Notes under the pieces: generated by a model
What the model was told of the DNA's origin: nothing
Database searches by the model: none
Seen by the model: the letters and a program-made list of their open reading frames with translations, nothing else
Position numbers and translations under genes: made by a program
Part shown: positions 1-64,000 of the stretch, one piece after another
Layout: the number at the start of each line of letters is the position of its first letter
Numbering within the stretch: position 1 is the stretch's first letter
Assembly (NCBI RefSeq): GCF_028281565.1
Contig: NZ_JANQJQ010000025.1
Coordinates: 1-64,000, forward strand
Reading direction: 5' to 3'
Source: Seonamhaeicola sp.
GTDB taxonomy: Bacteria > Bacteroidota > Bacteroidia > Flavobacteriales > Flavobacteriaceae
Length of the DNA stretch: 64,000 nt

Positions 1-27
1 ATTTTAATCACCATTAATTTTTAGAAT

Positions 28-2043
28 ATGAGTGTTTTAGATTCAAAAGTACCAAAGGGTCCTATTAAAGATAAATGGACTACTTATAAAGATAAAATCG
101 ATTTAGTAAACCCGGCTAACAAACGTCTTATTGATGTGATTGTGGTGGGGACAGGTTTAGCAGGAGGTTCTGCAGCCGCAACACTTGCTGAGTTAGGATA
201 CAATGTAAAAGCATTTGCATACCAGGATTCCCCAAGACGAGCGCATTCCATTGCAGCACAAGGAGGAATTAATGCAGCAAAAAATTATATGGGTGATGGT
301 GACTCTACATACCGATTATTTTATGATACCGTAAAAGGAGGTGATTACCGTTCCCGTGAAGCCAACGTGTATCGTTTGGCAGAGGTGTCTGCTAATATCA
401 TTGACCAATGTGTAGCTCAAGGGGTTCCATTTGCCCGCGATTATGGTGGATTGTTAGACAACCGTTCTTTTGGAGGTGTATTGGTATCAAGAACGTTTTA
501 TGCGAAAGGACAAACGGGCCAGCAGTTATTGTTGGGAGCGTATTCAGCCATGAACCGTCAAATAGCACGTGGTAAGATTCAAATGTATAATCGCCACGAA
601 ATGTTAGATGTGGTGCTTATTGATGGAAAAGCCAGAGGCATTATCACCAGAAATTTAATTACCGGTGAGATTGAGCGTCATTCGGCACATGCGGTAGTGG
701 TTGCAACAGGCGGATACGGAAATGTTTATTTCCTGTCAACCAATGCTATGGGCTCTAATGTTACAGCGGCCTGGAAAATCCATAAAAAAGGAGCATTTTT
801 TGCGAATCCCTGTTATACGCAAATTCACCCGACCTGTATTCCACGCTCGGGAGATTATCAATCTAAATTGACCTTGATGTCTGAGTCGTTACGTAACGAC
901 GGACGTATTTGGGTGCCTAAACATATGGACGATGTCATGGCTATTAGAGAAGGCCGTAAAAAACCAACCGAAATTGCAGAGGAAGATAGAGATTACTACT
1001 TGGAAAGACGTTATCCTGCTTTTGGTAACCTCGTGCCTCGTGATGTGGCATCTCGTGCTGCCAAAGAGCGTTGTGATGCGGGTTATGGCGTTAACGCGAC
1101 AGGCGAAGCAGTGTATTTGGATTTTGCTTCAGCTATTGAGCGTTACGGAAAAGAGCAAGCCAAGATCCAGGGAATAGATAACCCTTCTAAAACAAAGATT
1201 CTTGAGTTAGGAGAAAAGATTGTTGAGGCTAAATACGGAAACCTATTCCAAATGTATGAGAAGATCGTTGATGAGAATCCATATAAAACACCGATGATGA
1301 TCTATCCTGCAACACATTATACTATGGGTGGCGTTTGGGTAGACTATAACTTAATGACTACAGTTCCCGGGTTGTACTGTATAGGAGAAGCAAACTTCTC
1401 AGACCACGGTGCAAACAGATTAGGGGCATCAGCGCTAATGCAAGGTTTAGCTGATGGATATTTTGTGTTGCCCTATACTATCGGGGATTATTTGTCCGAT
1501 GATATTAGAACCGGCGAAATTCCAACAGATACGCCGGAATTTGAAGAAGCTGAGAAAGCTGTAAAAGATAGAATTAACTTCTTTATGAGCAATAACGGTA
1601 CGAAATCCGTGGATCACTTCCATAAGCGTTTAGGGAAGATTATGTGGGACAAAGTTGGTATGTCACGTAATGAAACAGGTTTAAAAGAAGCCATGGATGA
1701 GATCAAAGCTTTACGTGAAGAATTCTGGAAAGACGTCAAAGTTCCCGGTGATGCCAATGAGATGAATCCTGAATTGGAAAAAGCAGGTCGTGTTGCTGAC
1801 TTCTTAGAATTGGGAGAGTTATTCGCTAAAGATGCCTTAATTAGAGAAGAATCTTGTGGAGGTCACTTTAGAGAAGAATCTGTTGAAGAGTCGGGCGAGC
1901 AAAAAGGAGAAGCAAAACGTAATGATAAAGATTTTGCTTTTGTAGCCGCCTGGGAATATAAAGGTGAGCCTGCAGATGCGGTACTTCATAAAGAAACGTT
2001 AGAATTTAAAGATATAGAATTAAAACAAAGATCTTATAAATAA
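28..2043 (+). CDS. sdhA: Succinate dehydrogenase/fumarate reductase flavoprotein subunit
   Basis: Catalytic FAD subunit of complex II; oxidises succinate to fumarate at the inner membrane. The 671 residues begin with a dinucleotide-binding motif near residue 40 ([10 protein letters not shown]). H73 in [11 protein letters not shown] is the expected covalent FAD-attachment histidine. The HPTCIPRSG and [10 protein letters not shown] stretches are typical of the substrate and FAD region. The length and the charged C-terminal extension fit the Bacteroidota/epsilon-type enzyme. The start ATG lies only 27 bases into the window, so the cytochrome b subunit (sdhC) presumably lies just upstream, outside the window. 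sdhB follows after 7 bases, in the same operon. Confidence 0.97.
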
Positions 2044-2050
2044 GAAAGTT

Positions 2051-2806
2051 ATGTCTGGAAAAGGAATGAATTTAACATTAAAGATTTGGCGTCAGAAAGA
2101 TGCTGAATCAAAAGGTAAGATGGAAACTTACAAAGTGAATGATATTTCAGAGCACATGTCTTTCTTAGAAATGATGGACGTTCTGAATGAGCAACTAATT
2201 GCTGAAGGTGATGAGCCTGTAGCGTTTGACCATGATTGTAGAGAAGGCATCTGCGGGATGTGTTCATTATACATCAACGGTGAAGCTCACGGGCCGGATA
2301 GAGGTATTACTACATGCCAGTTACACATGCGTATGTTTAACGATGGAGATACCATTTATATTGAGCCTTGGAGAGCCGCTGCATTTCCTGTAATTAAAGA
2401 TTTAGTAGTTGACAGAACTGCTTTTGAAAGAATACAGCAAGCAGGTGGTTATATTTCTGTAAACACATCTGGAAATACCCAAGATGCCAATGCCATACCA
2501 ATTTCAAAACATGCTGCCGATGAAGCCATGGATGCTGCCACATGTATTGGTTGTGGTGCTTGTGTGGCAACTTGTAAAAACTCTTCAGCTATGTTGTTTG
2601 TCGGGGCCAAAGTATCGCAATACGCTTTATTACCGCAAGGTCAGGTAGAAGCGGCAGACCGTGTAAAAAATATGGTGGCGCAAATGGATCTGGAAGGCTT
2701 TGGTAATTGTACTAACACAGGCGCTTGTGAAGTGGAATGCCCTAAAGGAATTTCTTTAGACACTATTGCCAGAATGAACAGAGAGCTTTTAAAAGCGTCA
2801 TTTTAG
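2051..2806 (+). CDS. sdhB: Succinate dehydrogenase/fumarate reductase iron-sulfur subunit
   Basis: Passes electrons from the SdhA flavin to quinone. The 251-residue protein has the plant-type [2Fe-2S] ligands C63, C68, C71 and C89, then the bacterial ferredoxin clusters C165-C168-C171-C175 and C220-C226-C230 that hold the [4Fe-4S] and [3Fe-4S] centres. It lies 7 bases after sdhA. A terminator-like hairpin follows, so it is the last gene of the operon. No unusual features. Confidence 0.97.
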
Positions 2807-2832
2807 GTATAAAAGATAAAATGTTGTTAAAA

Positions 2833-2870
2833 AAAACCCATACCTATTCTTAGGCATGGGTTTTGTTTTT
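2833..2870 (+). terminator. Terminator after sdhB
   Basis: An imperfect inverted repeat (AAAACCCAT ... ATGGGTTTT, with a further CCT/AGG pairing inside) is followed by a T-rich run. It lies 27 bases after the sdhB stop codon. Confidence 0.75.
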
Positions 2871-2924
2871 TAATATGCAAACCGAAATATTTGTATATTG
2901 AATTTATAAAACAACATTTTATTT

Positions 2925-4094
2925 ATGTCTCGATTACATTTAAACATCGCTTTGTTTTTCCTTATTGGTTTTCAAGTGGTATTGCCAGCGCAGGAAAAGA
3001 TTGAATTGGAAGGATTGGTTAAGGATGAACATGGTTACGAAGTACCATATGCAGCCGTTGGAATTCCTTCAAAATATGTTGGTACTGCTACTACCGAAGA
3101 TGGCAATTTCTATTTGCAACTAGCAAAGAGTAACCTCGAAGATGTTTTGGAAGTGTCCAGTATTGGCTACTTAACTTTTAAAATTAAAGTCCGGGATTTT
3201 CTCAACTTAGAAGAAAAAGTAATTGTTTTAAAGGAGGACATTGTTTCTTTGGACGAGGTGAATATTCTGGCTTCAATAGATTATGTGAAGCATGCTATTA
3301 AAAATTTAAAGAATACAACAATAAGTAAAACACATCAACTTAATATGTTGTATCGAAGGTTTTCCACAGAGGCGGAAAAAGCAAGATTTCTTATTGAGCA
3401 TTATATTAAAGTTGTGGACCGGGGGCCAATAGACCCGCAGTTTATGAGAGCAGAAGTTATTGAAGGGAGAAAGTCGGCGGATTATAGATTTATTAAGGAT
3501 AAATATCCGGGACACCAGGTTATGGTTACAGCACAAAGAAATCCTTTAAGAGAAGGCATTAACCAAAAAGCATATAATTGGAATAAGATTGGAGATTCAT
3601 CTTACGATGGTGAAGATATTGTAATACTTGAAGGCGTTGGGAAAAAGAACAAATGGAAAAAAATTAAATTATTTATTGGTGTTGAGACTTATGGTGTTTA
3701 TAGGATAGAAACATCAGATTTAAATGCCGTTTATATTTACAAGAAAACTAGCGATGGAAAGCTGGTTTTAAGCTACCATAACAGAGTTTGGGAAAAAGAT
3801 ATAGCTATTAACCCAATGCAACGTAAATTATTGCAAACTAATGCGTCAAAAGTAAAGGCATCATACAGGCACGAAGTTTTTGTTTTAGGGGTTGAAACCG
3901 ATAAGAAAAAGATCAAAGTTGGTAATTATGAAGGTTATAGAAATGATATGGGAGATATGGATGTAAAGTATAATCCTGATTTTTGGAATAACTTTAGCAA
4001 TCCGCCGGAAACTGCTTTTTATAAGAAGAGTAAAAAAGAGTTGGAATCTATTTATGGCGTTCCTTTAGAGCAACAGTTTAATGCGGTAAATTAG
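2925..4094 (+). CDS. Carboxypeptidase-regulatory-like domain protein, exported
   Basis: 389 residues. It begins with a signal peptide of about 22 residues ending near LPAQ, followed by a carboxypeptidase D regulatory-like (CarbopepD_reg_2) beta-sandwich at about residues 27-115, with the typical VPYAAVGIPSKYVGTATTEDG stretch. The remaining ~270 residues are a periplasmic or surface domain of unknown role. Such proteins are common in Flavobacteria. Unlike a TonB receptor, it has no plug or barrel. The M28 peptidase gene follows after 10 bases, suggesting co-transcription. Function unknown. Confidence 0.75.
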   Translation: MSRLHLNIALFFLIGFQVVLPAQEKIELEGLVKDEHGYEVPYAAVGIPSKYVGTATTEDGNFYLQLAKSNLEDVLEVSSIGYLTFKIKVRDFLNLEEKVIVLKEDIVSLDEVNILASIDYVKHAIKNLKNTTISKTHQLNMLYRRFSTEAEKARFLIEHYIKVVDRGPIDPQFMRAEVIEGRKSADYRFIKDKYPGHQVMVTAQRNPLREGINQKAYNWNKIGDSSYDGEDIVILEGVGKKNKWKKIKLFIGVETYGVYRIETSDLNAVYIYKKTSDGKLVLSYHNRVWEKDIAINPMQRKLLQTNASKVKASYRHEVFVLGVETDKKKIKVGNYEGYRNDMGDMDVKYNPDFWNNFSNPPETAFYKKSKKELESIYGVPLEQQFNAVN

Positions 4095-4104
4095 TGATGG
4101 GATA

Positions 4105-5025
4105 TTGAGGTATTTCGAAAACTTATATAAACTATTATTAACACTAGTAAATGCTAGTGTTTTTTGTGTTTCCATTGGCTATTCTCAAGAGTGTTCAAAA
4201 CCTTATTTTGATAGAGAGGCTTTATTGCGACATGTTGAGGCTTTATCTTCGGATGCTTTTGAAGGCAGGCGCACCGGTACTAAAGGTGCTGTAAAGGCTA
4301 AAAAGTATATAATCAATCAGTTTTATAGTTTAAAGGTAAAGCCTATAAAGAAGACCTATGAGCAACCTTTTGCATTTACTAAGGGGCGAAAAGAATATAA
4401 AGGGACCAACGTGATAGGTTATATAAAAGGCACCTGTGAGCCCAATAAGATTATTGTTATCAGTGCACATTATGACCATGAAGGCATAAAACATGGCAAG
4501 ATTTATAACGGAGCTGATGATAATGCTTCCGGGTTAGGTGCTTTATTTAGTTTTGCAGAATATTTTAGAAAACACCCACCGAAACATACGGTTATTTTGG
4601 CAGCATTTGATGCTGAAGAACTAGGGATGAAAGGGTCCTCTTATTTTGTAAATAACCTGTTCTTTTCTCCAAAAAAAATAATGATCAATCTGAATATGGA
4701 TATGATCAGCAGAAGCGATAAAAATGAATTATATGTGGTTGGTTCTAACCTAAACAAGTCATTAAAAAAAGCAGTTTGCTGCAACAAATCAAAAAAAGTG
4801 AAGCTTGTGGTTGGTCATGATGGGTATGATGGCAAGGAGAGCTGGGTCTATGCTTCAGACCACGCAAATTTTCATAAGAGAGGCATTCCATTCTTGTATT
4901 TTGGGGTGGAAGATCATGAAGATTACCATGAGCCAACCGATGATTTTGAAAACATTCATCCGGAATTTTATACCGAAGCTGTGAAGGTCATCATCTCGGT
5001 TTTTAATAAAATTGACTCACATTAA
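4105..5025 (+). CDS. M28 family metallopeptidase, exported
   Basis: Zinc aminopeptidase-like enzyme (M28), 306 residues, with an N-terminal signal sequence of about 28 residues. The expected di-zinc ligands are visible: H122 (SAHYDH), D138 (GADDNASG), E171/E172 (DAEELG, general base and ligand), D199 (NMDM) and H275 (DYHEPTD). The only usable upstream start is TTG at 4105; the ATG at 4097 runs straight into a stop, and the TTG start preserves a good signal peptide. The 3' end overlaps the convergent gene on the minus strand by 4 bases. Substrate unknown. Confidence 0.88.
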   Translation: MRYFENLYKLLLTLVNASVFCVSIGYSQECSKPYFDREALLRHVEALSSDAFEGRRTGTKGAVKAKKYIINQFYSLKVKPIKKTYEQPFAFTKGRKEYKGTNVIGYIKGTCEPNKIIVISAHYDHEGIKHGKIYNGADDNASGLGALFSFAEYFRKHPPKHTVILAAFDAEELGMKGSSYFVNNLFFSPKKIMINLNMDMISRSDKNELYVVGSNLNKSLKKAVCCNKSKKVKLVVGHDGYDGKESWVYASDHANFHKRGIPFLYFGVEDHEDYHEPTDDFENIHPEFYTEAVKVIISVFNKIDSH

Positions 5026-8000
5026 AAATAAGCTTTCAACTGAATAGAACCGGTATGAATGGTTCTGCTGGTTTCGGTTTTTCTTCCAAAATAACTCAGG
5101 TTTAAGTCCAAAAATTTAGTGAGTTTCTTTTGAGCCAAAAGTGTCCAGGTAAAGTTTTTTCCCGGTTGTAATCCTTCCAACATTTGATATGCTACCGGTG
5201 TGTTGACATTGCCGCTAAAGGTATTTGAAAAGACATTGAATTCACCATTGATAGCGCTTTTGGCATTTTTTGAGAACATAAAAGAGGCACCGTATTTTTG
5301 TTGTTTTAAAGATTCTAATCCACCGATCAGATTCTCTTTTTTGGCGTATTGATAAAATACATCAAAGCTTGAATTATCATTGAACAAATAGGATAATTTT
5401 GGATTAAAACGGGTTTCTTCAAAGTTGTAATTCCTGCTGGTGAAATTCTCACTAACACTTTCATTATCATCTATAGCTGCCAACATATTCATCAGCCAAT
5501 TATCAGATAGTTTATGGTTAAAATTAAGCTGATGACTTTTTAAACTATTCTGAACAAACCCAATAGACAAGGTATTTCTGCTTTTGTTTTCCAGATACGT
5601 ATAAGACGTGGTATACTTTTGTTTTCCTCTGTTAAAGAATAGAACATTTCTAAAATTGAGCTGTAAACCCAGTTGATTATCCGCGTCACTTTCAAAAGGA
5701 TTTAAATTAAAACCAGTGCCGTCCCGTCTAATTTTTCTATCTATTAAATAACTGGTTTGATTATAAAAGTGGGACCAGAATTTCTTTGATTTTTTTGCAC
5801 TAACGGACCATTGAGAGGGATTAATAGTTATAGTTTGGCTCAACCTGTTTTGGTGTGTTTTTATAAAAACCCTGTTTGGTAACAGCACTCTGATGTATTT
5901 CCCCTGGTCTTGAAATTGGGCTATTTCAAATTCTTCTAATTCCTGAATCCCGTTTTCGTTATAATCAATCCATGTGTACGTGCCTTGGCCTGCTTCAACT
6001 TCCACATAAGTGAAATCTTGTTGAGGTAGTGTCCCCGAATTAGTTTCAAAAATGGTATTCCATTGCACGATGTTTTTAAAGAGTTTTTGATTGAATTGAA
6101 GTCTTGAATTAACAGACTGCTCATCATCAACTCCCGCTTCTTCACTTTTTAAGTTCCGGTAGTTGGCATACCATGATAAATTGGTGTTTTTGTTTTGAAT
6201 GAGTTTAGAGTCCAGGTAAAAGGTGTTTGAAGTATTTACCTTTTGAAGTTCGTTATTTCTAATACTGTCATTCACTCTGTTTTTAAATCCAACTTCTACA
6301 AAAACTTTGGTACTGTCACCAACACCCATAAATAATTCATACGATTTAAATTTTTGACTCAGCGGTGTTAGCGTGTTGGTGGCCACCTCTTTTTGTTCGT
6401 TGTCTTCAATAGCTAACTTGGTCCCAATCCAGCCTTTCCTCATTCCGTAGGTAACCGTGCTATGTGACCTTAAAAAAGTGGATTCATTTACATCAGATGT
6501 CGCATTTAAAAAACTGGAATAGGAGTTAATCCTGAATTTATTCAGTAATAAATTAATATTGGCTACATGTCTGTTTCCGTTGAATCCATCAGAATAATTT
6601 AAATGCTCAAACTGATAATTGACCAGTCCTTTTTTAGGATGAAACAAACGTAAACCCGAATGCATTAAGGTCTGGTCTCCAATATTGATGTTGGAAACCG
6701 TGCCGTTTGAAGACAGTAAGTTCCAATCCCTGGCAAATTCAGCATTGTATAAACGTTCAATAGTTCTGAAATTATCTTGGATATGATCTGCATTGGCAAA
6801 GACATTCAGGGACCAAAGACTGTCTTTTTTTATTAAGCTTTGTTCGATATTTAACTTACCGGCGAATCCGTTGTTATCATCATCATCCAAACTTGAAAAT
6901 AAGTTTAGATCGTTTTTACTGCCGGCTAATTCAAAAGCTATATTGGTCTTTTCATTGGGTTGATAACTTCCATTAACAACCGCGATTTGAAGCCTTGTAG
7001 GAGCTACCAGTTGAACAATGGGAGCGTAATCTCCCAAACCAATCCCAACATATTCGTAAATGTTATTAATGGCATTGATATTACTGAGTATGTAATCACC
7101 TTGATTGGCACCAACCCGGGTAAAGGTAACCCGGTATAATTCGTCATTGGGATCGTTAGAAAACACAAAAGCTTCCACACCGCCAATAAGCTCTTTTCTA
7201 TATAAAATGCGATTTTCATTTAAGGCTTCCTGAACTTCAGAAGGTGCGACCATTTGTGAACGATCATCACCGGCATCAGCGAGAATTTGTACTTGCGCTT
7301 CAGATAGGTTTTGCTGTAAAGGTTGGTTTTTCGCGTCGCTTTCGGAATACACCGAAACACCAATTTTTAATTTTTCACTAGTCAGGTTGCCACCGCCGTA
7401 AGCCACGAAGCGGGAATAATTGCGCTCACTGAATTGATAGTCCACAGTGATACGCATCTCCGATGTAATGGGATAGGTGGAGTTAAAAATAATTTCTCCG
7501 GCGTTATAATCTATAATATAATCCTGGTCTTCACCGCGTTTTACGGGAACACCATTCACGTAAATGGTTTCACTTCCGGACACAATGAGTACGAACAATT
7601 CGCCATTTTGCCCTTGTAATTTGTAAGGCCCCTGATTGCCTTCCTGTGCTGTAAACTGGCTCCGGGTGAATTGTCCGCGTACAATAGCCCCGGCGGCAAA
7701 TACATTAGATTGTGTATTATCATTTCCTAAATTCGCATTAACCGATAGCCCCTGAACACGTTTGGAAAACCTGGCAAAATAGGAGTTGTTATTTTGTAGG
7801 TCAATATCACCGGCTCTAATATTCCAAGTATCACTAAACAGCTCAATAAAAACCTGGTCAAACTCATCCAGACGTTGACTATAGCCACTTTCTTGAAGTG
7901 GAATGTTCGCATCCTGAATAGACGCTCTAAGTGACACTTTATCGTTTAGTTTTCCGGTAATCTGTAAATCCAATTCACTGTTTAAAACCGAGTTCTGATT

Positions 8001-8444
8001 ATTTCCAATGGTGACACCTCTGGAGATGCTTCCGGAGGTTGTTAAGCCGTCAAAAGGTGTAAAGGTGTTATCGGTATTGGGTTGTGATAGTTTATAAAGG
8101 GTTTGGGTATTGCTGTTATCAGAAACTATAATAGACTCATCTAATTGCTTGTATGTTTTAGTCAGAAACTCGGGAAACTTCAAATAGTTAATAAGGATAG
8201 AGTCGGTTTCAACGGGTTTTTTAAATACTAAAAGTGCTTTTGCAAAATCAATTTGATAAAAAGAGGAATCAACTAAAGTCTGGTCTTTTCTTCTTATGGA
8301 AAATGCGTTGGAATTGATACTAACACTATCAATTTGAATAGTATCTTTTACTGCTACTTTTACTATTTTGTAGTTAGAATTTTGCTCCTGAGCAAATCCA
8401 TAGATACTAATGGTAAAAAGAAGAAAAAGTAAAAAGTATTTCAT
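5022..8444 (-). CDS. Large outer-membrane/surface protein, SprA-like in part
   Basis: 1140 residues with a signal peptide of about 19 residues ending at GFAQ. The first ~330 residues contain stretches that recall the SprA gliding/secretion protein (for example GSISRGVTIGNNQ and SLRASIQDANIPLQESG). The rest is rich in alternating polar/aromatic strands and ends in a C-terminal Phe (LKAYF), as outer-membrane beta-barrels do. It is much shorter than SprA (over 2300 residues), so it is not SprA itself. A single gene with no operon partner: the downstream neighbour is convergent and a ~300-base gap lies upstream. Function unknown; probably an outer-membrane barrel. Confidence 0.65.
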   Translation of the reverse strand: MKYFLLFLLFTISIYGFAQEQNSNYKIVKVAVKDTIQIDSVSINSNAFSIRRKDQTLVDSSFYQIDFAKALLVFKKPVETDSILINYLKFPEFLTKTYKQLDESIIVSDNSNTQTLYKLSQPNTDNTFTPFDGLTTSGSISRGVTIGNNQNSVLNSELDLQITGKLNDKVSLRASIQDANIPLQESGYSQRLDEFDQVFIELFSDTWNIRAGDIDLQNNNSYFARFSKRVQGLSVNANLGNDNTQSNVFAAGAIVRGQFTRSQFTAQEGNQGPYKLQGQNGELFVLIVSGSETIYVNGVPVKRGEDQDYIIDYNAGEIIFNSTYPITSEMRITVDYQFSERNYSRFVAYGGGNLTSEKLKIGVSVYSESDAKNQPLQQNLSEAQVQILADAGDDRSQMVAPSEVQEALNENRILYRKELIGGVEAFVFSNDPNDELYRVTFTRVGANQGDYILSNINAINNIYEYVGIGLGDYAPIVQLVAPTRLQIAVVNGSYQPNEKTNIAFELAGSKNDLNLFSSLDDDDNNGFAGKLNIEQSLIKKDSLWSLNVFANADHIQDNFRTIERLYNAEFARDWNLLSSNGTVSNINIGDQTLMHSGLRLFHPKKGLVNYQFEHLNYSDGFNGNRHVANINLLLNKFRINSYSSFLNATSDVNESTFLRSHSTVTYGMRKGWIGTKLAIEDNEQKEVATNTLTPLSQKFKSYELFMGVGDSTKVFVEVGFKNRVNDSIRNNELQKVNTSNTFYLDSKLIQNKNTNLSWYANYRNLKSEEAGVDDEQSVNSRLQFNQKLFKNIVQWNTIFETNSGTLPQQDFTYVEVEAGQGTYTWIDYNENGIQELEEFEIAQFQDQGKYIRVLLPNRVFIKTHQNRLSQTITINPSQWSVSAKKSKKFWSHFYNQTSYLIDRKIRRDGTGFNLNPFESDADNQLGLQLNFRNVLFFNRGKQKYTTSYTYLENKSRNTLSIGFVQNSLKSHQLNFNHKLSDNWLMNMLAAIDDNESVSENFTSRNYNFEETRFNPKLSYLFNDNSSFDVFYQYAKKENLIGGLESLKQQKYGASFMFSKNAKSAINGEFNVFSNTFSGNVNTPVAYQMLEGLQPGKNFTWTLLAQKKLTKFLDLNLSYFGRKTETSRTIHTGSIQLKAYF

Positions 8445-8753
8445 TTAGATACTTAAACTGCAATTAGTTTAAAATATTTTGTTAGTAAAAATGCTATTTT
8501 GATAAGCCTGAAAAACACTTTCGAAATAGCTATTTGAACTAATCCCGCTGAAAAACGGGATCTCGTCAAGTCATTTTATCAGAAAACCGTAAAATGTCAC
8601 TTAATTTAATAGTGTAAAAGTAATGCATTATTTATTTTAGCTGAAATGTCCGGAACTATTTGAAAAAGAGTTTTGCGTCAAGCTGAACTTGTTTCAGTTT
8701 CACATACCTAATAGTGAATAGTTTTAAGAAATTCAGAAAGACAAACAGACGAA
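8445..8753. repeat. Intergenic region with two dispersed hairpin repeats
   Basis: This 309-base gap holds no credible gene. It contains a hairpin at 8542-8561 (ATCCCG ... CGGGAT) followed by CTCGTCAAG, and a copy of the dispersed repeat at 8675-8705 (GTCAAGCTGAACTTGTTTCAG), whose arms CTGAA/TTCAG can pair. Related copies occur elsewhere in the window (for example 10562, 21451, 32416). Confidence 0.6.
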
Positions 8754-9518
8754 ATGAAAATAATATCCTATAACGTAAATGGCATAAGAGCAGCAATTAA
8801 TAAAGGGTTTTTAGACTGGCTAAAAGTAGCCGATCCGGATGTGATTTGTTTACAGGAAATTAAAGCCTTAAAAGAGCAATTGGATCTGAGTGTTTTTGAA
8901 GAAGCCGGCTACAATTACCATTATTGGTTTAGCGCTCAAAGAAAAGGGTACAGTGGTGTGGCCATTTTAAGTAAAGAGAAACCGGATCATATAGAATATG
9001 GAACGGGCATTGAATCCATGGATTTTGAAGGGCGCAATTTGCGTGCGGATTTCAATAATTTTTCAATTATGAGCCTGTATTTGCCTTCTGGCACAAATAT
9101 TGCTAGGTTGGAACATAAACTAGAGTATATGGCTATGTTTCAGGAGTACGTGAACAAGCTTAAAAAAACCATTCCAAACCTTATCATTTGTGGCGATTAC
9201 AATATTTGTCATGAAGAAATAGATATCCATAATCCTAAAGGCTTAAAAAATGTTTCTGGGTTTTTACCTGTGGAACGTGAGTGGATCGGTGCTTTTATAG
9301 ATAGCGGATTCATTGATTCCTTCCGGTTTGTAAACCCTGAAAAGCAACAATACAGTTGGTGGAGTTATAGAGCCAATGCACGAGCCAATAACAAAGGTTG
9401 GCGATTGGATTATGCCATGGTTGCCGAACCCTTACAAGAAAATATAAAAAGAGCCGTTATACTCTCGGATGCTGTCCATAGTGATCACTGTCCGATACTA
9501 CTTGAAATAGATAAATAA
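8754..9518 (+). CDS. xth: Exodeoxyribonuclease III (AP endonuclease)
   Basis: Base-excision repair nuclease of the exonuclease III/APE1 family, 254 residues, full length. Diagnostic features are the start MKIISYNVNGIRAA, E35 in CLQEIKA (metal ligand), the GDYNICHEEIDIHNPKG active-site stretch and the C-terminal SDHCPI motif with the catalytic histidine. It lies 32 bases upstream of the OmpA-type lipoprotein gene, so the two could share a transcript, although no functional link is apparent. Confidence 0.95.
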   Translation: MKIISYNVNGIRAAINKGFLDWLKVADPDVICLQEIKALKEQLDLSVFEEAGYNYHYWFSAQRKGYSGVAILSKEKPDHIEYGTGIESMDFEGRNLRADFNNFSIMSLYLPSGTNIARLEHKLEYMAMFQEYVNKLKKTIPNLIICGDYNICHEEIDIHNPKGLKNVSGFLPVEREWIGAFIDSGFIDSFRFVNPEKQQYSWWSYRANARANNKGWRLDYAMVAEPLQENIKRAVILSDAVHSDHCPILLEIDK

Positions 9519-9550
9519 TTTAATACTGTCAAACCCAAAAACCTAACCTA

Positions 9551-10510
9551 ATGATTAAAAGAATCTCACTCTTAGTACTGACCTTAGCAGTTTTTGCTTC
9601 TTGTGTCTCTCCAAAAATTTATAAAGAACTGGAAGGGAAATACAATAATTTAAAAAACGAGAACCGGAAACTTTCTGACGAAAACGAAGCCCTTTTAAAA
9701 GCTAAAAATGCAGCTACCAATGAGTTAAAACAAATTCAGGCCGCCTATGAAGAGGCGTTAGCCGACCGTGACAAGTTACGAGCCGATTACAATGCTATGA
9801 GATCTAATTATGAAGCTTTAAAGGCATCGTACGAAGCTTTGGAGAAAAACAGTTCGGAAGCCATTGCAAAAAATTCACAAAAGAACAGGGAACTCTTAGC
9901 GCAGTTAGAAGCCAAAGAACAAGCTTTAGCAGCCGAAAGTGCCAGATTGGCAAAGCTTAAAAAGGAATTAGAGGATCGTTCTAACAGAGTTGCAGAATTG
10001 GAGAAAGTGATTGCCGATAAAGACGCCGCCATGAGTGCTTTAAAAGATGCCATTTCAAGAGCCTTAACAGACTTTGAAGGCAAAGGACTAACCGTAGAGC
10101 AACGTGATGGGAAAGTGTATGTTTCCATGGAAAACAAACTGTTATTCAGTTCAGGAAGTTGGGCTGTTAATGCAGAAGGCCGAAGAGCGGTACAGCAACT
10201 GGGGACCGTGCTGGGGGACAATCCGGATATTGCGGTTTTAATTGAAGGTCACACGGACAACGTGCCTTACAAAGGTAGTGGCCAATTAAGCGGCAACTGG
10301 GATCTGTCAACAAAACGTGCCACTGCGATAGTTAATATCTTAAGGGAAAATGCCGCTATCAATCCGGAAAATCTAACAGCTGCCGGACGTGGAGAATACG
10401 CACCGGTTGCCACTAACGATACCGCAGAAGGAAAAGCTAAAAACAGGCGTATAGAAGTTATTTTAACACCTAAGCTGGATGAACTTTCCAGGTTGTTGAA
10501 TGACAATTAA
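9551..10510 (+). CDS. OmpA family lipoprotein with coiled-coil
   Basis: 319 residues. The lipoprotein signal ends at C18 (LAVFASC). Residues ~25-180 are an Ala/Glu/Lys-rich coiled coil. Residues ~195-310 form an OmpA C-terminal peptidoglycan-binding domain with the EGHTDNVPYKG and STKRATAIVNIL ... GRGEYAPVATNDT...NRRIEVIL signature. It probably tethers the outer membrane to peptidoglycan. A strong rho-independent terminator lies ~120 bases downstream. Confidence 0.88.
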   Translation: MIKRISLLVLTLAVFASCVSPKIYKELEGKYNNLKNENRKLSDENEALLKAKNAATNELKQIQAAYEEALADRDKLRADYNAMRSNYEALKASYEALEKNSSEAIAKNSQKNRELLAQLEAKEQALAAESARLAKLKKELEDRSNRVAELEKVIADKDAAMSALKDAISRALTDFEGKGLTVEQRDGKVYVSMENKLLFSSGSWAVNAEGRRAVQQLGTVLGDNPDIAVLIEGHTDNVPYKGSGQLSGNWDLSTKRATAIVNILRENAAINPENLTAAGRGEYAPVATNDTAEGKAKNRRIEVILTPKLDELSRLLNDN

Positions 10511-10810
10511 CATGCGGGCGACTCCTTAAATGATGAGGAATTTGGTAAGCGACTCTTTTATTTGTCATGCTGAACTTGTTTCAGCATCTCACCAAGAGCT
10601 TAAATAATTACCCAATCATTGATACAATAAAAACCTTTCAGGGATCAAAAAAAACCTGAAAGGTTTTTATATTTACTACCACTAAGGATTCCGAAAGATC
10701 AAATTAAATCTATCATTCCTGTCTTTCGGCCTTAGCCTGTCCTGAGCCGAGATGAAGGGCTCAAGATAAACTTTGGCAGGAATCCACCGAATAATGACAA
10801 AATATAATAA
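10511..10810. repeat. Intergenic gap with two dispersed repeats
   Basis: No gene is seen in this 300-base gap. At 10562-10592 there is a hairpin repeat ATGCTGAACTTGTTTCAGCAT preceded by TTGTC. At ~10714-10780 there is a longer repeat beginning ATTCCTGTCTTTCGG and ending GGCAGGAATCC, which forms an outer stem (ATTCCTG ... CAGGAAT) around a CCTGAGCCGAGATGAAGGG core. The ompA-side terminator lies between them. Confidence 0.6.
10629..10668 (+). terminator. Terminator after the OmpA lipoprotein gene
   Basis: A perfect 14-base stem (AAAAACCTTTCAGG / CCTGAAAGGTTTTT) with a 12-base A-rich loop ends in a T-run. This is a classic intrinsic terminator. Confidence 0.9.
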
Positions 10811-11851
10811 ATGAAATATACAACACTACCTAACACCGATATAAAAGTCAGCAAAATATGCCTGGGCACCATGACCTGGGGCAATCAAAACACCCAGGAA
10901 GAAGGCTTTTCACAAATGGACTATGCCTTTGAGAAAGGGGTGAATTTCTTTGATACCGCCGAATTATACCCGGTGCCCGCCAATGCGGAAACCTATGCCG
11001 ATACCGAAAGGATCATAGGAAACTGGTTTAAAAAAACAGGCAACAGGGATAAGATCATACTAGCCACAAAAATTTGTGGCCCTGGAGCATATACGGCCCA
11101 TGTTCGCACAACAGGATTTAGTACCGAAGCCCTTAAGGAAGCACTAGACAACAGTTTAAAACGCTTGCAAACCGATTATATCGATCTATATCAACTGCAC
11201 TGGCCGGAGCGACAAGCCAATTTTTTCGGACAACGAGATTATATGCATAATCCCAATGATACCTGGGAAGATAATTTTAATGAGATCCTTCATACATTAC
11301 AAGGTTTTATTGAAGCCGGTAAAATCAGGGAAATAGGAATCTCGAACGAAAAGGCATGGGGCACCATGCGTTATTTAGAGGAATCCAAAACCAATAATTT
11401 ACCAAGAATAAGGACTATTCAAAATCCATATTCTTTATTGAACAGAACTTTTGAAGGGGATCTGGCAGAATTGTCTATTAGAGAAAACGTGGGTCTTTTG
11501 GCCTATTCACCATTGGCTTCCGGTTCGCTTTCCGGAAAATATATTAGTGGCAAACTACCTAAAAACTCCAGGTTTGATTTGTTCCCCAGGTTTGCAGGAC
11601 GTTATAACAGTCCACAAGCCTTAGAGGCAACAGAGCGGTATTTTGAATTAGCAAAAGACTATGGTTTGTCTCTAACTCAAATGTCCTTAGCCTTTATAAA
11701 CCAGCAACCTTTTGTAACAGGTAATATCATTGGAGCCACCACGCTTAAACAACTGGAAGAGAATATAGGCAGTATTGATGTCCATTTAAGTGATGAGCTA
11801 ATAACGCAAATTAATGCCATACATAATGCCATACCTAATCCGGCACCTTAA
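10811..11851 (+). CDS. NADP(H)-dependent aldo-keto reductase, Tas-like
   Basis: 346 residues of the aldo-keto reductase superfamily, closest in pattern to Tas/YajO-type oxidoreductases. Visible signature: the GTMTWGNQN start, the FFDTAELYP active-site Asp/Tyr, the ATKI lysine strand, LYQLHWPER with the catalytic histidine and the NADP-binding LAYSPLASGSLSGKY/IGATTLKQLEENI region. It is cytoplasmic and probably reduces a carbonyl compound; substrate unknown. The DoxX-like gene starts 14 bases later. Confidence 0.9.
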   Translation: MKYTTLPNTDIKVSKICLGTMTWGNQNTQEEGFSQMDYAFEKGVNFFDTAELYPVPANAETYADTERIIGNWFKKTGNRDKIILATKICGPGAYTAHVRTTGFSTEALKEALDNSLKRLQTDYIDLYQLHWPERQANFFGQRDYMHNPNDTWEDNFNEILHTLQGFIEAGKIREIGISNEKAWGTMRYLEESKTNNLPRIRTIQNPYSLLNRTFEGDLAELSIRENVGLLAYSPLASGSLSGKYISGKLPKNSRFDLFPRFAGRYNSPQALEATERYFELAKDYGLSLTQMSLAFINQQPFVTGNIIGATTLKQLEENIGSIDVHLSDELITQINAIHNAIPNPAP

Positions 11852-11865
11852 ACTTTAAATGGATC

Positions 11866-12312
11866 ATGACATCCGTATTAAAAAAGATTGATGCGACTAT
11901 TGCAAAGTATATGAAGCTTTGGGGTGTTCCTGCATTGCGGATTTCCTTTGCCATTATCTTTTTTTGGTTTGGAATTTTGAAACCTTTTGGATTATCGGCT
12001 GCCATTCCATTGGTGAAAGCTACTGTGGTTTGGTTACCCTTTATTGAACCGGATGTGTGGGTACATGTTATTGGCTGGTGGGAAGTAACCATTGGTATTT
12101 TGTTCCTGTTTAAAAAAGCAACCCGTATTGCCATAGCCTTGTTGTTTCTACAAATGACCGGTACGTTTATGCCTTTAGTGTTCCTGCCGGAGGTAGTGTA
12201 TCAAAACAATAACGTGTTTTTACCTACTATGGAAGGACAATACATTATTAAAAATCTAATGATCATTTCTGCTGCGCTTGTGGTTGGCGGAAAGTTTTAT
12301 GAGAAAGCTTAG
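11866..12312 (+). CDS. Small membrane protein, DoxX-like
   Basis: 148 residues with about four hydrophobic segments (~24-44, ~60-82, ~88-105, ~125-143). The ALRISFAIIFFWFGILKPFG start of the first helix and the GWWEVTIGILFLFKKATRIA segment resemble the DoxX/DoxD-like family. It lies 14 bases after the aldo-keto reductase gene and probably shares its transcript. Role unknown; DoxX-like proteins are often linked to redox enzymes. A second ATG at 11859 is out of frame. Confidence 0.6.
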   Translation: MTSVLKKIDATIAKYMKLWGVPALRISFAIIFFWFGILKPFGLSAAIPLVKATVVWLPFIEPDVWVHVIGWWEVTIGILFLFKKATRIAIALLFLQMTGTFMPLVFLPEVVYQNNNVFLPTMEGQYIIKNLMIISAALVVGGKFYEKA

Positions 12313-12397
12313 CTTCTCTTGATACAAGGTTAAATTATAAATCTTAATTTTATTAGGTGAAATTCTTCTGGTATACCAACTTGTGAAATTTAAAACT

Positions 12398-13111
12398 ATG
12401 AGAGCAATAATTGCAATATGCTTCTGTACATTTTTGCCATTGGGGATGTACGCCCAGAGTATCATTGGTGCCTGGGAAGCCTTTGAAACTTCAGATAATG
12501 GAGATAAGATAAGAAGTGTGGTAATTTTTGCAGAAGGTTACCAGGTACTGGCAAAATATAACGCCACTACTGGAAAGTTTATTCACACTAATGGCGGCAC
12601 TTGGAAATTGGAAGGTGATACCATGACTGAAAAAGTTGAGTTTCATACGGATAATGCAGAACGTGTGGGAACTGAGGTGAGTTTTAAAGTGATCATTATT
12701 GACAATACCATCCAAATTGCCGGTGGTACCGACATGAAATTAAAAAGAATTGATAATGGCACCCCCGGAAAACTGCAAGGCGCCTGGTTAATGTCCGGTA
12801 GAATAAGAGACGGCAAAACCCAGACACGGGATACAAACAGGCCAAGAAAGACTATGAAGATGTTATCCGGAACCCGATTTCAGTGGATAGCCTATAATAC
12901 CGAAACCAAACAATTTATGGGAACCGGTGGCGGTACGTACACTACCAAAGATGGCGAGTATACCGAGAACATCGAATTCTTTTCCAGGGATGATTCCAAA
13001 GCAGGCCTTAGCTTAAAGTTTAATTATGAGTTGAAAGATGGTAACTGGCATCATTCCGGGCTCTCCAGCAAAGGTAATCCCATTCATGAAATATGGAGTG
13101 TTAGGGAGTAG
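12398..13111 (+). CDS. Exported protein with two lipocalin-like repeats
   Basis: 237 residues from the ATG at 12398; a GTG 15 bases upstream (12383) is possible, but the ATG gives the cleaner signal peptide (MRAIIAICFCTFLPLGMYAQ). The mature part contains two homologous halves of about 105 residues, each starting with a GAW motif and containing a QxxAYN/AKYN ... GGTW/Y...E+xEF pattern. This resembles a lipocalin-like tandem. The protein is probably periplasmic or surface exposed; ligand unknown. It is a stand-alone gene. Confidence 0.65.
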   Translation: MRAIIAICFCTFLPLGMYAQSIIGAWEAFETSDNGDKIRSVVIFAEGYQVLAKYNATTGKFIHTNGGTWKLEGDTMTEKVEFHTDNAERVGTEVSFKVIIIDNTIQIAGGTDMKLKRIDNGTPGKLQGAWLMSGRIRDGKTQTRDTNRPRKTMKMLSGTRFQWIAYNTETKQFMGTGGGTYTTKDGEYTENIEFFSRDDSKAGLSLKFNYELKDGNWHHSGLSSKGNPIHEIWSVRE

Positions 13112-13141
13112 GTTTTTAGTAAGGCAAACAGTTTTGACATT

Positions 13142-14830
13142 TTAATCCTTGTATATTTTTTCTACCAAATTATTTATAAAGGTTTTAGCTTCCTTTAAAA
13201 CATTTTTGTTTTTGAAATCTTGCAGTAATACTTTTTCTAACCATTTAGATTTGTTACTAGCACCGATACTTTTATCAAAGCTTTCAAGTTCACCCACCGG
13301 CAATGGAAAAATCCCAATGTCATTTAAATAGGCTATAACTTCTGAACAAGCGTGATGAGCGTCTCCCGAAGGAACAAATGTTAACCCCTGTTTTTTTGCA
13401 AAAGACCACGCTGTTGAAACTTTTAAAACGTCTTTAATTTTGTTTATTTGTTTTCTGTCTAGATTTGTAGTTTTAACTGAGTCAAGTATTTCTAGTATTT
13501 CTTTTTTTGCTTCTTCTTTATCTAGTTGAGATTTAATTTGATTTATTTGAGTATAAAATATTTTCCATTTAGGCTCTACAATACTCCAATCTCCATTATG
13601 GGCTTCAATTAGCTCTTTTAGGGGTGTTTGATTATTGAATATATCGAAATCACAAATAGAATAAGTTGGAACAGAAATTTTCTTAAGAGCTTTAACTATG
13701 GTTGGGATTTTAGCTTTTCCATGTGCAGGAACGAATAAAGTGTCTGAAATTTTATGATAACGATTATCATTTTCAAATTCAGAATCTAATAACACTGAGA
13801 AAAACTTACAATCACCATCACTTTCACATATTATTACACTTTTATGGAACAATCCATCAATAATATTAGAATACTTCAATATTGGATCTATCCATATACT
13901 TTTGATATCATTATTATTTAATAACGCTCCTGAATTGACTTCTTTATTTCTTGATATTCTGATGATATTTATATTCTGATTCTTACTTTCTAAAATACCT
14001 TTAATCAAATCAGAACTATGAGTTGAAATGAAAATTTGTCTTTCAGAAAAGAGTTTTCCAATCAATTTTCCTAAAAGTCTAGTTTGCGGCGGGTGTAAGA
14101 ATGCTTCAGGTTCATCAATTATTAATGATGGTTTATTACTAGAAATCATCTCTAATAAAATGGAAACAAAACTCCGCATACCATCACCTTGATCTGATAA
14201 ATTAGATAACTCTTTAACTCTGTCATTATATGATTTTGATAAATAGTCTTCACTTTCCAATAATTCGGGTCTATTTCCAACTTTTAAATAAATTGTCTTT
14301 CCAGAAAACCTATCTACTATCAAATCTAAATTAAATGCTTGTCTAAAATAATTATTAATCTTATCCTCAAATGATTTATCTAGGTACATAAAATCAATTG
14401 GATGTCTAGGTTGTTCTTTATAATAATCTAGACAAGGTCTGTCATTTGAATGAGTAATTCTTTGTTCAGCAAGCATTGTTTTAATGAAAAACTGACCAAA
14501 ATATCTGTGATCACTACCCCAAAGTTTACTTCCTTCTTCAATAGTGCGAAGATTACCTGCAATGTTGAATTTGTAATTTGAACCAGTTCTTATTGATTCT
14601 AAAAAAGTTGCAATATCGTTTTGAGAGCCAACGCTTCTGATACTTATATTTGTAATTACATCGTGGTTAGCTCCCCAACCACTCATATGAGACAACATAT
14701 GTATGTTCTTAAGTGCAACAGTTTTTCCAACATTATTAGCTCCTACAAAAATTGTAATTGCATTTTCTTTAATTGAGATTTTTTCTCCATTATTGAACTC
14801 AATATTTTCTATTATCAATTTTGGAATCAT
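13142..14830 (-). CDS. OLD-family ATPase with TOPRIM nuclease domain
   Basis: 562 residues from the ATG at 14830. The open frame continues 210 bases further upstream, but that part translates an intergenic repeat (YPERSRR) and is not coding. Walker A is GANNVGKT (30-37). An ABC-type signature LSDQGDG lies at 211-217, Walker B at LIIDEPE (D239/E240) and a switch histidine at H271 (STHSSD). A TOPRIM domain follows, with E336 (ICESDGD) and D394/D396 (CDFD). This is the layout of OLD (overcoming lysogenisation defect) nucleases, some of which are antiphage effectors. No UvrD-type partner is adjacent, so it would be a stand-alone type. Hand-counted GC is 22-25% in some lines, lower than its neighbours, suggesting acquisition. 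Confidence 0.82.
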   Translation of the reverse strand: MIPKLIIENIEFNNGEKISIKENAITIFVGANNVGKTVALKNIHMLSHMSGWGANHDVITNISIRSVGSQNDIATFLESIRTGSNYKFNIAGNLRTIEEGSKLWGSDHRYFGQFFIKTMLAEQRITHSNDRPCLDYYKEQPRHPIDFMYLDKSFEDKINNYFRQAFNLDLIVDRFSGKTIYLKVGNRPELLESEDYLSKSYNDRVKELSNLSDQGDGMRSFVSILLEMISSNKPSLIIDEPEAFLHPPQTRLLGKLIGKLFSERQIFISTHSSDLIKGILESKNQNINIIRISRNKEVNSGALLNNNDIKSIWIDPILKYSNIIDGLFHKSVIICESDGDCKFFSVLLDSEFENDNRYHKISDTLFVPAHGKAKIPTIVKALKKISVPTYSICDFDIFNNQTPLKELIEAHNGDWSIVEPKWKIFYTQINQIKSQLDKEEAKKEILEILDSVKTTNLDRKQINKIKDVLKVSTAWSFAKKQGLTFVPSGDAHHACSEVIAYLNDIGIFPLPVGELESFDKSIGASNKSKWLEKVLLQDFKNKNVLKEAKTFINNLVEKIYKD

Positions 14831-14929
14831 ATTCGAATTATCATTTAATGTAAAGATATGTGAAATTAAGTTTTTTCTTATAAAAAAGAAACCAAAAGGG
14901 AATAGTTGGATTAATAGCGTTATGATAGC

Positions 14930-15070
14930 AGCCCTTCGACTACGCTCAGGATAAACTCTATTTTCTTTAAACAAAACAAATGTACCGTCATTACGAGGAG
15001 GTACGACGTGGTAATCTCTTTGCTGATGTGAGATTGCCACAGGTAATTAGAAATTACCTTCGCAATGACG
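14930..15070. repeat. Dispersed repeats beside the OLD gene
   Basis: Two elements lie side by side. The first is the CTTCGACTACGCTCAGGAT repeat (14935-14953). The second is a larger inverted repeat at 14986-15070 whose ends are CGTCATT and AATGACG, with an inner GGTAATCTC / GAGATTGCC pairing. This second type resembles the CGTCATTGCGAG...CGCAATGACG elements scattered in many Bacteroidota genomes. No coding sequence is visible between 14831 and 15148. Confidence 0.65.
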
Positions 15071-15148
15071 TATTTTTAAAGATTTAGCTCTTCCGTAAGC
15101 TTGGGGTAAGCAATTAATTTTGGTAAACACTGTTGTTTGCAGGTAGAT

Positions 15149-15230
15149 GCGTTAGGGATTGCAGCGGCATCCTTTTTTGAGGTACGAGAAAAAGATATAG
15201 CGGAAAACCCGACCCGATAGGGTAACGCCC
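15149..15230 (+). ncRNA. Candidate structured RNA, Flavo-1-like
   Basis: The stretch folds into a closed multi-branch shape. An outer stem GCGTTA (15149-15154) pairs with TAACGC (15223-15228). Inside are three hairpins: GGAT...ATCC around TGCAGCGGC, CTTTTT...AAAAAG, and ACCC-GATA-GGGT. The unpaired AGATATAGCGGAAAACCCG segment is between hairpins. From memory this matches a conserved flavobacterial element, probably the Flavo-1 motif; I could not search it. A terminator hairpin follows at 15237. Function of the family is unknown. The orientation is inferred from the remembered consensus. Confidence 0.55.
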
Positions 15231-15236
15231 AAAAAC

Positions 15237-15272
15237 AAAAAAGCCTTACTAAACAAATAGTAAGGCTTTTTA
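15237..15272. terminator. Bidirectional terminator between structured RNA and rng
   Basis: Stem AAAAGCCTTACT / AGTAAGGCTTTT with an 8-base loop and A/T runs on both sides. It begins 2 bases beyond the rng stop codon on the minus strand and also follows the plus-strand RNA candidate. Confidence 0.85.
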
Positions 15273-15274
15273 AG

Positions 15275-16819
15275 TTATTTAATTTGATTACCATCTTTAT
15301 CGAAAAAATGATATTCTAAATATGTGTAAGCATCTCTTGGTAAAATTTTAACCCATTTTTTATGTTCAAAAAACCATTTTGAACGTATAGATGGAAAACC
15401 TTTGGTTAAAAAGGCTGCTATAAAAGGATGTGTGTTTAAGGTCACCTTTTTATAGTCTTTTCTGAACAATACTTCAAGATCCTGCGTTATTTTTTGTACG
15501 AGTCCGATGGGTGCTTCAATTTCGGCACCGTTAATCCCGTTAGGATTTTCCTCGCGGGTTTTAATATTCATTTCAGGACGTACACGCTGTCTTGTTATTT
15601 GTATCAGGCCAAATTTACTGGGTGGCAATATTTTATGTTTTGCCCGGTCATCTTTCATTTCTTCACGAAGATGATTAAAGAGCTTTTGCCTGTTCTCGGC
15701 ATTGGTCATATCAATAAAATCTACCACTATGATACCGCCCATATCACGTAATCGTAATTGACGCGCCATTTCTGTAGCAGCTATTAAATTAACTTCCAGT
15801 GCTGTATCCTCCTGGTTACTGGCTTTGTTTGAACGATTTCCGCTATTTACATCTATAACATGTAAAGCCTCGGTGTGCTCTATTACTAAATAAGCACCTT
15901 TAGCCATAGAAACGGTTCTGCCAAAAGAGGTTTTTATTTGTCTTTCAATCCCGAATTTTTCAAAAATCGGAACTTTAGACTGATACAATTTAACTATTGA
16001 TTCTTTCTTTGGTGCAATTTCTTGCAGATAATCTTTTACTTGGTAATAAAGCTCTTCATCATCAACTGTTATTCCGGTAAAAGTGTCGTTAAAAATGTCT
16101 CGTAAAATAGACGAGGCTTTATTCATTTCTCCTAACACTTTACTGGGATGATGGGCTCTATGTAACTTTTTACACATTGCCGTCCAACGACTAAGCAAAT
16201 TCTGTAAATCTTTATCTAGTTCGGCTACTTTTTTGCCTTGTGCTACCGTACGTACAATAACGCCAAACCCTTGTGGTGTTATACTTTTTACCAGGCGTTT
16301 TAGACGGTCTTTCTCTTCGCGTGATTCTATTTTTTGTGAAATAGAAATACGGTTAGAAAAAGGCACTAAAACAATATATCTACCGGCAATAGAAAGCTCT
16401 GAGCTTATTCTCGGGCCTTTGGTTGATATGGGTTCTTTTACTATTTGTACTAATAGCGATTGATTTGATTTTAAGACATCGGCAATTTTGCCGTCTTTAT
16501 CAATATCTTTTTCAAATGGGAAATTCTTTAAAGAAAAATTTCTTAGTTTACCTGTGCTTACACGTTTTGAGAATTTTAAAAGTGAAGGCAATTTTGGGCC
16601 TAAATCATGATAATGCAAAAAAGCATCTTTTTCATAACCTACATTAACAAATGCAGCATTTAAACCCGGAACCGTTTTTCTTATTTTGGCTATAAACACA
16701 TCACCAACCGAAAAATTGTTCTCGTCTTCATCCTTTTGTAATTCAATTAGTTTTCCATCTTTTAATAAGGCAAAATCAACAGCATCGGAACTAGATCGGA
16801 TGATCAATTCTTTATCCAT
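15275..16819 (-). CDS. rng: Ribonuclease E/G family endoribonuclease
   Basis: Single-strand endoribonuclease for rRNA maturation and RNA turnover. 514 residues, the compact RNase G form without the long RNase E scaffold tail. An S1-like RNA-binding region is at ~37-125 (VGDVFIAKIRKTVPGLNAAFVNVG...DAFLH). The catalytic core contains HVIDVNSGNRS and VVDFIDM, with the metal-binding aspartates followed by an NRQKLFNHLREEMKDDRAKHKI helix. The start MDKELIIRSS is normal for the family. No operon partner; the upstream gap (16820-17168) has repeats only. Confidence 0.93.
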   Translation of the reverse strand: MDKELIIRSSSDAVDFALLKDGKLIELQKDEDENNFSVGDVFIAKIRKTVPGLNAAFVNVGYEKDAFLHYHDLGPKLPSLLKFSKRVSTGKLRNFSLKNFPFEKDIDKDGKIADVLKSNQSLLVQIVKEPISTKGPRISSELSIAGRYIVLVPFSNRISISQKIESREEKDRLKRLVKSITPQGFGVIVRTVAQGKKVAELDKDLQNLLSRWTAMCKKLHRAHHPSKVLGEMNKASSILRDIFNDTFTGITVDDEELYYQVKDYLQEIAPKKESIVKLYQSKVPIFEKFGIERQIKTSFGRTVSMAKGAYLVIEHTEALHVIDVNSGNRSNKASNQEDTALEVNLIAATEMARQLRLRDMGGIIVVDFIDMTNAENRQKLFNHLREEMKDDRAKHKILPPSKFGLIQITRQRVRPEMNIKTREENPNGINGAEIEAPIGLVQKITQDLEVLFRKDYKKVTLNTHPFIAAFLTKGFPSIRSKWFFEHKKWVKILPRDAYTYLEYHFFDKDGNQIK

Positions 16820-17168
16820 GTAGTTAATTTTTATCCATACCTTCTAGTCTACAGTCTCAGTGTTCGGTTTACAGTATATTAACTGCTAACTGTGGCTGAA
16901 AACTGCCAACTGAATTGTACAGATGGATTAAACAATATTTTTTTGATTGTTTAAAAAAGGTGTCATTCTGAATGAGCATGAAGCATTTATTGGTTCAACT
17001 TTAAGTTGTGATAAATAGGATACTTCGACTGCGCTCAGTATGACAGTACAAATCAATTTTAAACAATACATCACAGGATTTTTACCCGTGGAGTTCACAT
17101 GGAACTCATTTCAAAGAACGTTTTTGTTTTTTAACCAAAAAAGTAGTTAATCTAACTACTTTTTTGAT
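16820..17168. repeat. Intergenic gap with dispersed repeats
   Basis: No gene is seen in these 349 bases. At ~16853-16917 there are CAGT/ACTG-rich segments (ACAGTCTCAGTGTTCGG ... AACTGCCAACTGAA). At ~16963-17046 there is a repeat bounded by GTCATTCTGA and TATGACAG that contains CTTCGACTGCGCTCAGTATG. A terminator hairpin closes the gap on the gene side (17137-17165). Confidence 0.55.
17137..17165 (-). terminator. Terminator of the bS22-like gene
   Basis: A perfect 13-base stem (AAAAAAGTAGTTA / TAACTACTTTTTT) with a 3-base loop, 3 bases beyond the stop codon of the 30-residue basic protein gene. A/T tails occur on both strands. Confidence 0.85.
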
Positions 17169-17261
17169 TTATTTTTTCTTTTTGTGACGATTAGCGCGTC
17201 TACGTTTTTTACGCTTATGCGTCGCTACCTTATGTCTCTTGCGTTTTTTACCACTTGGCAT
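17169..17261 (-). CDS. Small basic ribosomal protein, AURKAIP1/COX24 (bS22/mS38)-like
   Basis: A 30-residue reading frame, MPSGKKRKRHKVATHKRK followed by KRRRANRHKKKK, with 20 Lys/Arg. Its composition and the KRKRHKxxxHKRKKRRRxxRHKKK pattern match the very short proteins annotated in Bacteroidota as AURKAIP1/COX24-domain proteins. These are related to mitochondrial mS38 and actinobacterial bS22, which bind 16S rRNA in the small subunit. The gene has its own terminator and lies 82 bases downstream of the HU gene on the same strand. It is too short for standard ORF cut-offs. Confidence 0.8.
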   Translation of the reverse strand: MPSGKKRKRHKVATHKRKKRRRANRHKKKK

Positions 17262-17298
17262 AAATAGTGTATTTTTTTAATTAATAATTTATTCGTTT

Positions 17299-17335
17299 AA
17301 TACTGAATAATCCCGATAGCTATCGGGACAGTATT
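17299..17335. repeat. Nested hairpin downstream of the HU gene
   Basis: Outer stem AATACTG / CAGTATT (7 bases) surrounds the perfect palindrome TCCCGATAGCTATCGGGA. It lies 8 bases beyond the HU stop codon. It could act as a terminator or an mRNA-stabilising hairpin; no strong T-run follows. Confidence 0.65.
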
Positions 17336-17343
17336 ATGTTTTA

Positions 17344-17634
17344 TTACTTAACGTCCACGTTAGTTTTTACACCTTCAACAAAAACTTTTGCAGGCTTAAA
17401 TGCAGGAATGTTATGAGCAGGTATTTTAATGGTAGTGTTCTTAGAAATGTTTCTACCGGTTTTTTCTGCTCTTGTTTTAATAATGAAGCTGCCAAAACCT
17501 CTTAAATACACATTATCGCCACTTTCTAATGAAGTTTTTACTTCTTCCATAAAAGATTCAACAGTCGCTTGAACATCTCCTTTTTCAATTCCTAATTTCT
17601 CAGAAATTTTTGCTACTAAATCAGCCTTCGTCAT
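17344..17634 (-). CDS. HU/IHF family DNA-binding protein
   Basis: Nucleoid-associated DNA-bending protein, 96 residues, close to the family standard. It shows the helical N-terminus MTKADLVAKISEKLGIEKGDV, the VYLRGFGSFIIKTRAEKTGRNISK saddle and arm region and the IPAHNIPAFKPAK tip. It has its own promoter upstream. The ribosomal-protein-like 30-codon gene follows on the same strand. Confidence 0.95.
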   Translation of the reverse strand: MTKADLVAKISEKLGIEKGDVQATVESFMEEVKTSLESGDNVYLRGFGSFIIKTRAEKTGRNISKNTTIKIPAHNIPAFKPAKVFVEGVKTNVDVK

Positions 17635-17681
17635 TTTAAATTTTTATTTTTTAGATTACTATATAATATTTTTAAGGGATG

Positions 17682-17714
17682 CAAATATAGGGATTTAATA
17701 TTCAATATTTCAAA
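17682..17714 (-). promoter_or_regulatory. Promoter of the HU gene (Bacteroidota type)
   Basis: Reading the minus strand, TTTG (17714-17711) and TATATTTG (17689-17682) are separated by 21 bases, matching the TTTG-N19-21-TAnnTTTG consensus used by the Bacteroidota primary sigma factor. Confidence 0.75.
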
Positions 17715-17776
17715 CCTAATTCATTAAAATTTAATATTATAAACGTTTATTTTAGCACTTTGTAGAAAAAGTGTCA

Positions 17777-18817
17777 ATGCAATTTTCAAAAATCTTAATT
17801 AACTGGTATTCAATAAATAAGCGTGAACTTCCATGGAGACAGACAAAAGACCCATATTACATTTGGCTTTCCGAAATAATTTTGCAGCAAACACAGGTTA
17901 AGCAGGGGTTACCATATTATTATAGTTTTTTAAAAGCATTTCCGTCGGTTTTTCATCTGGCAAAAGCCGATGAAAGTAAGGTGTTAAAATTGTGGCAGGG
18001 CCTCGGGTATTATTCCCGAGCCAGAAACCTTCATGCCACCGCAAAATATATAGTGGATGCATTAGAAGGTGAATTCCCAAACACCTATAAAGAGTTATTA
18101 AAATTAAAGGGCGTGGGCGATTATACTGCCAGTGCGATAGCGTCCATTTGTTTTAATGAACCAACGGCTGTAGTTGATGGTAATGTATACCGAGTATTGT
18201 CACGTTATTTTGGGATAGATTCACCTATAAACAGCACCAAAGGGAGCAAGGAATTTAAACAACTAGCTCAAGAACTTATTGATAAAAAGCATCCCGCTAA
18301 TTTTAATCAGGCCATCATGGAATTTGGAGCAGTACAATGCAGGCCTCAAAATCCGGATTGTTCGGTTTGCCCGTTAAGTGATTCGTGTATAGCTTTTAAT
18401 AAAAATAAAATAAGTGAATTACCGGTTAAAATTAAATCCGCAAAAGCCAAAAAAAAGTATTTCAATTTCCTGGTCTTCATTTCTGAAGATGGGAAAACTA
18501 TTTTAGAAAAACGGGAAGGCAAAGGTATTTGGCAAAACCTGTATCAGTTTCCTTTAGTGGAAACAAAATCGAATGTGGATTTTAAAACTTTTAAGAGACA
18601 AACAGTAACGCATGACTTATTAAAAAATGTGCCGTTTGATTTATCGCTTTATAATGAAGACAACATAGTTCATAAGCTATCCCATCAGCATTTATACGTT
18701 AAGTTTTGGATAGTAAAAGTTAAAGAACTTCCCGTTGAAGGCATTCCCGTTACCGATATATATCATTATGCAGTACCCATTTTAATTGGGAATTTTATAG
18801 AAGTATTTCATTTCTAA
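17777..18817 (+). CDS. mutY: A/G-specific adenine DNA glycosylase
   Basis: Removes adenine mispaired with 8-oxoguanine. 346 residues from the ATG at 17777; a GTG two codons upstream (17771) is also possible. The catalytic Glu is E34 in SEIILQQTQV and the Asp is D134 in VVDGNV after the GVGDYTA helix-hairpin-helix. The iron-sulfur loop C188-x6-C195-x2-C198-x5-C204 is intact. The C-terminal NUDIX-like 8-oxoG recognition domain is ~220-340. The mutY-ssb-gldE-gldD order is, as I recall, conserved in Flavobacteria. Confidence 0.96.
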   Translation: MQFSKILINWYSINKRELPWRQTKDPYYIWLSEIILQQTQVKQGLPYYYSFLKAFPSVFHLAKADESKVLKLWQGLGYYSRARNLHATAKYIVDALEGEFPNTYKELLKLKGVGDYTASAIASICFNEPTAVVDGNVYRVLSRYFGIDSPINSTKGSKEFKQLAQELIDKKHPANFNQAIMEFGAVQCRPQNPDCSVCPLSDSCIAFNKNKISELPVKIKSAKAKKKYFNFLVFISEDGKTILEKREGKGIWQNLYQFPLVETKSNVDFKTFKRQTVTHDLLKNVPFDLSLYNEDNIVHKLSHQHLYVKFWIVKVKELPVEGIPVTDIYHYAVPILIGNFIEVFHF

Positions 18818-18870
18818 AAAGCCCTTAAACCATATTTTTTTATTAATTTTAAAAAAGAGTTACAATTAAG

Positions 18871-18878
18871 TAATTTTG
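18871..18878 (+). promoter_or_regulatory. Probable -7 element of the ssb promoter
   Basis: TAATTTTG matches TAnnTTTG, 22 bases before the ssb start codon. A convincing upstream TTTG was not found at the expected distance. Confidence 0.5.
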
Positions 18879-18899
18879 CATCTATAATAAATTAAAGCT

Positions 18900-19349
18900 A
18901 TGTCAGGAACGTTAAATAAAGTTATGCTAATAGGGCATTTAGGAGATGAGGTGAAAATGCATTATTTTGAAGGTGGCGGGTGTGTTGGCAGGTTTCCTTT
19001 AGCTACTAATGAGACCTATACCAACAGGCAAACCAATGAACGCATTACCAATACCGAGTGGCACAATATAGTAGTTAGAAATAAAGGTGCCGAAATTTGC
19101 GAAAAGTATTTAAGCAAAGGTGATAAGGTTTATATAGAAGGACGTTTAAAAACACGTAAGTGGCAGGATGATAGTGGTAATGAACGTTACAGCACCGAAA
19201 TTCAATGTACGGATTTTACCTTTTTAACTACTAAAAAGGAAAGTGAGCAAAATGCACAAGCCGCTGAGAGTCCGCAACAGCCTGCTGCAAATCAACAACA
19301 ATCGGTTAGCGAACCTATTGAAGACGAAAACGATGATCTTCCGTTTTAA
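18900..19349 (+). CDS. ssb: Single-stranded DNA-binding protein
   Basis: 149 residues. The N-terminal OB-fold (1-~110) starts MSGTLNKVMLIGHLGDEVKM and contains TEWHNIVVRNKGAEICEKYL and VYIEGRLKTRKW. A Gln/Pro/Ser linker leads to the acidic tip EDENDDLPF (141-149), the docking tail for repair and replication partners. The same DDLPF ending recurs in the DUF3127 protein at 43771. It lies in the mutY-ssb-gldE-gldD group. Confidence 0.96.
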   Translation: MSGTLNKVMLIGHLGDEVKMHYFEGGGCVGRFPLATNETYTNRQTNERITNTEWHNIVVRNKGAEICEKYLSKGDKVYIEGRLKTRKWQDDSGNERYSTEIQCTDFTFLTTKKESEQNAQAAESPQQPAANQQQSVSEPIEDENDDLPF

Positions 19350-19463
19350 AATGAAAAAGCACGTCTCAACTTTGGTTGAGATTTCATTAATTTGTCATTC
19401 CTGTGAAAACAGGAAGCCGTCAAAAGTTTTTAAAAACTTTTTGTTTAACTAAAACCAAAGTAT

Positions 19464-20768
19464 TTGGACCCTGATCCCGCGAGTTTTTTAAATTTAGTCA
19501 TTGCATTAGATTTTTCAATGATTTCCAGCTTTGCATTGCTGGTTCTTCTTTTAGTTTGTTCTGCACTTATTTCGGGAGCTGAAGTGGCGCTCTTCTCGCT
19601 CACTAAAAACGATATTGAAGTGGGTTTGGAAGAAAAGTCTAGACGCATACAAGTGGTTTCAAAACTTCTGGAACATCCTAAAAAATTACTGGCCACTATT
19701 TTGGTAGCTAATAATTTCATAAATATTGCCACGGTTATTTTGTTTGCCTATTTGGGTGATTTTATGTTTGCGGACATAGCAGATCCAAGAGTGAAATTTA
19801 TCATTGAAGTTGTTGTTATCACTTTTCTTATTTTGCTGTTCGGTGAAATTTTGCCAAAGATCTATGCCAGTAGGAATAATGTTAAGTTTGCGTCTTTTAT
19901 GGCCTATCCGTTAAAGGTTTTAGATGTGATTTTCTCGCCAATTAGTTTGCCAATGCAAAGTGTAACCCTGACCATTCATAATAAACTGGGTAGACGAAAA
20001 TCCAATTTAAGTGTAGATCAGTTATCACAAGCTTTAGAGCTTACAAGTGAAGAAGACACCACTACGGAAGAACACAAAATATTACAGGGGATTGTGTCGT
20101 TTGGAAACACTGATACCAAACAGGTCATGAGACCTCGCATTGATATTTTTGCGTTAAATATTGATCAGAAATATGCCGAGATCATGCCTGAGATCATTTC
20201 AAACGGATATTCCAGGATTCCGGTATACGAAGACAATATTGATCAAATTAAAGGGATCCTTTATGTGAAAGATTTACTGCCTCATATCAATAAAAAGCAG
20301 TTTGATTGGGTGCACTTAATTAAAGAACCGTTTTTTGTTCCGGAGAATAAAAAGTTAGACGATTTAATGGCTGAGTTCCAGGAGAAAAAAGTGCATTTAG
20401 CGGTTGTAGTTGATGAATATGGCGGAACGTCCGGGTTAGTTTCTTTGGAAGATATTATTGAGGAAATAGTGGGTGATATTAGCGATGAGTTTGATGATGA
20501 AGATTTGCAATACTCCAAGCTGGATGCTAACAATTATGTGTTTGAAGGTAAAACGGCCTTAAAAGACATTTATAAGATTACTAAAATTGAAGATGAGGCC
20601 CTTTTTGAAGAAAACAAAGGCGAAGCCGAAACCATTGCAGGTTTTGTTCTGGAAATATCAGGGAGTTTCCCAAAATTGAATAGTAAAATAAATTTTAGAA
20701 ATTACGTTTTTACTATTGAAGCTTTAGATAGAAAAAGAATTAAACTTGTAAAATTTACAATCAATTAA
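19464..20768 (+). CDS. gldE: Gliding motility-associated protein GldE (CorC/HlyC family)
   Basis: 434 residues. A DUF21 membrane domain with about four helices occupies ~15-200 (starting SSFALLVLLLVCSALISGAEVALF). Two CBS domains follow (~205-330, with RPRIDIFALN and VVVDEYGGTSGLVSLEDIIEEIVGDI), then a C-terminal CorC/HlyC domain. The frame opens at TTG 19464; a stop lies 5 codons upstream, so TTG gives the full N-terminus MDPDPASFL, whereas the ATG at 19518 would shorten it. Position directly before gldD identifies it as GldE, a paralogue of haemolysin/Co-Mg efflux proteins associated with gliding. Confidence 0.88.
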   Translation: MDPDPASFLNLVIALDFSMISSFALLVLLLVCSALISGAEVALFSLTKNDIEVGLEEKSRRIQVVSKLLEHPKKLLATILVANNFINIATVILFAYLGDFMFADIADPRVKFIIEVVVITFLILLFGEILPKIYASRNNVKFASFMAYPLKVLDVIFSPISLPMQSVTLTIHNKLGRRKSNLSVDQLSQALELTSEEDTTTEEHKILQGIVSFGNTDTKQVMRPRIDIFALNIDQKYAEIMPEIISNGYSRIPVYEDNIDQIKGILYVKDLLPHINKKQFDWVHLIKEPFFVPENKKLDDLMAEFQEKKVHLAVVVDEYGGTSGLVSLEDIIEEIVGDISDEFDDEDLQYSKLDANNYVFEGKTALKDIYKITKIEDEALFEENKGEAETIAGFVLEISGSFPKLNSKINFRNYVFTIEALDRKRIKLVKFTIN

Positions 20769-20824
20769 TTTTTATCACATTTATCACAGACGGATCACTG
20801 TAACTGCAAACTGAATACTATACT

Positions 20825-21430
20825 ATGATTTTAAGGGCAACTTTCAATTTATTGTTAAAAACGTTCTCGATAATGGGCATTTTAATGTTAGTGTCATGTG
20901 GTGAAGATTATAAACCCAAACCCAAGGCGTTTTTAAGACTGGATTACCCGGAAGCCAAATATGTTGGAGCTAAAGTTGAAATGCCTTTTACTTTTGAGAC
21001 CAATATGTTGGCCACTAAACTCATCTCAAAAAAAATGAAGGCTTCTACCGAAAGTTATGGCATCAATATAGAATACCAAACCTTAAAAGGTACCATATTC
21101 TTAACATACAAAGCTATTGAAGGTAATAAAAAGAATCTGGAAGATTTTTTACGTGATGCCCAAAAGCTTACGTTAGAGCATACTAAAAAAGCTGATGAAA
21201 TTCCGGTAACGCCCTATGAGAATAGCAGCCAAAAAGTTTATGGAATGTTATCGGAAGTAAAAGGCAATGTAGCCTCTCCGGCACAGTTTTACGTCACCGA
21301 TAGTGTGAACCATTTTTTAACAGGGTCTTTATATTTTTATGCAAGACCTAATTACGATTCTATTTTACCGGCAGCCAATTATTTGCAAAAAGATATTAAA
21401 CACATTATGGAAACCATCAGGTGGAAATAA
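20825..21430 (+). CDS. gldD: Gliding motility lipoprotein GldD
   Basis: 201 residues. The lipoprotein signal ends at C25 (LMLVSCGED). The conserved PKPKAFLRLDYPEAKY start of the mature protein and the C-terminal FYARPNYDSILPAANYLQKDI segment are characteristic of GldD, which is required for type IX secretion and gliding in Flavobacterium. It lies 56 bases after gldE. The gap contains the CTGTAACTGCAAACTGAATA repeat fragment. Confidence 0.92.
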   Translation: MILRATFNLLLKTFSIMGILMLVSCGEDYKPKPKAFLRLDYPEAKYVGAKVEMPFTFETNMLATKLISKKMKASTESYGINIEYQTLKGTIFLTYKAIEGNKKNLEDFLRDAQKLTLEHTKKADEIPVTPYENSSQKVYGMLSEVKGNVASPAQFYVTDSVNHFLTGSLYFYARPNYDSILPAANYLQKDIKHIMETIRWK

Positions 21431-21450
21431 AACTTCCATAAAACGGCATG

Positions 21451-21483
21451 TTGTCAACCTGAACTTGTTTCAGGTTCTCATTT
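21451..21483. repeat. Dispersed hairpin repeat after gldD
   Basis: TTGTCAACCTGAACTTGTTTCAGGTTCTCA: stem ACCTGAA / TTCAGGT around CTTGT. It is the same element as at 8675 and 10562. Confidence 0.65.
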
Positions 21484-21539
21484 CAAAGGTGATTTTTAAG
21501 ATTCTGAAATGAATTCAGAATTATACGTTTCTATTCTTT

Positions 21540-21929
21540 TTAGTTTTTAGTTGAAAACGCTTCAACAGTTTTCATGTCACTTACTTTATAAATATCGGCA
21601 ACATTGGTTACGGTTGTTTCTAAAGACGTTGGAGTTACTTTAGCTTCATTATATTCAACCATAGCTAACTTTCTGTCAAAATCAACAGTAGCTGATTTTA
21701 CACCTTCCATCTTGGCTATTTTCTTTTCAATGGTTTTAGCGCAACCTATTTCACAGGTCATACCATCAATGGTAAACTCGGCTTTTGCGTAAGTGGCATT
21801 TGGGTCTATTGTTTTTGAAGCTTCAGCAGCGACTTCAACCGTTTTCACTTCCGGTTTGGTTTCGTTTTTACAACTAACAGTTAGTAAAACCATTATTGCA
21901 AGCGCCATAATACTTTTTAATGTGTTCAT
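21540..21929 (-). CDS. Lipoprotein with heavy-metal-associated (HMA) domain
   Basis: 129 residues from the ATG at 21929; the frame runs 57 bases further upstream, but the internal ATG gives a proper lipoprotein signal (MVLLTVSC, C20). The single HMA-like ferredoxin fold at ~48-115 has the metal loop GMTCEIGC, with C59 and C63. The usual spacing is CxxC; here three residues separate the cysteines. A periplasmic or outer-membrane copper/heavy-metal binding role is inferred. It is a stand-alone gene. Confidence 0.8.
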   Translation of the reverse strand: MNTLKSIMALAIMVLLTVSCKNETKPEVKTVEVAAEASKTIDPNATYAKAEFTIDGMTCEIGCAKTIEKKIAKMEGVKSATVDFDRKLAMVEYNEAKVTPTSLETTVTNVADIYKVSDMKTVEAFSTKN

Positions 21930-22089
21930 TATATGAGATACTTTTAAAATTAAAATGAATTTAATTAAACGGGCATTAATAATCAAAGGGCTTAAGAATA
22001 TATTAACACCTGATATTGTGCAAAATTACTAAATAAAGCTGTTTTTTTAAGTTAAAAAAGTTGAATTTTGTGTTTCAAAAGAAACACCT

Positions 22090-22968
22090 ATGAAGGCGCT
22101 TCATCCTAAATGGATCTACCTGTTTATACTGTCAGTAATTTGGGGAAGTTCATTTATACTCATTAAAAAAGGATTAGAAGGGTTAACACCCATGCAACTG
22201 GGAGCGGTTCGAATTATATTTACGGGTATATTTCTTTTTATCATAGGATTTAAAAAAGTACATGATATTGCCGTTAGAGATTGGAAATGGATGATTCTAA
22301 CAGGATTATTGGGTACATTTTTTCCGGCATTTCTTTTTGCCTTTGCAGAAACGGAAATAGATAGTGCCATAGCTTCTATTTTAAACTCGTTGGTGCCTTT
22401 GAATACTATTGTACTTGGGTTTTTTGTGTTTAAAATAAACTCTACCAAAAGACAGGTTTTGGGTGTTTTTATTGGACTGGCAGGAACCATCATGTTAATT
22501 ATGAATGGTGCTTCTTTAAACCCCAATCAAAATTATTTGTACGCTGCTTTGGTAATAATAGCCACGTTCATGTACGCTGCCAGTATTAATATTTTAAAAC
22601 AACATCTTCAACATGTGAACGCCTTAACAATTGCTATTGGAAATTTTGTGGTTATTATAATTCCGGCGGTAGTGATTTTAATTTGTACCGGTTTTTTTAA
22701 AGAAGAAGTTCTTACAAATGAACATTTAAAACCAGCTTTGTTATATATGGTACTCTTAGCATTGTTTGGAACAGCTATTGCTAAGGTACTGTTCAATAAA
22801 TTGGTGCAGGTGTCTACACCGGTTTTTGCATCTTCTGTAGCTTATTTAATGCCCATAGTTGCTGTTTTTTGGGGTGTTTTAGACGGAGAGCAATTTGGTT
22901 TTTTGCAGGCTATAGCAGCTATTATGATACTCATTGGGGTGTATTTGGCACATAAAAAAAGGACCTGA
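22090..22968 (+). CDS. DMT superfamily permease (EamA)
   Basis: 292 residues with ten predicted membrane helices in two EamA halves. The first begins WIYLFILSVIWGSSFILIKKGLEGLTPMQLGAVR, the second near residue 150 (YLYAALVIIATFMYAASIN). Basic C-terminus HKKRT. Inner-membrane exporter of an unknown small molecule. A second family member is at 62804. It is a single-gene unit. Confidence 0.88.
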   Translation: MKALHPKWIYLFILSVIWGSSFILIKKGLEGLTPMQLGAVRIIFTGIFLFIIGFKKVHDIAVRDWKWMILTGLLGTFFPAFLFAFAETEIDSAIASILNSLVPLNTIVLGFFVFKINSTKRQVLGVFIGLAGTIMLIMNGASLNPNQNYLYAALVIIATFMYAASINILKQHLQHVNALTIAIGNFVVIIIPAVVILICTGFFKEEVLTNEHLKPALLYMVLLALFGTAIAKVLFNKLVQVSTPVFASSVAYLMPIVAVFWGVLDGEQFGFLQAIAAIMILIGVYLAHKKRT

Positions 22969-23149
22969 TCATCTGAAATAATCAGGGCTAAATTATTAAT
23001 TCTCGTTTTTTTTTACGAAATTTAAGAACATGCTAACTTCAAAAAGAGGAAGCGGACACGGTAGAATAATTATTAGCCCCATTGATATATTAATGATTTT
23101 ATAAGCAGAGGTTACATGTGATTATTAACCAAAAAAAAAGGATTAGCAC

Positions 23150-23602
23150 ATGAAAAAAATATCACTTCCCATCAGATTTGGCCTCGTTACAAGTGCTGTT
23201 TTAGTAGCATATTTTTTGATTCTGTCATTGTTCGATAAGCACATAAATCCAGCATTTAGTTTTTTTAATGCACTTATTACAGGTTTTGGCGTGTATGAGG
23301 CCGTAAGGTTAAGTAAATTGCAATTGTCCGATTCGTTTTCGTATGCTGAAGGCTTTAAAACGGGTATTATTACCGGCTTTGTAGCCACTATTCTGTTCAC
23401 AGCTTTCTTTTTGTTTTATTCCACAGAAATAAACTCAAATTTCTTACCTGAGTTATTGCAAACTTTTAATGGTAAATTTAATGTGGATATTGGCATGGTA
23501 ACCTTCATTGTAGCTGTTATGGGGTTAGCAACAACGGTAGTAGCTACCTTGTCTGTCATGCAGCTTTTTAAAAACAGCAGAAATGTTCCTCAAAATCCAT
23601 AA
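23150..23602 (+). CDS. DUF4199 family membrane protein
   Basis: 150 residues with four hydrophobic segments (~7-27, ~33-50, ~72-92, ~115-138). The pattern of short N-terminal helices followed by SYAEGFKTGIITGFVATILFTAFF resembles DUF4199 proteins of Bacteroidota. Function unknown. The rplU promoter begins immediately after its stop codon. Confidence 0.68.
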   Translation: MKKISLPIRFGLVTSAVLVAYFLILSLFDKHINPAFSFFNALITGFGVYEAVRLSKLQLSDSFSYAEGFKTGIITGFVATILFTAFFLFYSTEINSNFLPELLQTFNGKFNVDIGMVTFIVAVMGLATTVVATLSVMQLFKNSRNVPQNP

Positions 23603-23606
23603 AACG

Positions 23607-23637
23607 TTTGTAGTTTAATTAATTAGCAGTATATTTG
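23607..23637 (+). promoter_or_regulatory. Promoter of rplU-rpmA
   Basis: TTTG (23607-23610), 19 bases, then TATATTTG (23630-23637): an exact match to the Bacteroidota housekeeping consensus, 62 bases before the rplU start. Confidence 0.85.
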
Positions 23638-23699
23638 CACCCGCCTTTGAGGAATCAAAGGGGTTTGTTTAATGAATTAATTAATAAAAACGTTACGCT

Positions 23700-24221
23700 A
23701 TGTACGCAATTGTAGAGATAGCAGGGCATCAATTTAAAGTTGAAAAAGACCAAAAAGTTTTTGTTAACCGTTTACAGACAGAAGAAGGTAAGAAAGTAGC
23801 TTTCGATAACGTTCTTTTAGTTGCAGATGGTGACAATGTAACTGTTGGCGCCCCGGCTATAGACGGCGCTCAGGTTGGAGCTAAAGTCGTTAAGCACCTA
23901 AAAGGTGATAAAGTAATCGTCTTTAAAAAGAAAAGACGTAAGGGTTACCGTGTAAAAAATGGTCACCGCCAGGCATTAACAGAAATAGTAATTGAAAGCA
24001 TTGCTGCTACGGGAGCCAAAAAAGCTGCCCCGGCAAAGAAAGAAGCTCCTAAAAAAGAAGCTCCTAAAGCTGAGGCACCAAAAGCAGAAGCTAAACCAGC
24101 TGAAGCAACACAGGATTTAAGTAAATTAACTGTAGCTGAATTAAAAGAATTGGCTAAAGCTAAAGGTATCACTGGAATTTCTTCAATGAAGAAAGCCGAT
24201 TTAATAGCTGCTTTAAGTTAA
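23700..24221 (+). CDS. rplU: 50S ribosomal protein L21 with C-terminal extension
   Basis: bL21 of the large ribosomal subunit. The first ~103 residues are the normal protein ([20 protein letters not shown] ... [19 protein letters not shown]). A Lys/Ala/Pro-rich linker (~108-137) then leads to a ~35-residue helical domain ([19 protein letters not shown] ... KKADLIAAL) of the SAP/Rho-N type. This extension is usual in Bacteroidota and makes the 173-residue protein much longer than the ~103-residue E. coli form. It is followed after 58 bases by rpmA. Confidence 0.95.
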
Positions 24222-24279
24222 AAAAGTATAATCTACCTGTCTTGCATCAGGCAGACAGGCAATATAAAATCGAAATAAA

Positions 24280-24540
24280 ATGGCACATAAAAAAGGAGTC
24301 GGAAGTTCGAAAAACGGTAGAGAATCAGAATCGAAACGCTTAGGTGTTAAGATTTTTGGTGGTCAGGCTGCAATTGCAGGAAACATTATCGTAAGACAAA
24401 GAGGAAATACACATCACCCGGGTGAAAATGTGTACTCTTCAAAAGATCATACATTACATGCCAAAGTTGATGGTATTGTAAAATTCACAAAAAAGAAAGA
24501 CAATAAATCTTATGTATCTGTAGTCCCTTTTGAGGCTTAG
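24280..24540 (+). CDS. rpmA: 50S ribosomal protein L27
   Basis: 86 residues, standard length. [24 protein letters not shown] is the canonical N-terminus that reaches the peptidyl-transferase centre, with no cleavable leader as in Firmicutes. It is in an operon with rplU. A strong bidirectional terminator follows. Confidence 0.97.
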
Positions 24541-24583
24541 GATTTAGATTTAAAATACTGGCCCTGAGCAGGGTCGAAGAGTT

Positions 24584-24617
24584 AAAAAACCCCTTTCCAA
24601 TTTGGAAAGGGGTTTTT
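24584..24617. terminator. Bidirectional terminator between rpmA and the T9SS cargo gene
   Basis: Stem ACCCCTTTCCAA / TTGGAAAGGGGT, loop of 1-3 bases, with A-run and T-run flanks, so it works for both convergent genes. The repeat fragment CCCTGAGCAGGGTCGAAGAG (24562-24581) lies just before it. Confidence 0.92.
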
Positions 24618-24645
24618 GTTTATCAATTTTATTTAGTTTCAGGAA

Positions 24646-25419
24646 TTATTTTTTCACAAACTTAGCTACACCGGAATCCGTTACTAATAAGTAAATACCA
24701 CTGGTTAGATCAGATACATCCATACGCCCCGTAGCTTTTACTTCTTTTACGGTTTTACCAAGCATGTTAACCACTTCGTAACTGTTGGTTTTAATACTAT
24801 TACTTATTGTTAATTCAGTTGTAACCGGATTTGGGTAAATGCCTTTAGAGATATTGTCAAATTTTGAATTGGATAATGTTATACCTTGCCTTATAGTAAT
24901 ATCATGAACAAAACCATATCTGTTATCACCATTAGTAAGTGCATCGTAGCCTGTAAAAGCTGTACCACTAGCGTCTGTCATAACAAATCTGGCTACTAAG
25001 TCAACGTCCTTATCGGCTCCGGAAAGAAGACCGGATAAGCTTTGATTTAAACTTGTTATATTAAAAGTTCTTGTTTTATTACCTGATCCGGTTGTTATAA
25101 AATTTAAGTGTGGATCACCCGATACGTCAGCTTCTGCAGGATCAATTGAAAAAAAGAAATTGGTAGCCAATCCTGCACCGGTGATATTTGCAGAGCCGTC
25201 TTCAATCAATCTAATTTGAGAGTTTGTATAACTACTCAAAGGGTCAGGAATATTGTCTACTACTATTATCAAATCTGCTGCCACCCCATTATTCATAAAA
25301 AAGCCGTCTTCACTTAGTTGATTTGCCCCACTTATTGAGACGGTCATTTGTCCTGAACTAAAATTAATCGTTCCCAAAGCAATTGTTAAAGTTAAAAGTT
25401 TAAGTAATTGTTTCATCAT
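24646..25419 (-). CDS. Secreted protein with type IX secretion sorting domain
   Basis: 257 residues. The signal peptide ends near NFSSGQ. The mature N-terminal part (~25-180) is an unrecognised beta-rich domain. The last ~70 residues form a type A T9SS C-terminal domain (GIYPNPVTTELTISN ... DVSDLTSGIYLLVTDSGVAKFVKK), which directs export across the outer membrane and is normally removed. Together with gldD this implies a working T9SS. The start could be the second Met, three bases later. Single gene. Confidence 0.85.
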   Translation of the reverse strand: MMKQLLKLLTLTIALGTINFSSGQMTVSISGANQLSEDGFFMNNGVAADLIIVVDNIPDPLSSYTNSQIRLIEDGSANITGAGLATNFFFSIDPAEADVSGDPHLNFITTGSGNKTRTFNITSLNQSLSGLLSGADKDVDLVARFVMTDASGTAFTGYDALTNGDNRYGFVHDITIRQGITLSNSKFDNISKGIYPNPVTTELTISNSIKTNSYEVVNMLGKTVKEVKATGRMDVSDLTSGIYLLVTDSGVAKFVKK

Positions 25420-25703
25420 AAAATATTTTTAATTGTTAGTATTTCAAAAGTACCCAGAGTTGCGAGATTGGAACTCCTGATATGATTTTCATTTCATTAG
25501 AAATGGGTTTTGAGAAAAACGCCTGGGAAATGATTATACATTCCTACTAGAATTAATATGTTTTCAAAAGATTTATTTAATGTTAAGCCAATTTAAAACA
25601 GAGGTATTTTCCTGCTTATTTATAACATTATCTTAAACCCCAATTAATGAGGATGGGAAAGTGGTTTTGTTATTTCGCTTAAATAACTAACAATTAATTA
25701 ATC

Positions 25704-28478
25704 ATGAAAAAACGTTACGTATTTTTATTCTTTACTTTACTGTTTTCATTTATCGGATTTGCTCAAAATGGAAATATTCAAGGAACCATTATTGACGAAA
25801 AAGGGCTTGCAGTTCCTTTTGCGAATGTATTGATAGAATCTTTAAGCAAAGGGGTTGTTTCTGATGTGGATGGAAGGTTTTTATTCGTAAATATCCCATC
25901 GGGAAGTCAAACTATCAAAGTAGTATATTTAGGCTATTCGGATACCGAAGCACAGGTGGAAGTCAGTGACAGTCAAACTGCTAATGTTACTATAACCATT
26001 AAGGCCAAGGCTTTAGAGTTAGAGGGTGTTGTAATCAATGGTTATAACGGTGGACAGGCTAAAGCATTAAATGCACAAAAGAATAAGCAAAACATTACCA
26101 ATGTAGTTTCTACGGATCAAATTGGTAAGTTCCCGGATGCCAATATTGGTGATGTGGTGAAGCGTATCCCGGGCATCACCATGCAGGTAGATCAGGGGGA
26201 AGCAAGAAACATTATAGTCAGAGGTCTGGCTCCACAATTGAATTCTGTTACTTTAAACGGAAGTCGTATACCTTCTGCTGAAGGGGATAACAGAAATGTT
26301 CAAATGGATCTTATTCCATCGGATATGATCCAACTTATTGAAGTTAATAAAGCGGTTACTCCGGATATGGATGCTGATGCATTGGGAGGTTCTGTAAACC
26401 TGGTTACCAGAACATCCCCCAGCTCATTTAGAGCAGCAGCTACTTTAGGTTCCGGTGTTAATACTATTAATGACAGACGTATTGTTAACGGATCGTTTTT
26501 AATTGGAGACAGGACTGAGAACGGAAAATTTGGTTGGATGGCTTCTGCTTCTATCAACGACTCAGATTTTGGGTCGGATAACATTGAATTTGAGTGGGAT
26601 GACAATGAAGATGATTTCATTAATGAACACGATATCAGAACCTATTTAGTGCAACGTATCAGACGTAGTTTTTCGGTTAATTTAGACTATGCTTTCGATG
26701 CCAATAACAAAGTATTCGTTAAGACCATGTATAACTGGAGAGACGACAGGGAAAATCGTTTTAGATTACGTTATAGAGGTATCGAGTATGTTGACGAAGA
26801 TAACCCGGAATTAGGGTTTCAAGGTGAAATTAGAAGACAGACTAAAGGTGGTATTGACAATGATAGAAATAAAAATACGCGTTTAGAAGACCAGCGTATG
26901 CAGAACTACAGCTTAGGTGGTGAGCACCTATTCGGGAAATTGGAGTTTGATTGGTTAGCGTCTTTCGCAAAAGCGTCAGAAGAAAGACTTAATGAGCGCT
27001 ATATTTCTTATGAATTGGAAGAAACATCCGGAGGAGACCCAATTCCTTTTAATATTGACATATCTGATACAGAGTTTCCGGTAATCTCTCCTGTTAATTC
27101 GAGCGATGTAGGTTTAAGTAATTACAGCTTAAGAGAAATCACTGAAGAGAACCAGTATACGGAAGAAGAAGATTTTAACTTTTTCGCTAACTTTAAATTA
27201 CCTGTAGATCTGGTTGGTACCGGAGGTTCTTTAAAATTTGGAGCCAGAGCGAAACTTAAGGAAAAGGTAAGAGATAATAACTTCTTTGAGTATGCACCGG
27301 GAAGCAGCATTTTTGACAACTTTAGCGGGTTACCATTGGTAGATAAAACAAACCCGGATTATTTAGCTGGTAGTCAATATGCAGCAGGTGTTTTTGTGGA
27401 TCCTGAATATTTAGGAACCCTGGATTTACAAAATTCGGGATTGTTTGAAGCGGAGTCTGTTCCGGATGAGTTCGTTAGAGCTAACTTTAATGTAAAGGAA
27501 ACAGTTTATGCTGCTTACGCTATGGTAGACCAAAAGTTATCTGATAAGTTTAGTGTTTTAGCCGGTGTAAGAGTAGAAAGTACAAAGACGGAAGCTACCG
27601 GTAACCAGATTGAAGATGAAGAAGATGTAATCGGTACTATTACAGAGGAAAAAGATTATGTAAACATTTTACCTGGTTTACATTTAAAGTATAACGTAAC
27701 TGACAACACGGTTTTACGTTTTGCCTGGACAAACACCTTAGCCAGGCCAAATTATATAGATGTGGTGCCAAGTATAGATGTAATTAATGATGATGAAGAG
27801 ATCGTTTTAGGAAATCCGGAATTAGATGCAACCAAGTCTATGAATTTTGACTTAATGGCTGAGCATTACTTTAAAAATGTTGGGATTATTTCCGGTGGGG
27901 TATTCCATAAGAATATTTCGGATTTTATTTATACCTTCCAATATACGGATCCGGGAACCGGGTTTGATGCTTTCCAACCTCAGAATGGAGATGACGCTAC
28001 GATCACAGGAGCAGAGGTGTCTTTCCAACGCCAATTGGATTTCTTGCCAGGGTTCCTTAAAAACTTTAACGTTATGGCGAACTATACCTATTTAACTTCT
28101 GATGCCAATGGTATTAGAAATGGTGACGGTGAAGAAAGAACAGATGTAGACTTACCAGGTACAGCGCCTAACATGTTTAATGGATCTGTTGCTTACAACG
28201 GAAAAAAATTAAACTTACGTTTGTCAGCTAACTTCTCTGATGCTTACGTTGATGAAGTTGGTGGGAATAGATGGGAAGACAGGTATTACGATGAGCAATT
28301 CTTATTGGATTTTAATGCGTCATATGCTTTCAATGATACCTTACGGATTTATTTCGATTTAAATAATATTACAGACCAGCCTTTGCGTTATTACCAGGGG
28401 GTAAGAGCCAGAACTATGCAGGCTGAGTACTACGGAAGACGTGTTACGTTTGGATTGAAATATGATTTATTTAAATAA
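25704..28478 (+). CDS. TonB-dependent receptor linked to phytase
   Basis: Outer-membrane active transporter, 924 residues. Signal peptide to ~20 (FIGFAQ). A CarboxypepD_reg-like domain at ~23-105 (GTIIDEKGLAVPFANVLIES) and a plug at ~125-230 containing GKFPDANIGDVVKRIPGITM follow. The barrel ends in Arg/Lys-rich strands with a final LKYDLFK. The plug pattern is that of the Xanthomonas/Caulobacter-type receptors rather than SusC, and no SusD partner follows. The beta-propeller phytase gene starts 20 bases later, so the receptor may import products of phytate breakdown or phytate-bound metals. Confidence 0.9.
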   Translation: MKKRYVFLFFTLLFSFIGFAQNGNIQGTIIDEKGLAVPFANVLIESLSKGVVSDVDGRFLFVNIPSGSQTIKVVYLGYSDTEAQVEVSDSQTANVTITIKAKALELEGVVINGYNGGQAKALNAQKNKQNITNVVSTDQIGKFPDANIGDVVKRIPGITMQVDQGEARNIIVRGLAPQLNSVTLNGSRIPSAEGDNRNVQMDLIPSDMIQLIEVNKAVTPDMDADALGGSVNLVTRTSPSSFRAAATLGSGVNTINDRRIVNGSFLIGDRTENGKFGWMASASINDSDFGSDNIEFEWDDNEDDFINEHDIRTYLVQRIRRSFSVNLDYAFDANNKVFVKTMYNWRDDRENRFRLRYRGIEYVDEDNPELGFQGEIRRQTKGGIDNDRNKNTRLEDQRMQNYSLGGEHLFGKLEFDWLASFAKASEERLNERYISYELEETSGGDPIPFNIDISDTEFPVISPVNSSDVGLSNYSLREITEENQYTEEEDFNFFANFKLPVDLVGTGGSLKFGARAKLKEKVRDNNFFEYAPGSSIFDNFSGLPLVDKTNPDYLAGSQYAAGVFVDPEYLGTLDLQNSGLFEAESVPDEFVRANFNVKETVYAAYAMVDQKLSDKFSVLAGVRVESTKTEATGNQIEDEEDVIGTITEEKDYVNILPGLHLKYNVTDNTVLRFAWTNTLARPNYIDVVPSIDVINDDEEIVLGNPELDATKSMNFDLMAEHYFKNVGIISGGVFHKNISDFIYTFQYTDPGTGFDAFQPQNGDDATITGAEVSFQRQLDFLPGFLKNFNVMANYTYLTSDANGIRNGDGEERTDVDLPGTAPNMFNGSVAYNGKKLNLRLSANFSDAYVDEVGGNRWEDRYYDEQFLLDFNASYAFNDTLRIYFDLNNITDQPLRYYQGVRARTMQAEYYGRRVTFGLKYDLFK

Positions 28479-28498
28479 GAAGCATAAGAAATCTTATA

Positions 28499-29503
28499 AT
28501 GAATAAATATGTCATTATAGTTGGATTGCTATTGGCTTCATGCGGGAAAAAGTTGCCTGTAATTGCACCGGATGTTATTACGGAAAAGACATTGCATGAT
28601 ACCGACGATCCTGCTATATGGGTAAACAAAAACGATGCTTCAAAAAGCATCGTTTTTGGTACCGATAAAAATACCGAAGGCGCTATTTACGCTTTTGATT
28701 TAGACGGAAAGATCATTGAAGACAAAACCATCAGAGGGTTAAAGCGCCCTAATAATGTAGATTTAGAATATGGTTTTCAGTTAAATGATTCTACACAAAT
28801 AGATGTGATAGCATTTACCGAAAGAGAGCGCAAACAAATCAGGCTGTTCTCGGTTCCTGATATGAAGCCATTAGACCATGGAGGCTTTCCGGTTTTCATA
28901 GATGCAACGCTGCCCGAAGCAAATTTGCCAATGGGAATCGCTTTGTATAGGTCATCGGAATCCAATAAGCTTTATGCTGTTGTTGGTAGAAAAACAGGCC
29001 CGAAAGAAGGGTATTTGCATCAATATGAATTTATTTCTGATAGTTTAGGAGTTCATGCCAAATTGGTTAGAAAGTTCGGGGAGTTTAGTGGTAAAAAAGA
29101 AATTGAAGCCATTGCCGTAGATGATAAAAAAGGCATTGTTTATTATTCCGATGAAGGGCATTGTATCCGAAAATATCATGCGGAACCTTCAAAAGGGGAT
29201 AAAGAGATTTATTGTTTTGGCGGGGACTATTTCAAAGATGATATTGAGGGTATCGCCATTGCGCATTATCCAAAAGAATCGTTCTTGATTGTGTCTAATC
29301 AACAAGTAGGCACTTTTAATATTTTCGATTTAAAAACGAACGCTTTTATAAAAGAAATTAATCTCGGAACCACTGAAACAGATGGTTGCGAAGTGACTAC
29401 TGCAGCTTTAGGAGATAAGTTTCCCAGCGGTTTATTTGTGAGTATGAATGATGATAAGACCTTCTTTTTTCATGATTTAAAGAAATTGAGTTTACAAGAG
29501 TAA
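28499..29503 (+). CDS. Beta-propeller phytase, lipoprotein
   Basis: Hydrolyses phosphate from phytate (inositol hexakisphosphate) in a calcium-dependent manner. 334 residues with a lipoprotein signal at C15 (LLLASCGKK). Family hallmarks visible: TDDPAIWVNKND with GTDKNTEGAIYAFDLDGK, RPNNVDLEYGF and EIEAIAVDDKKGIVYYSDE. The lipid anchor places it at the periplasm or cell surface. Co-transcribed with the upstream TonB receptor; receptor-phytase pairing is known in other Gram-negative bacteria. Confidence 0.88.
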   Translation: MNKYVIIVGLLLASCGKKLPVIAPDVITEKTLHDTDDPAIWVNKNDASKSIVFGTDKNTEGAIYAFDLDGKIIEDKTIRGLKRPNNVDLEYGFQLNDSTQIDVIAFTERERKQIRLFSVPDMKPLDHGGFPVFIDATLPEANLPMGIALYRSSESNKLYAVVGRKTGPKEGYLHQYEFISDSLGVHAKLVRKFGEFSGKKEIEAIAVDDKKGIVYYSDEGHCIRKYHAEPSKGDKEIYCFGGDYFKDDIEGIAIAHYPKESFLIVSNQQVGTFNIFDLKTNAFIKEINLGTTETDGCEVTTAALGDKFPSGLFVSMNDDKTFFFHDLKKLSLQE

Positions 29504-29525
29504 TTTGTTATTTTGTAATAATCCG

Positions 29526-29558
29526 AAGCCCTTTTCTGTTACAGAAAAGGGCTTTTTA
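29526..29558 (+). terminator. Terminator after the phytase gene
   Basis: Perfect 13-base stem AAGCCCTTTTCTG / CAGAAAAGGGCTT with loop TTA, followed by TTTAT. Confidence 0.9.
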
Positions 29559-29585
29559 TATTGATTGGAATTAATGAAACAAAAA

Positions 29586-29615
29586 AATCCCAGACAAGTA
29601 GTTTTGTCTGGGATT
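29586..29615 (-). terminator. Terminator for ahcY (minus strand)
   Basis: Stem AATCCCAGACAA / TTGTCTGGGATT with a T-run on the minus strand (29580-29587 is A-rich on the plus strand). It lies 62 bases past the ahcY stop codon. Confidence 0.8.
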
Positions 29616-29624
29616 ATGTGTTAT

Positions 29625-29673
29625 GAGATGCTGAAATACTGAACTAAATTCAGCACAGGCAAGTTCAGCATGA
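29625..29673. repeat. Dispersed hairpin repeat between ahcY and its terminator
   Basis: GAGATGCTGAA ... TTCAGCATGATAA forms an outer stem (ATGCTGAA / TTCAGCAT is partly interrupted), with inner ACTGAACTAAATTCAG. It is nearly the reverse complement of the copy at 32414-32460, which carries the same ACTAAATTCAGCACAGGCAAGTTCAG core. Confidence 0.65.
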
Positions 29674-29676
29674 TAA

Positions 29677-30993
29677 TTAATATCTGTAGTGTTCTGGCTT
29701 ATAAGGGCCTTCAACAGTAACGCCAATATATTCGGCCTGGTCTTCTCTGAGTTCTGTTAACTCAACGCCAATCTTAGCTAAATGTAATTTTGCCACTTTT
29801 TCATCTAAATGTTTAGGCAGCATATACACTTTGTTTTCATAAGCTTCAGAATTATTCCAAAGCTCAATTTGAGCCAAAGTCTGGTTAGTAAATGAGTTAC
29901 TCATTACAAAACTCGGGTGTCCCGTAGCACAACCTAAATTAACTAAACGTCCTTCGGCTAAAATGATAACGTCTTTTCCGTTAACAGAATATTTATCAAC
30001 CTGAGGTTTGATCTCTACTTTAGTATCGCCGTAGTTAGCATTTAACCAGGCCATATCAATTTCATTATCAAAATGCCCAATGTTACATACAATGGCTTTG
30101 TCTTTTAAAGCTTCAAAATGCTCCGCTCTAACAATGTCTTTGTTTCCTGTAGTTGTGATGACTACATCGGCATTGGCAACAACAGTTTCCAAACGCTTTA
30201 CTTCAAAACCATCCATGGCTGCTTGTAGTGCACAAATCGGATCAATTTCTGTTATGGTAACAATACTTCCGGCCCCTCTAAAAGAGGCAGCTGTACCTTT
30301 ACCAACATCACCATAACCACAAACTACTACACGTTTTCCCGCTAACATAATATCTGTTGCACGACGAATAGCATCAACGGCACTTTCTTTACAACCGTAT
30401 TTATTATCAAATTTACTTTTGGTAACACTATCATTTACATTAATGGCAGGCATAGGCAACGTACCGTTTTTAACACGCTCGTATAAACGGTGAACACCGG
30501 TAGTGGTTTCTTCACTCAAACCTTTAATACCAGAAACTAATTCAGGGTATTTATCTAAAACCATATTGGTTAAATCGCCACCATCATCAAGGATCATGTT
30601 AAGTGGTTGTCTGTCTTCACCAAAAAATAAGGTTTGTTCAATACACCAGTCAAATTCTTCTTCGGTCATGTTTTTCCATGCATAAACAGCGGTTCCGGCA
30701 TCAGCAATAGCAGCTGCGGCATGATCTTGCGTAGAGAAAATGTTACAAGAACTCCAGGTTACTTCAGCGCCTAAAGCTTGCAGGGTTTCAATTAATACGG
30801 CTGTTTGAATGGTCATATGTAAACAACCGGCAATACGCGCGCCTTTAAGCGGTTGGGTATCTTTATACTCTTCACGTAAACTCATTAACCCGGGCATTTC
30901 GGCTTCGGCCAATTCAATCTCTTTTCTTCCCCAGGCGGCTAATGAAATATCTTTAACCTTATTAGGAACGTAAGCAACTGTTTTTGTACTCAT
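29677..30993 (-). CDS. ahcY: Adenosylhomocysteinase
   Basis: Hydrolyses S-adenosylhomocysteine to adenosine and homocysteine, removing the product inhibitor of methyltransferases. 438 residues. The NAD-binding site is [17 protein letters not shown] (near residue 222-238) and the substrate region includes [13 protein letters not shown] and [15 protein letters not shown]. The C-terminus KPEHYRY carries the NAD-contacting Lys/Tyr. The gene diverges from the PPTase gene; a TATCTTTG box on the minus strand (31035-31028) is its likely -7 promoter element. Confidence 0.97.
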
Positions 30994-31027
30994 ATTGTTA
31001 TATTTGTGGGTCTTAAATTTTAGACCG

Positions 31028-31035
31028 CAAAGATA
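31028..31035 (-). promoter_or_regulatory. Probable -7 element of the ahcY promoter
   Basis: On the minus strand this reads TATCTTTG, matching TAnnTTTG, 34 bases before the ahcY start codon. No clear TTTG at the -33 position. Confidence 0.5.
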
Positions 31036-31058
31036 ACCAATAACTTTCAGAAAATTAA

Positions 31059-31685
31059 ATGCCTCTATATAAAACCATTACTCCCAATTCACAAACTTGT
31101 GTTAAAGTCTGGAAGATCACTGAGTCTTATGAGGACCTAATGAAACCGCTTGCTTTAACTCAGACAAGTTTGGAGCGCGTTGAAGATATGAAAAGCGAAA
31201 TGCACCAACGCGGGTTTTTAAGTGTTCGTCATTTGTTACGGGCGTTTGGTTATCAGGATGCCGATTTGTACTATGATGATTGCGGGAAGCCCCATTTAAA
31301 GGACGGGAAACAGATATCGATTACACACTCCTTTAACTATGCTGCAGTCATTATTAGTGATTTAATGGTTGGGATTGATGTAGAAAAACAGCGAGACAAG
31401 ATTACTGTAATAGCTCATAAGTTTATTGATTATGAGAGCGACTACTTAGATAAAAAAGCTCCGGATTATATTAGAAAGCTTACCTTGCTTTGGTGTATAA
31501 AAGAATCGTTATACAAACTTTTTGCAACGCCCGGATTAAGCTTTAAAGACCATTGCCTGGCTATTCCTTTTAGAATTGAAGATAATGAAACCACGGCTTG
31601 GATTGACTATAAAAGCAAAAAGCACCGTTATGATGTCCGATTTTTAGAATTCGAAGGGTTTTCATGCGCTTATGTTACGGCTTAA
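31059..31685 (+). CDS. 4'-phosphopantetheinyl transferase superfamily protein
   Basis: Transfers phosphopantetheine from CoA to carrier proteins. 208 residues of the Sfp-like type. Motifs: [24 protein letters not shown] (magnesium ligands D/E) and [19 protein letters not shown] (WxxKE). Substrate carrier unknown; it could serve fatty-acid synthase ACP or secondary metabolism. The GGGP synthase gene begins 1 base after its stop, so the two are co-transcribed. Confidence 0.88.
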
Positions 31686-31686
31686 A

Positions 31687-32412
31687 ATGGATACAATTTA
31701 TACGAACATACAATCATCCATTTTAAGAGGAGACAAATTATTATCGGTTTTAATAGATCCGGATAAGATGCCCCTGGCTAACACTGCCAATTTTATTTCA
31801 AAATTAAATCAGTCGGTTACAACCCATATTTTTGTCGGTGGAAGTACTGTTGAAGGAAATGCAACGGAAGTTTTAGTTAATGAAATAAAAAAGCATACAA
31901 ACCTTCCCATACTATTGTTCCCGGGTGATGTCAATCAGATTACCGATAAAGCTGACGGACTTTTATTTTTATCGCTTATTTCGGGAAGGAACCCGGAATA
32001 TTTAATAGGTAAGCACGTTAAATCTATTTCAAAACTGGCTAAAACACAGCTGGAAGTAATTTCAACTGGCTATATTTTAATTGAAGGCGGAAAGGAAACG
32101 GCCGTTGAGCGCGAGACAAATACAAAACCTTTATTAATTAATAATATTCAGAAAATCATTGATACCGCAAAGGCTGGGGAACTATTGGGGATGAAGCTTA
32201 TTTATTTAGAAGCGGGAAGCGGAGCAAAGCATCCGGTTGCCGGGGATATTATAGCTAAAGTAAAGAAGGAAATAAGTATTCCAATCATTGTAGGAGGAGG
32301 CATAAGAACTAAACAACAGCTGGATCAGGCTTATAAAGCAGGAGCAGATTGGGTAGTTATTGGAACCGCTTTTGAAGAAGACGAATCGTTTTTTGACGAA
32401 TTACGATCGTAA
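31687..32412 (+). CDS. Geranylgeranylglyceryl/heptaprenylglyceryl phosphate synthase
   Basis: 241 residues from the ATG at 31687; an in-frame ATG at 31672 would overlap the PPTase gene by 14 bases. A TIM-barrel prenyltransferase that joins sn-glycerol-1-phosphate to a polyprenyl diphosphate. Motifs: LLSVLIDPDK, FVGGSTVEG, LLFPGDVNQI, LIYLEAGSGAKHPV and the phosphate-binding VGGGIRTKQQ and WVVIGTAFE. This is the Bacteroidota PcrB-like group; the product's role in these bacteria is not well defined. Confidence 0.88.
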   Translation: MDTIYTNIQSSILRGDKLLSVLIDPDKMPLANTANFISKLNQSVTTHIFVGGSTVEGNATEVLVNEIKKHTNLPILLFPGDVNQITDKADGLLFLSLISGRNPEYLIGKHVKSISKLAKTQLEVISTGYILIEGGKETAVERETNTKPLLINNIQKIIDTAKAGELLGMKLIYLEAGSGAKHPVAGDIIAKVKKEISIPIIVGGGIRTKQQLDQAYKAGADWVVIGTAFEEDESFFDELRS

Positions 32413-32413
32413 T

Positions 32414-32460
32414 TTGTCATACTGAACTTGCTTGTGCTGAATTTAGTTCAGTATCTCATA
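32414..32460. repeat. Dispersed repeat after the GGGP synthase gene
   Basis: TTGTCATACTGAACTTGCTTGTGCTGAATTTAGTTCAGTATCTCA: outer stem ATACTGAACT / AGTTCAGTAT. It carries the same core as the element at 29625 in opposite orientation. Confidence 0.65.
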
Positions 32461-32545
32461 AAGAATAAAATAGGTCGCAGGGGTTCTCAAAGCGACATTA
32501 ACTCAAAAATTGCGGTGACTTCGAGAGCCTCAGCCACCAATACTT

Positions 32546-32806
32546 ATGAAAATATCAGTAGAATTAACATTAACGCCATTACAGGACGACTTTGAACCGG
32601 CTATTATTCATTTTATCAAAAAATTAAGAGCATCCAACTTAAAAGTTTTGGAGAATCCTTTAAGTACCCAGGTATATGGTGATTACGACGAGGTGATGCA
32701 TGTGTTGAACTCTGAAGTAAAAGAAGCTTTTGAACTGGTTGATAAAGGTTTGCTATATATGAAAATTGTTAAGTCTGACAGACACGACTATGAGCCCCAT
32801 TTTTGA
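32546..32806 (+). CDS. Thiamine-binding protein (MTH1187/YkoF-like)
   Basis: 86 residues with the compact ferredoxin-like pattern of PF01910 (MKISVELTLTPLQDDFEPAIIHFIKKL ... VYGDYDEVMHVLNSEVKEAF). Characterised relatives bind thiamine or its precursors. The pnuC start codon lies inside its 3' end, a 17-base overlap. Its neighbours deal with uptake of vitamin-type nucleosides, which fits a small-molecule-binding role. Confidence 0.75.
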   Translation: MKISVELTLTPLQDDFEPAIIHFIKKLRASNLKVLENPLSTQVYGDYDEVMHVLNSEVKEAFELVDKGLLYMKIVKSDRHDYEPHF

Positions 32807-33422
32807 TTTTTTTTTCGAACCGTACAGAAACAGGGAAGCAGATCTTATAGTTCTGGAAGCAATTGCGTTTGTTTTTGGAATTGCCAGTGTGGTTTATGCA
32901 AAAAAGGAAAATATATTAGTTTATCCAACAGGATTAATAGCCACTGTAATTACCGTTTATATTTTTTTGAAGGATGAATTAATGGGAGACATGATGATGA
33001 ATTTCTATTATTCAGTCATGAGTATTTATGGATGGTGGAATTGGTCCAGAAAAAAAGAGAACAAATATATTGTGCCTATTTCAAGAACTAACAATAAAGA
33101 GAAGTTAATTGGTTTTGCAATGTTTCTTTTAACCATGTTGGTAACCTATATTGTTTATAAAGGATATGGGACAGAAATAGGACCGTCAAACTACATTGAT
33201 ATTTTTACTTCGGGTGTTTTTTTCACAGCTATGTGGTACATGGCTAATAAGAAAATTGAAAATTGGACCCTTTGGATCTTCGCTGATATTATAACGGTTC
33301 CGTTATATGCTTCCAGGGGTTGGGGTATGTTATCGCTTCAGTACTTAATCTTTACTATTTTAGCAATCCAAGGATATATGGCATGGAAGAAAAGCTTAAA
33401 CAACAGCCTGCGAACTGTATAA
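32790..33422 (+). CDS. pnuC: PnuC-type vitamin transporter
   Basis: 210 residues from the ATG at 32790. About seven membrane helices; starts MSPIFDFFFEPYRNREADLIVLEAIAFVFGIASVVYAKKENI. The YGWWNW motif (near residue 83) is typical of PnuC/PnuT permeases, which bring in nicotinamide riboside or thiamine by facilitated diffusion followed by phosphorylation. The next gene encodes a NadR-like kinase overlapping it by 40 bases, favouring nicotinamide riboside, but the upstream thiamine-binding protein leaves thiamine possible. Confidence 0.88.
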   Translation: MSPIFDFFFEPYRNREADLIVLEAIAFVFGIASVVYAKKENILVYPTGLIATVITVYIFLKDELMGDMMMNFYYSVMSIYGWWNWSRKKENKYIVPISRTNNKEKLIGFAMFLLTMLVTYIVYKGYGTEIGPSNYIDIFTSGVFFTAMWYMANKKIENWTLWIFADIITVPLYASRGWGMLSLQYLIFTILAIQGYMAWKKSLNNSLRTV

Positions 33423-33961
33423 AAATAGTTTTGTTTGGTCCGGAATCTACCGGAAAAACAACATTGTCCAGACAGCTGGCCAGGTATTACAACTCGGTCT
33501 GGGTACCGGAGTATGCCCGCGAGTATCTTCAAAATAAATGGAACAATGAACGTAAAACCTGTGAACCAAAAGATTTATTGCCCATAGCCGAGGGACAAAT
33601 GCGCCTTGAAAATGAGTTGGCCGAAAAAACCGATACGGTTTTAATTTGTGATACGGACTTATTGGAAACCAAAGTATATTCGGAAGCCTATTATGTTGGG
33701 AATTGTGATCCGATTCTTGAAAAATATGCTTTAAAAAACACGTATGATTTGTATTTTTTAACCTATATTGATACCCCATGGGAAGCAGATGATTTACGGG
33801 ATAAACCGAACGAAAGAGAACGCATGTTTGAAGCTTTTCAGAACGAATTGATAAAACAAAACAGGCCGTATGTGCTCATAAGAGGAAATAAAGAGGAGCG
33901 TCTGAAAACAGCAGTTAAACATATTGATGAGCTATTAAAAAAGAAAAATAATGTTCACTGA
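33383..33961 (+). CDS. NadR-like AAA ATPase / ribosylnicotinamide kinase
   Basis: 192 residues from the ATG at 33383; the frame opens earlier inside pnuC but the internal ATG is the sensible start. Walker A FGPESTGKTTL (near residue 18-28) is followed by VWVPEYAREYLQNKW and the CDTDLLETKVYSEAYYG-like segment, as in the kinase domain of NadR. No adenylyltransferase domain is present. It would trap nicotinamide riboside by phosphorylation after PnuC import. Overlaps both neighbours. Confidence 0.75.
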   Translation: MEEKLKQQPANCIKIVLFGPESTGKTTLSRQLARYYNSVWVPEYAREYLQNKWNNERKTCEPKDLLPIAEGQMRLENELAEKTDTVLICDTDLLETKVYSEAYYVGNCDPILEKYALKNTYDLYFLTYIDTPWEADDLRDKPNERERMFEAFQNELIKQNRPYVLIRGNKEERLKTAVKHIDELLKKKNNVH

Positions 33962-35501
33962 AAAAGACATTCAACTAATACATAAAAAAGGGATCACTGT
34001 AGATCAGGTTTATGCCCAAATAGCGCGTTTAAAAAACGGGATGTCTTATTCTAAGCTATTAGCCGCTGCTACCATTGGAAGAGGCATTGAACGCTTTAGT
34101 GAAAATGAAATGCAGGATTATATCAGCTACTATGAAAAGAAGAAAGAGGACTTATCTATTATAAAGTTTGTACCGGCTTCCGGAGCAGCCACCAGAATGT
34201 TTAAATTTCTATTTCAGTTTCTAAGAACGTTTAATTCTGACAAAGAAACGCTCAGCCAGTTTATTGACAGACAAAATAATGATTTGGTAAGAATCTTTTT
34301 TTCGAGTTTGGAAGCATTACCATTTTATACGGAAGTCATTAGGGAGTTGAAGAGAACGGTCCCTGATTTTGACTACTTTTCGCATGATGAAACATGTATT
34401 GCGTTTGTAAAAGCTATGTTGAATAAAGAGGCTTTAAACTATAGTTTTTTTCCAAAAGGATTATTGCCATTTCATAGATATGAAGAAGATATGGTTACAG
34501 CGTTTGGTGAACATTTGTTGGAATCAACTTTATATGCAAGTTCAAATGGAAAGGCAAATTTACATTTTACAGTTTCGGAAAAACATCAGGATTACTTTAA
34601 GTCTGAGTTTGAAAGAATAAACGAAGATCTGAAAAAAGCCACTGGTGTTGAATTTAAAGTTACCTACTCCTATCAAAAAGAAGCTACCGAAACTGTAGCG
34701 CTAACTTCAGATAATTCGATCTATAGAAATGAAAATGATTCTATTTTATTCAGACCGGCTGGTCATGGAGCACTTTTAGAAAATTTAAACGATTTAGATT
34801 ATGACCTTATCTTTATCAAGAATATAGATAACATTACCGTTGCAGATAAAAATGTAGCTATTTCAGAATACAAAAAATTATTGGCAGGCGTACTGTTAAG
34901 TGTCCAGGAAAAAGTATTTGCCTATTTGAATAAATTAGATAAAAATGATTGCGATGATGAAGACTTCAAAATTATGGCATTGTTTTTAATTCATAGGTTA
35001 AATGTAACTGTTTCACCAGATTTTGACGACTATAACTCAGACAGGAAAAGTGCTTATTTAAAAGAAAAACTCAACAGACCGATTAGAGTGTGTGGCATGG
35101 TTAAAAATGAAGGACAACCGGGCGGAGGGCCCTTTTGGGTAAGGGATAATGAAGGTAATGTTTCACTTCAAATAGTCGAATTTGCTCAAATTAATTTTAG
35201 TAGTAAAGAACAGCAAGGCATAGTTTATAAAGCAACTCATTTCAACCCAACAGATTTGGTTTGTGGGGTTAAAAATTATAAGGGCGAAAAATTCAACCTT
35301 AAAGCGTATGTAGATCATGAGGCTGCCTTTATAACCATGAAAACTCAAAACGGAACAGATGTTAAAGCTTTGGAACTGCCCGGGTTATGGAACGGTAGTA
35401 TGGCCTATTGGAATTCGGTTTTTGTTGAAGTTCCTTTAGAAACGTTTAATCCGGTAAAAACGGTAAATGATTTACTAAAACCGGCGCATCAGGTAGAATA
35501 A
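33951..35501 (+). CDS. DUF4301 family protein
   Basis: 516 residues of a Bacteroidota family of unknown function. An N-terminal PASGAATRMFK motif (near residue 78-88) recalls the GxGTRM loop of nucleotidyltransferases, and GGGPFWV lies near residue 383. This suggests, but does not prove, a nucleotidyltransferase-like fold. It overlaps the NadR-like gene by 11 bases and shares one base with the arfB start, so it is co-transcribed. Confidence 0.78.
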   Translation: MFTEKDIQLIHKKGITVDQVYAQIARLKNGMSYSKLLAAATIGRGIERFSENEMQDYISYYEKKKEDLSIIKFVPASGAATRMFKFLFQFLRTFNSDKETLSQFIDRQNNDLVRIFFSSLEALPFYTEVIRELKRTVPDFDYFSHDETCIAFVKAMLNKEALNYSFFPKGLLPFHRYEEDMVTAFGEHLLESTLYASSNGKANLHFTVSEKHQDYFKSEFERINEDLKKATGVEFKVTYSYQKEATETVALTSDNSIYRNENDSILFRPAGHGALLENLNDLDYDLIFIKNIDNITVADKNVAISEYKKLLAGVLLSVQEKVFAYLNKLDKNDCDDEDFKIMALFLIHRLNVTVSPDFDDYNSDRKSAYLKEKLNRPIRVCGMVKNEGQPGGGPFWVRDNEGNVSLQIVEFAQINFSSKEQQGIVYKATHFNPTDLVCGVKNYKGEKFNLKAYVDHEAAFITMKTQNGTDVKALELPGLWNGSMAYWNSVFVEVPLETFNPVKTVNDLLKPAHQVE

Positions 35502-35908
35502 TGTTTAGCGAAGAAGCCTTATTAAAAGAATTTACATTCAAGGCGGTGAAAAGCTCCGGAAGTGGTGGTCAGCATGTGAACAAGGTGGCTACAAAAGTTG
35601 AATTATATTTCGATTTGAACAATTCTTTGGTGTTTTCAGAAGATCAAAAACAACAACTTTTATTAAAGCTTCGCCATAAATTAACCAAAGACGGAGTACT
35701 TGTCTTACAATGTGATGACACCAGAAGTCAGCATAAAAACAAAGCATTAGTAATTAAACGGTTTTTTGAATTGATTCGGCGGTCCTTAATAGTCAGGAAA
35801 AAAAGAGTCGCTACAAAAACGCCTAGGTCTGTTATCAGAAAGCGATTGAAGAACAAACGGAAACAGGCAGAAAAAAAGGCTAACAGGCAAAAACCGGATA
35901 TGGATTAA
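35501..35908 (+). CDS. arfB: Alternative ribosome-rescue factor ArfB (release-factor-like)
   Basis: 135 residues. The GGQ motif (22-24, in SSGSGGQHVNKVATKVEL) hydrolyses peptidyl-tRNA on stalled ribosomes. The C-terminal tail from ~103 on is rich in Lys/Arg and would enter the mRNA channel. It lacks the codon-recognition domains of RF1/RF2. Start ATG overlaps the stop of the DUF4301 gene by one base (TAATG). Confidence 0.9.
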   Translation: MFSEEALLKEFTFKAVKSSGSGGQHVNKVATKVELYFDLNNSLVFSEDQKQQLLLKLRHKLTKDGVLVLQCDDTRSQHKNKALVIKRFFELIRRSLIVRKKRVATKTPRSVIRKRLKNKRKQAEKKANRQKPDMD

Positions 35909-35949
35909 AAAAAATCATACAACATGATTTATAATTCGCAATTCTGGTG

Positions 35950-35957
35950 TATCTTTG
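35950..35957 (+). promoter_or_regulatory. Promoter -7 element upstream of the TPP riboswitch
   Basis: TATCTTTG matches TAnnTTTG. A weak TTTA lies at 35928-35931, 18 bases upstream. Transcription starting just after it would begin with the riboswitch aptamer. Confidence 0.65.
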
Positions 35958-35969
35958 CGCCGTTCTCAA

Positions 35970-36098
35970 AAAGGGGTGCTTTTCCAGTTTTCAGTTTTCA
36001 GTTGGTAGTCATTAAGACTTTTAACGTTTAACTTTTAACTTCCGGAGGGCTGAGATCATACCCAATGAACCTGGAACAGGTAATGCTGTTTAGGGATT
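35970..36098 (+). promoter_or_regulatory. TPP riboswitch (THI box)
   Basis: Thiamine pyrophosphate aptamer. The conserved blocks are GGGGTGC (35973-35979), GGCTGAGATCATACCC (36048-36063), GAACCTGGAACAGGTAATGCTG (36067-36088) and TAGGGA. The P3 arm between the first two blocks is about 68 bases long and contains CAGTTTTCAGTTTTCAGTTGG repeat-like sequence, far longer than the usual short P3 hairpin. It controls the thiamine-uptake operon that follows. Confidence 0.92.
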
Positions 36099-36110
36099 AC
36101 GAACGTTAAG

Positions 36111-36132
36111 AAAACATCCGGTAGATGTTTTT
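36111..36132 (+). terminator. Putative expression-platform terminator of the TPP riboswitch
   Basis: AAAACATC / GATGTTTT (8-base stem, loop CGGTA) followed by TT. Just upstream CGAACGT (36100-36106) could pair instead with ACGTTCG (36173-36179), a possible competing structure. The arrangement fits transcription attenuation by TPP; not proven. Confidence 0.5.
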
Positions 36133-36247
36133 AGCGAGTACCGAAAAAGCAATGCTTTTTTGCAAGTTTGCGACGTTCGAAACAAATCATTTTATAAACC
36201 AAAAGAATAATTACCTCTTTTTATTCGATTATAATTTTTTAATCGAC

Positions 36248-38383
36248 ATGAAAAATTTATTTCTTTTTTTAGCACTTTTAGTGTTATCAGTCAGTGCGAG
36301 TGCACAACAAAATCAAGTACAACAGGACTCAACTTCAACAGAAAAATTAGATGAAGTTTTAGTAAAAGCGGTAAGAGTAGATGCCAACTCACCTATTACG
36401 CATTCTAATGTTAGTAAAGAAGAATTAGCTAAACGTAATTTAGGGCAGGATATTCCTATTTTACTAAATTACTTGCCATCCGTAGTAACAACCAGTGATG
36501 CCGGAGCAGGTATTGGTTATACCGGTATTAGAGTACGTGGTACAGATGCAACACGCGTCAATGTAACTATTAACGGTATTCCGTATAACGATGCTGAAAG
36601 TCAGGGAACGTTTTGGGTAAACTTGGGAGACTTTGTTTCGTCAACAGAAAGTTTACAATTACAGCGTGGTGTAGGGACATCAACTAATGGTTCAGGTGCT
36701 TTTGGAGCTAGTTTGAATTTGCTAACGGATGCTTTTTCAAAAGAGGCTTATGGTGAAATTTCAACAAGTGTTGGTAGTTACAATACAAGAAGACACACCG
36801 TGAAATTGAGTACAGGCCTATTGAATGATCATTTTGAAGTTTCAGGACGTTTCTCAAAAATAGATTCCGATGGTTATGTAGATAGAGCTTTTACAGATTT
36901 AAAGGCCTTCTTTTTACAGGGGGTTTATAAAGATGATAATACCTTAATTAAAGCCATAACTTTTGGAGGGAAGGAATATACGTATCAGTCATGGGCCGGA
37001 TTAACAGCAGAACAGCTTAGGGAAGACCGTCGCCAAAATCCGTATACCTACGACAATGAAACCGATAACTATTGGCAAGATCATTTTCAATTACATTGGA
37101 ATGAACGTTTTGATAATAACTGGTCTACAAATATTAGTTTAAACTATACCAAAGGGAAAGGGTATTTTGAACAATACAAACCTGAAGAGTCAGCTGCAGA
37201 TTTTGCAAATTTAATTGAAGACGATTCTGATGTTATAGTACGCAGATGGCTGGATAACGATTTTTATGTAGCCAATGCTAACGTAACCTATAAGAATAAT
37301 GGTTTTGAAATTATTTCGGGATTATCCTATAGTGTGTATACCGGCGATCACTTTGGAGAAGTGATCTGGGGCTCTGATTTAGCAGCAAACACTGATATTC
37401 GCGACCGTTACTACGAAGGTGATGCCACTAAGAATGATTTTAGTGTGTTCTCAAAAGCAACATTTCAATTAAGTAAAGAAATTACCGGATTTGTAGACTT
37501 ACAGGGTCGTTTTGTGAGTTACAAAACCAATGGTTTGAATTCTGACAGGGAATTATTTGTAACCGATGCAGATTTTAGTTTTTTTAATCCTAAGTTCGGA
37601 TTAACCTATAGGTCTGGCGAAGCCAATAGTTTTTATGCCTCTTATGCCAGAGCGAATAGAGAGCCTAATCGTGATGATTTTAAAGCCGGAGTAACAGAAA
37701 ATGAAACTTTGAATGATATTGAATTAGGGTGGCGTCATAACACTGGTAAAGTAGCCGTAAATACTAATATTTACTATATGTTCTATCAGAATCAACTGGT
37801 GCTAACCGGCGAATTGGATGATGTTGGAAGCCCTATAAGAGCCACCAGTGGTAAGAGCTATAGATTGGGGTTAGAGGTTGATGCCAATATTAAGTTCTGT
37901 AACGCGTTCAGTACGTCTACAAACGTAGCTTTAAGTAGAAATAAAAATAGAGATTTCACAAGTTCTATTGATGGAGAATTAGTAGACCTGGGAAATACTA
38001 ATATTTCATTTTCACCGGATTTGGTTATAGGTAATGCCCTTAACTTCTTTCCAGCGGAAAACTTACAATTATCACTTTTAAGTAAATATGTTGGTGAACA
38101 ATATATGGGTAATATAGATTCATCCGAATCTGTGTTAGATAGCTATTTTGTAAGTGATTTTAACGTGGTTTATGAGATCAAACCGAATAAGATATTTAAA
38201 TCAATTGTGTTATCTGCTTTAGTAAATAATATATTCAATAAGGAATATGTGTCTAACGGTTACTTTGGCTCGTTTGATTTTGATGATTCATCTAGTCCTA
38301 CGGGCACAACTACGGGCTATTTTGCCGGGTTCTATCCACAGGCTACAACAAACTTCCTGGTTGGGGCTACATTAAGATTTTGA
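36248..38383 (+). CDS. TonB-dependent receptor for thiamine
   Basis: Outer-membrane receptor, 711 residues from the ATG at 36248; the frame opens earlier but that part is the riboswitch leader. Signal peptide ~1-21 (LLVLSVSASAQQ). It has no carboxypeptidase-regulatory domain. The plug is at ~30-150 (RNLGQDIPILLNYLPSVVTTSDAG, GIRVRGTDATRVNVTINGIPYND) and the barrel ends in ATLRF. The TPP riboswitch upstream and the PnuC-type permease downstream point to thiamine or a thiamine precursor as substrate. Confidence 0.9.
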   Translation: MKNLFLFLALLVLSVSASAQQNQVQQDSTSTEKLDEVLVKAVRVDANSPITHSNVSKEELAKRNLGQDIPILLNYLPSVVTTSDAGAGIGYTGIRVRGTDATRVNVTINGIPYNDAESQGTFWVNLGDFVSSTESLQLQRGVGTSTNGSGAFGASLNLLTDAFSKEAYGEISTSVGSYNTRRHTVKLSTGLLNDHFEVSGRFSKIDSDGYVDRAFTDLKAFFLQGVYKDDNTLIKAITFGGKEYTYQSWAGLTAEQLREDRRQNPYTYDNETDNYWQDHFQLHWNERFDNNWSTNISLNYTKGKGYFEQYKPEESAADFANLIEDDSDVIVRRWLDNDFYVANANVTYKNNGFEIISGLSYSVYTGDHFGEVIWGSDLAANTDIRDRYYEGDATKNDFSVFSKATFQLSKEITGFVDLQGRFVSYKTNGLNSDRELFVTDADFSFFNPKFGLTYRSGEANSFYASYARANREPNRDDFKAGVTENETLNDIELGWRHNTGKVAVNTNIYYMFYQNQLVLTGELDDVGSPIRATSGKSYRLGLEVDANIKFCNAFSTSTNVALSRNKNRDFTSSIDGELVDLGNTNISFSPDLVIGNALNFFPAENLQLSLLSKYVGEQYMGNIDSSESVLDSYFVSDFNVVYEIKPNKIFKSIVLSALVNNIFNKEYVSNGYFGSFDFDDSSSPTGTTTGYFAGFYPQATTNFLVGATLRF

Positions 38384-38390
38384 TATTAGA

Positions 38391-39149
38391 ATGTTACCTG
38401 AAGCCTTTGGTTTAGTAGAAACGGCATATTTTAAGAGTTCTGATAGCGTTCTCAAAAAGGGATTTAAGGCCTTTCTTGAAAAACCGGAAGTTTATAAACG
38501 TGACTACCTTCAAGCGCACTATAAAGGTGCGTTTGATGGGTATTCTTATTTAGGCCAAAAAGATAGCTTGAATCAATACGATACGGATTTGTTGCACTCC
38601 TTTGTATTGTCTGAATTCTCTAAAAAAGAAGATTTTCCCAAAGCGTTTCATCCCTTCTTAACTCAGGAATGGGATCATTTAATAACGCGAATAAGACAGG
38701 TTGAATGGGAGATTATGGATGATTTGAAAATTCCGGGACTAAGGCAATTTTATGAGGCTAACATCGGGCATATGGTATCCTGCAATTACTACCCACCTGT
38801 TAATGAAAGTGTTTCATCAGAATTGCGATTGTCTAAACATGTAGATGTGTCGTTGTTTACAGTTTTTGTTTTTGGAGTTCCCGAGGGATTTGCACATCAT
38901 AATGCCTTAGGCCAAAAACAAGTATTAAAAACGGTAGATAATATTATAGTCTTCCCGGGCTATTTGTTAGAGTATCTCACCAAAGGGGCATATAAAGCTT
39001 TAGGACATCAGGTAGATTTTACAAACAAAAGTTTGGAACGTTTTTCCTTTGCTTTTTTTTCCATACCAAAGCCCTTTCAACATTTGGAGTTTCATGGCAG
39101 GCAGTTTACAAGTGAAGCCTATTATCAAAACTATTTGTCGCTTTTTTAA
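38391..39149 (+). CDS. 2-oxoglutarate/Fe(II)-type oxygenase in the thiamine operon
   Basis: 252 residues, no signal peptide, so cytoplasmic. The C-terminal half has the jelly-roll facial triad H150-x-D152 (KHVDVS) and H206 (GHQVDF), and R217-x-S219 (ERFSFAF), which binds the 2-oxoglutarate carboxylate in the isopenicillin-N-synthase-like group. Lies 7 bases after the thiamine TonB receptor and overlaps the permease start by one base, so it is expressed under the TPP riboswitch. Substrate unknown; perhaps it converts an oxidised, degraded or altered thiamine or pyrimidine precursor. Confidence 0.75.
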   Translation: MLPEAFGLVETAYFKSSDSVLKKGFKAFLEKPEVYKRDYLQAHYKGAFDGYSYLGQKDSLNQYDTDLLHSFVLSEFSKKEDFPKAFHPFLTQEWDHLITRIRQVEWEIMDDLKIPGLRQFYEANIGHMVSCNYYPPVNESVSSELRLSKHVDVSLFTVFVFGVPEGFAHHNALGQKQVLKTVDNIIVFPGYLLEYLTKGAYKALGHQVDFTNKSLERFSFAFFSIPKPFQHLEFHGRQFTSEAYYQNYLSLF

Positions 39150-39712
39150 TGGACCTATATTTAGAAATAATAGCGGTGATATGTGGACTGGCTTATTTGG
39201 TATTCCTGATTAAGGAGCAAATTCTTTGCTGGCTCTTTGGCATTATAGGTTCTTTATTCAGTATTGTATTATTTTATAAAACACAATTGTATTCCGAAGC
39301 TATTTTATACACCTATTATGTGATCATTGGAGTTTATGGTTGGATATATTGGAAAAGGTCTACGCAACAGAACCAGGTTTTTAAGGTGACTGATTTACCT
39401 GTGAGACATTATTTGTTTATCATTCTAATAGGAGAAGTGCTTTCCCTGTTATTGGGTTATTTCTTTGGGAATTATACCGATGCGGCAGCCCCGTATTTAG
39501 ATGCCCATACTACCATTTTTAGTTTCATAGCCAGCTATATGGAAGTTAAAAAATGGCTGGGTTCCTGGAAATTTTGGATTGTAATTAACGGCGTTACCAT
39601 TGCGCTGTATTTAGGTAAAGATTTAAACTGGTATAGTGCCTTAACCGTTGTGTATTTGATCTTTTCTTTTGTTGGCTATTTCAAGTGGAAGCAACAAATG
39701 CAACCCGCTTAA
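39149..39712 (+). CDS. pnuT: PnuC/PnuT-type thiamine permease
   Basis: 187 residues with six or seven membrane helices. Start MDLYLEIIAVICGLAYLVFLIKEQILCWLFGIIGS and the YGWIYWKR motif (near 68-75) match the PnuC family. Regulated with the receptor by the TPP riboswitch, so it is assigned the thiamine (PnuT) role. The last codons overlap the convergent lipoprotein gene by 4 bases. A thiamine pyrophosphokinase is not in the operon. Confidence 0.85.
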   Translation: MDLYLEIIAVICGLAYLVFLIKEQILCWLFGIIGSLFSIVLFYKTQLYSEAILYTYYVIIGVYGWIYWKRSTQQNQVFKVTDLPVRHYLFIILIGEVLSLLLGYFFGNYTDAAAPYLDAHTTIFSFIASYMEVKKWLGSWKFWIVINGVTIALYLGKDLNWYSALTVVYLIFSFVGYFKWKQQMQPA

Positions 39713-40137
39713 TTAAAAATCAAAAGGTTATTCCCGTTTTTTTCAACTCTATAAAACTTAAGAGAACAGCGTAACGACGAATTTTCTAAAGGCGCTCCGG
39801 TAACAAGGCTGTATTTGTTCTTATCAGGGCAACTGGAAGTAGCTTCTAATCCGGAAGGTACCAAAGTGGAACAGGCACTTGGCACACGATTAGGGTCACT
39901 GGCATCCCAGGCATAAAAATCAAAGCCGGTACTGGCAATAATAATACCGGCGTTTCCGGCATTAGGGATATATATCGAATTTCCTGCAAATTGCAACTGA
40001 CTGTATTGAGGGAGACTTAAATTTATAGTTTCATGAACATTGACGTCTAACAAAAACTTGCAGTTTTCGTCTTCTCCTGAATTTCCACTACAGGCACTTA
40101 GAAAGACCAGGCAAATAAGGATATAAATAACTTTCAT
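39709..40137 (-). CDS. Small lipoprotein, Rieske-like fold without the cluster ligands
   Basis: 142 residues with a lipoprotein signal at C16 (VFLSACSGN). The C-terminal half (WDASDPNRVPSACSTLVP ... SCPDKNKYSLVTGAPLEN) resembles a Rieske domain. The usual CxH and CxxH ligands are absent, leaving only isolated cysteines, so no iron-sulfur cluster is expected. Periplasmic or outer-membrane; function unknown. Convergent with the upstream permease. Confidence 0.6.
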   Translation of the reverse strand: MKVIYILICLVFLSACSGNSGEDENCKFLLDVNVHETINLSLPQYSQLQFAGNSIYIPNAGNAGIIIASTGFDFYAWDASDPNRVPSACSTLVPSGLEATSSCPDKNKYSLVTGAPLENSSLRCSLKFYRVEKNGNNLLIFN

Positions 40138-40202
40138 ATGCTATAAATGTGAGCCGCAATTTACAACAAAAAGCAAACACACTTAAATATTTTGTATATT
40201 TG

Positions 40203-40265
40203 CATTTGCAATCTCGTGAAAGCGGGATTTTTTTGATGCTGAACACGTTCAGCATCTTTTTATTC
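40203..40265. repeat. Two hairpin repeats upstream of greA
   Basis: AATCTCGTGAAAGCGGGATT followed by GATGCTGAACACGTTCAGCATC, the latter a perfect inverted repeat (GATGCTGAAC / GTTCAGCATC, with an AC loop). Related to the other CTGAAC repeats. A TATATTTG box (40195-40202) precedes them and may be the greA promoter. Confidence 0.6.
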
Positions 40266-40377
40266 AATAAACTACCTCTATGTATGCAATATGAGGTGTT
40301 TAGCAAAAACTATTTTAAATATTCGAGGTCATGCCCGAAGCATTATAAACCTCACCTAGTGAGTAAACGATGAAGTT

Positions 40378-40851
40378 ATGAGTAAAGTATCTTATTACAC
40401 GGCAGAAGGATTAAAAAAATTAAGAGACGAGTTAAATCACTTAAAGGATGTTGAGCGCCCAAAAGCATCTCAAGCCATTGCAGAAGCAAGAGATAAGGGC
40501 GATTTGAGTGAAAATGCAGAGTATGATGCAGCAAAAGAAGCACAGGGGCTTTTAGAAATGAAAATATCTAAAATGGAAGAAACCTTGGCTAATGCCAGAT
40601 TGATTGATGAATCACAACTGGACACTTCAAAAGTATTGGTGTTATCAACCGTTAAAATAAAGAACCAAACCAACGGTATGGAAATGACCTATACCTTGGT
40701 AGCCGAAAGTGAAGCAGATTTGGCTTCGGGTAAAATTTCGGTAAATTCTCCAATTGGCAAGGGCTTGTTAGGGAAATCTGTAGGTGAAGTAGCAGAAATT
40801 CAGGTGCCAAATGGTGTCATGAAATTCGATATTATTGAGATAACACGATAA
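40378..40851 (+). CDS. greA: Transcription elongation factor GreA
   Basis: 157 residues. N-terminal coiled coil (VSYYTAEGLKKLRDELNHLKDVERPKASQAIAEARDKGDLSENAEYDAAKE) with the acidic tip that enters the RNA polymerase secondary channel, followed by the FKBP-like C-terminal domain (INSPIGKGLLGKSVGEVAEI-like). Rescues backtracked polymerase by stimulating RNA cleavage. The HIT gene starts 10 bases later. Confidence 0.96.
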   Translation: MSKVSYYTAEGLKKLRDELNHLKDVERPKASQAIAEARDKGDLSENAEYDAAKEAQGLLEMKISKMEETLANARLIDESQLDTSKVLVLSTVKIKNQTNGMEMTYTLVAESEADLASGKISVNSPIGKGLLGKSVGEVAEIQVPNGVMKFDIIEITR

Positions 40852-40861
40852 ACTTTGGTTT

Positions 40862-41251
40862 ATGGCTTCAATTTTCACGAAAATAGTTAATGGCGATATT
40901 CCCTGTTACAAGATAGCCGAAACGGAGGAATTCTTTGCGTTTCTTGATATTAACCCAAACAGTAAAGGGCATACCCTTTGTATCCCTAAAAAGGAGGTTG
41001 ACAAGATTTTCGATTTAGACGAAGCCACCTATAACGGACTCATGAGTTTTTCAAGAACCATTGCGATGGCTATTGAAAAAGCCATTCCGTGTGAAAGAGT
41101 TGGTGTGTCGGTTATTGGATTAGAGGTGCCACATGTGCATGTACACTTAATTCCGTTACATTCCATGGATGACGCCCGTTTTATTAAAAAGGAAAAATTA
41201 TCTACTGAGGAATTCCAGGAAATAGCCAGGTCTATTCAAGCCCATCTATAA
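40862..41251 (+). CDS. HIT family nucleotide-binding hydrolase
   Basis: 129 residues. Histidine triad HVHVHLIPL (near 99-107), preceded by the GHTLCIPKKEV region, marks a branch of Hint-type nucleoside phosphoramidases. In the greA operon. Convergent 6-base overlap with the next gene on the minus strand. Confidence 0.93.
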   Translation: MASIFTKIVNGDIPCYKIAETEEFFAFLDINPNSKGHTLCIPKKEVDKIFDLDEATYNGLMSFSRTIAMAIEKAIPCERVGVSVIGLEVPHVHVHLIPLHSMDDARFIKKEKLSTEEFQEIARSIQAHL

Positions 41252-41596
41252 AATAGGATAAATTGCCAATACGGTAATAACAATAATTACCAGGGCAAAT
41301 AATAAAATAGCAATCCAGGAAGCCTGTTTCAAATATTTTGAGGGCTTTTTGGGTTGTATAGCTTTTTGCTGATATTCAAATACACGTTCAATAGCATCGG
41401 TCCATTGCACCGGATAAATAATAGAGTTACATACCTTACATTCTAAAATATGACTGACATCCGAAGTAACGGACCTGTAAAACTTAGTCTCCACTATTTT
41501 CTGTTGAAAAGTGAGCCGTAGCCCTTCATTGTTGAAACACTCCGGGCAGTTATTCTTTAAAACAACTTCTTTTAAATTAATAAATGATTCACTCAT
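41246..41596 (-). CDS. Small C-tail-anchored protein with zinc-ribbon-like cysteines
   Basis: 116 residues. Two cysteine pairs, CPEC (17-20) and CKVC (53-56), could form a zinc ribbon in the cytoplasm; a single membrane helix (~92-114) ends the protein. Family unknown to me. It starts 3 bases after the histidine-kinase gene ends, so the two are co-transcribed. Confidence 0.65.
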   Translation of the reverse strand: MSESFINLKEVVLKNNCPECFNNEGLRLTFQQKIVETKFYRSVTSDVSHILECKVCNSIIYPVQWTDAIERVFEYQQKAIQPKKPSKYLKQASWIAILLFALVIIVITVLAIYPIL

Positions 41597-41599
41597 AAC

Positions 41600-42751
41600 T
41601 TAAGCATGTTTTAAGCTTATTTGAATGGTAGTGCCTTTATCTTTTTCAGAGTGGAGCACTTTTATTTTACCATTGTGAAAATCTTCAATAATGCGTTTGG
41701 TGAGCGATAAACCTAATCCCCAACCCCGTTTTTTAGTGGTAAAACCGGGTTCGAAAATTTTATTAAAATGCTTTTTCGGAATGCCCTTTCCGGTATCGGT
41801 TACCGTTACTTTTACGTTGTTTTCCAGCTGGGAAATTTCAACTGTTAACTTGCCACGCCCTTTCATGGCATCAATAGCATTTTTAACCAGATTCTCAATC
41901 GTCCAGCTGTATAATTGCTTGTTTAGTTCAACGGGAATATGGTCATCCGGAGTTATCAGTTTAAACTCGATAAGGTCAGACGCTCTGGCTTTTAAATAAT
42001 CGTATGAATTAATAGTTTCTTCAACAATATTGGCGGTTTCCAGCGTCGGTAAAGATCCAATTTTACTAAAACGTTCCGTGATGATCTTTAATCGGTCAAC
42101 ATCCTTTTCAATTTCATTAATATAATCGGGATTGATATTTTCGCTTTTTAAAATCTCAGTCCAACCAATTAAAGAGGATAATGGTGTGCCAATTTGATGC
42201 GCGGTCTCTTTTGCCATACCGGACCAAAGCTTATTCTGGGTTGCATTTTTATTGCTGCTGTAAAAAAAGAAGATCACAGCTCCAAACAATACTACAATAA
42301 GTATCAGTGCCAAAGGATAGTACTTAAGCCTGTTAAGCAACGGTGAGTTGCCATAATAAATAGTGATGAACAATTTACCGTCATAAGATACTTCCAGAGG
42401 TGTATTTTCCTTTTCAAATTTTGCTATTAGTTTCTGTATATATATGGAATCTTTGGCTTTTATCGGGTCTATATTGTTGAAGTCTATGATGCCGTCTTTG
42501 TTGACCATGATCATAGGTGTTGTTTTATTACTGGTAATTACCTTTAGTGGCAAATCTCCCATATCAGCATTAAGATTATCCGTTTTTATTAAATCTGAAT
42601 GAGAAGACGCCAAAATTTCCATTTTAGTGCGTTCTTCATGCTTAAAGTGCTGAAAAAACTCATAGGTTTTCCACATGATAACAGACACAACAATAAATGA
42701 GGCAGCTACAATAAACCAGCGAAAGGCATTTTGGTGCTTAGTAAACATCAT
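41600..42751 (-). CDS. Sensor histidine kinase
   Basis: 383 residues. Two membrane helices (~12-27 and ~145-163) enclose a ~115-residue periplasmic sensor domain. The dimerisation helix has the phospho-acceptor H185 (ETAHQIGTPLSSL). The ATPase core has NLVKNAIDAM, DTGKGIPKKHF and GWGLGLSLTKRI. No response-regulator gene is adjacent, so it is an orphan. A second start Met, one codon in, is possible. Signal unknown. Confidence 0.9.
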   Translation of the reverse strand: MMFTKHQNAFRWFIVAASFIVVSVIMWKTYEFFQHFKHEERTKMEILASSHSDLIKTDNLNADMGDLPLKVITSNKTTPMIMVNKDGIIDFNNIDPIKAKDSIYIQKLIAKFEKENTPLEVSYDGKLFITIYYGNSPLLNRLKYYPLALILIVVLFGAVIFFFYSSNKNATQNKLWSGMAKETAHQIGTPLSSLIGWTEILKSENINPDYINEIEKDVDRLKIITERFSKIGSLPTLETANIVEETINSYDYLKARASDLIEFKLITPDDHIPVELNKQLYSWTIENLVKNAIDAMKGRGKLTVEISQLENNVKVTVTDTGKGIPKKHFNKIFEPGFTTKKRGWGLGLSLTKRIIEDFHNGKIKVLHSEKDKGTTIQISLKHA

Positions 42752-42872
42752 TAAAACTTAATTTAACATGTAATATAATGTAAATCTGTTAATATTATTG
42801 CCCAAGTTGTTAGTAAATCGGTTTTTAGTTGCACGCTTTATTGGTTACATTTGTTGAAACTAAAAGCGTTTA

Positions 42873-43751
42873 ATGGCGTCGTTTGAACCAAAAGAATTAT
42901 CAACCGGGAAATTGCACAGCTATTTGTTGAGCGCTGTAGCACCCAGACCCATTGCTTTTGCGAGTACTGTTGATAAAAACGGGACACCAAATTTGTCACC
43001 TTTTAGTTTTTTTAATGTGTTTAGTGCTAATCCGCCGGTTATGATTTTTTCACCGGCAAGACGGGTTAGGGACAATACAACCAAACATACATTGCATAAC
43101 GTTGAAACCACAAAAGAAGTGGTTATTAATGTGGTGAATTTTGATATGGTGCATCAAATGTCATTGAGCAGTACGGAATATCCGGAAGGGGTTAATGAGT
43201 TTGAAAAAGCAGGTTTAACCATGTTAAAGTCCGATTTGGTCAAGCCATTCAGGGTAGGAGAATCACCGGTACAGTTTGAATGTAAAGTGAATGAGGTGGT
43301 GGCATTAGGATCTGAAGGCGGTGCGGGTAATTTGGTGATCTGTGAGGTGTTAAAGTTGCATGTCGATGATGCCGTTTTAAATGAAGATGAAACCATCAAT
43401 CAAACTAAATTGGATTTGGTAGCCCGCGCCGGAGGTAGCTTTTACAGTAGAGCTAAAAAGGGCTTTTTTGAAATACCCAAACCCATAGCAACGTTAGGCA
43501 TTGGTGTTGATAGTTTTCCGGAGCATGTGAAAAACAGTATGATCTTAACCGGAAACGATCTAGGGATGTTAGGTAATGTAGAAACTTTACCAAACGAAGA
43601 AGATGTTGCAGCTTTTATAAATGATTTAAGTGATCGCTATCCGAACATAAAAACAGCAACGCACAGAGAAAAGCATAAATTGGCACGCAACTATTTAAGC
43701 TTTGGAGATGTGGAAAGTGCGTGGAAAATACTATTAAGTGAGAATAAATAA
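42873..43751 (+). CDS. Flavin reductase family protein
   Basis: 292 residues. The N-terminal ~200 residues form an FMN-binding split-barrel typical of flavin reductases (SAVAPRPIAFASTVDKNG, PFSFFNVFSANPPVMIFSP, DFDMVHQMSLS-like segment). The extra C-terminal ~90 residues are helical. Cytoplasmic; substrate unknown. The DUF3127 gene follows after 19 bases. Confidence 0.82.
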   Translation: MASFEPKELSTGKLHSYLLSAVAPRPIAFASTVDKNGTPNLSPFSFFNVFSANPPVMIFSPARRVRDNTTKHTLHNVETTKEVVINVVNFDMVHQMSLSSTEYPEGVNEFEKAGLTMLKSDLVKPFRVGESPVQFECKVNEVVALGSEGGAGNLVICEVLKLHVDDAVLNEDETINQTKLDLVARAGGSFYSRAKKGFFEIPKPIATLGIGVDSFPEHVKNSMILTGNDLGMLGNVETLPNEEDVAAFINDLSDRYPNIKTATHREKHKLARNYLSFGDVESAWKILLSENK

Positions 43752-43770
43752 TAAATATATAAATTAAGAA

Positions 43771-44148
43771 ATGGAAGTTCAAGGAAGAATTAAAGTTATA
43801 GGAGAAACACAAACCTTTGGAGCCAATGGTTTTAGAAAGCGAGAAATAGTTGTAACCACAGAGGAGCAGTATCCGCAACATATTATGGTGGAATTTGTTC
43901 AGGATAAAACCGACTTATTAAACAATTATCAGGTAGGACAACAAGTAAAGATAAATATCAATTTACGTGGTAGAGAATGGGTGAATCCTCAGGGGGAAAC
44001 CAAATATTTTAACTCTATTCAAGGTTGGAGAATTGAAGCTGTACAGCAGGAACCGGCTGCTGGCGATGTGCCTCCGGTACCTCCAATGGATGCTTTTGAA
44101 CCTGCCGGAGAACTAAAAGAAGAGGATCACGACGATCTGCCATTTTAG
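43771..44148 (+). CDS. DUF3127 protein with SSB-like acidic tail
   Basis: 125 residues. The N-terminal ~90 residues look OB-fold-like (MEVQGRIKVIGETQTFGANGFRKREIVV ... INLRGREWVNPQGETKYFNSIQGW). A Pro/Glu-rich linker leads to EEDHDDLPF (117-125), nearly identical to the EDENDDLPF end of the SSB at 18900. The family is of unknown function. The tail suggests that it docks with the same partner proteins as SSB, possibly binding single-stranded nucleic acid. Confidence 0.85.
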   Translation: MEVQGRIKVIGETQTFGANGFRKREIVVTTEEQYPQHIMVEFVQDKTDLLNNYQVGQQVKININLRGREWVNPQGETKYFNSIQGWRIEAVQQEPAAGDVPPVPPMDAFEPAGELKEEDHDDLPF

Positions 44149-44157
44149 TATAAATTG

Positions 44158-44187
44158 TCACCCTGAGCGCAGTCGAAGGGTCTCGAG
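44158..44187. repeat. Dispersed repeat after the DUF3127 gene
   Basis: TGTCACCCTGAGCGCAGTCGAAGGGTCTCGAG, the reverse-orientation form of the CTTCGACTGCGCTCAG element; CCCT / AGGG can pair. Confidence 0.65.
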
Positions 44188-44190
44188 TAA

Positions 44191-44218
44191 AAACCTCAAC
44201 AAATTAATGTTGAGGTTT
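44191..44218 (+). terminator. Terminator after the DUF3127 gene
   Basis: Perfect 11-base stem AAACCTCAACA / TGTTGAGGTTT with loop AATTAA, followed by GTTATTTTT. Confidence 0.85.
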
Positions 44219-44280
44219 GTTATTTTTACACAATATTGTAGTTTGAATTTTCCTTGAAAAAAATATCAAGAATGTTTTAG

Positions 44281-44910
44281 ATGCATTATTTAAACAATGA
44301 CATATGGTTCCCAAATGTGAATCAGGCTACCTCCGAAGGGCTGTTGGCTGTTGGTGGGGACTTATCTGTAGAACGTTTAGTGCTGGCATATAAGTCCGGT
44401 ATTTTTCCCTGGTTTGATTCTGAAGAACCTATTTTATGGTGGAGCCCGGATCCACGATTTGTGTTGTTTCCTGAAAAACTGAAGGTTTCTAAAAGCATGA
44501 AGCAGGTTTTGCGTAACAAGGACTTTACCGTTACGGTAAACCAGGCTTTTAAAGCTGTTATTAAGGAATGTGCTAAAGCCAAACGAAACGGACAGGAAAG
44601 TACCTGGATCACTAAAAGTATAATCGATGCCTATATAAAATTACATGAACTGGGATATGCCAAATCTGTTGAAGTATGGCAAGATGATGCACTTGTTGGC
44701 GGTTTTTACGGCGTTGATCTGAACAATGGGGTGTTTTGTGGCGAAAGTATGTTTGCCAAAGTAAATAATGCCAGTAAAGCAGGATTTATCACGTTTATAC
44801 AAAACACCGATTATAAATTGATAGATTGCCAGATCTATACGAATCATTTGGAAAGTTTGGGAGCCGAAGAGATTTCCAGAAACACTTTTTTGGAGCATTT
44901 AAAGGGTTGA
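44281..44910 (+). CDS. aat: Leucyl/phenylalanyl-tRNA--protein transferase
   Basis: 209 residues. N-end-rule enzyme that adds Leu or Phe to proteins with basic N-termini. FPNVNQATSEGLLAVGGDLSVERLVLAYKSGIFPWF, WWSPDPRFVL and VGGFYGVDL...FCGESMFAKVNNASKAGF are typical of the family. Complete; single gene. Confidence 0.95.
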   Translation: MHYLNNDIWFPNVNQATSEGLLAVGGDLSVERLVLAYKSGIFPWFDSEEPILWWSPDPRFVLFPEKLKVSKSMKQVLRNKDFTVTVNQAFKAVIKECAKAKRNGQESTWITKSIIDAYIKLHELGYAKSVEVWQDDALVGGFYGVDLNNGVFCGESMFAKVNNASKAGFITFIQNTDYKLIDCQIYTNHLESLGAEEISRNTFLEHLKG

Positions 44911-44968
44911 TCTGTGATAACGATTTGGGTTATTAAGGAGCAACCATATTGAAACATTAAACAAACTA

Positions 44969-45646
44969 CTACAATTTACAAATCGCACTAGTCATTACAA
45001 ATAGAAAGCTTTTTGTTGAAGCATTATAACTTTCCAAGCGATATTCCAAACCGCCTTGTAATTTTAAGCTTTGGCTTACCTGCCAGCCTATTTGAGTGGT
45101 AAATCTTTGATCTAAAAGCGGTGTGGTTTTTTTGCTAAGGCTTAATAAAGCTTCGGTACTACCAATAAAATAAGCCTCGCCTATGTCCAGTTTTTCACCA
45201 TTTAAAGGAAAATCTACTGCAAAACGGTAACGTTGTCTAAAAGCGGTGAAATTATCAAAAATACGTTGCTCTAACCTAAATCGGTGACCATAACGAACAC
45301 CCAGTCGCTGTTTAATATAATTGAATTGTTGCATAAACCGCAATTCATCACTACCCGTATCAAACCAATCGCGGTTTCGGTAATATACTCCAAAACTCAA
45401 CTTATGTATAAAATTCAATTTAAAGGTTGAAAAATGGAAAACATCCACTTGCTGCTGGGTGTATTGCAAAGCATCTTTATGTAAAAAATAACGACTTCTA
45501 AAGGCAAAATTCATGCTGTAATCCTTAGAAACTTTGTGGTTTAATGCGAAGGATGATTCACCCAGAACATCAAAGTTATCCTGAGCTAATCCTGAAAAAC
45601 AAATAAAAAAAAGAACAATAAAGGGGATGGTTTTAATATAATGCAT
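44969..45646 (-). CDS. DUF2490 outer-membrane protein
   Basis: 225 residues from the ATG at 45646 (MHYIKTIPFIVLFF); another ATG at 45652 or the longer frame to 45703 are alternatives. Signal peptide to GLAQ. Antiparallel strand pattern and content (YGHRFRLEQRIFDNFTAFRQRYRFAVDFPL, EAYFIGSTEALL) match DUF2490, predicted small outer-membrane barrels. Its start overlaps the 3' end of the upstream gene by 14 bases, so the two are co-expressed. Confidence 0.78.
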   Translation of the reverse strand: MHYIKTIPFIVLFFICFSGLAQDNFDVLGESSFALNHKVSKDYSMNFAFRSRYFLHKDALQYTQQQVDVFHFSTFKLNFIHKLSFGVYYRNRDWFDTGSDELRFMQQFNYIKQRLGVRYGHRFRLEQRIFDNFTAFRQRYRFAVDFPLNGEKLDIGEAYFIGSTEALLSLSKKTTPLLDQRFTTQIGWQVSQSLKLQGGLEYRLESYNASTKSFLFVMTSAICKL

Positions 45647-46211
45647 GCTCATATGACGACGAGGTAACAAGCCTCGATTTTTCAAAATTTCCGTGTCTGT
45701 CAAAGGTAAGTTCTCGTAATTCGCGGCGTTTTTTAGTTTTTATTTCAGCTATTATTTCAAAATGGGTGTGTTTATTATTGGGTTTTCTTAAAATGAAATT
45801 AATAAATTGCTTATCGGTCCTTTTGGTAATATTAACAAATTGTTTTTGAATTTTAATCAAGCGTACTTTCTTAAAATGTTCGTCGTAATACTTCTCGATG
45901 TTCTCTAAAGTTGCCCTGGGAATATCTTTTTCTTTGATTACAATTTCAATATCTTCCAATTTACCTAAGCTGTCAAATTCTACACTGTAATGCTGCCTTT
46001 TGTATTTGAACTTCGCTTCAAAACTTTGCTTGTCACCATCCGTTTCTTTAAAGAATTTTAAATACTTCACTTTACCGGAAATATTGTTAAAGTGGCTTCG
46101 GGCCACTTCCGGAAATTCCGAAGGTTTAATACGTTCTTCCTTTTCATTTTTCGTTTGCGAAAAACTTAAAGTACAGCAAAGCATTATACAAACAATATAC
46201 AAGGATTTCAT
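45633..46211 (-). CDS. Exported hypothetical protein, PepSY-like
   Basis: 192 residues with a signal peptide ending at SFSQ. The repeats of alternating strands and helices (KPSEFPEVARSHF ... YLKFFKETDGDKQSFEAKFKY ... SVEFDSLGKLEDIEIVIKEKDIP) resemble the PepSY-like (BLIP-type) periplasmic domains. Partner of the DUF2490 gene that overlaps its 3' end. Function unknown. Confidence 0.62.
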   Translation of the reverse strand: MKSLYIVCIMLCCTLSFSQTKNEKEERIKPSEFPEVARSHFNNISGKVKYLKFFKETDGDKQSFEAKFKYKRQHYSVEFDSLGKLEDIEIVIKEKDIPRATLENIEKYYDEHFKKVRLIKIQKQFVNITKRTDKQFINFILRKPNNKHTHFEIIAEIKTKKRRELRELTFDRHGNFEKSRLVTSSSYEHALY

Positions 46212-46316
46212 AAATGAACTTATGTTATCAATTATTAACCAAATGTAATTAAAAAAAGGTTATTTGTCAGTGTTAATCCTGTACCCGTTGGCTATCTTTA
46301 TAAAAATTTTTCTTCC

Positions 46317-48146
46317 ATGATCACACTAAAAAAACCATTATTAATTGTTGTTGCCTTTTTGTTCGGTCTTTTTGTTGTCCACGGGCAGGATTTGGGAACC
46401 TATGAATATTCTAAGAAGCTAAAACCCAAAGACCGCATTTGTTTTGCATTGTACACGGTACATGAGCATACGGTAAAAATGACAGCCCAGTTCTATCCCA
46501 TTCAGGATTTTGAACCTTTTGAAGCCAGTTTACAGCTAAAGAAAGAGGGGCAATGGGAAACGGTGGCGCATTCCAGGATACAGTATCCCGGTTATACGGC
46601 ACATTTTAGATTAGAGAACTGGGACGATACCAAAGAGGTGGAATATCGTGTTAACTTTATGGATAAAGGGTTTTACAATGGTATTATCAGGAAAAACCCT
46701 GTGGATAACGATGAATTCGTCATGGTGACATTCTCCTGTAATTCCATTTACTCAAGACATGATGGTAACATTCCGAAAACCGATATCATTGAAAACCTAA
46801 AAAAGATCAAGCCGGACTTGTTATATTTTGCAGGTGATCAGGTCTATGATCATAGTTTTCATTTGATTCACTGGTTACAGTTAGGCAGGGATTTTGGAGA
46901 AATAATACGTAATACACCAACTATTACGGTACCCGATGATCACGATATAGGCCAGGGCAATCTTTGGGGAGCCGGTGGTAAGGAAGCACCTTCACGTCAT
47001 GGGAATATGGGAGGCTACTACATGCCTGTTGAATATATCAAGGAGGTGGAGCGCGCGCAAACCAGTCATTTACCGGATCCGTATGATCCAACCCCTGTAG
47101 AAAGGGGTATTGGGGTGTATTATACTGATTTAAAATGGGGCGGTATGAGTTTTGCTATTTTAGAAGACAGAAAATTTAAAAGCGGGCCAAAGCCTATAAC
47201 AGATAAAGTTAGAAAAGCACATAAGGGCTTTAATGATTTGGATCCAAAGCTATTTGATGTTCCCGGTGCTACTATGCTAGGCGACAGGCAATTAAAATTT
47301 TTGGAAGATTGGACTACCGATTGGGAAAATGCTGAAATGAAATCGGTATTATCTCAGACTATTTTCTGTAAATCGGCTAATTATGGTAACAAAGGAAAAA
47401 ACGAAATAAGATTTGATTTCGATTCTAACGGATGGCCGCAAACGGGACGTAATAAGGCTTTAAAAGTAATTCGTAAAAGCTTTTCAACCATGGTGGCCGG
47501 TGACCAGCATTTAGGTTCTGTTATTCGTCATGGTATCGATGATTGGAATGATGCCGGTTATTCCTTTGCGGTTCCTGCAGTGGCCAACTTTTGGGTGCGC
47601 TGGTGGGATCCTAAAGTACCGGGAAAGAACCGTAAAAAAGGAGCACCTTATTATACCGGCGAGTTTTTAGATGGTTTTAATAATAAAATTACGGTTGAAG
47701 CCATAGCCAATCCTAATTTTAAAGAAAATATGGAATCCGGGGATAGGTTGAATACCCGTGCTGCCGGTTATGGGATTATCAGGTATGACAAACCCAAACG
47801 TGAAATTACTTTTGAATGCTGGGGTAGAAATGTGGATATGAGTGATCCAAACAGTAAACAATATCCCGGGTGGCCGGTAACCGTGTCACAAGAAGATAAT
47901 TATAGTATTTTAAACGGGTTTGAATTACCAAAACTTCAGATTTCTAAAGAAGATCAAGTGGTTACTGTGGTTGAAAAAACGTCAGGAGAAGTAATTTCTT
48001 CCCAAAGAATAAAAGGGAGTTTGTATCAGCCCAAAGTGCATCAGGAAGGGGCTTACAAGATTAAAATTGGTGAAGGGGATAGCCAGCAAACCATAGAAGT
48101 CCAGGCAAAAAAGAAGAACAGGGCCACTAAGAATATAAGCTTGTAA
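46317..48146 (+). CDS. PhoD-like alkaline phosphatase D family protein
   Basis: 609 residues, exported (signal peptide ending at FVVHGQ). Residues ~135-420 form a metallophosphoesterase domain with the PhoD-like features FSCNSI, FAGDQVYDHS, PDDHDIGQGN and AGDQHLGS ... supplying the metal ligands. The role is release of phosphate from esters or diesters in the periplasm or outside, with the phytase at 28499 as a second phosphate-scavenging enzyme in the window. Single gene. Confidence 0.85.
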   Translation: MITLKKPLLIVVAFLFGLFVVHGQDLGTYEYSKKLKPKDRICFALYTVHEHTVKMTAQFYPIQDFEPFEASLQLKKEGQWETVAHSRIQYPGYTAHFRLENWDDTKEVEYRVNFMDKGFYNGIIRKNPVDNDEFVMVTFSCNSIYSRHDGNIPKTDIIENLKKIKPDLLYFAGDQVYDHSFHLIHWLQLGRDFGEIIRNTPTITVPDDHDIGQGNLWGAGGKEAPSRHGNMGGYYMPVEYIKEVERAQTSHLPDPYDPTPVERGIGVYYTDLKWGGMSFAILEDRKFKSGPKPITDKVRKAHKGFNDLDPKLFDVPGATMLGDRQLKFLEDWTTDWENAEMKSVLSQTIFCKSANYGNKGKNEIRFDFDSNGWPQTGRNKALKVIRKSFSTMVAGDQHLGSVIRHGIDDWNDAGYSFAVPAVANFWVRWWDPKVPGKNRKKGAPYYTGEFLDGFNNKITVEAIANPNFKENMESGDRLNTRAAGYGIIRYDKPKREITFECWGRNVDMSDPNSKQYPGWPVTVSQEDNYSILNGFELPKLQISKEDQVVTVVEKTSGEVISSQRIKGSLYQPKVHQEGAYKIKIGEGDSQQTIEVQAKKKNRATKNISL

Positions 48147-48149
48147 AGT

Positions 48150-48716
48150 TTATACCTGGTTATACCTAAAACAACTGGTAATATGGTCATTTACCATACC
48201 TGTAGCCTGCATATGAGCATAAACAACAGTAGTACCTACAAATTTAAATCCGCGTTTTTTTAAGTCTTTGCTGATAGTATCGCTTAATGGTGTGTTTGCC
48301 GGAATCTCGCTTAAACTTTTAAAGTTATTTTTAATGGGTTTGCCGTCAACAAAGTCCCAAATATACTTGCTGAAACTGCCAAATTCTTTTTGAACATCCA
48401 TAAAAGCCCGGGCATTGCTAACGGTTGCTTTTACCTTTAATTTATTTCGAATAATACCGGCATCCTGAAGCAAAGCATCAATTTTACCCTGTTTGTAATG
48501 GGCAATTTTTTTATAGTCGAAATTGTCAAAAGCCCTTCTGAAATTTTCACGTTTACGCAATACGGTAATCCAACTTAAACCGGCCTGAAACGTTTCTAGA
48601 ATTAAAAATTCAAATAATTTATCATCATCATAAACAGGCACGCCCCATTCTTCATCATGATATTTTTCATAGAGTTCATCGCCTTCGCACCAGCTACATC
48701 TGTGTTTATTGGCCAT
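48150..48716 (-). CDS. tag: DNA-3-methyladenine glycosylase I
   Basis: 188 residues. Excises 3-methyladenine from alkylated DNA. RCSWCEGDELYEKYHDEEWGVP has the zinc-binding cysteines and the base pocket; LILETFQAGLSWITVLRKRENFRRAF and the C-terminal GFKFVGTTVVYAHMQATGMVNDHITSCFR are diagnostic. 3 bases convergent spacing from the PhoD-like gene. Confidence 0.96.
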   Translation of the reverse strand: MANKHRCSWCEGDELYEKYHDEEWGVPVYDDDKLFEFLILETFQAGLSWITVLRKRENFRRAFDNFDYKKIAHYKQGKIDALLQDAGIIRNKLKVKATVSNARAFMDVQKEFGSFSKYIWDFVDGKPIKNNFKSLSEIPANTPLSDTISKDLKKRGFKFVGTTVVYAHMQATGMVNDHITSCFRYNQV

Positions 48717-48809
48717 AATAATGTAAGTTTTATTGGTTGCTCATGACAAATGTCATCTTATAAAGAATAGCAAGATACTAAATTTGTATCGTCACAAAAA
48801 GTATTTGTC

Positions 48810-49427
48810 ATGAACACTATTATAAAATCAAGTATAGAAAAGAGTATGTCTTATGAGGCTTACCGTGCGTTAATGATGCAACTAGCCAACGAGGGACGAA
48901 CCACTGGAGATGAAAAAAGTGTTGCTAGAATTGACTTCACCAAGTTGAATGACCGGCGTATGAAACGTTGGGATAAAACTTTAAAAATAAGTGAAAAATC
49001 TAAAAAACAGCTTTTGGATTTTAGCACCAATGTAACCTGGTTGGTTATTACGGAAAGCTGGTGTGGTGATGCGGCTCATATAATACCTGTATTGAATAAG
49101 ATCGCTGAATTGAACCCCAAGATAAGCATGCGACTGATTATAAGAGATGAAAACCCGGAATTGATGGATTTGTTTTTAACCGATGGAAATCGAGCAGTTC
49201 CTAAGTTAATAATGATAGATGATGAAACAGGGGTGGTTTTGGATACTTATGGGCCCAGGCCGAGTGAAGCCACAGGCTATGTGAACAGGTTTAAGGCTGC
49301 AAACGGTGCTTTAACGCCACAATTTAAAGAAGATTTACAACATTGGTATAATAACGATAGGGGCTTAACGGCAGTTGAGGATGTAACCGAAATGTTACGC
49401 AAATTCCAACCTAGTTTTTACCAATAA
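48810..49427 (+). CDS. Thioredoxin family protein with single active-site cysteine
   Basis: 205 residues, no signal peptide. A thioredoxin-like fold (~70-165) with ITESWCGDAAHIIPVL replaces the CxxC by C-x-x-A, so only one redox cysteine remains in that motif. Role uncertain, maybe bacillithiol-type or monothiol redox. Its 3' end overlaps the convergent TonB-like gene by 17 bases. Confidence 0.8.
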   Translation: MNTIIKSSIEKSMSYEAYRALMMQLANEGRTTGDEKSVARIDFTKLNDRRMKRWDKTLKISEKSKKQLLDFSTNVTWLVITESWCGDAAHIIPVLNKIAELNPKISMRLIIRDENPELMDLFLTDGNRAVPKLIMIDDETGVVLDTYGPRPSEATGYVNRFKAANGALTPQFKEDLQHWYNNDRGLTAVEDVTEMLRKFQPSFYQ

Positions 49428-50133
49428 AGTTAAAAGTAATGGACCCGATTTGGGTTGGTTTTGAAGTATCTGTACTGAAAACAGATTCTTTGGCGTATTC
49501 TAAGGCGTGTTCAACCAAACATTCATTATCAGAGTTTGAAGAGGTATTGACATAGGCGTCAACTACATTTCCTTTGGCATCTACGGTAATATTCACCACT
49601 ATTTTACCACCGGTTTCACAAAGGTAAACAGGTATGGGAATATGAACTTTAGACCTGTCTTTTAAAGAAAAACCAATGGTGCTGTTAACGTTATTGGCCT
49701 CTTCCTGTTGCTTTTTTAAAACATCGTTGGCTTTGTTGAACTGCGAAAAGGCTTCGTCGTTTAGTTTATCATTATGAGTATTCTTATACTTTTCCTTATA
49801 GTTGTTCAAGGTTTCGTCACTGTTGAAGTCATTGTGTTCAGGTACGTAATCTTCAGGAGGGGCAATGGGCTTATAAGCCTGGGCAAATTGGTTCGCTCTT
49901 TGGGTTTGATTAAAAGCACTGTTGGTTTCTGCTTTGCTGCTGTTAAGCTTTTCTAAAGCTTCCAGAACTTTGATTTCTTCTTCGGTTAATTCTTCTTCAG
50001 CTTCAATTTCATAATAACTTTCAGCAATACCTTTTTGCTGCCTTTTTAGGCTCAAACTAAATACGGAAAGCACCACCGTTCCTGCAACAAGAAGGGTTAA
50101 GAGTAGGGCTTTATGTTGATCTGAGAGCTGCAT
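49411..50133 (-). CDS. TonB-like energy-transducing protein
   Basis: 240 residues from the ATG at 50133; a TTG three codons upstream is unlikely. One N-terminal membrane helix (~8-28), a long Glu/Lys/Asn-rich periplasmic region (~40-150), and a C-terminal domain (VYLCETGGKIVVNITVDAKGNVVDAYVN) of the TonB C-terminal type. Probably couples the proton motive force to TonB receptors. It lies 42 bases downstream of truB. Confidence 0.7.
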   Translation of the reverse strand: MQLSDQHKALLLTLLVAGTVVLSVFSLSLKRQQKGIAESYYEIEAEEELTEEEIKVLEALEKLNSSKAETNSAFNQTQRANQFAQAYKPIAPPEDYVPEHNDFNSDETLNNYKEKYKNTHNDKLNDEAFSQFNKANDVLKKQQEEANNVNSTIGFSLKDRSKVHIPIPVYLCETGGKIVVNITVDAKGNVVDAYVNTSSNSDNECLVEHALEYAKESVFSTDTSKPTQIGSITFNFIGKN

Positions 50134-50175
50134 TTTTAACAAAATGTTTACCCAATATACGTAAAAATATGTGTT

Positions 50176-50865
50176 TTAGCCTTTTAAACCGGCTATGAAC
50201 CCTTTAATGGAAACCCCATTTTCAATATTAAAATCACCAATTTTGGTGCGTCTTAAAGCGGATAAATGTGCGCCGGAATTTAAAGCTTTTCCAAAATCAT
50301 CAGCCAGAGAACGGATATAAGTGCCTTTACCGCAAACGACTCTAAAGTCAATATTAAGACCATTGATTTTAGTGATTTCAAATTCCGAAATGTGGATGAT
50401 CCTTGGTTTTATTTCTACGGCTTTTCCTGCTCTGGCAAATTCATACAAGCGCTTGCCATCTTTTTTTATAGCTGAAAATAACGGGGGATATTGTTCAATA
50501 TCACCAATAAATTTTTTGGTGGTTTCATGAATTAGATCTTCTGTAATGTGGCTCGTAGGATGTTGTTGGTCTATTTCAGTTTCCAGGTCGAATGAAGGCG
50601 TAGTGCTTCCTAAAACAAAGGTTCCGGTGTATTCTTTTATTTGTGCCTGATACGTATTGATTTCTTTGGTTTTTTTACCGGTACAGATCACCAGCAACCC
50701 GGTTGCCAAAGGATCTAAAGTGCCGGCGTGACCAACCTTTATTTTTTTAATGTTGAAAGCACGCCTGATCTCCCAACGTAGCTTATTAACCGCTTGGAAG
50801 GAGGTCCAGTGAAGCGGCTTATCTATCAATATTATTTGTCCGGAAAGGAAATCTTCAGCAGTCAT
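50176..50865 (-). CDS. truB: tRNA pseudouridine(55) synthase
   Basis: 229 residues, single-domain form without a long PUA extension. Modifies U55 in the T-loop. Start IILIDKPLHWTSFQAVNKLRW; the catalytic Asp is in GHAGTLDPLATGLLVICTGKKTK. In operon with uppP (3-base gap) and, further down, the TonB-like gene. In other Flavobacteria this pair is, from memory, preceded by ftsX-DUF3098. Confidence 0.96.
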   Translation of the reverse strand: MTAEDFLSGQIILIDKPLHWTSFQAVNKLRWEIRRAFNIKKIKVGHAGTLDPLATGLLVICTGKKTKEINTYQAQIKEYTGTFVLGSTTPSFDLETEIDQQHPTSHITEDLIHETTKKFIGDIEQYPPLFSAIKKDGKRLYEFARAGKAVEIKPRIIHISEFEITKINGLNIDFRVVCGKGTYIRSLADDFGKALNSGAHLSALRRTKIGDFNIENGVSIKGFIAGLKG

Positions 50866-50868
50866 ATT

Positions 50869-51663
50869 TTAGTTTAAAAATGAAACTGCAATGGCAATAA
50901 GTCCAACGATTACACAATAAATAGCAAAATAAGATAGCTTACTCTTCTTTACCAAGGCAATCATCCAGGTACATGCGAATAAACCGGCAATAAATGCAGC
51001 AATAAACCCAATGGATAAAGTAGTGAAATTTTGGCTTTCCGTTGAAATATCACCACTCATGATATCCTTGGCTATCTTCCCAAAGATCAGTGGTACCACC
51101 ATTAAGAATGAAAAGCGAGCGGCTTTGGTTTTATCGTTGCCTAATAATACCGATGTGGAAATCGTGGCTCCCGAACGCGAAATTCCGGGTAACATGGCAA
51201 TAGCTTGTGAAACACCTATTACAAAGGCATTACTAAAGCTTACCTTTTTGTCGGTGTTTTTGGCTTTGTCTGCCAGATAAAGTAATAAGGCAGTTATTAT
51301 AAGCATAAAGCCTACTAGTTTTATATTGCCACCAAACAATTCAGCAAATTGGGATTCATATGTGAACCCGATTACGACAGCCGGTATCATGGAAACAGCA
51401 ATTTTTGCAACAAATTGTAGATCCTCATTCCACTTGAATTTCAAGCAACCTTTGATGATATCTAAAACATCTTTTCTAAATACAACAATGGTGCTTAAAG
51501 CCGTGGCAAAGTGAAGTACTACGGTAAACAATAAGCTTTCTTCCGGAATGGAATTATCACCCAGAATGGCTTTTCCTAATTCTAAATGGCCACTGGAAGA
51601 AACCGGTAAAAACTCGGTCAGCCCCTGAATAATACCTAAAATAGTTGCGTCTATAATATCCAT
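50869..51663 (-). CDS. uppP: Undecaprenyl-diphosphate phosphatase
   Basis: 264 residues, eight or so helices. Recycles the bactoprenol carrier for peptidoglycan. Motifs GIIQGLTEFLPVSSSGHLELG (BacA signature) and LPGISRSGATISTSVLLG are visible. Followed after 3 bases by truB. The next upstream gene is lacI, 56 bases away. Confidence 0.97.
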   Translation of the reverse strand: MDIIDATILGIIQGLTEFLPVSSSGHLELGKAILGDNSIPEESLLFTVVLHFATALSTIVVFRKDVLDIIKGCLKFKWNEDLQFVAKIAVSMIPAVVIGFTYESQFAELFGGNIKLVGFMLIITALLLYLADKAKNTDKKVSFSNAFVIGVSQAIAMLPGISRSGATISTSVLLGNDKTKAARFSFLMVVPLIFGKIAKDIMSGDISTESQNFTTLSIGFIAAFIAGLFACTWMIALVKKSKLSYFAIYCVIVGLIAIAVSFLN

Positions 51664-51719
51664 GGCGCAAAAATATTAAAATAGGAATACTAAAAGAGGA
51701 ATTGCAGATGAAATTATGT

Positions 51720-52742
51720 TTAAGAAGCTTTAAACGTGGAATCCCTGATTATAAGATGGCCCTTGATCTCAATGGTTTTATTGCCAATAGAGTCAGGATT
51801 TTCAATTTCTTCAATGAGGTATTTGACCGCAGTAGAACCAATGCGTTCTCCGGGTTGATCAATGGTAGTGAGCATGGGTTCTATAATGGTAGAATTTTTA
51901 GAATTACTAAAGCCTACCACAGCTATTTCTTCCGGGATATTTATATTGAATTTCTTCAGGGTCTGTATAACACCTATGGCGGCACTATCGGTAATAGCAA
52001 AAATTGCATCCGGCTTGTTTTTAATACTTAACAGTAAGTTAGCCATACGTCTCCCCTGTCTTAGTGATATATCATCTACACTTATGATTATTTTTTCATC
52101 TATTGGGATATTATGTTCCTTCAGAGCACGTAAATAACCGGAATAACGACGTTCTGAATTATAAGAATATTCGTTTTCCTTTATAATGGCTATGCGCTTT
52201 TTGCCAATATTAATTAAGTGTTCAATGGCATTATAGGCCGATTCTTCTTCATTAATTACAACTTGCGAGCAAGGGATTTTGTTTGAGGCCTTATCGAATA
52301 ATATTAGTGGAACATTATCAATAACTTTAAGGATATCATCAACTTCTCTGGTTACTTTTGAAATGGACATTAAAATACCATCTACATTGAATTGTAACAT
52401 GGTATTAAGCATTTCGGTTTGTTTAATAGCATCATTATTCGACTCAGAAATAATAACCCTGTATCCCTTTAAAGAGGCTTCTTCTAAGATGCCTTTTAAA
52501 ATAGTAGAAGTAAAGTAATGCGTAATATTGGGAACAAGAACCCCGATAATGTTGGTTTTTTGCTGCCTGAAACCTTTGGCAAATATATTGGGGACATAAT
52601 TCAGTTTTGCAGCTAACTTTTGGACTTTTTCTTTAGTAGCTTCACTAATATCAGGATGGTCATTTAAAGCTCTGGAGATGGTAGAGACCGATAAATTTAA
52701 TTCTTGGGCTAACTTCTTTAAAGAGGTGGTTTCTTTTTTCAT
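51720..52742 (-). CDS. LacI family transcriptional regulator of the glycosylglycerate locus
   Basis: 340 residues from the ATG at 52742. N-terminal helix-turn-helix (LKKLAQELNLSVSTISRALNDHPDIS, near 7-32) with hinge AAKLNYVPNIFAKGFRQQKTN, then a periplasmic-binding-protein-like effector domain (GVLVPNITHYFTS ... DAIFAITDSAAIGVIQTL ... TIDQPGERIG). Divergent from the TonB receptor; the intergenic region carries a perfect LacI-type palindrome. Effector presumably a sugar or glycoside of the adjacent pathway. Confidence 0.92.
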   Translation of the reverse strand: MKKETTSLKKLAQELNLSVSTISRALNDHPDISEATKEKVQKLAAKLNYVPNIFAKGFRQQKTNIIGVLVPNITHYFTSTILKGILEEASLKGYRVIISESNNDAIKQTEMLNTMLQFNVDGILMSISKVTREVDDILKVIDNVPLILFDKASNKIPCSQVVINEEESAYNAIEHLINIGKKRIAIIKENEYSYNSERRYSGYLRALKEHNIPIDEKIIISVDDISLRQGRRMANLLLSIKNKPDAIFAITDSAAIGVIQTLKKFNINIPEEIAVVGFSNSKNSTIIEPMLTTIDQPGERIGSTAVKYLIEEIENPDSIGNKTIEIKGHLIIRDSTFKAS

Positions 52743-52761
52743 TACCAAATAATATTAAAAA

Positions 52762-52788
52762 ATGCAAACGTTCCCGCAAACGTTTGCG
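52762..52788. promoter_or_regulatory. LacI-type operator, duplicated
   Basis: A perfect 14-base palindrome CGCAAACGTTTGCG at 52775-52788, with an overlapping upstream partial copy GCAAACGTTCCCGC (52764-52777). Located between the divergent regulator and receptor genes, so it probably binds the adjacent LacI-family protein and can control both. Confidence 0.85.
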
Positions 52789-52868
52789 TACAAATATGGC
52801 AATATTTTGTGAATTTTAATAGAAAGTTATTATTTAATTAGCGTCAAAATTAACTAATTATCAAAAAA

Positions 52869-55544
52869 ATGAAAAAAGCTATTTTAACTTTATTATGCAT
52901 TTTTAGTGTTTCTGCAATGGTTGCGCAAACTGATATTTCAGGAACAGTAAAAGATGGAAGTGGCGTGCCGGTGACCGGAGCAAATATTTTGATACTAAAC
53001 AGTTCTTCCGGAGCAACAACAGATTTTGACGGAAATTTTAGTTTTAGTACCAGTCTTACGGGAACTCAAAAATTACAAGTGTCATATATTGGTTATGAAA
53101 CTTATACGCAAGACATTGAACTAAATGGAACGGCTATTACCCTACAAATCGTTTTAAAGGAAGGAGGTACCAGTTTGGATGAGGTGGTTTTAACGGCATC
53201 CGCAACCTTCAGATCACAAAAAGAAACACCTATGTCTATTAGCTCCTTAAAGCAGAAAGAAATAACCAAACTTTCTGTAAACTCTCAGGCGGATGTTTTA
53301 AGAAGTATTCCGGGTATTACTGCCGAAGGTGGTGGTGGTGAAACGGCCTCTAACATATTTGTAAGAGGGTTGCCTTCCGGTGGACAATATGTTTTTAATC
53401 CTTTACAATATGACGGTATGCCTCTAATGAGCACCTTTGGTTTAAACTCTTCGGCTCATGATGTGTATGCAAGACCGGACATCGGTTTTAAAGGTGTGGA
53501 GTTTGTTAGAGGAGGTGCCGCCGTGTTATACGGGGCCGGTTCCGTGGCAGGTATTATTAATTATACCAGTAAAACAGGAGATTCTAATGATGAAAACATA
53601 ATCAACATTGAGTGGGCAGATGAAGGTAGGTTAAAGACAGACTTCTACACCGGTGGAAAATTAGGAGGCGAGGAATCCAATACCTATTATGCGTTCACCG
53701 GTTTTGTTAGAAAAGATGATGGCCCTATTGATACGGGATTACCTACCAAAGGGGTTCAGTTCCGAGCCAATATCAAACAGAAGTTTGAAAATGGATCCTT
53801 TACAATTCACGGACAGTTTATCAATGATAAGGCACAATTCTTCTTACCGCTTCCTTTAGATGGTGCTACCAGAACCAGGCTTCCCGGTAATGATGGGAAG
53901 GCTGTCTCTCAGTTACTTTCGGGTGAATTGGCGCGGACTTCGTTCCTGACAGCCGGTGGCGTTTATGAAAGTCCTATTGAAGATGGTGTTCACACCCAGG
54001 GAGGTTATATAATGGGTGATTTTAAATACAATTTTTCGGATGATTTAAAATTTAAGTCCAAAATAAGATATGCAAATTATAAGCATAATTTCGCCCTGTA
54101 CATTGGCGGTAATGGAGACAACAACAACCCGATTACATTAAACGAATATGTAAATAATATTGCTCCCGGAAATCTTGGCTTTTCTGCCTCTTATCAGGGA
54201 ACAAGCGATCAAATAAGTGGTTCTGACCTGGTTTTGGATAATTTGCATATTGACCGTTTAAGACCAATGACAGACTACTCAGGGGAGGCCTCTTTAACTA
54301 AGACGCTTAATGTAGAGAATGGTACTCACAATATTACAGGAGGTTTCTTTTTAGCGCGTACTGAGGCCGAAGATGTAAACTACCAGTACAGAGTTTTATC
54401 AGAATTTAACAATAACCCTAAATTGGTAAACTTAAGCTATACAGATGCCGGTGGAAACAATGTAGTCTTTTCAGATGGTGGATTGTATAACAGAATTGGG
54501 ATGACTTCTAACAGATTTTTATCACAAAGTAGAACGGCTTTTTACTTAACAGATGAGATGGTTTTTGATAAATGGCGATTTGATGTTGGGTTTAGAATTG
54601 AAAACACTAAAGGAACTTTTAATAACGGAAATATAGTAGAGTCCCAGGTATATGATAATCCGGAGCTGACTCCGGAGCTGGCCAATGTGAATTTTGCAGA
54701 CGGCAGCTTTACGCGTGCGGATGTTGATGCTACAGACTGGGCGGTTTCTTTAGCCGGTTTGTACAAATTAAGTACAGCGGTTAATTTATATGCCAACTTC
54801 TCTAAAGGGTTCTTTTTCCCTCAGATCAGAGGGTTCGCTCCCATTGCTACAGGTGTAACCGGAAGTAAATATGATTCGGAAAGAATTATTCAGTTTGAGG
54901 CCGGTGCAAAAGTTGGAACAGAGAAATTGAAAGGCTCATTGGCTGCTTACTATGTTGGTCTAAGTGACAGAATTAAAATTGATCAAGGGTTTAGTAATGG
55001 AACCTTAGTGGATTTATTCAGATCAGACCAAAGTACGAGCACCTTAGGTTTAGAAGCAACGTACGATTGGAGGTTTGCTGAAAACTTTAATTTAAGAGGG
55101 TCTACTACGTATCAGGCCCATGAAATAACAAAGAACGAAAGAACAGATTTGGTTGCAAATACAACAACAACGGTAGATGAGGGTAACGAATTAGCCAGAC
55201 AACCAAATTTCTTGGGGACCTTAGGCGTGTATTTTGACAATGGTAAATGGGATGCCTTATTCTCACTTAATCATACAGGTAGCAAATTCGCAGCAGATAA
55301 TAATAATGTAGAGCTGGATGCCATCACTATAGGCCGTCTGGGAGCCGGATATGAATTCCCTATGGGAGCCAATGACAGTGGTGATACATTAAGACTTGGA
55401 TTCTCTATTTTCAATTTATTTGACGATGAAGGCGTGACCGAGGGAGATCCCAGAAACATTAATCAACAAGGTGATGCGGAGTTTTTCTTCGGAAGACCCA
55501 TATTGCCCAGACGTTTTTTCCTAACAGCCACATTTAATTTTTAA
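52869..55544 (+). CDS. TonB-dependent receptor of the glycosylglycerate locus
   Basis: 891 residues. Signal peptide ~1-19 (SAMVAQ), CarboxypepD_reg-like domain ~20-110 (DISGTVKDGSGVPVTGANILIL), plug ~120-240 (QADVLRSIPGITAEG, IFVRGLPSGGQYVF), barrel ending ATFNF. It is not a SusC with SusD, but a FecA-like single receptor. First gene downstream of the duplicated LacI operator; a hairpin terminator follows, so the glycosidase may be partly separate. Confidence 0.9.
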   Translation: MKKAILTLLCIFSVSAMVAQTDISGTVKDGSGVPVTGANILILNSSSGATTDFDGNFSFSTSLTGTQKLQVSYIGYETYTQDIELNGTAITLQIVLKEGGTSLDEVVLTASATFRSQKETPMSISSLKQKEITKLSVNSQADVLRSIPGITAEGGGGETASNIFVRGLPSGGQYVFNPLQYDGMPLMSTFGLNSSAHDVYARPDIGFKGVEFVRGGAAVLYGAGSVAGIINYTSKTGDSNDENIINIEWADEGRLKTDFYTGGKLGGEESNTYYAFTGFVRKDDGPIDTGLPTKGVQFRANIKQKFENGSFTIHGQFINDKAQFFLPLPLDGATRTRLPGNDGKAVSQLLSGELARTSFLTAGGVYESPIEDGVHTQGGYIMGDFKYNFSDDLKFKSKIRYANYKHNFALYIGGNGDNNNPITLNEYVNNIAPGNLGFSASYQGTSDQISGSDLVLDNLHIDRLRPMTDYSGEASLTKTLNVENGTHNITGGFFLARTEAEDVNYQYRVLSEFNNNPKLVNLSYTDAGGNNVVFSDGGLYNRIGMTSNRFLSQSRTAFYLTDEMVFDKWRFDVGFRIENTKGTFNNGNIVESQVYDNPELTPELANVNFADGSFTRADVDATDWAVSLAGLYKLSTAVNLYANFSKGFFFPQIRGFAPIATGVTGSKYDSERIIQFEAGAKVGTEKLKGSLAAYYVGLSDRIKIDQGFSNGTLVDLFRSDQSTSTLGLEATYDWRFAENFNLRGSTTYQAHEITKNERTDLVANTTTTVDEGNELARQPNFLGTLGVYFDNGKWDALFSLNHTGSKFAADNNNVELDAITIGRLGAGYEFPMGANDSGDTLRLGFSIFNLFDDEGVTEGDPRNINQQGDAEFFFGRPILPRRFFLTATFNF

Positions 55545-55583
55545 GATTGTTTTCGTTTGTTCAGAAGTAGTTAGGTTTAGTTG

Positions 55584-55626
55584 ACTCACCACTTTTTGGC
55601 TTAGGTTTTGGGTGGTGAGTTTTTTT
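55584..55626 (+). terminator. Terminator after the TonB receptor
   Basis: Stem ACTCACCAC / GTGGTGAGT with a ~19-base loop and a run of seven T. A second hairpin (AAAGGCTTG ... CAAGCCTTT, 55666-55693, followed by ATTT) precedes the glycosidase gene. Read-through or a separate promoter is needed for the downstream genes. Confidence 0.75.
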
Positions 55627-55722
55627 AAAGAGCTGTTTATAATGATTAATGGCATCTCTCAATCTAAAGGCTTGTTGAATCTGGCAAGCCTTTATTTAAA
55701 TAAAAACTGATTAGTAGAAATA

Positions 55723-57036
55723 ATGAAAAATGCATCACTATACAATAAAGCGAAGGAGGTTCTTCAAAACAACTGGAGAGCAGGATTTAGCATTCCATGT
55801 GCTAAATTGTACCCGTTCCAGTGGTTTTGGGATTCCGGTTTAATAGCTATTGGGTTTGCACATTTTGATATGCAAAAAGCCGAACAGGAAATAAAAACAT
55901 TGCTTGATGCCCAATGGGGTAATGGGTTTATTCCTCATATTATCTTTCATACGGAAAGTGATACCTACTTCCCGGGTCCGGATTTTCATCGTTCCGATTT
56001 ACATCCGCAGTCTTCAAAAAAATATAGGTCTACCGGAATGACACAACCACCGGTTACAGGATTTGTATTGGAAGAAATTTATAGAATCAGCAAGGATAAG
56101 GAGGCTACTTTAAAGTTTATTGAAGATCTTATAGATAAGGTATATTTCAATCATGACTATTTTTATCGGCATAGAGACCCTGAAAATGAAGGCTTGGTAT
56201 ATATATATCACAATTGGGAGTCAGGGACTGATAATTCTCCTATTTGGGACGATATCTGGGATACTATGAACCCGCCGGAATATACATTCGAGCGTAGAGA
56301 TACTACGCATGTTGATGCTTCGGAAAGGCCATCAAAGCGGGAGTATGACCATTATCTTTACATCATAGACATTGCAAAAGAGCATAATTACAGTGATGAG
56401 AAAATAGCAGAACTTTCTCCTTTTTTGATTCAGGATCCGTTGTTTAATGCCATGCTGATAAAGTCCAATGAAAGTTTACTGACCTTGTATGAATTGATAG
56501 GAAACAATGAGGCGAAAATAAGTCAGCTAAAACAATGGCAGGAAAAAGCCATAAATGCTTTTAACAAAAAGCTGTATGATGAAGACTTGGGAGCTTACGT
56601 GCACTATGATTTAAGAAATAAAAGGCCCTTAAGGTTTTTATCGTCTTCTTCTTTTGCACCTTTATTTGCTAACATTCCCGGTAAAGAAAGGGCGGACAAT
56701 ATGATTAAAGTAATGATGAATAAGTTCGGGAAAGAAAGTCAATATTTATGTGCCTCTTTCGATCCGGATAGTGAACGCTTCAACCCCAAAAAATATTGGC
56801 GAGGCCCGGTTTGGATAAATTTAAATTGGATGCTTTTTGATGGGTTAAATCGATATGGTTATACTGATATTGCTGAACGCGTAAAAAGTGATTCCATAGA
56901 GATTATTGATAAAAACGGGTTCTACGAGTATTTCGATTCCAGAAAAGAAGTCCACAAGGCCGGAAATGCAGGTTATGGTGGCAACAATTTTTCCTGGAGT
57001 GCAGCCTTGTTAATTGATTTGTTGGAAAAGAATTGA
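55723..57036 (+). CDS. GH63-type glycosidase, probable glycosylglycerate hydrolase
   Basis: 437 residues without signal peptide, cytoplasmic. An (alpha/alpha)6 hydrolase. Features: PFQWFWDSGL (substrate cleft, ~31-40), IYHNWESGTDNSPIWDD (161-177) with D170 as likely general acid, and NGFYEYFD (398-405) with E402 as likely general base, then GNNFSWSAALLIDLL. The length and motifs recall mannosylglycerate/glucosylglycerate hydrolases rather than trehalase. The operon ends with a glycerate kinase, consistent with release of glycerate. Exact sugar undetermined. Confidence 0.8.
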   Translation: MKNASLYNKAKEVLQNNWRAGFSIPCAKLYPFQWFWDSGLIAIGFAHFDMQKAEQEIKTLLDAQWGNGFIPHIIFHTESDTYFPGPDFHRSDLHPQSSKKYRSTGMTQPPVTGFVLEEIYRISKDKEATLKFIEDLIDKVYFNHDYFYRHRDPENEGLVYIYHNWESGTDNSPIWDDIWDTMNPPEYTFERRDTTHVDASERPSKREYDHYLYIIDIAKEHNYSDEKIAELSPFLIQDPLFNAMLIKSNESLLTLYELIGNNEAKISQLKQWQEKAINAFNKKLYDEDLGAYVHYDLRNKRPLRFLSSSSFAPLFANIPGKERADNMIKVMMNKFGKESQYLCASFDPDSERFNPKKYWRGPVWINLNWMLFDGLNRYGYTDIAERVKSDSIEIIDKNGFYEYFDSRKEVHKAGNAGYGGNNFSWSAALLIDLLEKN

Positions 57037-57040
57037 TGAA

Positions 57041-57658
57041 GTGTTAAAGTTTGATTTTGATACAGATTATGTTTTAGAAGATAACCGCGTAAGATTAAGT
57101 CCGCTGAAGTTAGAACACATAGAGCCGTTATTGTCTATAGCTAACGAAACAGATTTATGGACCTATATACTGGAAAAAGGTAACGGATTGGAAAACTTAA
57201 CCAGGTATGTACTTTCTGCAATTGAGAATCGTAGGTTTAAAAAGGAATACCCATTTGTGGTTTTTGATAAAACTAAGAATGAATATGCAGGCATGACCCG
57301 ATTATATGAGTATTCAAAAGATCTTAAAACCATCAAACTTGGGCATACCTGGTATGGTGAAAATTTTAGGGGAACCGGATTAAATAAGCATTGTAAGTAT
57401 CTCTTATTTGAATTTATATTTGAAAAACTGCAATTAGAGCGTATAGGGTTCGGGGCTCATATAGAAAATAAAGTAAGTATTGCGGCAATGACAAGTGTTG
57501 GCTGTAAAAAAGAAGGTGTTTTAAGAAATTTTATACCTTCATTAGACGGAAAAGGAAGGGCCGATATTGTGTTGATGAGTATCCTTAAGCATGAATGGAA
57601 GCACAGCGCAAAAAGGATGTTGGAACAAAAGTTAAAAACTAAAAGTAAAGCATTATGA
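57041..57658 (+). CDS. GNAT family N-acetyltransferase
   Basis: 205 residues from GTG 57041, 4 bases after the glycosidase stop; the frame is open from a TTG at 57014. RimJ/RimL-like pattern: LEDNRVRLSPLKLEHIEPLL, LGHTWYGENFRGTGLNKHCKYLL (acetyl-CoA loop), IENKVSIAAMTSVGCKKEGVLRNF. Substrate unknown; it overlaps the symporter start by 4 bases (ATGA), showing co-translation within the catabolic operon. Confidence 0.82.
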   Translation: MLKFDFDTDYVLEDNRVRLSPLKLEHIEPLLSIANETDLWTYILEKGNGLENLTRYVLSAIENRRFKKEYPFVVFDKTKNEYAGMTRLYEYSKDLKTIKLGHTWYGENFRGTGLNKHCKYLLFEFIFEKLQLERIGFGAHIENKVSIAAMTSVGCKKEGVLRNFIPSLDGKGRADIVLMSILKHEWKHSAKRMLEQKLKTKSKAL

Positions 57659-59262
57659 ATTACATAGATTATATCATCATAGTAGTGTACTTATTGGCTT
57701 TTTTAGGCATTGGTTACTTCTTTAAAGAGAATAATGATTCCAAAGACTATTTTTTAGGCGGACAATCCATGGGTTGGTTTCCGTTGAGTTTATCAACTAT
57801 GGCAACCCAATTGTCGGCTATAAGTTTTATTTCGGCACCGGCGTTTGTAGGGTTAAAAGAAGGCGGCGGTCTGCAATGGTTAACATACGAGTTCGGTGTG
57901 CCTCTGGCCATGGCATTTCTGCTCATTGCAATCATTCCAACCTTATACAATTCAGGTATAGTAAGTGTTTATGAATACCTTGAAAAACGCTTTGATGCGT
58001 CTTCGCGCCTATTAATAAGTTTTGTGTTTCAAATAAGCCGTTCCGTAGCTACCGGTGTTATGGTATACACCATGGCACTAATACTTCAGGCTACGGTTGG
58101 AATTGATTTTTGGATATCCATTTTGATCATCGGGGTCATTACTATGATATATTCCTTTCAGGGAGGCATGAAAGCAGTCATCTGGGGTGATGTAATCCAG
58201 ATGCTTATACTATTCTTCGGCATTATCATTTGTTTGGTATACGGACTTAGTGAATTAGGGGGACTGGACAACTTTTTAACCCATGTAGATAAAGACCGGC
58301 TTACGGCAGTTGATTTCTCAAAATGGGGATTCAATAATGGAGACAAACAGGACGAATTTGGTTTTTGGCCTATGGTCATTGGTGGATTTTTCCTGTATGC
58401 TTCCTATTACGGAACAGACCAAACGCAGTCTCAGCGCCTGTTATCGGCTAAAGGCATGCCCACCATTAAAAAATTACTTTTAGCCAATGGCTTATTACGT
58501 TTCCCTATCACACTAACGTATTGTATCATGGGACTGGTGTTAGGAACTTTGTTATTACAGGATTTTGGATTCCAGGAGCTCATGGATAGTGTGTATCAAA
58601 GTAATATTGGTAGCCTGGAAGGTAAAAAAGCCGATCTTATGGTGCCGGTTTTTATTATTAAATATTTACCTAATGGGATTATAGGGATTCTTATTGTTGC
58701 TATTATGTCGGCAGCTATGTCATCCCTCAGTTCTACGGTTAATTCATTATCGGCAGTATCTTTAGAAGATTTTATTAAACGTTTTAAGCCTGATATGACT
58801 GATAAACAATATGTAATGAATTCAAGATTATTATCAGTATTTTGGGGTCTGGTATGCCTGTTCTTTGCATTTTTTGCCGGCAGTATAGAAGGTACTGTTA
58901 TCGAAGTGATCAACAAGATCAGTTCTGTGTTTTACGGACCGATTTTAGCGGCCTTTATTTTAGCCATTCTTACCAAAAAAACACATGCTTTGGGTGCCAA
59001 TATTGGTATTGTAGCAGGCGTGTTGTTCAATATGTACTTATGGCTATATGTTCCCGAGGTATTTTGGTTCTGGTGGAATGCCATAGGTTGCCTGGTAACA
59101 GTCATTGTAGCTTATACTATAAGTTTGGTTATTAAAAAAGAGGTTCGGGAAGGGCTTGAGGTTGTTTTTTATAAGGCCGGAAAACGCGAAGTTGCAATAC
59201 TTTTAGGTTTCTTTGTAGTTATTACACTTGTTGCCATCTCTATGGCTAAACTATTAGGTTAA
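57655..59262 (+). CDS. Sodium:solute symporter (SSS family)
   Basis: 535 residues, about 13-14 membrane helices. N-terminal YFLGGQSMGWFPLSLSTMATQLSAISFISAPAF is a classic SSS signature with sodium-binding residues. Inner-membrane Na+-driven uptake, here presumably of the intact glycoside because the glycosidase is cytoplasmic. Followed 11 bases later by glycerate kinase. Confidence 0.9.
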   Translation: MNYIDYIIIVVYLLAFLGIGYFFKENNDSKDYFLGGQSMGWFPLSLSTMATQLSAISFISAPAFVGLKEGGGLQWLTYEFGVPLAMAFLLIAIIPTLYNSGIVSVYEYLEKRFDASSRLLISFVFQISRSVATGVMVYTMALILQATVGIDFWISILIIGVITMIYSFQGGMKAVIWGDVIQMLILFFGIIICLVYGLSELGGLDNFLTHVDKDRLTAVDFSKWGFNNGDKQDEFGFWPMVIGGFFLYASYYGTDQTQSQRLLSAKGMPTIKKLLLANGLLRFPITLTYCIMGLVLGTLLLQDFGFQELMDSVYQSNIGSLEGKKADLMVPVFIIKYLPNGIIGILIVAIMSAAMSSLSSTVNSLSAVSLEDFIKRFKPDMTDKQYVMNSRLLSVFWGLVCLFFAFFAGSIEGTVIEVINKISSVFYGPILAAFILAILTKKTHALGANIGIVAGVLFNMYLWLYVPEVFWFWWNAIGCLVTVIVAYTISLVIKKEVREGLEVVFYKAGKREVAILLGFFVVITLVAISMAKLLG

Positions 59263-59273
59263 ATAATAATACT

Positions 59274-60401
59274 TTGAAGATAATACTGGCACCGGATAAA
59301 TTTAAAAATTCTCTAACGGGATCAGCGTTTTGTAATGCCGTAGAAGAAGGTGTTCTTGCAGTAATACCGGATGCGGAAATTATTAAGCTACCGCTTGCCG
59401 ATGGTGGCGACGGAACCATTGAGGTGATTGACTATTATCTAAAAGGCCAGGTTTTAGATGTTGAGGTAAACAACCCTTTTTTTCAACCTGTTAATGCCTC
59501 TTATTTATATTCTGAAGAAACCGGGACCGCTTTTGTAGAAATGGCTGAAGCCTCCGGTGTAAAACTTCTGGAGCCGGAAGCCTTTGATTGTAAAAATGCC
59601 ACTACTTTGGGTACCGGAGACATGATAGCAGATGCCATTGAAAAAGGTGCTAAGAAAATTATTTTGGGGATTGGAGGTAGTGCCACAAACGATTGTGGTA
59701 TAGGTATGGCCACGGCTCTGGGATATCGATTTTTAGATAAGGACGGTCAGGAGTTGCTTCCCATTGGAGCCAATTTATCAAAAATAGCCTCTGTGGATGT
59801 TTCAAAAATACATCCAAAATTAAATGATGTAAGTTTTAGCGTAGCATGTGATGTTACAAACCCGTTGTTCGGAAAAAATGGAGCCGCTTATGTGTATGCC
59901 GCTCAAAAAGGGGCTTCTGCTGAAGACATCGATATGCTGGACAAAGGCCTGGAATCGTTTTCTAAGATCATTAAGGCTGTTTTTAATGTAGATGCACAAC
60001 AGGTAAGAGGAGCCGGAGCGGCTGGAGGTATGGGAATAGGCTCTAAAGTGTTTCTTAATGGCGATTTAAAACCCGGAATTGAATTGATTAAAAGTTTGGC
60101 TCGGTTTGATGAACTGATACAAGGTGCTGATTGGATCATCACCGGGGAAGGTAAACTGGATTCCCAAACCATGTCAGGTAAAACCATTCAGGGGGTGCTG
60201 TCATCAGCCAAAGCAAACCAAATAAAAGTCGCTGCTTTTTGTGGTGCTATAGCACTTTCCAAAAAAGAAACAGTAAATATGGGAATTGATTATGCCGATT
60301 CGGTTATCGGTAAAGCAATTTCTTTAGAAGATGCCATGCAAAACGGATACGTTTATGTAAGACAGATAGCTAAGGATTTTGCCGAGAGTTTTCTGTATTA
60401 A
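59274..60401 (+). CDS. Glycerate kinase (GarK family)
   Basis: 375 residues from TTG 59274; no better start, and MKIILAPDKFKNSLTGSAF is the standard family N-terminus. Phosphorylates glycerate to 2-phosphoglycerate for entry into glycolysis. Further signatures: LPLADGGDGTIEV, ILGIGGSATNDCGIGMA, GAGAAGGMG and ITGEGKLDSQTMSGKT. Last gene of the locus; 3' end overlaps a convergent small gene by 32 bases. Confidence 0.95.
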   Translation: MKIILAPDKFKNSLTGSAFCNAVEEGVLAVIPDAEIIKLPLADGGDGTIEVIDYYLKGQVLDVEVNNPFFQPVNASYLYSEETGTAFVEMAEASGVKLLEPEAFDCKNATTLGTGDMIADAIEKGAKKIILGIGGSATNDCGIGMATALGYRFLDKDGQELLPIGANLSKIASVDVSKIHPKLNDVSFSVACDVTNPLFGKNGAAYVYAAQKGASAEDIDMLDKGLESFSKIIKAVFNVDAQQVRGAGAAGGMGIGSKVFLNGDLKPGIELIKSLARFDELIQGADWIITGEGKLDSQTMSGKTIQGVLSSAKANQIKVAAFCGAIALSKKETVNMGIDYADSVIGKAISLEDAMQNGYVYVRQIAKDFAESFLY

Positions 60402-60690
60402 TATTTTTTAACCATTCAGATAGCCCGTTTATTTCATCATGCGCATAACTGTTCAGGGTTAACCTGCACAACCAGTACACGGTACTTTGCATCTGTTCAT
60501 TTTTATAATGTCTTTTCTCTAATTGTGTTAGTAGCAATATACCGTCGAGTAAGGATTCTTGCATATAGGCTAGTTCGTTTAAGCTACAGATAGGTAGTTT
60601 TATATAGTTCTGTTTCGTTTTGGGGTCTGTGTGCAGCGTATGCCCATACTTTGCTTTAAATTCTTGTGGGCTCATTTTTGTTGTTTTCAT
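60370..60690 (-). CDS. Hypothetical protein paired with HTH regulator
   Basis: 106 residues, no signal or membrane segment: MKTTKMSPQEFKAKYGHTL ..., with a mostly helical middle (LNELAYMQESLLDGILLLTQLEKRHYKNEQ). A second Met at codon 6 could be the start. Divergent from a small helix-turn-helix gene 171 bases away. I do not recognise the family. Confidence 0.55.
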   Translation of the reverse strand: MKTTKMSPQEFKAKYGHTLHTDPKTKQNYIKLPICSLNELAYMQESLLDGILLLTQLEKRHYKNEQMQSTVYWLCRLTLNSYAHDEINGLSEWLKNINTENSRQNP

Positions 60691-60861
60691 TCCAGGGCTA
60701 GTTTTCTGATGGTTTCATTAGTTGTTAAATCACAAAAATTATTGTTTGATTGGTTCGTTTTTGTCATGGTATTTTGAATTGGGTTATTCAAATATATGAA
60801 GATTTTTTTAAAATCGGACGATAGTCCGAAATAATCGTTTAGCAAAATTTTTCTTTGTTAA

Positions 60862-61086
60862 ATGGTTGATATAGATAAGAAAATATGTAATTATATAGCT
60901 AATGAATGGGTTTCTAAAGCGAAAACTAAAAGTAGCTTTGCAATCGACCACAATATTGACGAAAAGACAGTTCGCAAGATTGTGAAAGAAAAAGAAGGCT
61001 ATCGTATACCGGTAAAAACACTGTATAAGATCTGCGAAGCTCGTGAAATAAAAATTTCCGAGTTTTTCAAAATGATTGGAGAGTAA
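60862..61086 (+). CDS. Small HTH DNA-binding protein (XRE-like)
   Basis: 74 residues: a single helix-turn-helix (KSSFAIDHNIDEKTVRKIVKEKE, near 23-45) followed by VKTLYKICEAREIKISEFFKMI, similar to Cro/CI-type regulators. Preceded by a 171-base AT-rich intergenic region shared with the divergent hypothetical gene; no clear operator was found. Confidence 0.7.
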   Translation: MVDIDKKICNYIANEWVSKAKTKSSFAIDHNIDEKTVRKIVKEKEGYRIPVKTLYKICEAREIKISEFFKMIGE

Positions 61087-61169
61087 TGTCTCTATCTCAC
61101 CATGCGAAGTTTTACTTATTCAAGTGGTTTTCATTATAGAAATCGATGGGAGGTCAAAGTGAAAAGGAC

Positions 61170-61223
61170 TGTCATTCCTGCCTTTCGACTGTCGCTCAAG
61201 ATAGACTACGGCAGGAATCCAAA
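61170..61223. repeat. Dispersed repeat between HTH and DUF3098 genes
   Basis: GTCATTCCTGCCTTTCGACTGTCGCTCAAGATAGACTACGGCAGGAATCC: outer stem ATTCCTGCC / GGCAGGAAT, same type as 10714-10780. Confidence 0.65.
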
Positions 61224-61224
61224 A

Positions 61225-61479
61225 CTATTTCTTGTCAGGATTCAACAAAATAGCATAGATCTGAATCCCAAAACCAATAAGGACTAAAGCAGGCGCTAAT
61301 CGGATACGTCTCCAGCTAAAAATAGCCTCATTAAAAACATTAGGATCGTCACTACCGCCTCCGGACATTAAAATAAAGCCAAGGGCAATACAAGCCAAAC
61401 CTATAAACATCCATTTGTAGTTTTTCTTGCCAAATACAAAGATTGGCTTCGCATTTTCTTTTCGTTTCTTCTCTCCCAT
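61225..61479 (-). CDS. DUF3098 domain protein
   Basis: 84 residues with two membrane helices (~24-40, ~58-78) joined by SGGGSDDPNVFNEAIFSWRRIRLAPALVLIGF, matching DUF3098. Linked in other Flavobacteria to ftsX and uppP; here it is 3 bases from the lipoprotein gene and 10 kb from uppP. Role unknown, probably envelope or division related. Confidence 0.85.
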   Translation of the reverse strand: MGEKKRKENAKPIFVFGKKNYKWMFIGLACIALGFILMSGGGSDDPNVFNEAIFSWRRIRLAPALVLIGFGIQIYAILLNPDKK

Positions 61480-61481
61480 GG

Positions 61482-61817
61482 TTAATTAAATTCGGTAAAA
61501 ATAATAGCATCATCAACAGATAATTGGGTAATATGTTCTGAAATTACCAAACCACCCAATACCTTAGCCAGATGCAAATTAACGGATTTATTTAAAACTT
61601 TTGCGTTAAGAGAATCTAAATTTAGTCCGCGTTCCAATCCTCGGTTTATGTAATAGTGGTCTCCATGACTATCGCTAAACACAATGTCAAATGATGTTCC
61701 CTCCTTAATATTAATAATGGTTTCAGTTTGAATGACACAATCTTCCGGTTTGGGGTCTTTTATGATACAAGACACACCTATTAAAGCAATACCCAAGAGA
61801 AGTATAAATTTTTTCAT
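61482..61817 (-). CDS. Small lipoprotein between ftsX and DUF3098
   Basis: 111 residues from the ATG at 61817; frame open 27 bases further. Lipoprotein signal at C17 (LLLGIALIGVSC). A second half, HYYINRGLERGLNLDSLNAKVLNKSVNLHLAKVLGGLVISEHI, has no family I recognise. Transcribed with ftsX (10-base gap) and DUF3098. Confidence 0.65.
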   Translation of the reverse strand: MKKFILLLGIALIGVSCIIKDPKPEDCVIQTETIINIKEGTSFDIVFSDSHGDHYYINRGLERGLNLDSLNAKVLNKSVNLHLAKVLGGLVISEHITQLSVDDAIIFTEFN

Positions 61818-61827
61818 TGCTTTTATA

Positions 61828-62706
61828 TTAATAATACAACTCATCGGTCCTTAAATTCAAAAAACGTTGGGTGGCAAAATGTGTGCTTATCCAGGTAATT
61901 ACAATCCCCAAAGCAAAAACCACAACAAATAACAATACAACAAGTACCGCATTACTCATTAATTCCAGTTCCGGGAATGTTCTGTTCAGATAATAAAAAA
62001 CAATGGCCATCCCTATTAGCGCTAACGTAGCACCAATAATGCCCAGGCGAATACTTTTCCAGACAAACGGACGCCTGATAAACTGCTTGGTAGCGCCAAC
62101 CATTTGCATGGTCTTAATAGTGAAACGCTTGGAATATACGGAAAGCCGCAACGAACTGTTTATAAGTAAAACAGCAATAACTGTAAATAAGGCGCTGATA
62201 ACCAATACCCAAAAACTGATCTTTTTGACATTATCATTCATAAGGTTCACCAGGTCATTATCATAACTTACTTCATCCACAAACTTTTTGTTCAGGGCCT
62301 CGGCAGAAACTGTTTCCAAATGTTCCGAGGTGACATAATCCGCTTTTAAATGTACATCGATAGAGTTCTGCAACGGATTGTATCCCACAAAATCCATAAA
62401 ATCTTCACCGGTTTCCACCTTCATGAATTCAGCCGCTTGTTCTTTCGAGACGTATTCGGTAGATTTTACATAATCGCTCATGGTTAAGCTTTTTTCAAGC
62501 TGTTTGATTTCTATGTCTTTGGCATTTTCCTTTAAATAAATGGTGACCACCACCTGCTCTTTAAAATGATCCGATACTTTTTTGGCATTTAAGAGAATGA
62601 TACCCAGTAATCCTAATAAAAACAACACCAAGGCAATACTTAAAACCACTGAAAAATAGGAAGAAATGAGTCGGCGTTTTTGCTGTTTTTCGTAATATGA
62701 AGTCAT
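61828..62706 (-). CDS. ftsX: Cell division protein FtsX (permease-like)
   Basis: 292 residues. N-terminal helix at ~18-38, periplasmic domain at ~40-165 (KEQVVVTIYLKENAKDIEIKQLEKSL ...), then three helices in the FtsX fold. Works with the FtsE ATPase to activate peptidoglycan hydrolases in division. Motif SVYSKRFTIKTMQMVGATKQFIRRPF is typical. ftsE is not nearby, as is common in Bacteroidota. Confidence 0.93.
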   Translation of the reverse strand: MTSYYEKQQKRRLISSYFSVVLSIALVLFLLGLLGIILLNAKKVSDHFKEQVVVTIYLKENAKDIEIKQLEKSLTMSDYVKSTEYVSKEQAAEFMKVETGEDFMDFVGYNPLQNSIDVHLKADYVTSEHLETVSAEALNKKFVDEVSYDNDLVNLMNDNVKKISFWVLVISALFTVIAVLLINSSLRLSVYSKRFTIKTMQMVGATKQFIRRPFVWKSIRLGIIGATLALIGMAIVFYYLNRTFPELELMSNAVLVVLLFVVVFALGIVITWISTHFATQRFLNLRTDELYY

Positions 62707-62803
62707 AAATAGCGATTAATGTTGTAAAAATAGTAAAGTATATGACATGTCTATTTATATAAACTAAAACATATCAACATTGTTGCTTTCAGGGTTCAGG
62801 TTT

Positions 62804-63745
62804 TTAACCGGTTTTTGGTTGTCTGCTGATGAGATATACCCCAATAATGACCAAAAAGCAACTGATAATTTTTACCGGATCAATGTCTTTGTTGTAAATC
62901 TCATTGTGAAACACATAAGATAAAATAAGAACAATAATAAAACTTACAGCTGGTTGCACATAGGAATAACTTCCCGCCACGGCCGGAGATACTTGCCGCA
63001 ATCCGTAAATATTAAATAAGAATGTTAAAAATGTCGTGCATACAATAATATAGGCAATGGCTAAACTGGTACTCGTATCAAAGGCTCCGTAATTTGTATT
63101 GTAAATAACATCTTTTAAACCAATGGGGACTAAAAAGATAAGCCCAAATAGAAAAACCCAGCTTATAATAGTAATAAAATGATAGGTGCGCATTAATGGT
63201 TTTACTAGCACCTGATATAACGAGTAAAACAAGACATTAATAAAAATGAACAGGTTTCCTAAAAAAGAGCTGTTATCATCTGCTACCTGTCCGTACCAGA
63301 TTAAGCTTATGGCACCTAAAGCACCAATGCTTAGGCCTAGTAGTTTGGCGCCGGTAACTTTTTCTTTCAAAAAGAAAATACTCAATATAAAAACAACTGT
63401 AGGCGCTGAGGTCATGATGATTGAAGTGTCTACTGGCGATGTTAAATTAAGTCCGTGAAAAAAAGACAGTTGATTCATAGAAGCACCAAACAATCCGCAT
63501 AATGCCAGTTTAAACAGGTCTTTTCCGGCTACCCGTTCCCTTATAAAGTACTTGATCCCCCAAAATAGTAACCCGGCACCAATAACGCGAAATACAACCA
63601 ATGCATTTGGATTGATTTTTTCAGGCATGATCCCTTTAGCAATAAAGTGATTTGCTGCATAAATAACATGACTCGCAAAAAGTGCCAGGTGTGCTTTTAT
63701 AATATTGCTTTGCAATGCCTTACTTTTTAAATTGAAGGATTTCAA
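62804..63745 (-). CDS. DMT superfamily permease (EamA)
   Basis: 313 residues, ten helices in two EamA halves (AHLALFASHVIYAANHFIAKGIMP; YVQPAVSFIIVLILSYVF). Start is TTG at 63745; there is no ATG in frame before residue 40, and the family needs the N-terminal helix. Substrate unknown. Second DMT member of the window, with little in common apart from the fold. Confidence 0.85.
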   Translation of the reverse strand: MKSFNLKSKALQSNIIKAHLALFASHVIYAANHFIAKGIMPEKINPNALVVFRVIGAGLLFWGIKYFIRERVAGKDLFKLALCGLFGASMNQLSFFHGLNLTSPVDTSIIMTSAPTVVFILSIFFLKEKVTGAKLLGLSIGALGAISLIWYGQVADDNSSFLGNLFIFINVLFYSLYQVLVKPLMRTYHFITIISWVFLFGLIFLVPIGLKDVIYNTNYGAFDTSTSLAIAYIIVCTTFLTFLFNIYGLRQVSPAVAGSYSYVQPAVSFIIVLILSYVFHNEIYNKDIDPVKIISCFLVIIGVYLISRQPKTG

Positions 63746-63829
63746 AAACCAAATTTAGGTCTATTATTTTACAAATGTTTAGTCAGGCCATTTTTTAAGG
63801 ATTAGGCACACTTATTTCTATTTAAAGCT

Positions 63830-63837
63830 TAAATTTG
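63830..63837 (+). promoter_or_regulatory. Probable -7 element of the leuS promoter
   Basis: TAAATTTG, 20 bases upstream of the leuS start; no clear -33 TTTG partner at 19-21 bases. Confidence 0.5.
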
Positions 63838-63857
63838 CACCTTGAAAAAGACTGATG

Positions 63858-64000
63858 ATGAAATACAATTTCAACCAGATAGAAGCCAAATGGCAAAAAT
63901 ATTGGGCCGATAACCAAACGTTTAAAGCCGAAAATAATTCAGAGAAGCCTAAGTATTATGTGTTAGACATGTTTCCTTATCCCAGCGGAGCCGGCCTGCA
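63858..64000 (+). CDS. leuS: Leucine--tRNA ligase, 5' part
   Basis: The first 47 codons of leu[19 protein letters not shown] ... [14 protein letters not shown], containing the HIGH-region lead-in ([11 protein letters not shown]). Truncated by the window end. An additional ATG at 63855 is one codon upstream. In Flavobacteria leuS is next to ftsX, as here with the DMT permease in between. Confidence 0.95.

Follow-up and report, generated by a model that had tools for sequence, protein, structure and literature searches.

The locus at positions 51720–60401 of a 64,000-nucleotide stretch of the Seonamhaeicola sp. genome (the window) raises the question of which compound its products take up and degrade. 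A divergent gene coding a LacI-family regulator is followed by genes coding a TonB-dependent receptor, a GH63 hydrolase, a GNAT acetyltransferase, an SSS-family sodium:solute symporter and a GarK-type glycerate kinase. The locus is probably an operon, induced by its substrate, for the scavenging of 2-O-alpha-D-mannosyl-D-glycerate (mannosylglycerate, digeneaside), a sugar-acid solute of red algae.

Gene content and conservation of the locus

Pfam/NCBIfam profile matches place the five genes of the original prediction at the positions and in the order proposed, but the GNAT gene lying between those of the hydrolase and the symporter had been overlooked. Among 80 named flavobacterial loci (the best 80 of 412 relatives), 72 combine the genes for the regulator, receptor, hydrolase, symporter and kinase, so that their order is not due to chance. 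Of the 8 incomplete loci, five (L034, L060, L066, L106, L110) run into a contig end, and L111, on a contig of 6 kb, showed no recognisable gene for any of the four partners; the Maribacter loci L076 and L086 have no adjacent receptor gene. The gene set is widespread among relatives; of 299 Flavobacteriaceae genomes sampled, 43 have the hydrolase, own genome counted. A scan for promoters and terminators gave 21 and 5 candidate sites, respectively, with no excess over shuffled sequence (means of 25.1 and 6.2).

The glycerate kinase (59274–60401, forward strand, as all genes described here except that of the regulator) scores far above the cut-offs of PF02595 (3.3e-134; 448 bits vs 23.3) and TIGR00045 (422.5 bits vs 168.45) and matches the solved structure 3cwc (1.6e-83). 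It falls below the cut-offs of both equivalog models, for the 2- and the 3-phospho product. Its gene is found in 76 of the 80 loci and in all ten loci taken from farther away within the family (L151–L160). No GarK- or MOFRL-type kinase was recognised by BLAST (1e-8) near any of 10 homologues that belong to the same phylum but to other families (L141–L150), and only 6 of the 16 plasmid relatives examined have an annotated glycerate kinase. The GNAT protein (57041–57658; PF13302, 1.3e-14) is RimJ/RimL-like, with enzymes of that type among its closest solved structures. Its ORF spans 57014–57658, the true start being probably the GTG at 57041, soon after the hydrolase stop codon. Found in only 18 of the 80 loci, it is considered accessory.

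The hydrolase and its substrate

The hydrolase (55723–57036) matches the complete PF22422 profile (MGH1-like_GH, positions 1–356 of 356; 1.1e-90, 305.2 bits vs a cut-off of 27). It is presumed to be cytoplasmic, inspection by eye having shown no signal peptide. Its sequence matches 2z07/TTHA0978 at 3.6e-94 vs 2.4e-06 for the best trehalase. It is 40% identical to the mannosylglycerate hydrolase of Thermus thermophilus (TtMGH) over 411 aligned residues and 31% identical to the glucosylglycerate hydrolase of Mycolicibacterium hassiacum (MhGgH) over 417. Nineteen positions engaged in sugar contacts, glycerate contacts and catalysis were mapped from section 3.5 of PMC6608630; all 19 are kept relative to TtMGH and 18 relative to MhGgH, and the residues of the window's enzyme are the same at all 19 in each of the 80 flavobacterial relatives. 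The glycerate-contacting Tyr30, Trp34, Tyr82, Arg202 and Tyr358 are likewise kept in 80 of 80. The predicted structure (pLDDT 88.9) has its best Foldseek matches to 4wvc/4wva (TM 0.87–0.90 by query length). On the same scale the 20 first-ranked MGH/GgH chains reach 0.81–0.92, E. coli YgjK 0.65–0.69, and the trehalases among the 50 matches listed 0.56–0.62. The profile match, the identity to TtMGH and its 19 shared positions bear out the proposed mannosylglycerate-hydrolase-like identity. The placement of the enzyme, chosen in advance as a test of the prediction, is not with trehalases (GH37) or N-glycan glucosidases, two readings rejected in view of its sequence, fold and active-site residues.

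Relatives of the enzyme carry the public annotation "trehalase family glycosidase" and the enzyme itself has a weak Pfam trehalase match (3.5e-16), as would suit action on another small alpha-glycoside (trehalose, glucosylglycerol, floridoside or a disaccharide) next to a kinase serving an unrelated glyoxylate/tartronate route. Such a role is nevertheless highly improbable in view of the TM values given above, of the five invariant glycerate-contacting residues and of the conserved linkage to a glycerate kinase. MhGgH failed to cleave glucosylglycerol or glucosylglycolate (PMC6608630) which, taken together with the residues kept, points to glycerate as the aglycone. The sugar is the more difficult part, and here a second alternative has to be weighed: the substrate could be glucosylglycerate, for example from marine picocyanobacteria, yielding glucose and glycerate, or both compounds could be used equally. 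The Thermus and Selaginella enzymes take the two with similar efficiency (PMC6608630) and, in an excerpt of PMC11631117, glucosylglycerate is with sucrose a major solute of Prochlorococcus NATL2A. A Meiothermus relative whose gene adjoins that of a GH13-type sugar phosphorylase shows no difference at the 19 positions, and discrimination between mannosyl and glucosyl substrates by active-site residues failed, these being near-invariant across contexts. Against glucosylglycerate, the enzyme scores 323.6 bits with the NCBIfam glucosylglycerate hydrolase equivalog model (NF047898), below its cut-off of 550. Phe423 also aligns with Gln434 of the glucosylglycerate-preferring MhGgH, a weak point because the family, the Meiothermus enzyme among it, generally has Phe here. 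Moreover, release of glucose would leave the isomerases found next to relatives of the hydrolase and kinase genes without evident purpose. Glucosylglycerate as the main or an equal substrate is thus regarded as rather unlikely.

The isomerases argue for mannose. Among the 76 loci with a kinase gene, 13 carry a gene for mannose-6-phosphate isomerase (ManA) directly 3' of it, at a spacing of –20 to +28 bases. It is absent from 62 of the 75 loci whose sequence continues far enough past the kinase to show it; in the remaining one (L100) the contig stops 144 bases beyond the kinase. All 5 operonic copies tested out of the 13 exceed the NCBIfam manA cut-off. Two or three PF20511 matches are present in 12 of the 13 genomes with an operonic ManA, and exactly one in 9 of the 11 genomes searched among those without. 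In their clustering, the operonic copies are separated from most copies outside the operon (3 label changes vs a shuffled mean of 9.1, with 0 of 500 shuffles as low). In 6 of the 16 plasmid relatives examined (of 115 records) the hydrolase gene adjoins that of a D-lyxose/D-mannose-type isomerase or an AGE-type epimerase; note that the lyxose isomerase and AGE families include members with other substrates. The window's operon has no ManA gene, and the sole PF20511 match of its genome lies on another contig (C38). The choice between mannosyl and glucosyl substrates, left undecided in the original prediction, now leans to mannosyl because 13 loci have an operonic ManA and some plasmid relatives have mannose-type isomerases; specificity for mannosylglycerate over glucosylglycerate is the reading that we infer.

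Recycling of a self-made solute was also considered. A PF09488 profile search of the genome gave no match to a mannosyl-phosphoglycerate synthase. NF010496 (confirmed name PRK13915), which we take to be the glucosyl-3-phosphoglycerate synthase model, gave 14 matches, all weak and below its cut-off, and weak matches are also seen in 14 of 14 control genomes. The lack of a qualifying match to either profile makes endogenous recycling less likely, and this candidate is disfavoured.

Regulation, transport and the proposed pathway

The LacI-family regulator (51720–52748, reverse strand; Pfam LacI 5.7e-12, Peripla_BP_3 2.2e-30) has its likely start at the ATG at 52742, and its gene is found in 76 of the 80 loci. 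The perfect palindrome CGCAAACGTTTGCG at 52775–52788, beside which the overlapping upstream repeat GCAAACGTT lies at 52764–52772, is the probable LacI operator. Of 75 LacI-receptor intergenic regions, 62 contain such a site with at most one mismatch and 73 with at most two; its consensus was derived from the very regions in which matches were counted. In 50 rounds of dinucleotide shuffling the pattern was found 0 times within one mismatch and at most once within two. The operator is the only match to CGCAAWCGWTTGCG at up to one mismatch in its own genome, but a control pattern read backwards also matches once, so that this count by itself is no proof; what supports the site is that it is conserved between species. 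The same scan revealed no further regulon member, and no second operator that would place the distant ManA gene under LacI control.

The receptor (52869–55544; Plug, 6.2e-19) features a CarboxypepD_reg_2 extension. The view that it is not part of a SusCD pair held: it scores 97.7 bits with the SusC model, vs a cut-off of 368.25, and its gene is flanked by those of the regulator and the hydrolase, so that no SusD partner is adjacent. Its matches to solved structures cover only the N-terminal extension and part of the plug and give no ligand prediction. The symporter (57655–59262; PF00474 4.8e-50, TIGR00813 above cut-off) is the presumed inner-membrane importer. Receptor and symporter genes are found in 76 and 78 of the 80 loci, respectively, each in two sequence classes. 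Identity to the window's proteins falls in two blocks, of 44–55% (31 loci) and 62–88% (45 loci) for the receptor and of 52–62% (42 loci) and 80–94% (36 loci) for the symporter. All four class combinations exist (27, 25, 17 and 6 of 75), with at least 6 symporter and at least 12 receptor class changes on a FastTree hydrolase tree. At a chromosomal site common to 15 loci, the symporter is of the window's class in 2 and of the other in 13, the receptor in 6 and 9, respectively. A less expected outcome is therefore that receptor and symporter classes are exchanged independently around a constant core. These blocks, combinations, repeated changes and mixed classes at one site might reflect a locus family that handles two or more glycosylglycerates or derivatives through ligand-tuned transporters, a reading compatible with mannosylglycerate as the substrate here. 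It is held only tentatively, as the hydrolase active site is identical in all 80 relatives and receptor variation may stem from phage or bacteriocin pressure instead.

Gene content, hydrolase residues and kinase linkage support the predicted LacI-controlled uptake and cleavage of a glycosylglycerate followed by glycerate phosphorylation. Mannosylglycerate would cross the outer membrane through the TonB receptor and, presumably intact, the inner membrane with sodium through the SSS symporter. The GH63 enzyme would then hydrolyse it in the cytoplasm to mannose and D-glycerate by an inverting mechanism, with Asp170 as acid and Glu402 as base by homology. GarK would convert glycerate to 2-phosphoglycerate, as family analogy suggests, for entry into lower glycolysis. 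Mannose may be phosphorylated by a ROK-type kinase and then isomerised by ManA, whose gene lies outside the locus in this genome and within the operon in the 13 relatives. The LacI protein would repress from the palindrome as long as neither the substrate nor a product is bound to it. Gene content, order, active site and operator-like site are conserved, and the isomerase linkage is seen in relatives.

Relation to known systems and significance

The claim that no such pathway was described for Flavobacteria does not stand. An excerpt of PMC8072126 reports in Maribacter dokdonensis 62-1 homologs of the digeneaside-degradation genes of Zobellia galactanivorans, citing Barbeyron et al. 2016, and in PMC6298971 digeneaside is one of the additional compounds that loci of North Sea Flavobacteriia might target. 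The pathway is thus already proposed for related bacteria, likewise Flavobacteria and for the same predicted compound, and the present comparison adds weight to mannose as the sugar. The gene order seen here recurs in four Zobellia loci (L092, L102, L108, L112) and in several from Maribacter, and the present locus would correspond to the gene set of those authors. The operonic ManA, the operator and the transporter classes are not mentioned in that excerpt of PMC8072126.

Among more distant systems, TtMGH (2z07, 4wva–4wvc) has the same fold as the present hydrolase, as has MhGgH (5ohc and others), which prefers glucosylglycerate (PMC6608630). The alphaproteobacterial loci share the hydrolase family, have a LacI regulator or one of unnamed type, and code an ABC importer and Lyx_isomer in place of the TonB receptor, SSS symporter and ManA. 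Those of Loktanella, Jannaschia and Paracoccus are ordered LacI, ABC transporter, hydrolase, D-lyxose/D-mannose isomerase and glycerate kinase, the Loktanella kinase, the one tested among them, being MOFRL-type rather than GarK-type. The Marinovum and SC52 loci code the isomerase without an annotated kinase. In Thermus, mannosylglycerate is a self-made solute, whereas in the present genome no synthase was found and the hydrolase gene sits with importer genes. The E. coli mng system degrades mannosylglycerate via phosphotransferase import and a hydrolase of the phospho-compound; unlike there, no PTS genes are among the Pfam results for the locus.

The locus offers a defined, regulated route from outer membrane to glycolysis that is open to testing, and the operator and accessory ManA provide markers for it in genomes whose records call the enzyme no more than a "trehalase family glycosidase". 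For the exchangeable transporters, the question is one of ligand tuning versus escape from receptor-targeting agents. It is conceivable, if doubtful, that the mannosylglycerate module (hydrolase, glycerate kinase and isomerase) was built in separate lineages with three isomerase families and unrelated importers, the Flavobacteriaceae transporters being swapped in place, independently of each other, the regulator and the core, and tracking chemically different ligand forms. Digeneaside would then be a carbon source that is common in the sea and contested there.

Gene content and regulatory region of the locus

The genes were called by reading all frames of the window combined with Pfam and NCBIfam scans. 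The locus codes for a LacI regulator (51720-52748, minus strand) and, on the plus strand, for a TonB receptor (52869-55544), an MGH1-like GH63 hydrolase (55723-57036), an SSS symporter (57655-59262) and a GarK-type glycerate kinase (59274-60401). All genes named in the original prediction were confirmed in this way, and its gene list is extended by a GNAT acetyltransferase gene (57041-57658, plus strand, likely start GTG 57041) found between those of the hydrolase and the symporter. The locus is flanked by UppP-like and TruB-like genes on one side and by an FtsX-like gene on the other (names read from the sequence by eye). Two ORFs occupy the gap from the kinase gene to the FtsX-like one: one of 74 codons (60862-61086, plus strand), by eye a small helix-turn-helix protein, and one of 106 residues without Pfam match (60370-60690, minus strand). 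They may be an insertion because the same gap spans only about 375 bases in L033, the locus of Seonamhaeicola algicola, the nearest named relative of the window. A 609-residue PhoD-like phosphatase (46317-48146, plus strand; PF09423, 2.5e-09), whose amino terminus resembles a signal peptide, is encoded upstream of the locus.

The region between the LacI and receptor genes features a palindromic operator candidate, CGCAAACGTTTGCG (52775-52788), overlapped on its upstream side by the repeat GCAAACGTT. The candidate was counted in the intergenic regions of 74 loci and of the window, 75 in all, each extended into the start of the LacI gene by up to 60 bases and into that of the receptor gene by up to 30. 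It is found within one mismatch in 62 of the 75 and within two in 73. In 50 rounds of dinucleotide shuffling, no region reached the stricter limit and never more than one the looser. When up to one mismatch is allowed, this is the sole site in the window's own genome; a control search with the reversed pattern also gives one match. This single operator-like site makes the LacI regulator look local.

Conservation of the gene set and exchange of transporters

One scan of genome contigs found 412 hydrolase relatives, the best 80 of which were retained, a sample biased to close kin. Among these best 80 of 412, genes for LacI (76 loci), receptor (76), symporter (78), kinase (76) and GNAT (18) were recognised, and the first four all accompany the hydrolase gene in 72. 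The eight exceptions are five loci truncated at contig ends, two Maribacter loci, and L111, for which the contig spans 6 kb and no partner gene was recognised. LacI still adjoins the hydrolase in Maribacter L076 and L086, where the adjacent receptor is missing. Ten further loci of the family, less closely related (54-61% identity), all keep hydrolase, symporter and kinase together, and LacI was recognised in one of them (L160). The coupling of the hydrolase to symporter and kinase is weaker in other families of the phylum, since in ten such loci from nine genomes BLAST recognised the symporter in the same cluster in three and glycerate kinase in none. The full gene set is present in a plasmid record of Emticicia. 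Matches to the hydrolase at E up to 1e-40 were present in 43 of the 299 genomes sampled from the family and in 19 of the 395 sampled from the whole phylum; both counts include the window's own genome, and seven of the 19 genomes belong to that same family.

The view that no such pathway had been described for Flavobacteria does not stand. A passage on Maribacter dokdonensis reports homologs of the Zobellia galactanivorans digeneaside degradation genes, citing Barbeyron et al. 2016 (PMC8072126), and another names digeneaside among further possible substrates, with a pointer to its supplement (PMC6298971). We take the digeneaside pathway as already proposed, at the level of these passages, because Zobellia and Maribacter records carry the same locus as the window. 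No description of an operonic ManA (mannose-6-phosphate isomerase encoded directly after the kinase), of the operator or of transporter exchange was found in the titles and abstract openings of a literature search.

Both transporters fall into two classes by identity to the window's protein: 52-62% (42 loci) or 80-94% (36 loci) with none between for the symporter, and 44-55% (31 loci) or 62-88% (45 loci) for the receptor. All four class combinations are present (in 27, 25, 17 and 6 of the 75 loci that have a receptor as well as a symporter). The FastTree hydrolase tree requires a minimum of 6 changes in symporter class, 12 in receptor class and 11 each in the presence of ManA and of GNAT, counted without a shuffled control and with receptors of at least 700 residues. 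Fifteen loci have the same UppP-like, TruB-like and FtsX-like neighbours as the window. Among them the symporter is of the window's class in two and of the other class in 13, and the receptor in six and nine, respectively. The presence of both classes of each transporter at this common site indicates that their exchange took place in situ. Further genes stand between hydrolase and symporter in some loci. L141, which comes from a different family of the phylum, has a GNAT relative there, and Wenyingzhuangia heitensis a GH97 glycosidase (L068:11266-13269). In Flavivirga rizhaonensis the symporter gene is separated from that of GNAT by one for an AAC(3)-like acetyltransferase, which scores below the NCBIfam cut-off (L044:12050-12799).

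Relationship of the hydrolase to characterised enzymes

The hydrolase is single-copy in its genome, two further matches being weak (25% identity or less, partial). Its best solved-structure match is Thermus thermophilus TTHA0978 (3.6e-94), followed by Mycolicibacterium hassiacum glucosylglycerate hydrolase (2.1e-60 to 3.8e-58), Escherichia coli YgjK (2.2e-12) and trehalases (best 2.4e-06). An AlphaFold2 model (mean pLDDT 88.9) searched with Foldseek gave the same order of predicted folds among the 50 matches listed: the top 20 are exclusively the Thermus and mycobacterial enzymes (TM by query length 0.81-0.92), with YgjK (0.65-0.69) and trehalases (0.56-0.62) later. Sequence and predicted fold thus both place mannosylglycerate and glucosylglycerate hydrolases ahead of YgjK and trehalases, in line with the original assignment. 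Nineteen active-site positions, mapped from residues given in PMC6608630, are all identical to those of the Thermus enzyme; 18 match the mycobacterial one, whose Gln434 corresponds to Phe423 in the window's hydrolase and to Phe in Thermus. None of the 80 flavobacterial relatives departs from the window's residues at these 19 positions. Of 31 other sequences compared, 23 agree as well and eight differ at one or two positions.

In a tree of 43 sequences, with several long branches and an unsure deep order, the window's hydrolase falls into a group of flavobacterial relatives and Emticicia; the Thermus enzyme is placed among sequences from proteobacteria and Meiothermus. Rubrobacter L161, which we take to be the characterised enzyme, sits in the larger half, as does the window.

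Mannose or glucose as the sugar moiety

The ManA gene directly follows that of the kinase, at a spacing of -20 to +28 bases, in 13 of the 76 loci with kinase: L038, L039, L047, L049, L053, L054, L056, L069, L070, L078, L081, L091 and L107 (the contig of L100 stops 144 bases past the kinase). All five operonic copies tested passed the NCBIfam manA cut-off and all three tested matched Pfam PMI_typeI_cat, the remaining copies being assigned by BLAST clustering with these. A PF20511 search covered 24 of 26 genomes (the 13 with operonic ManA and the first 13 listed without, L046 and L050 left out). It gave two or three matches in 12 genomes with operonic ManA and one in L070; of the 11 genomes without, nine have one match, L033 two and L043 three. 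The window's own genome has one, on another contig, and six ROK genes in a reading of eight entries. A ManA tree was built from 26 sequences, 13 operonic and 13 non-operonic, the latter from eight of the 13 genomes with operonic ManA and from the window's own. The operonic copies come close to a single cluster in it, with 3 label changes where shuffling gives a mean of 9.1. The exceptions are the L081 copy, which stands alone on a long branch, and a non-operonic Hyunsoonleella copy inside the cluster.

Other proteins are encoded after the kinase in some relatives: a ROK-family candidate operonic mannokinase (PF00480, L110:5084-5956) and, in Flavobacterium L071 (14213-14728), a 171-residue protein of the mannose-6-phosphate isomerase carboxyl-terminal family (PF01050, 1.4e-09), matched in size and position by ORFs of L074, L083 and L104.

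Hydrolase relatives are found in 115 plasmid records, of which 16 hand-picked ones were examined. Six encode beside the hydrolase an isomerase plausibly acting on mannose. In Loktanella, Marinovum, Jannaschia, Paracoccus and SC52 it belongs to the Lyx_isomer family, and in an alga-derived Catenovulum it is a GlcNAc-2-epimerase-type protein encoded after a hexokinase. Six of the 16 records have an annotated glycerate kinase. The stretches from Rhizobium, Neorhizobium, Chelatococcus, Roseomonas, Ruegeria and Rubrobacter have neither isomerase nor glycerate kinase annotated, and the unannotated one from Allorhizobium matches LacI and hydrolase references only. In the Meiothermus record the hydrolase is adjoined by a sugar phosphorylase, presumably akin to glucosylglycerate phosphorylase, which by analogy suggests a glucosylglycerate setting. 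With this counter-evidence weighed, the choice between mannosyl and glucosyl substrates, initially left open, now leans to the former: operonic ManA and the mannose-type isomerases near the hydrolase in relatives make mannosylglycerate the probable substrate of the locus.
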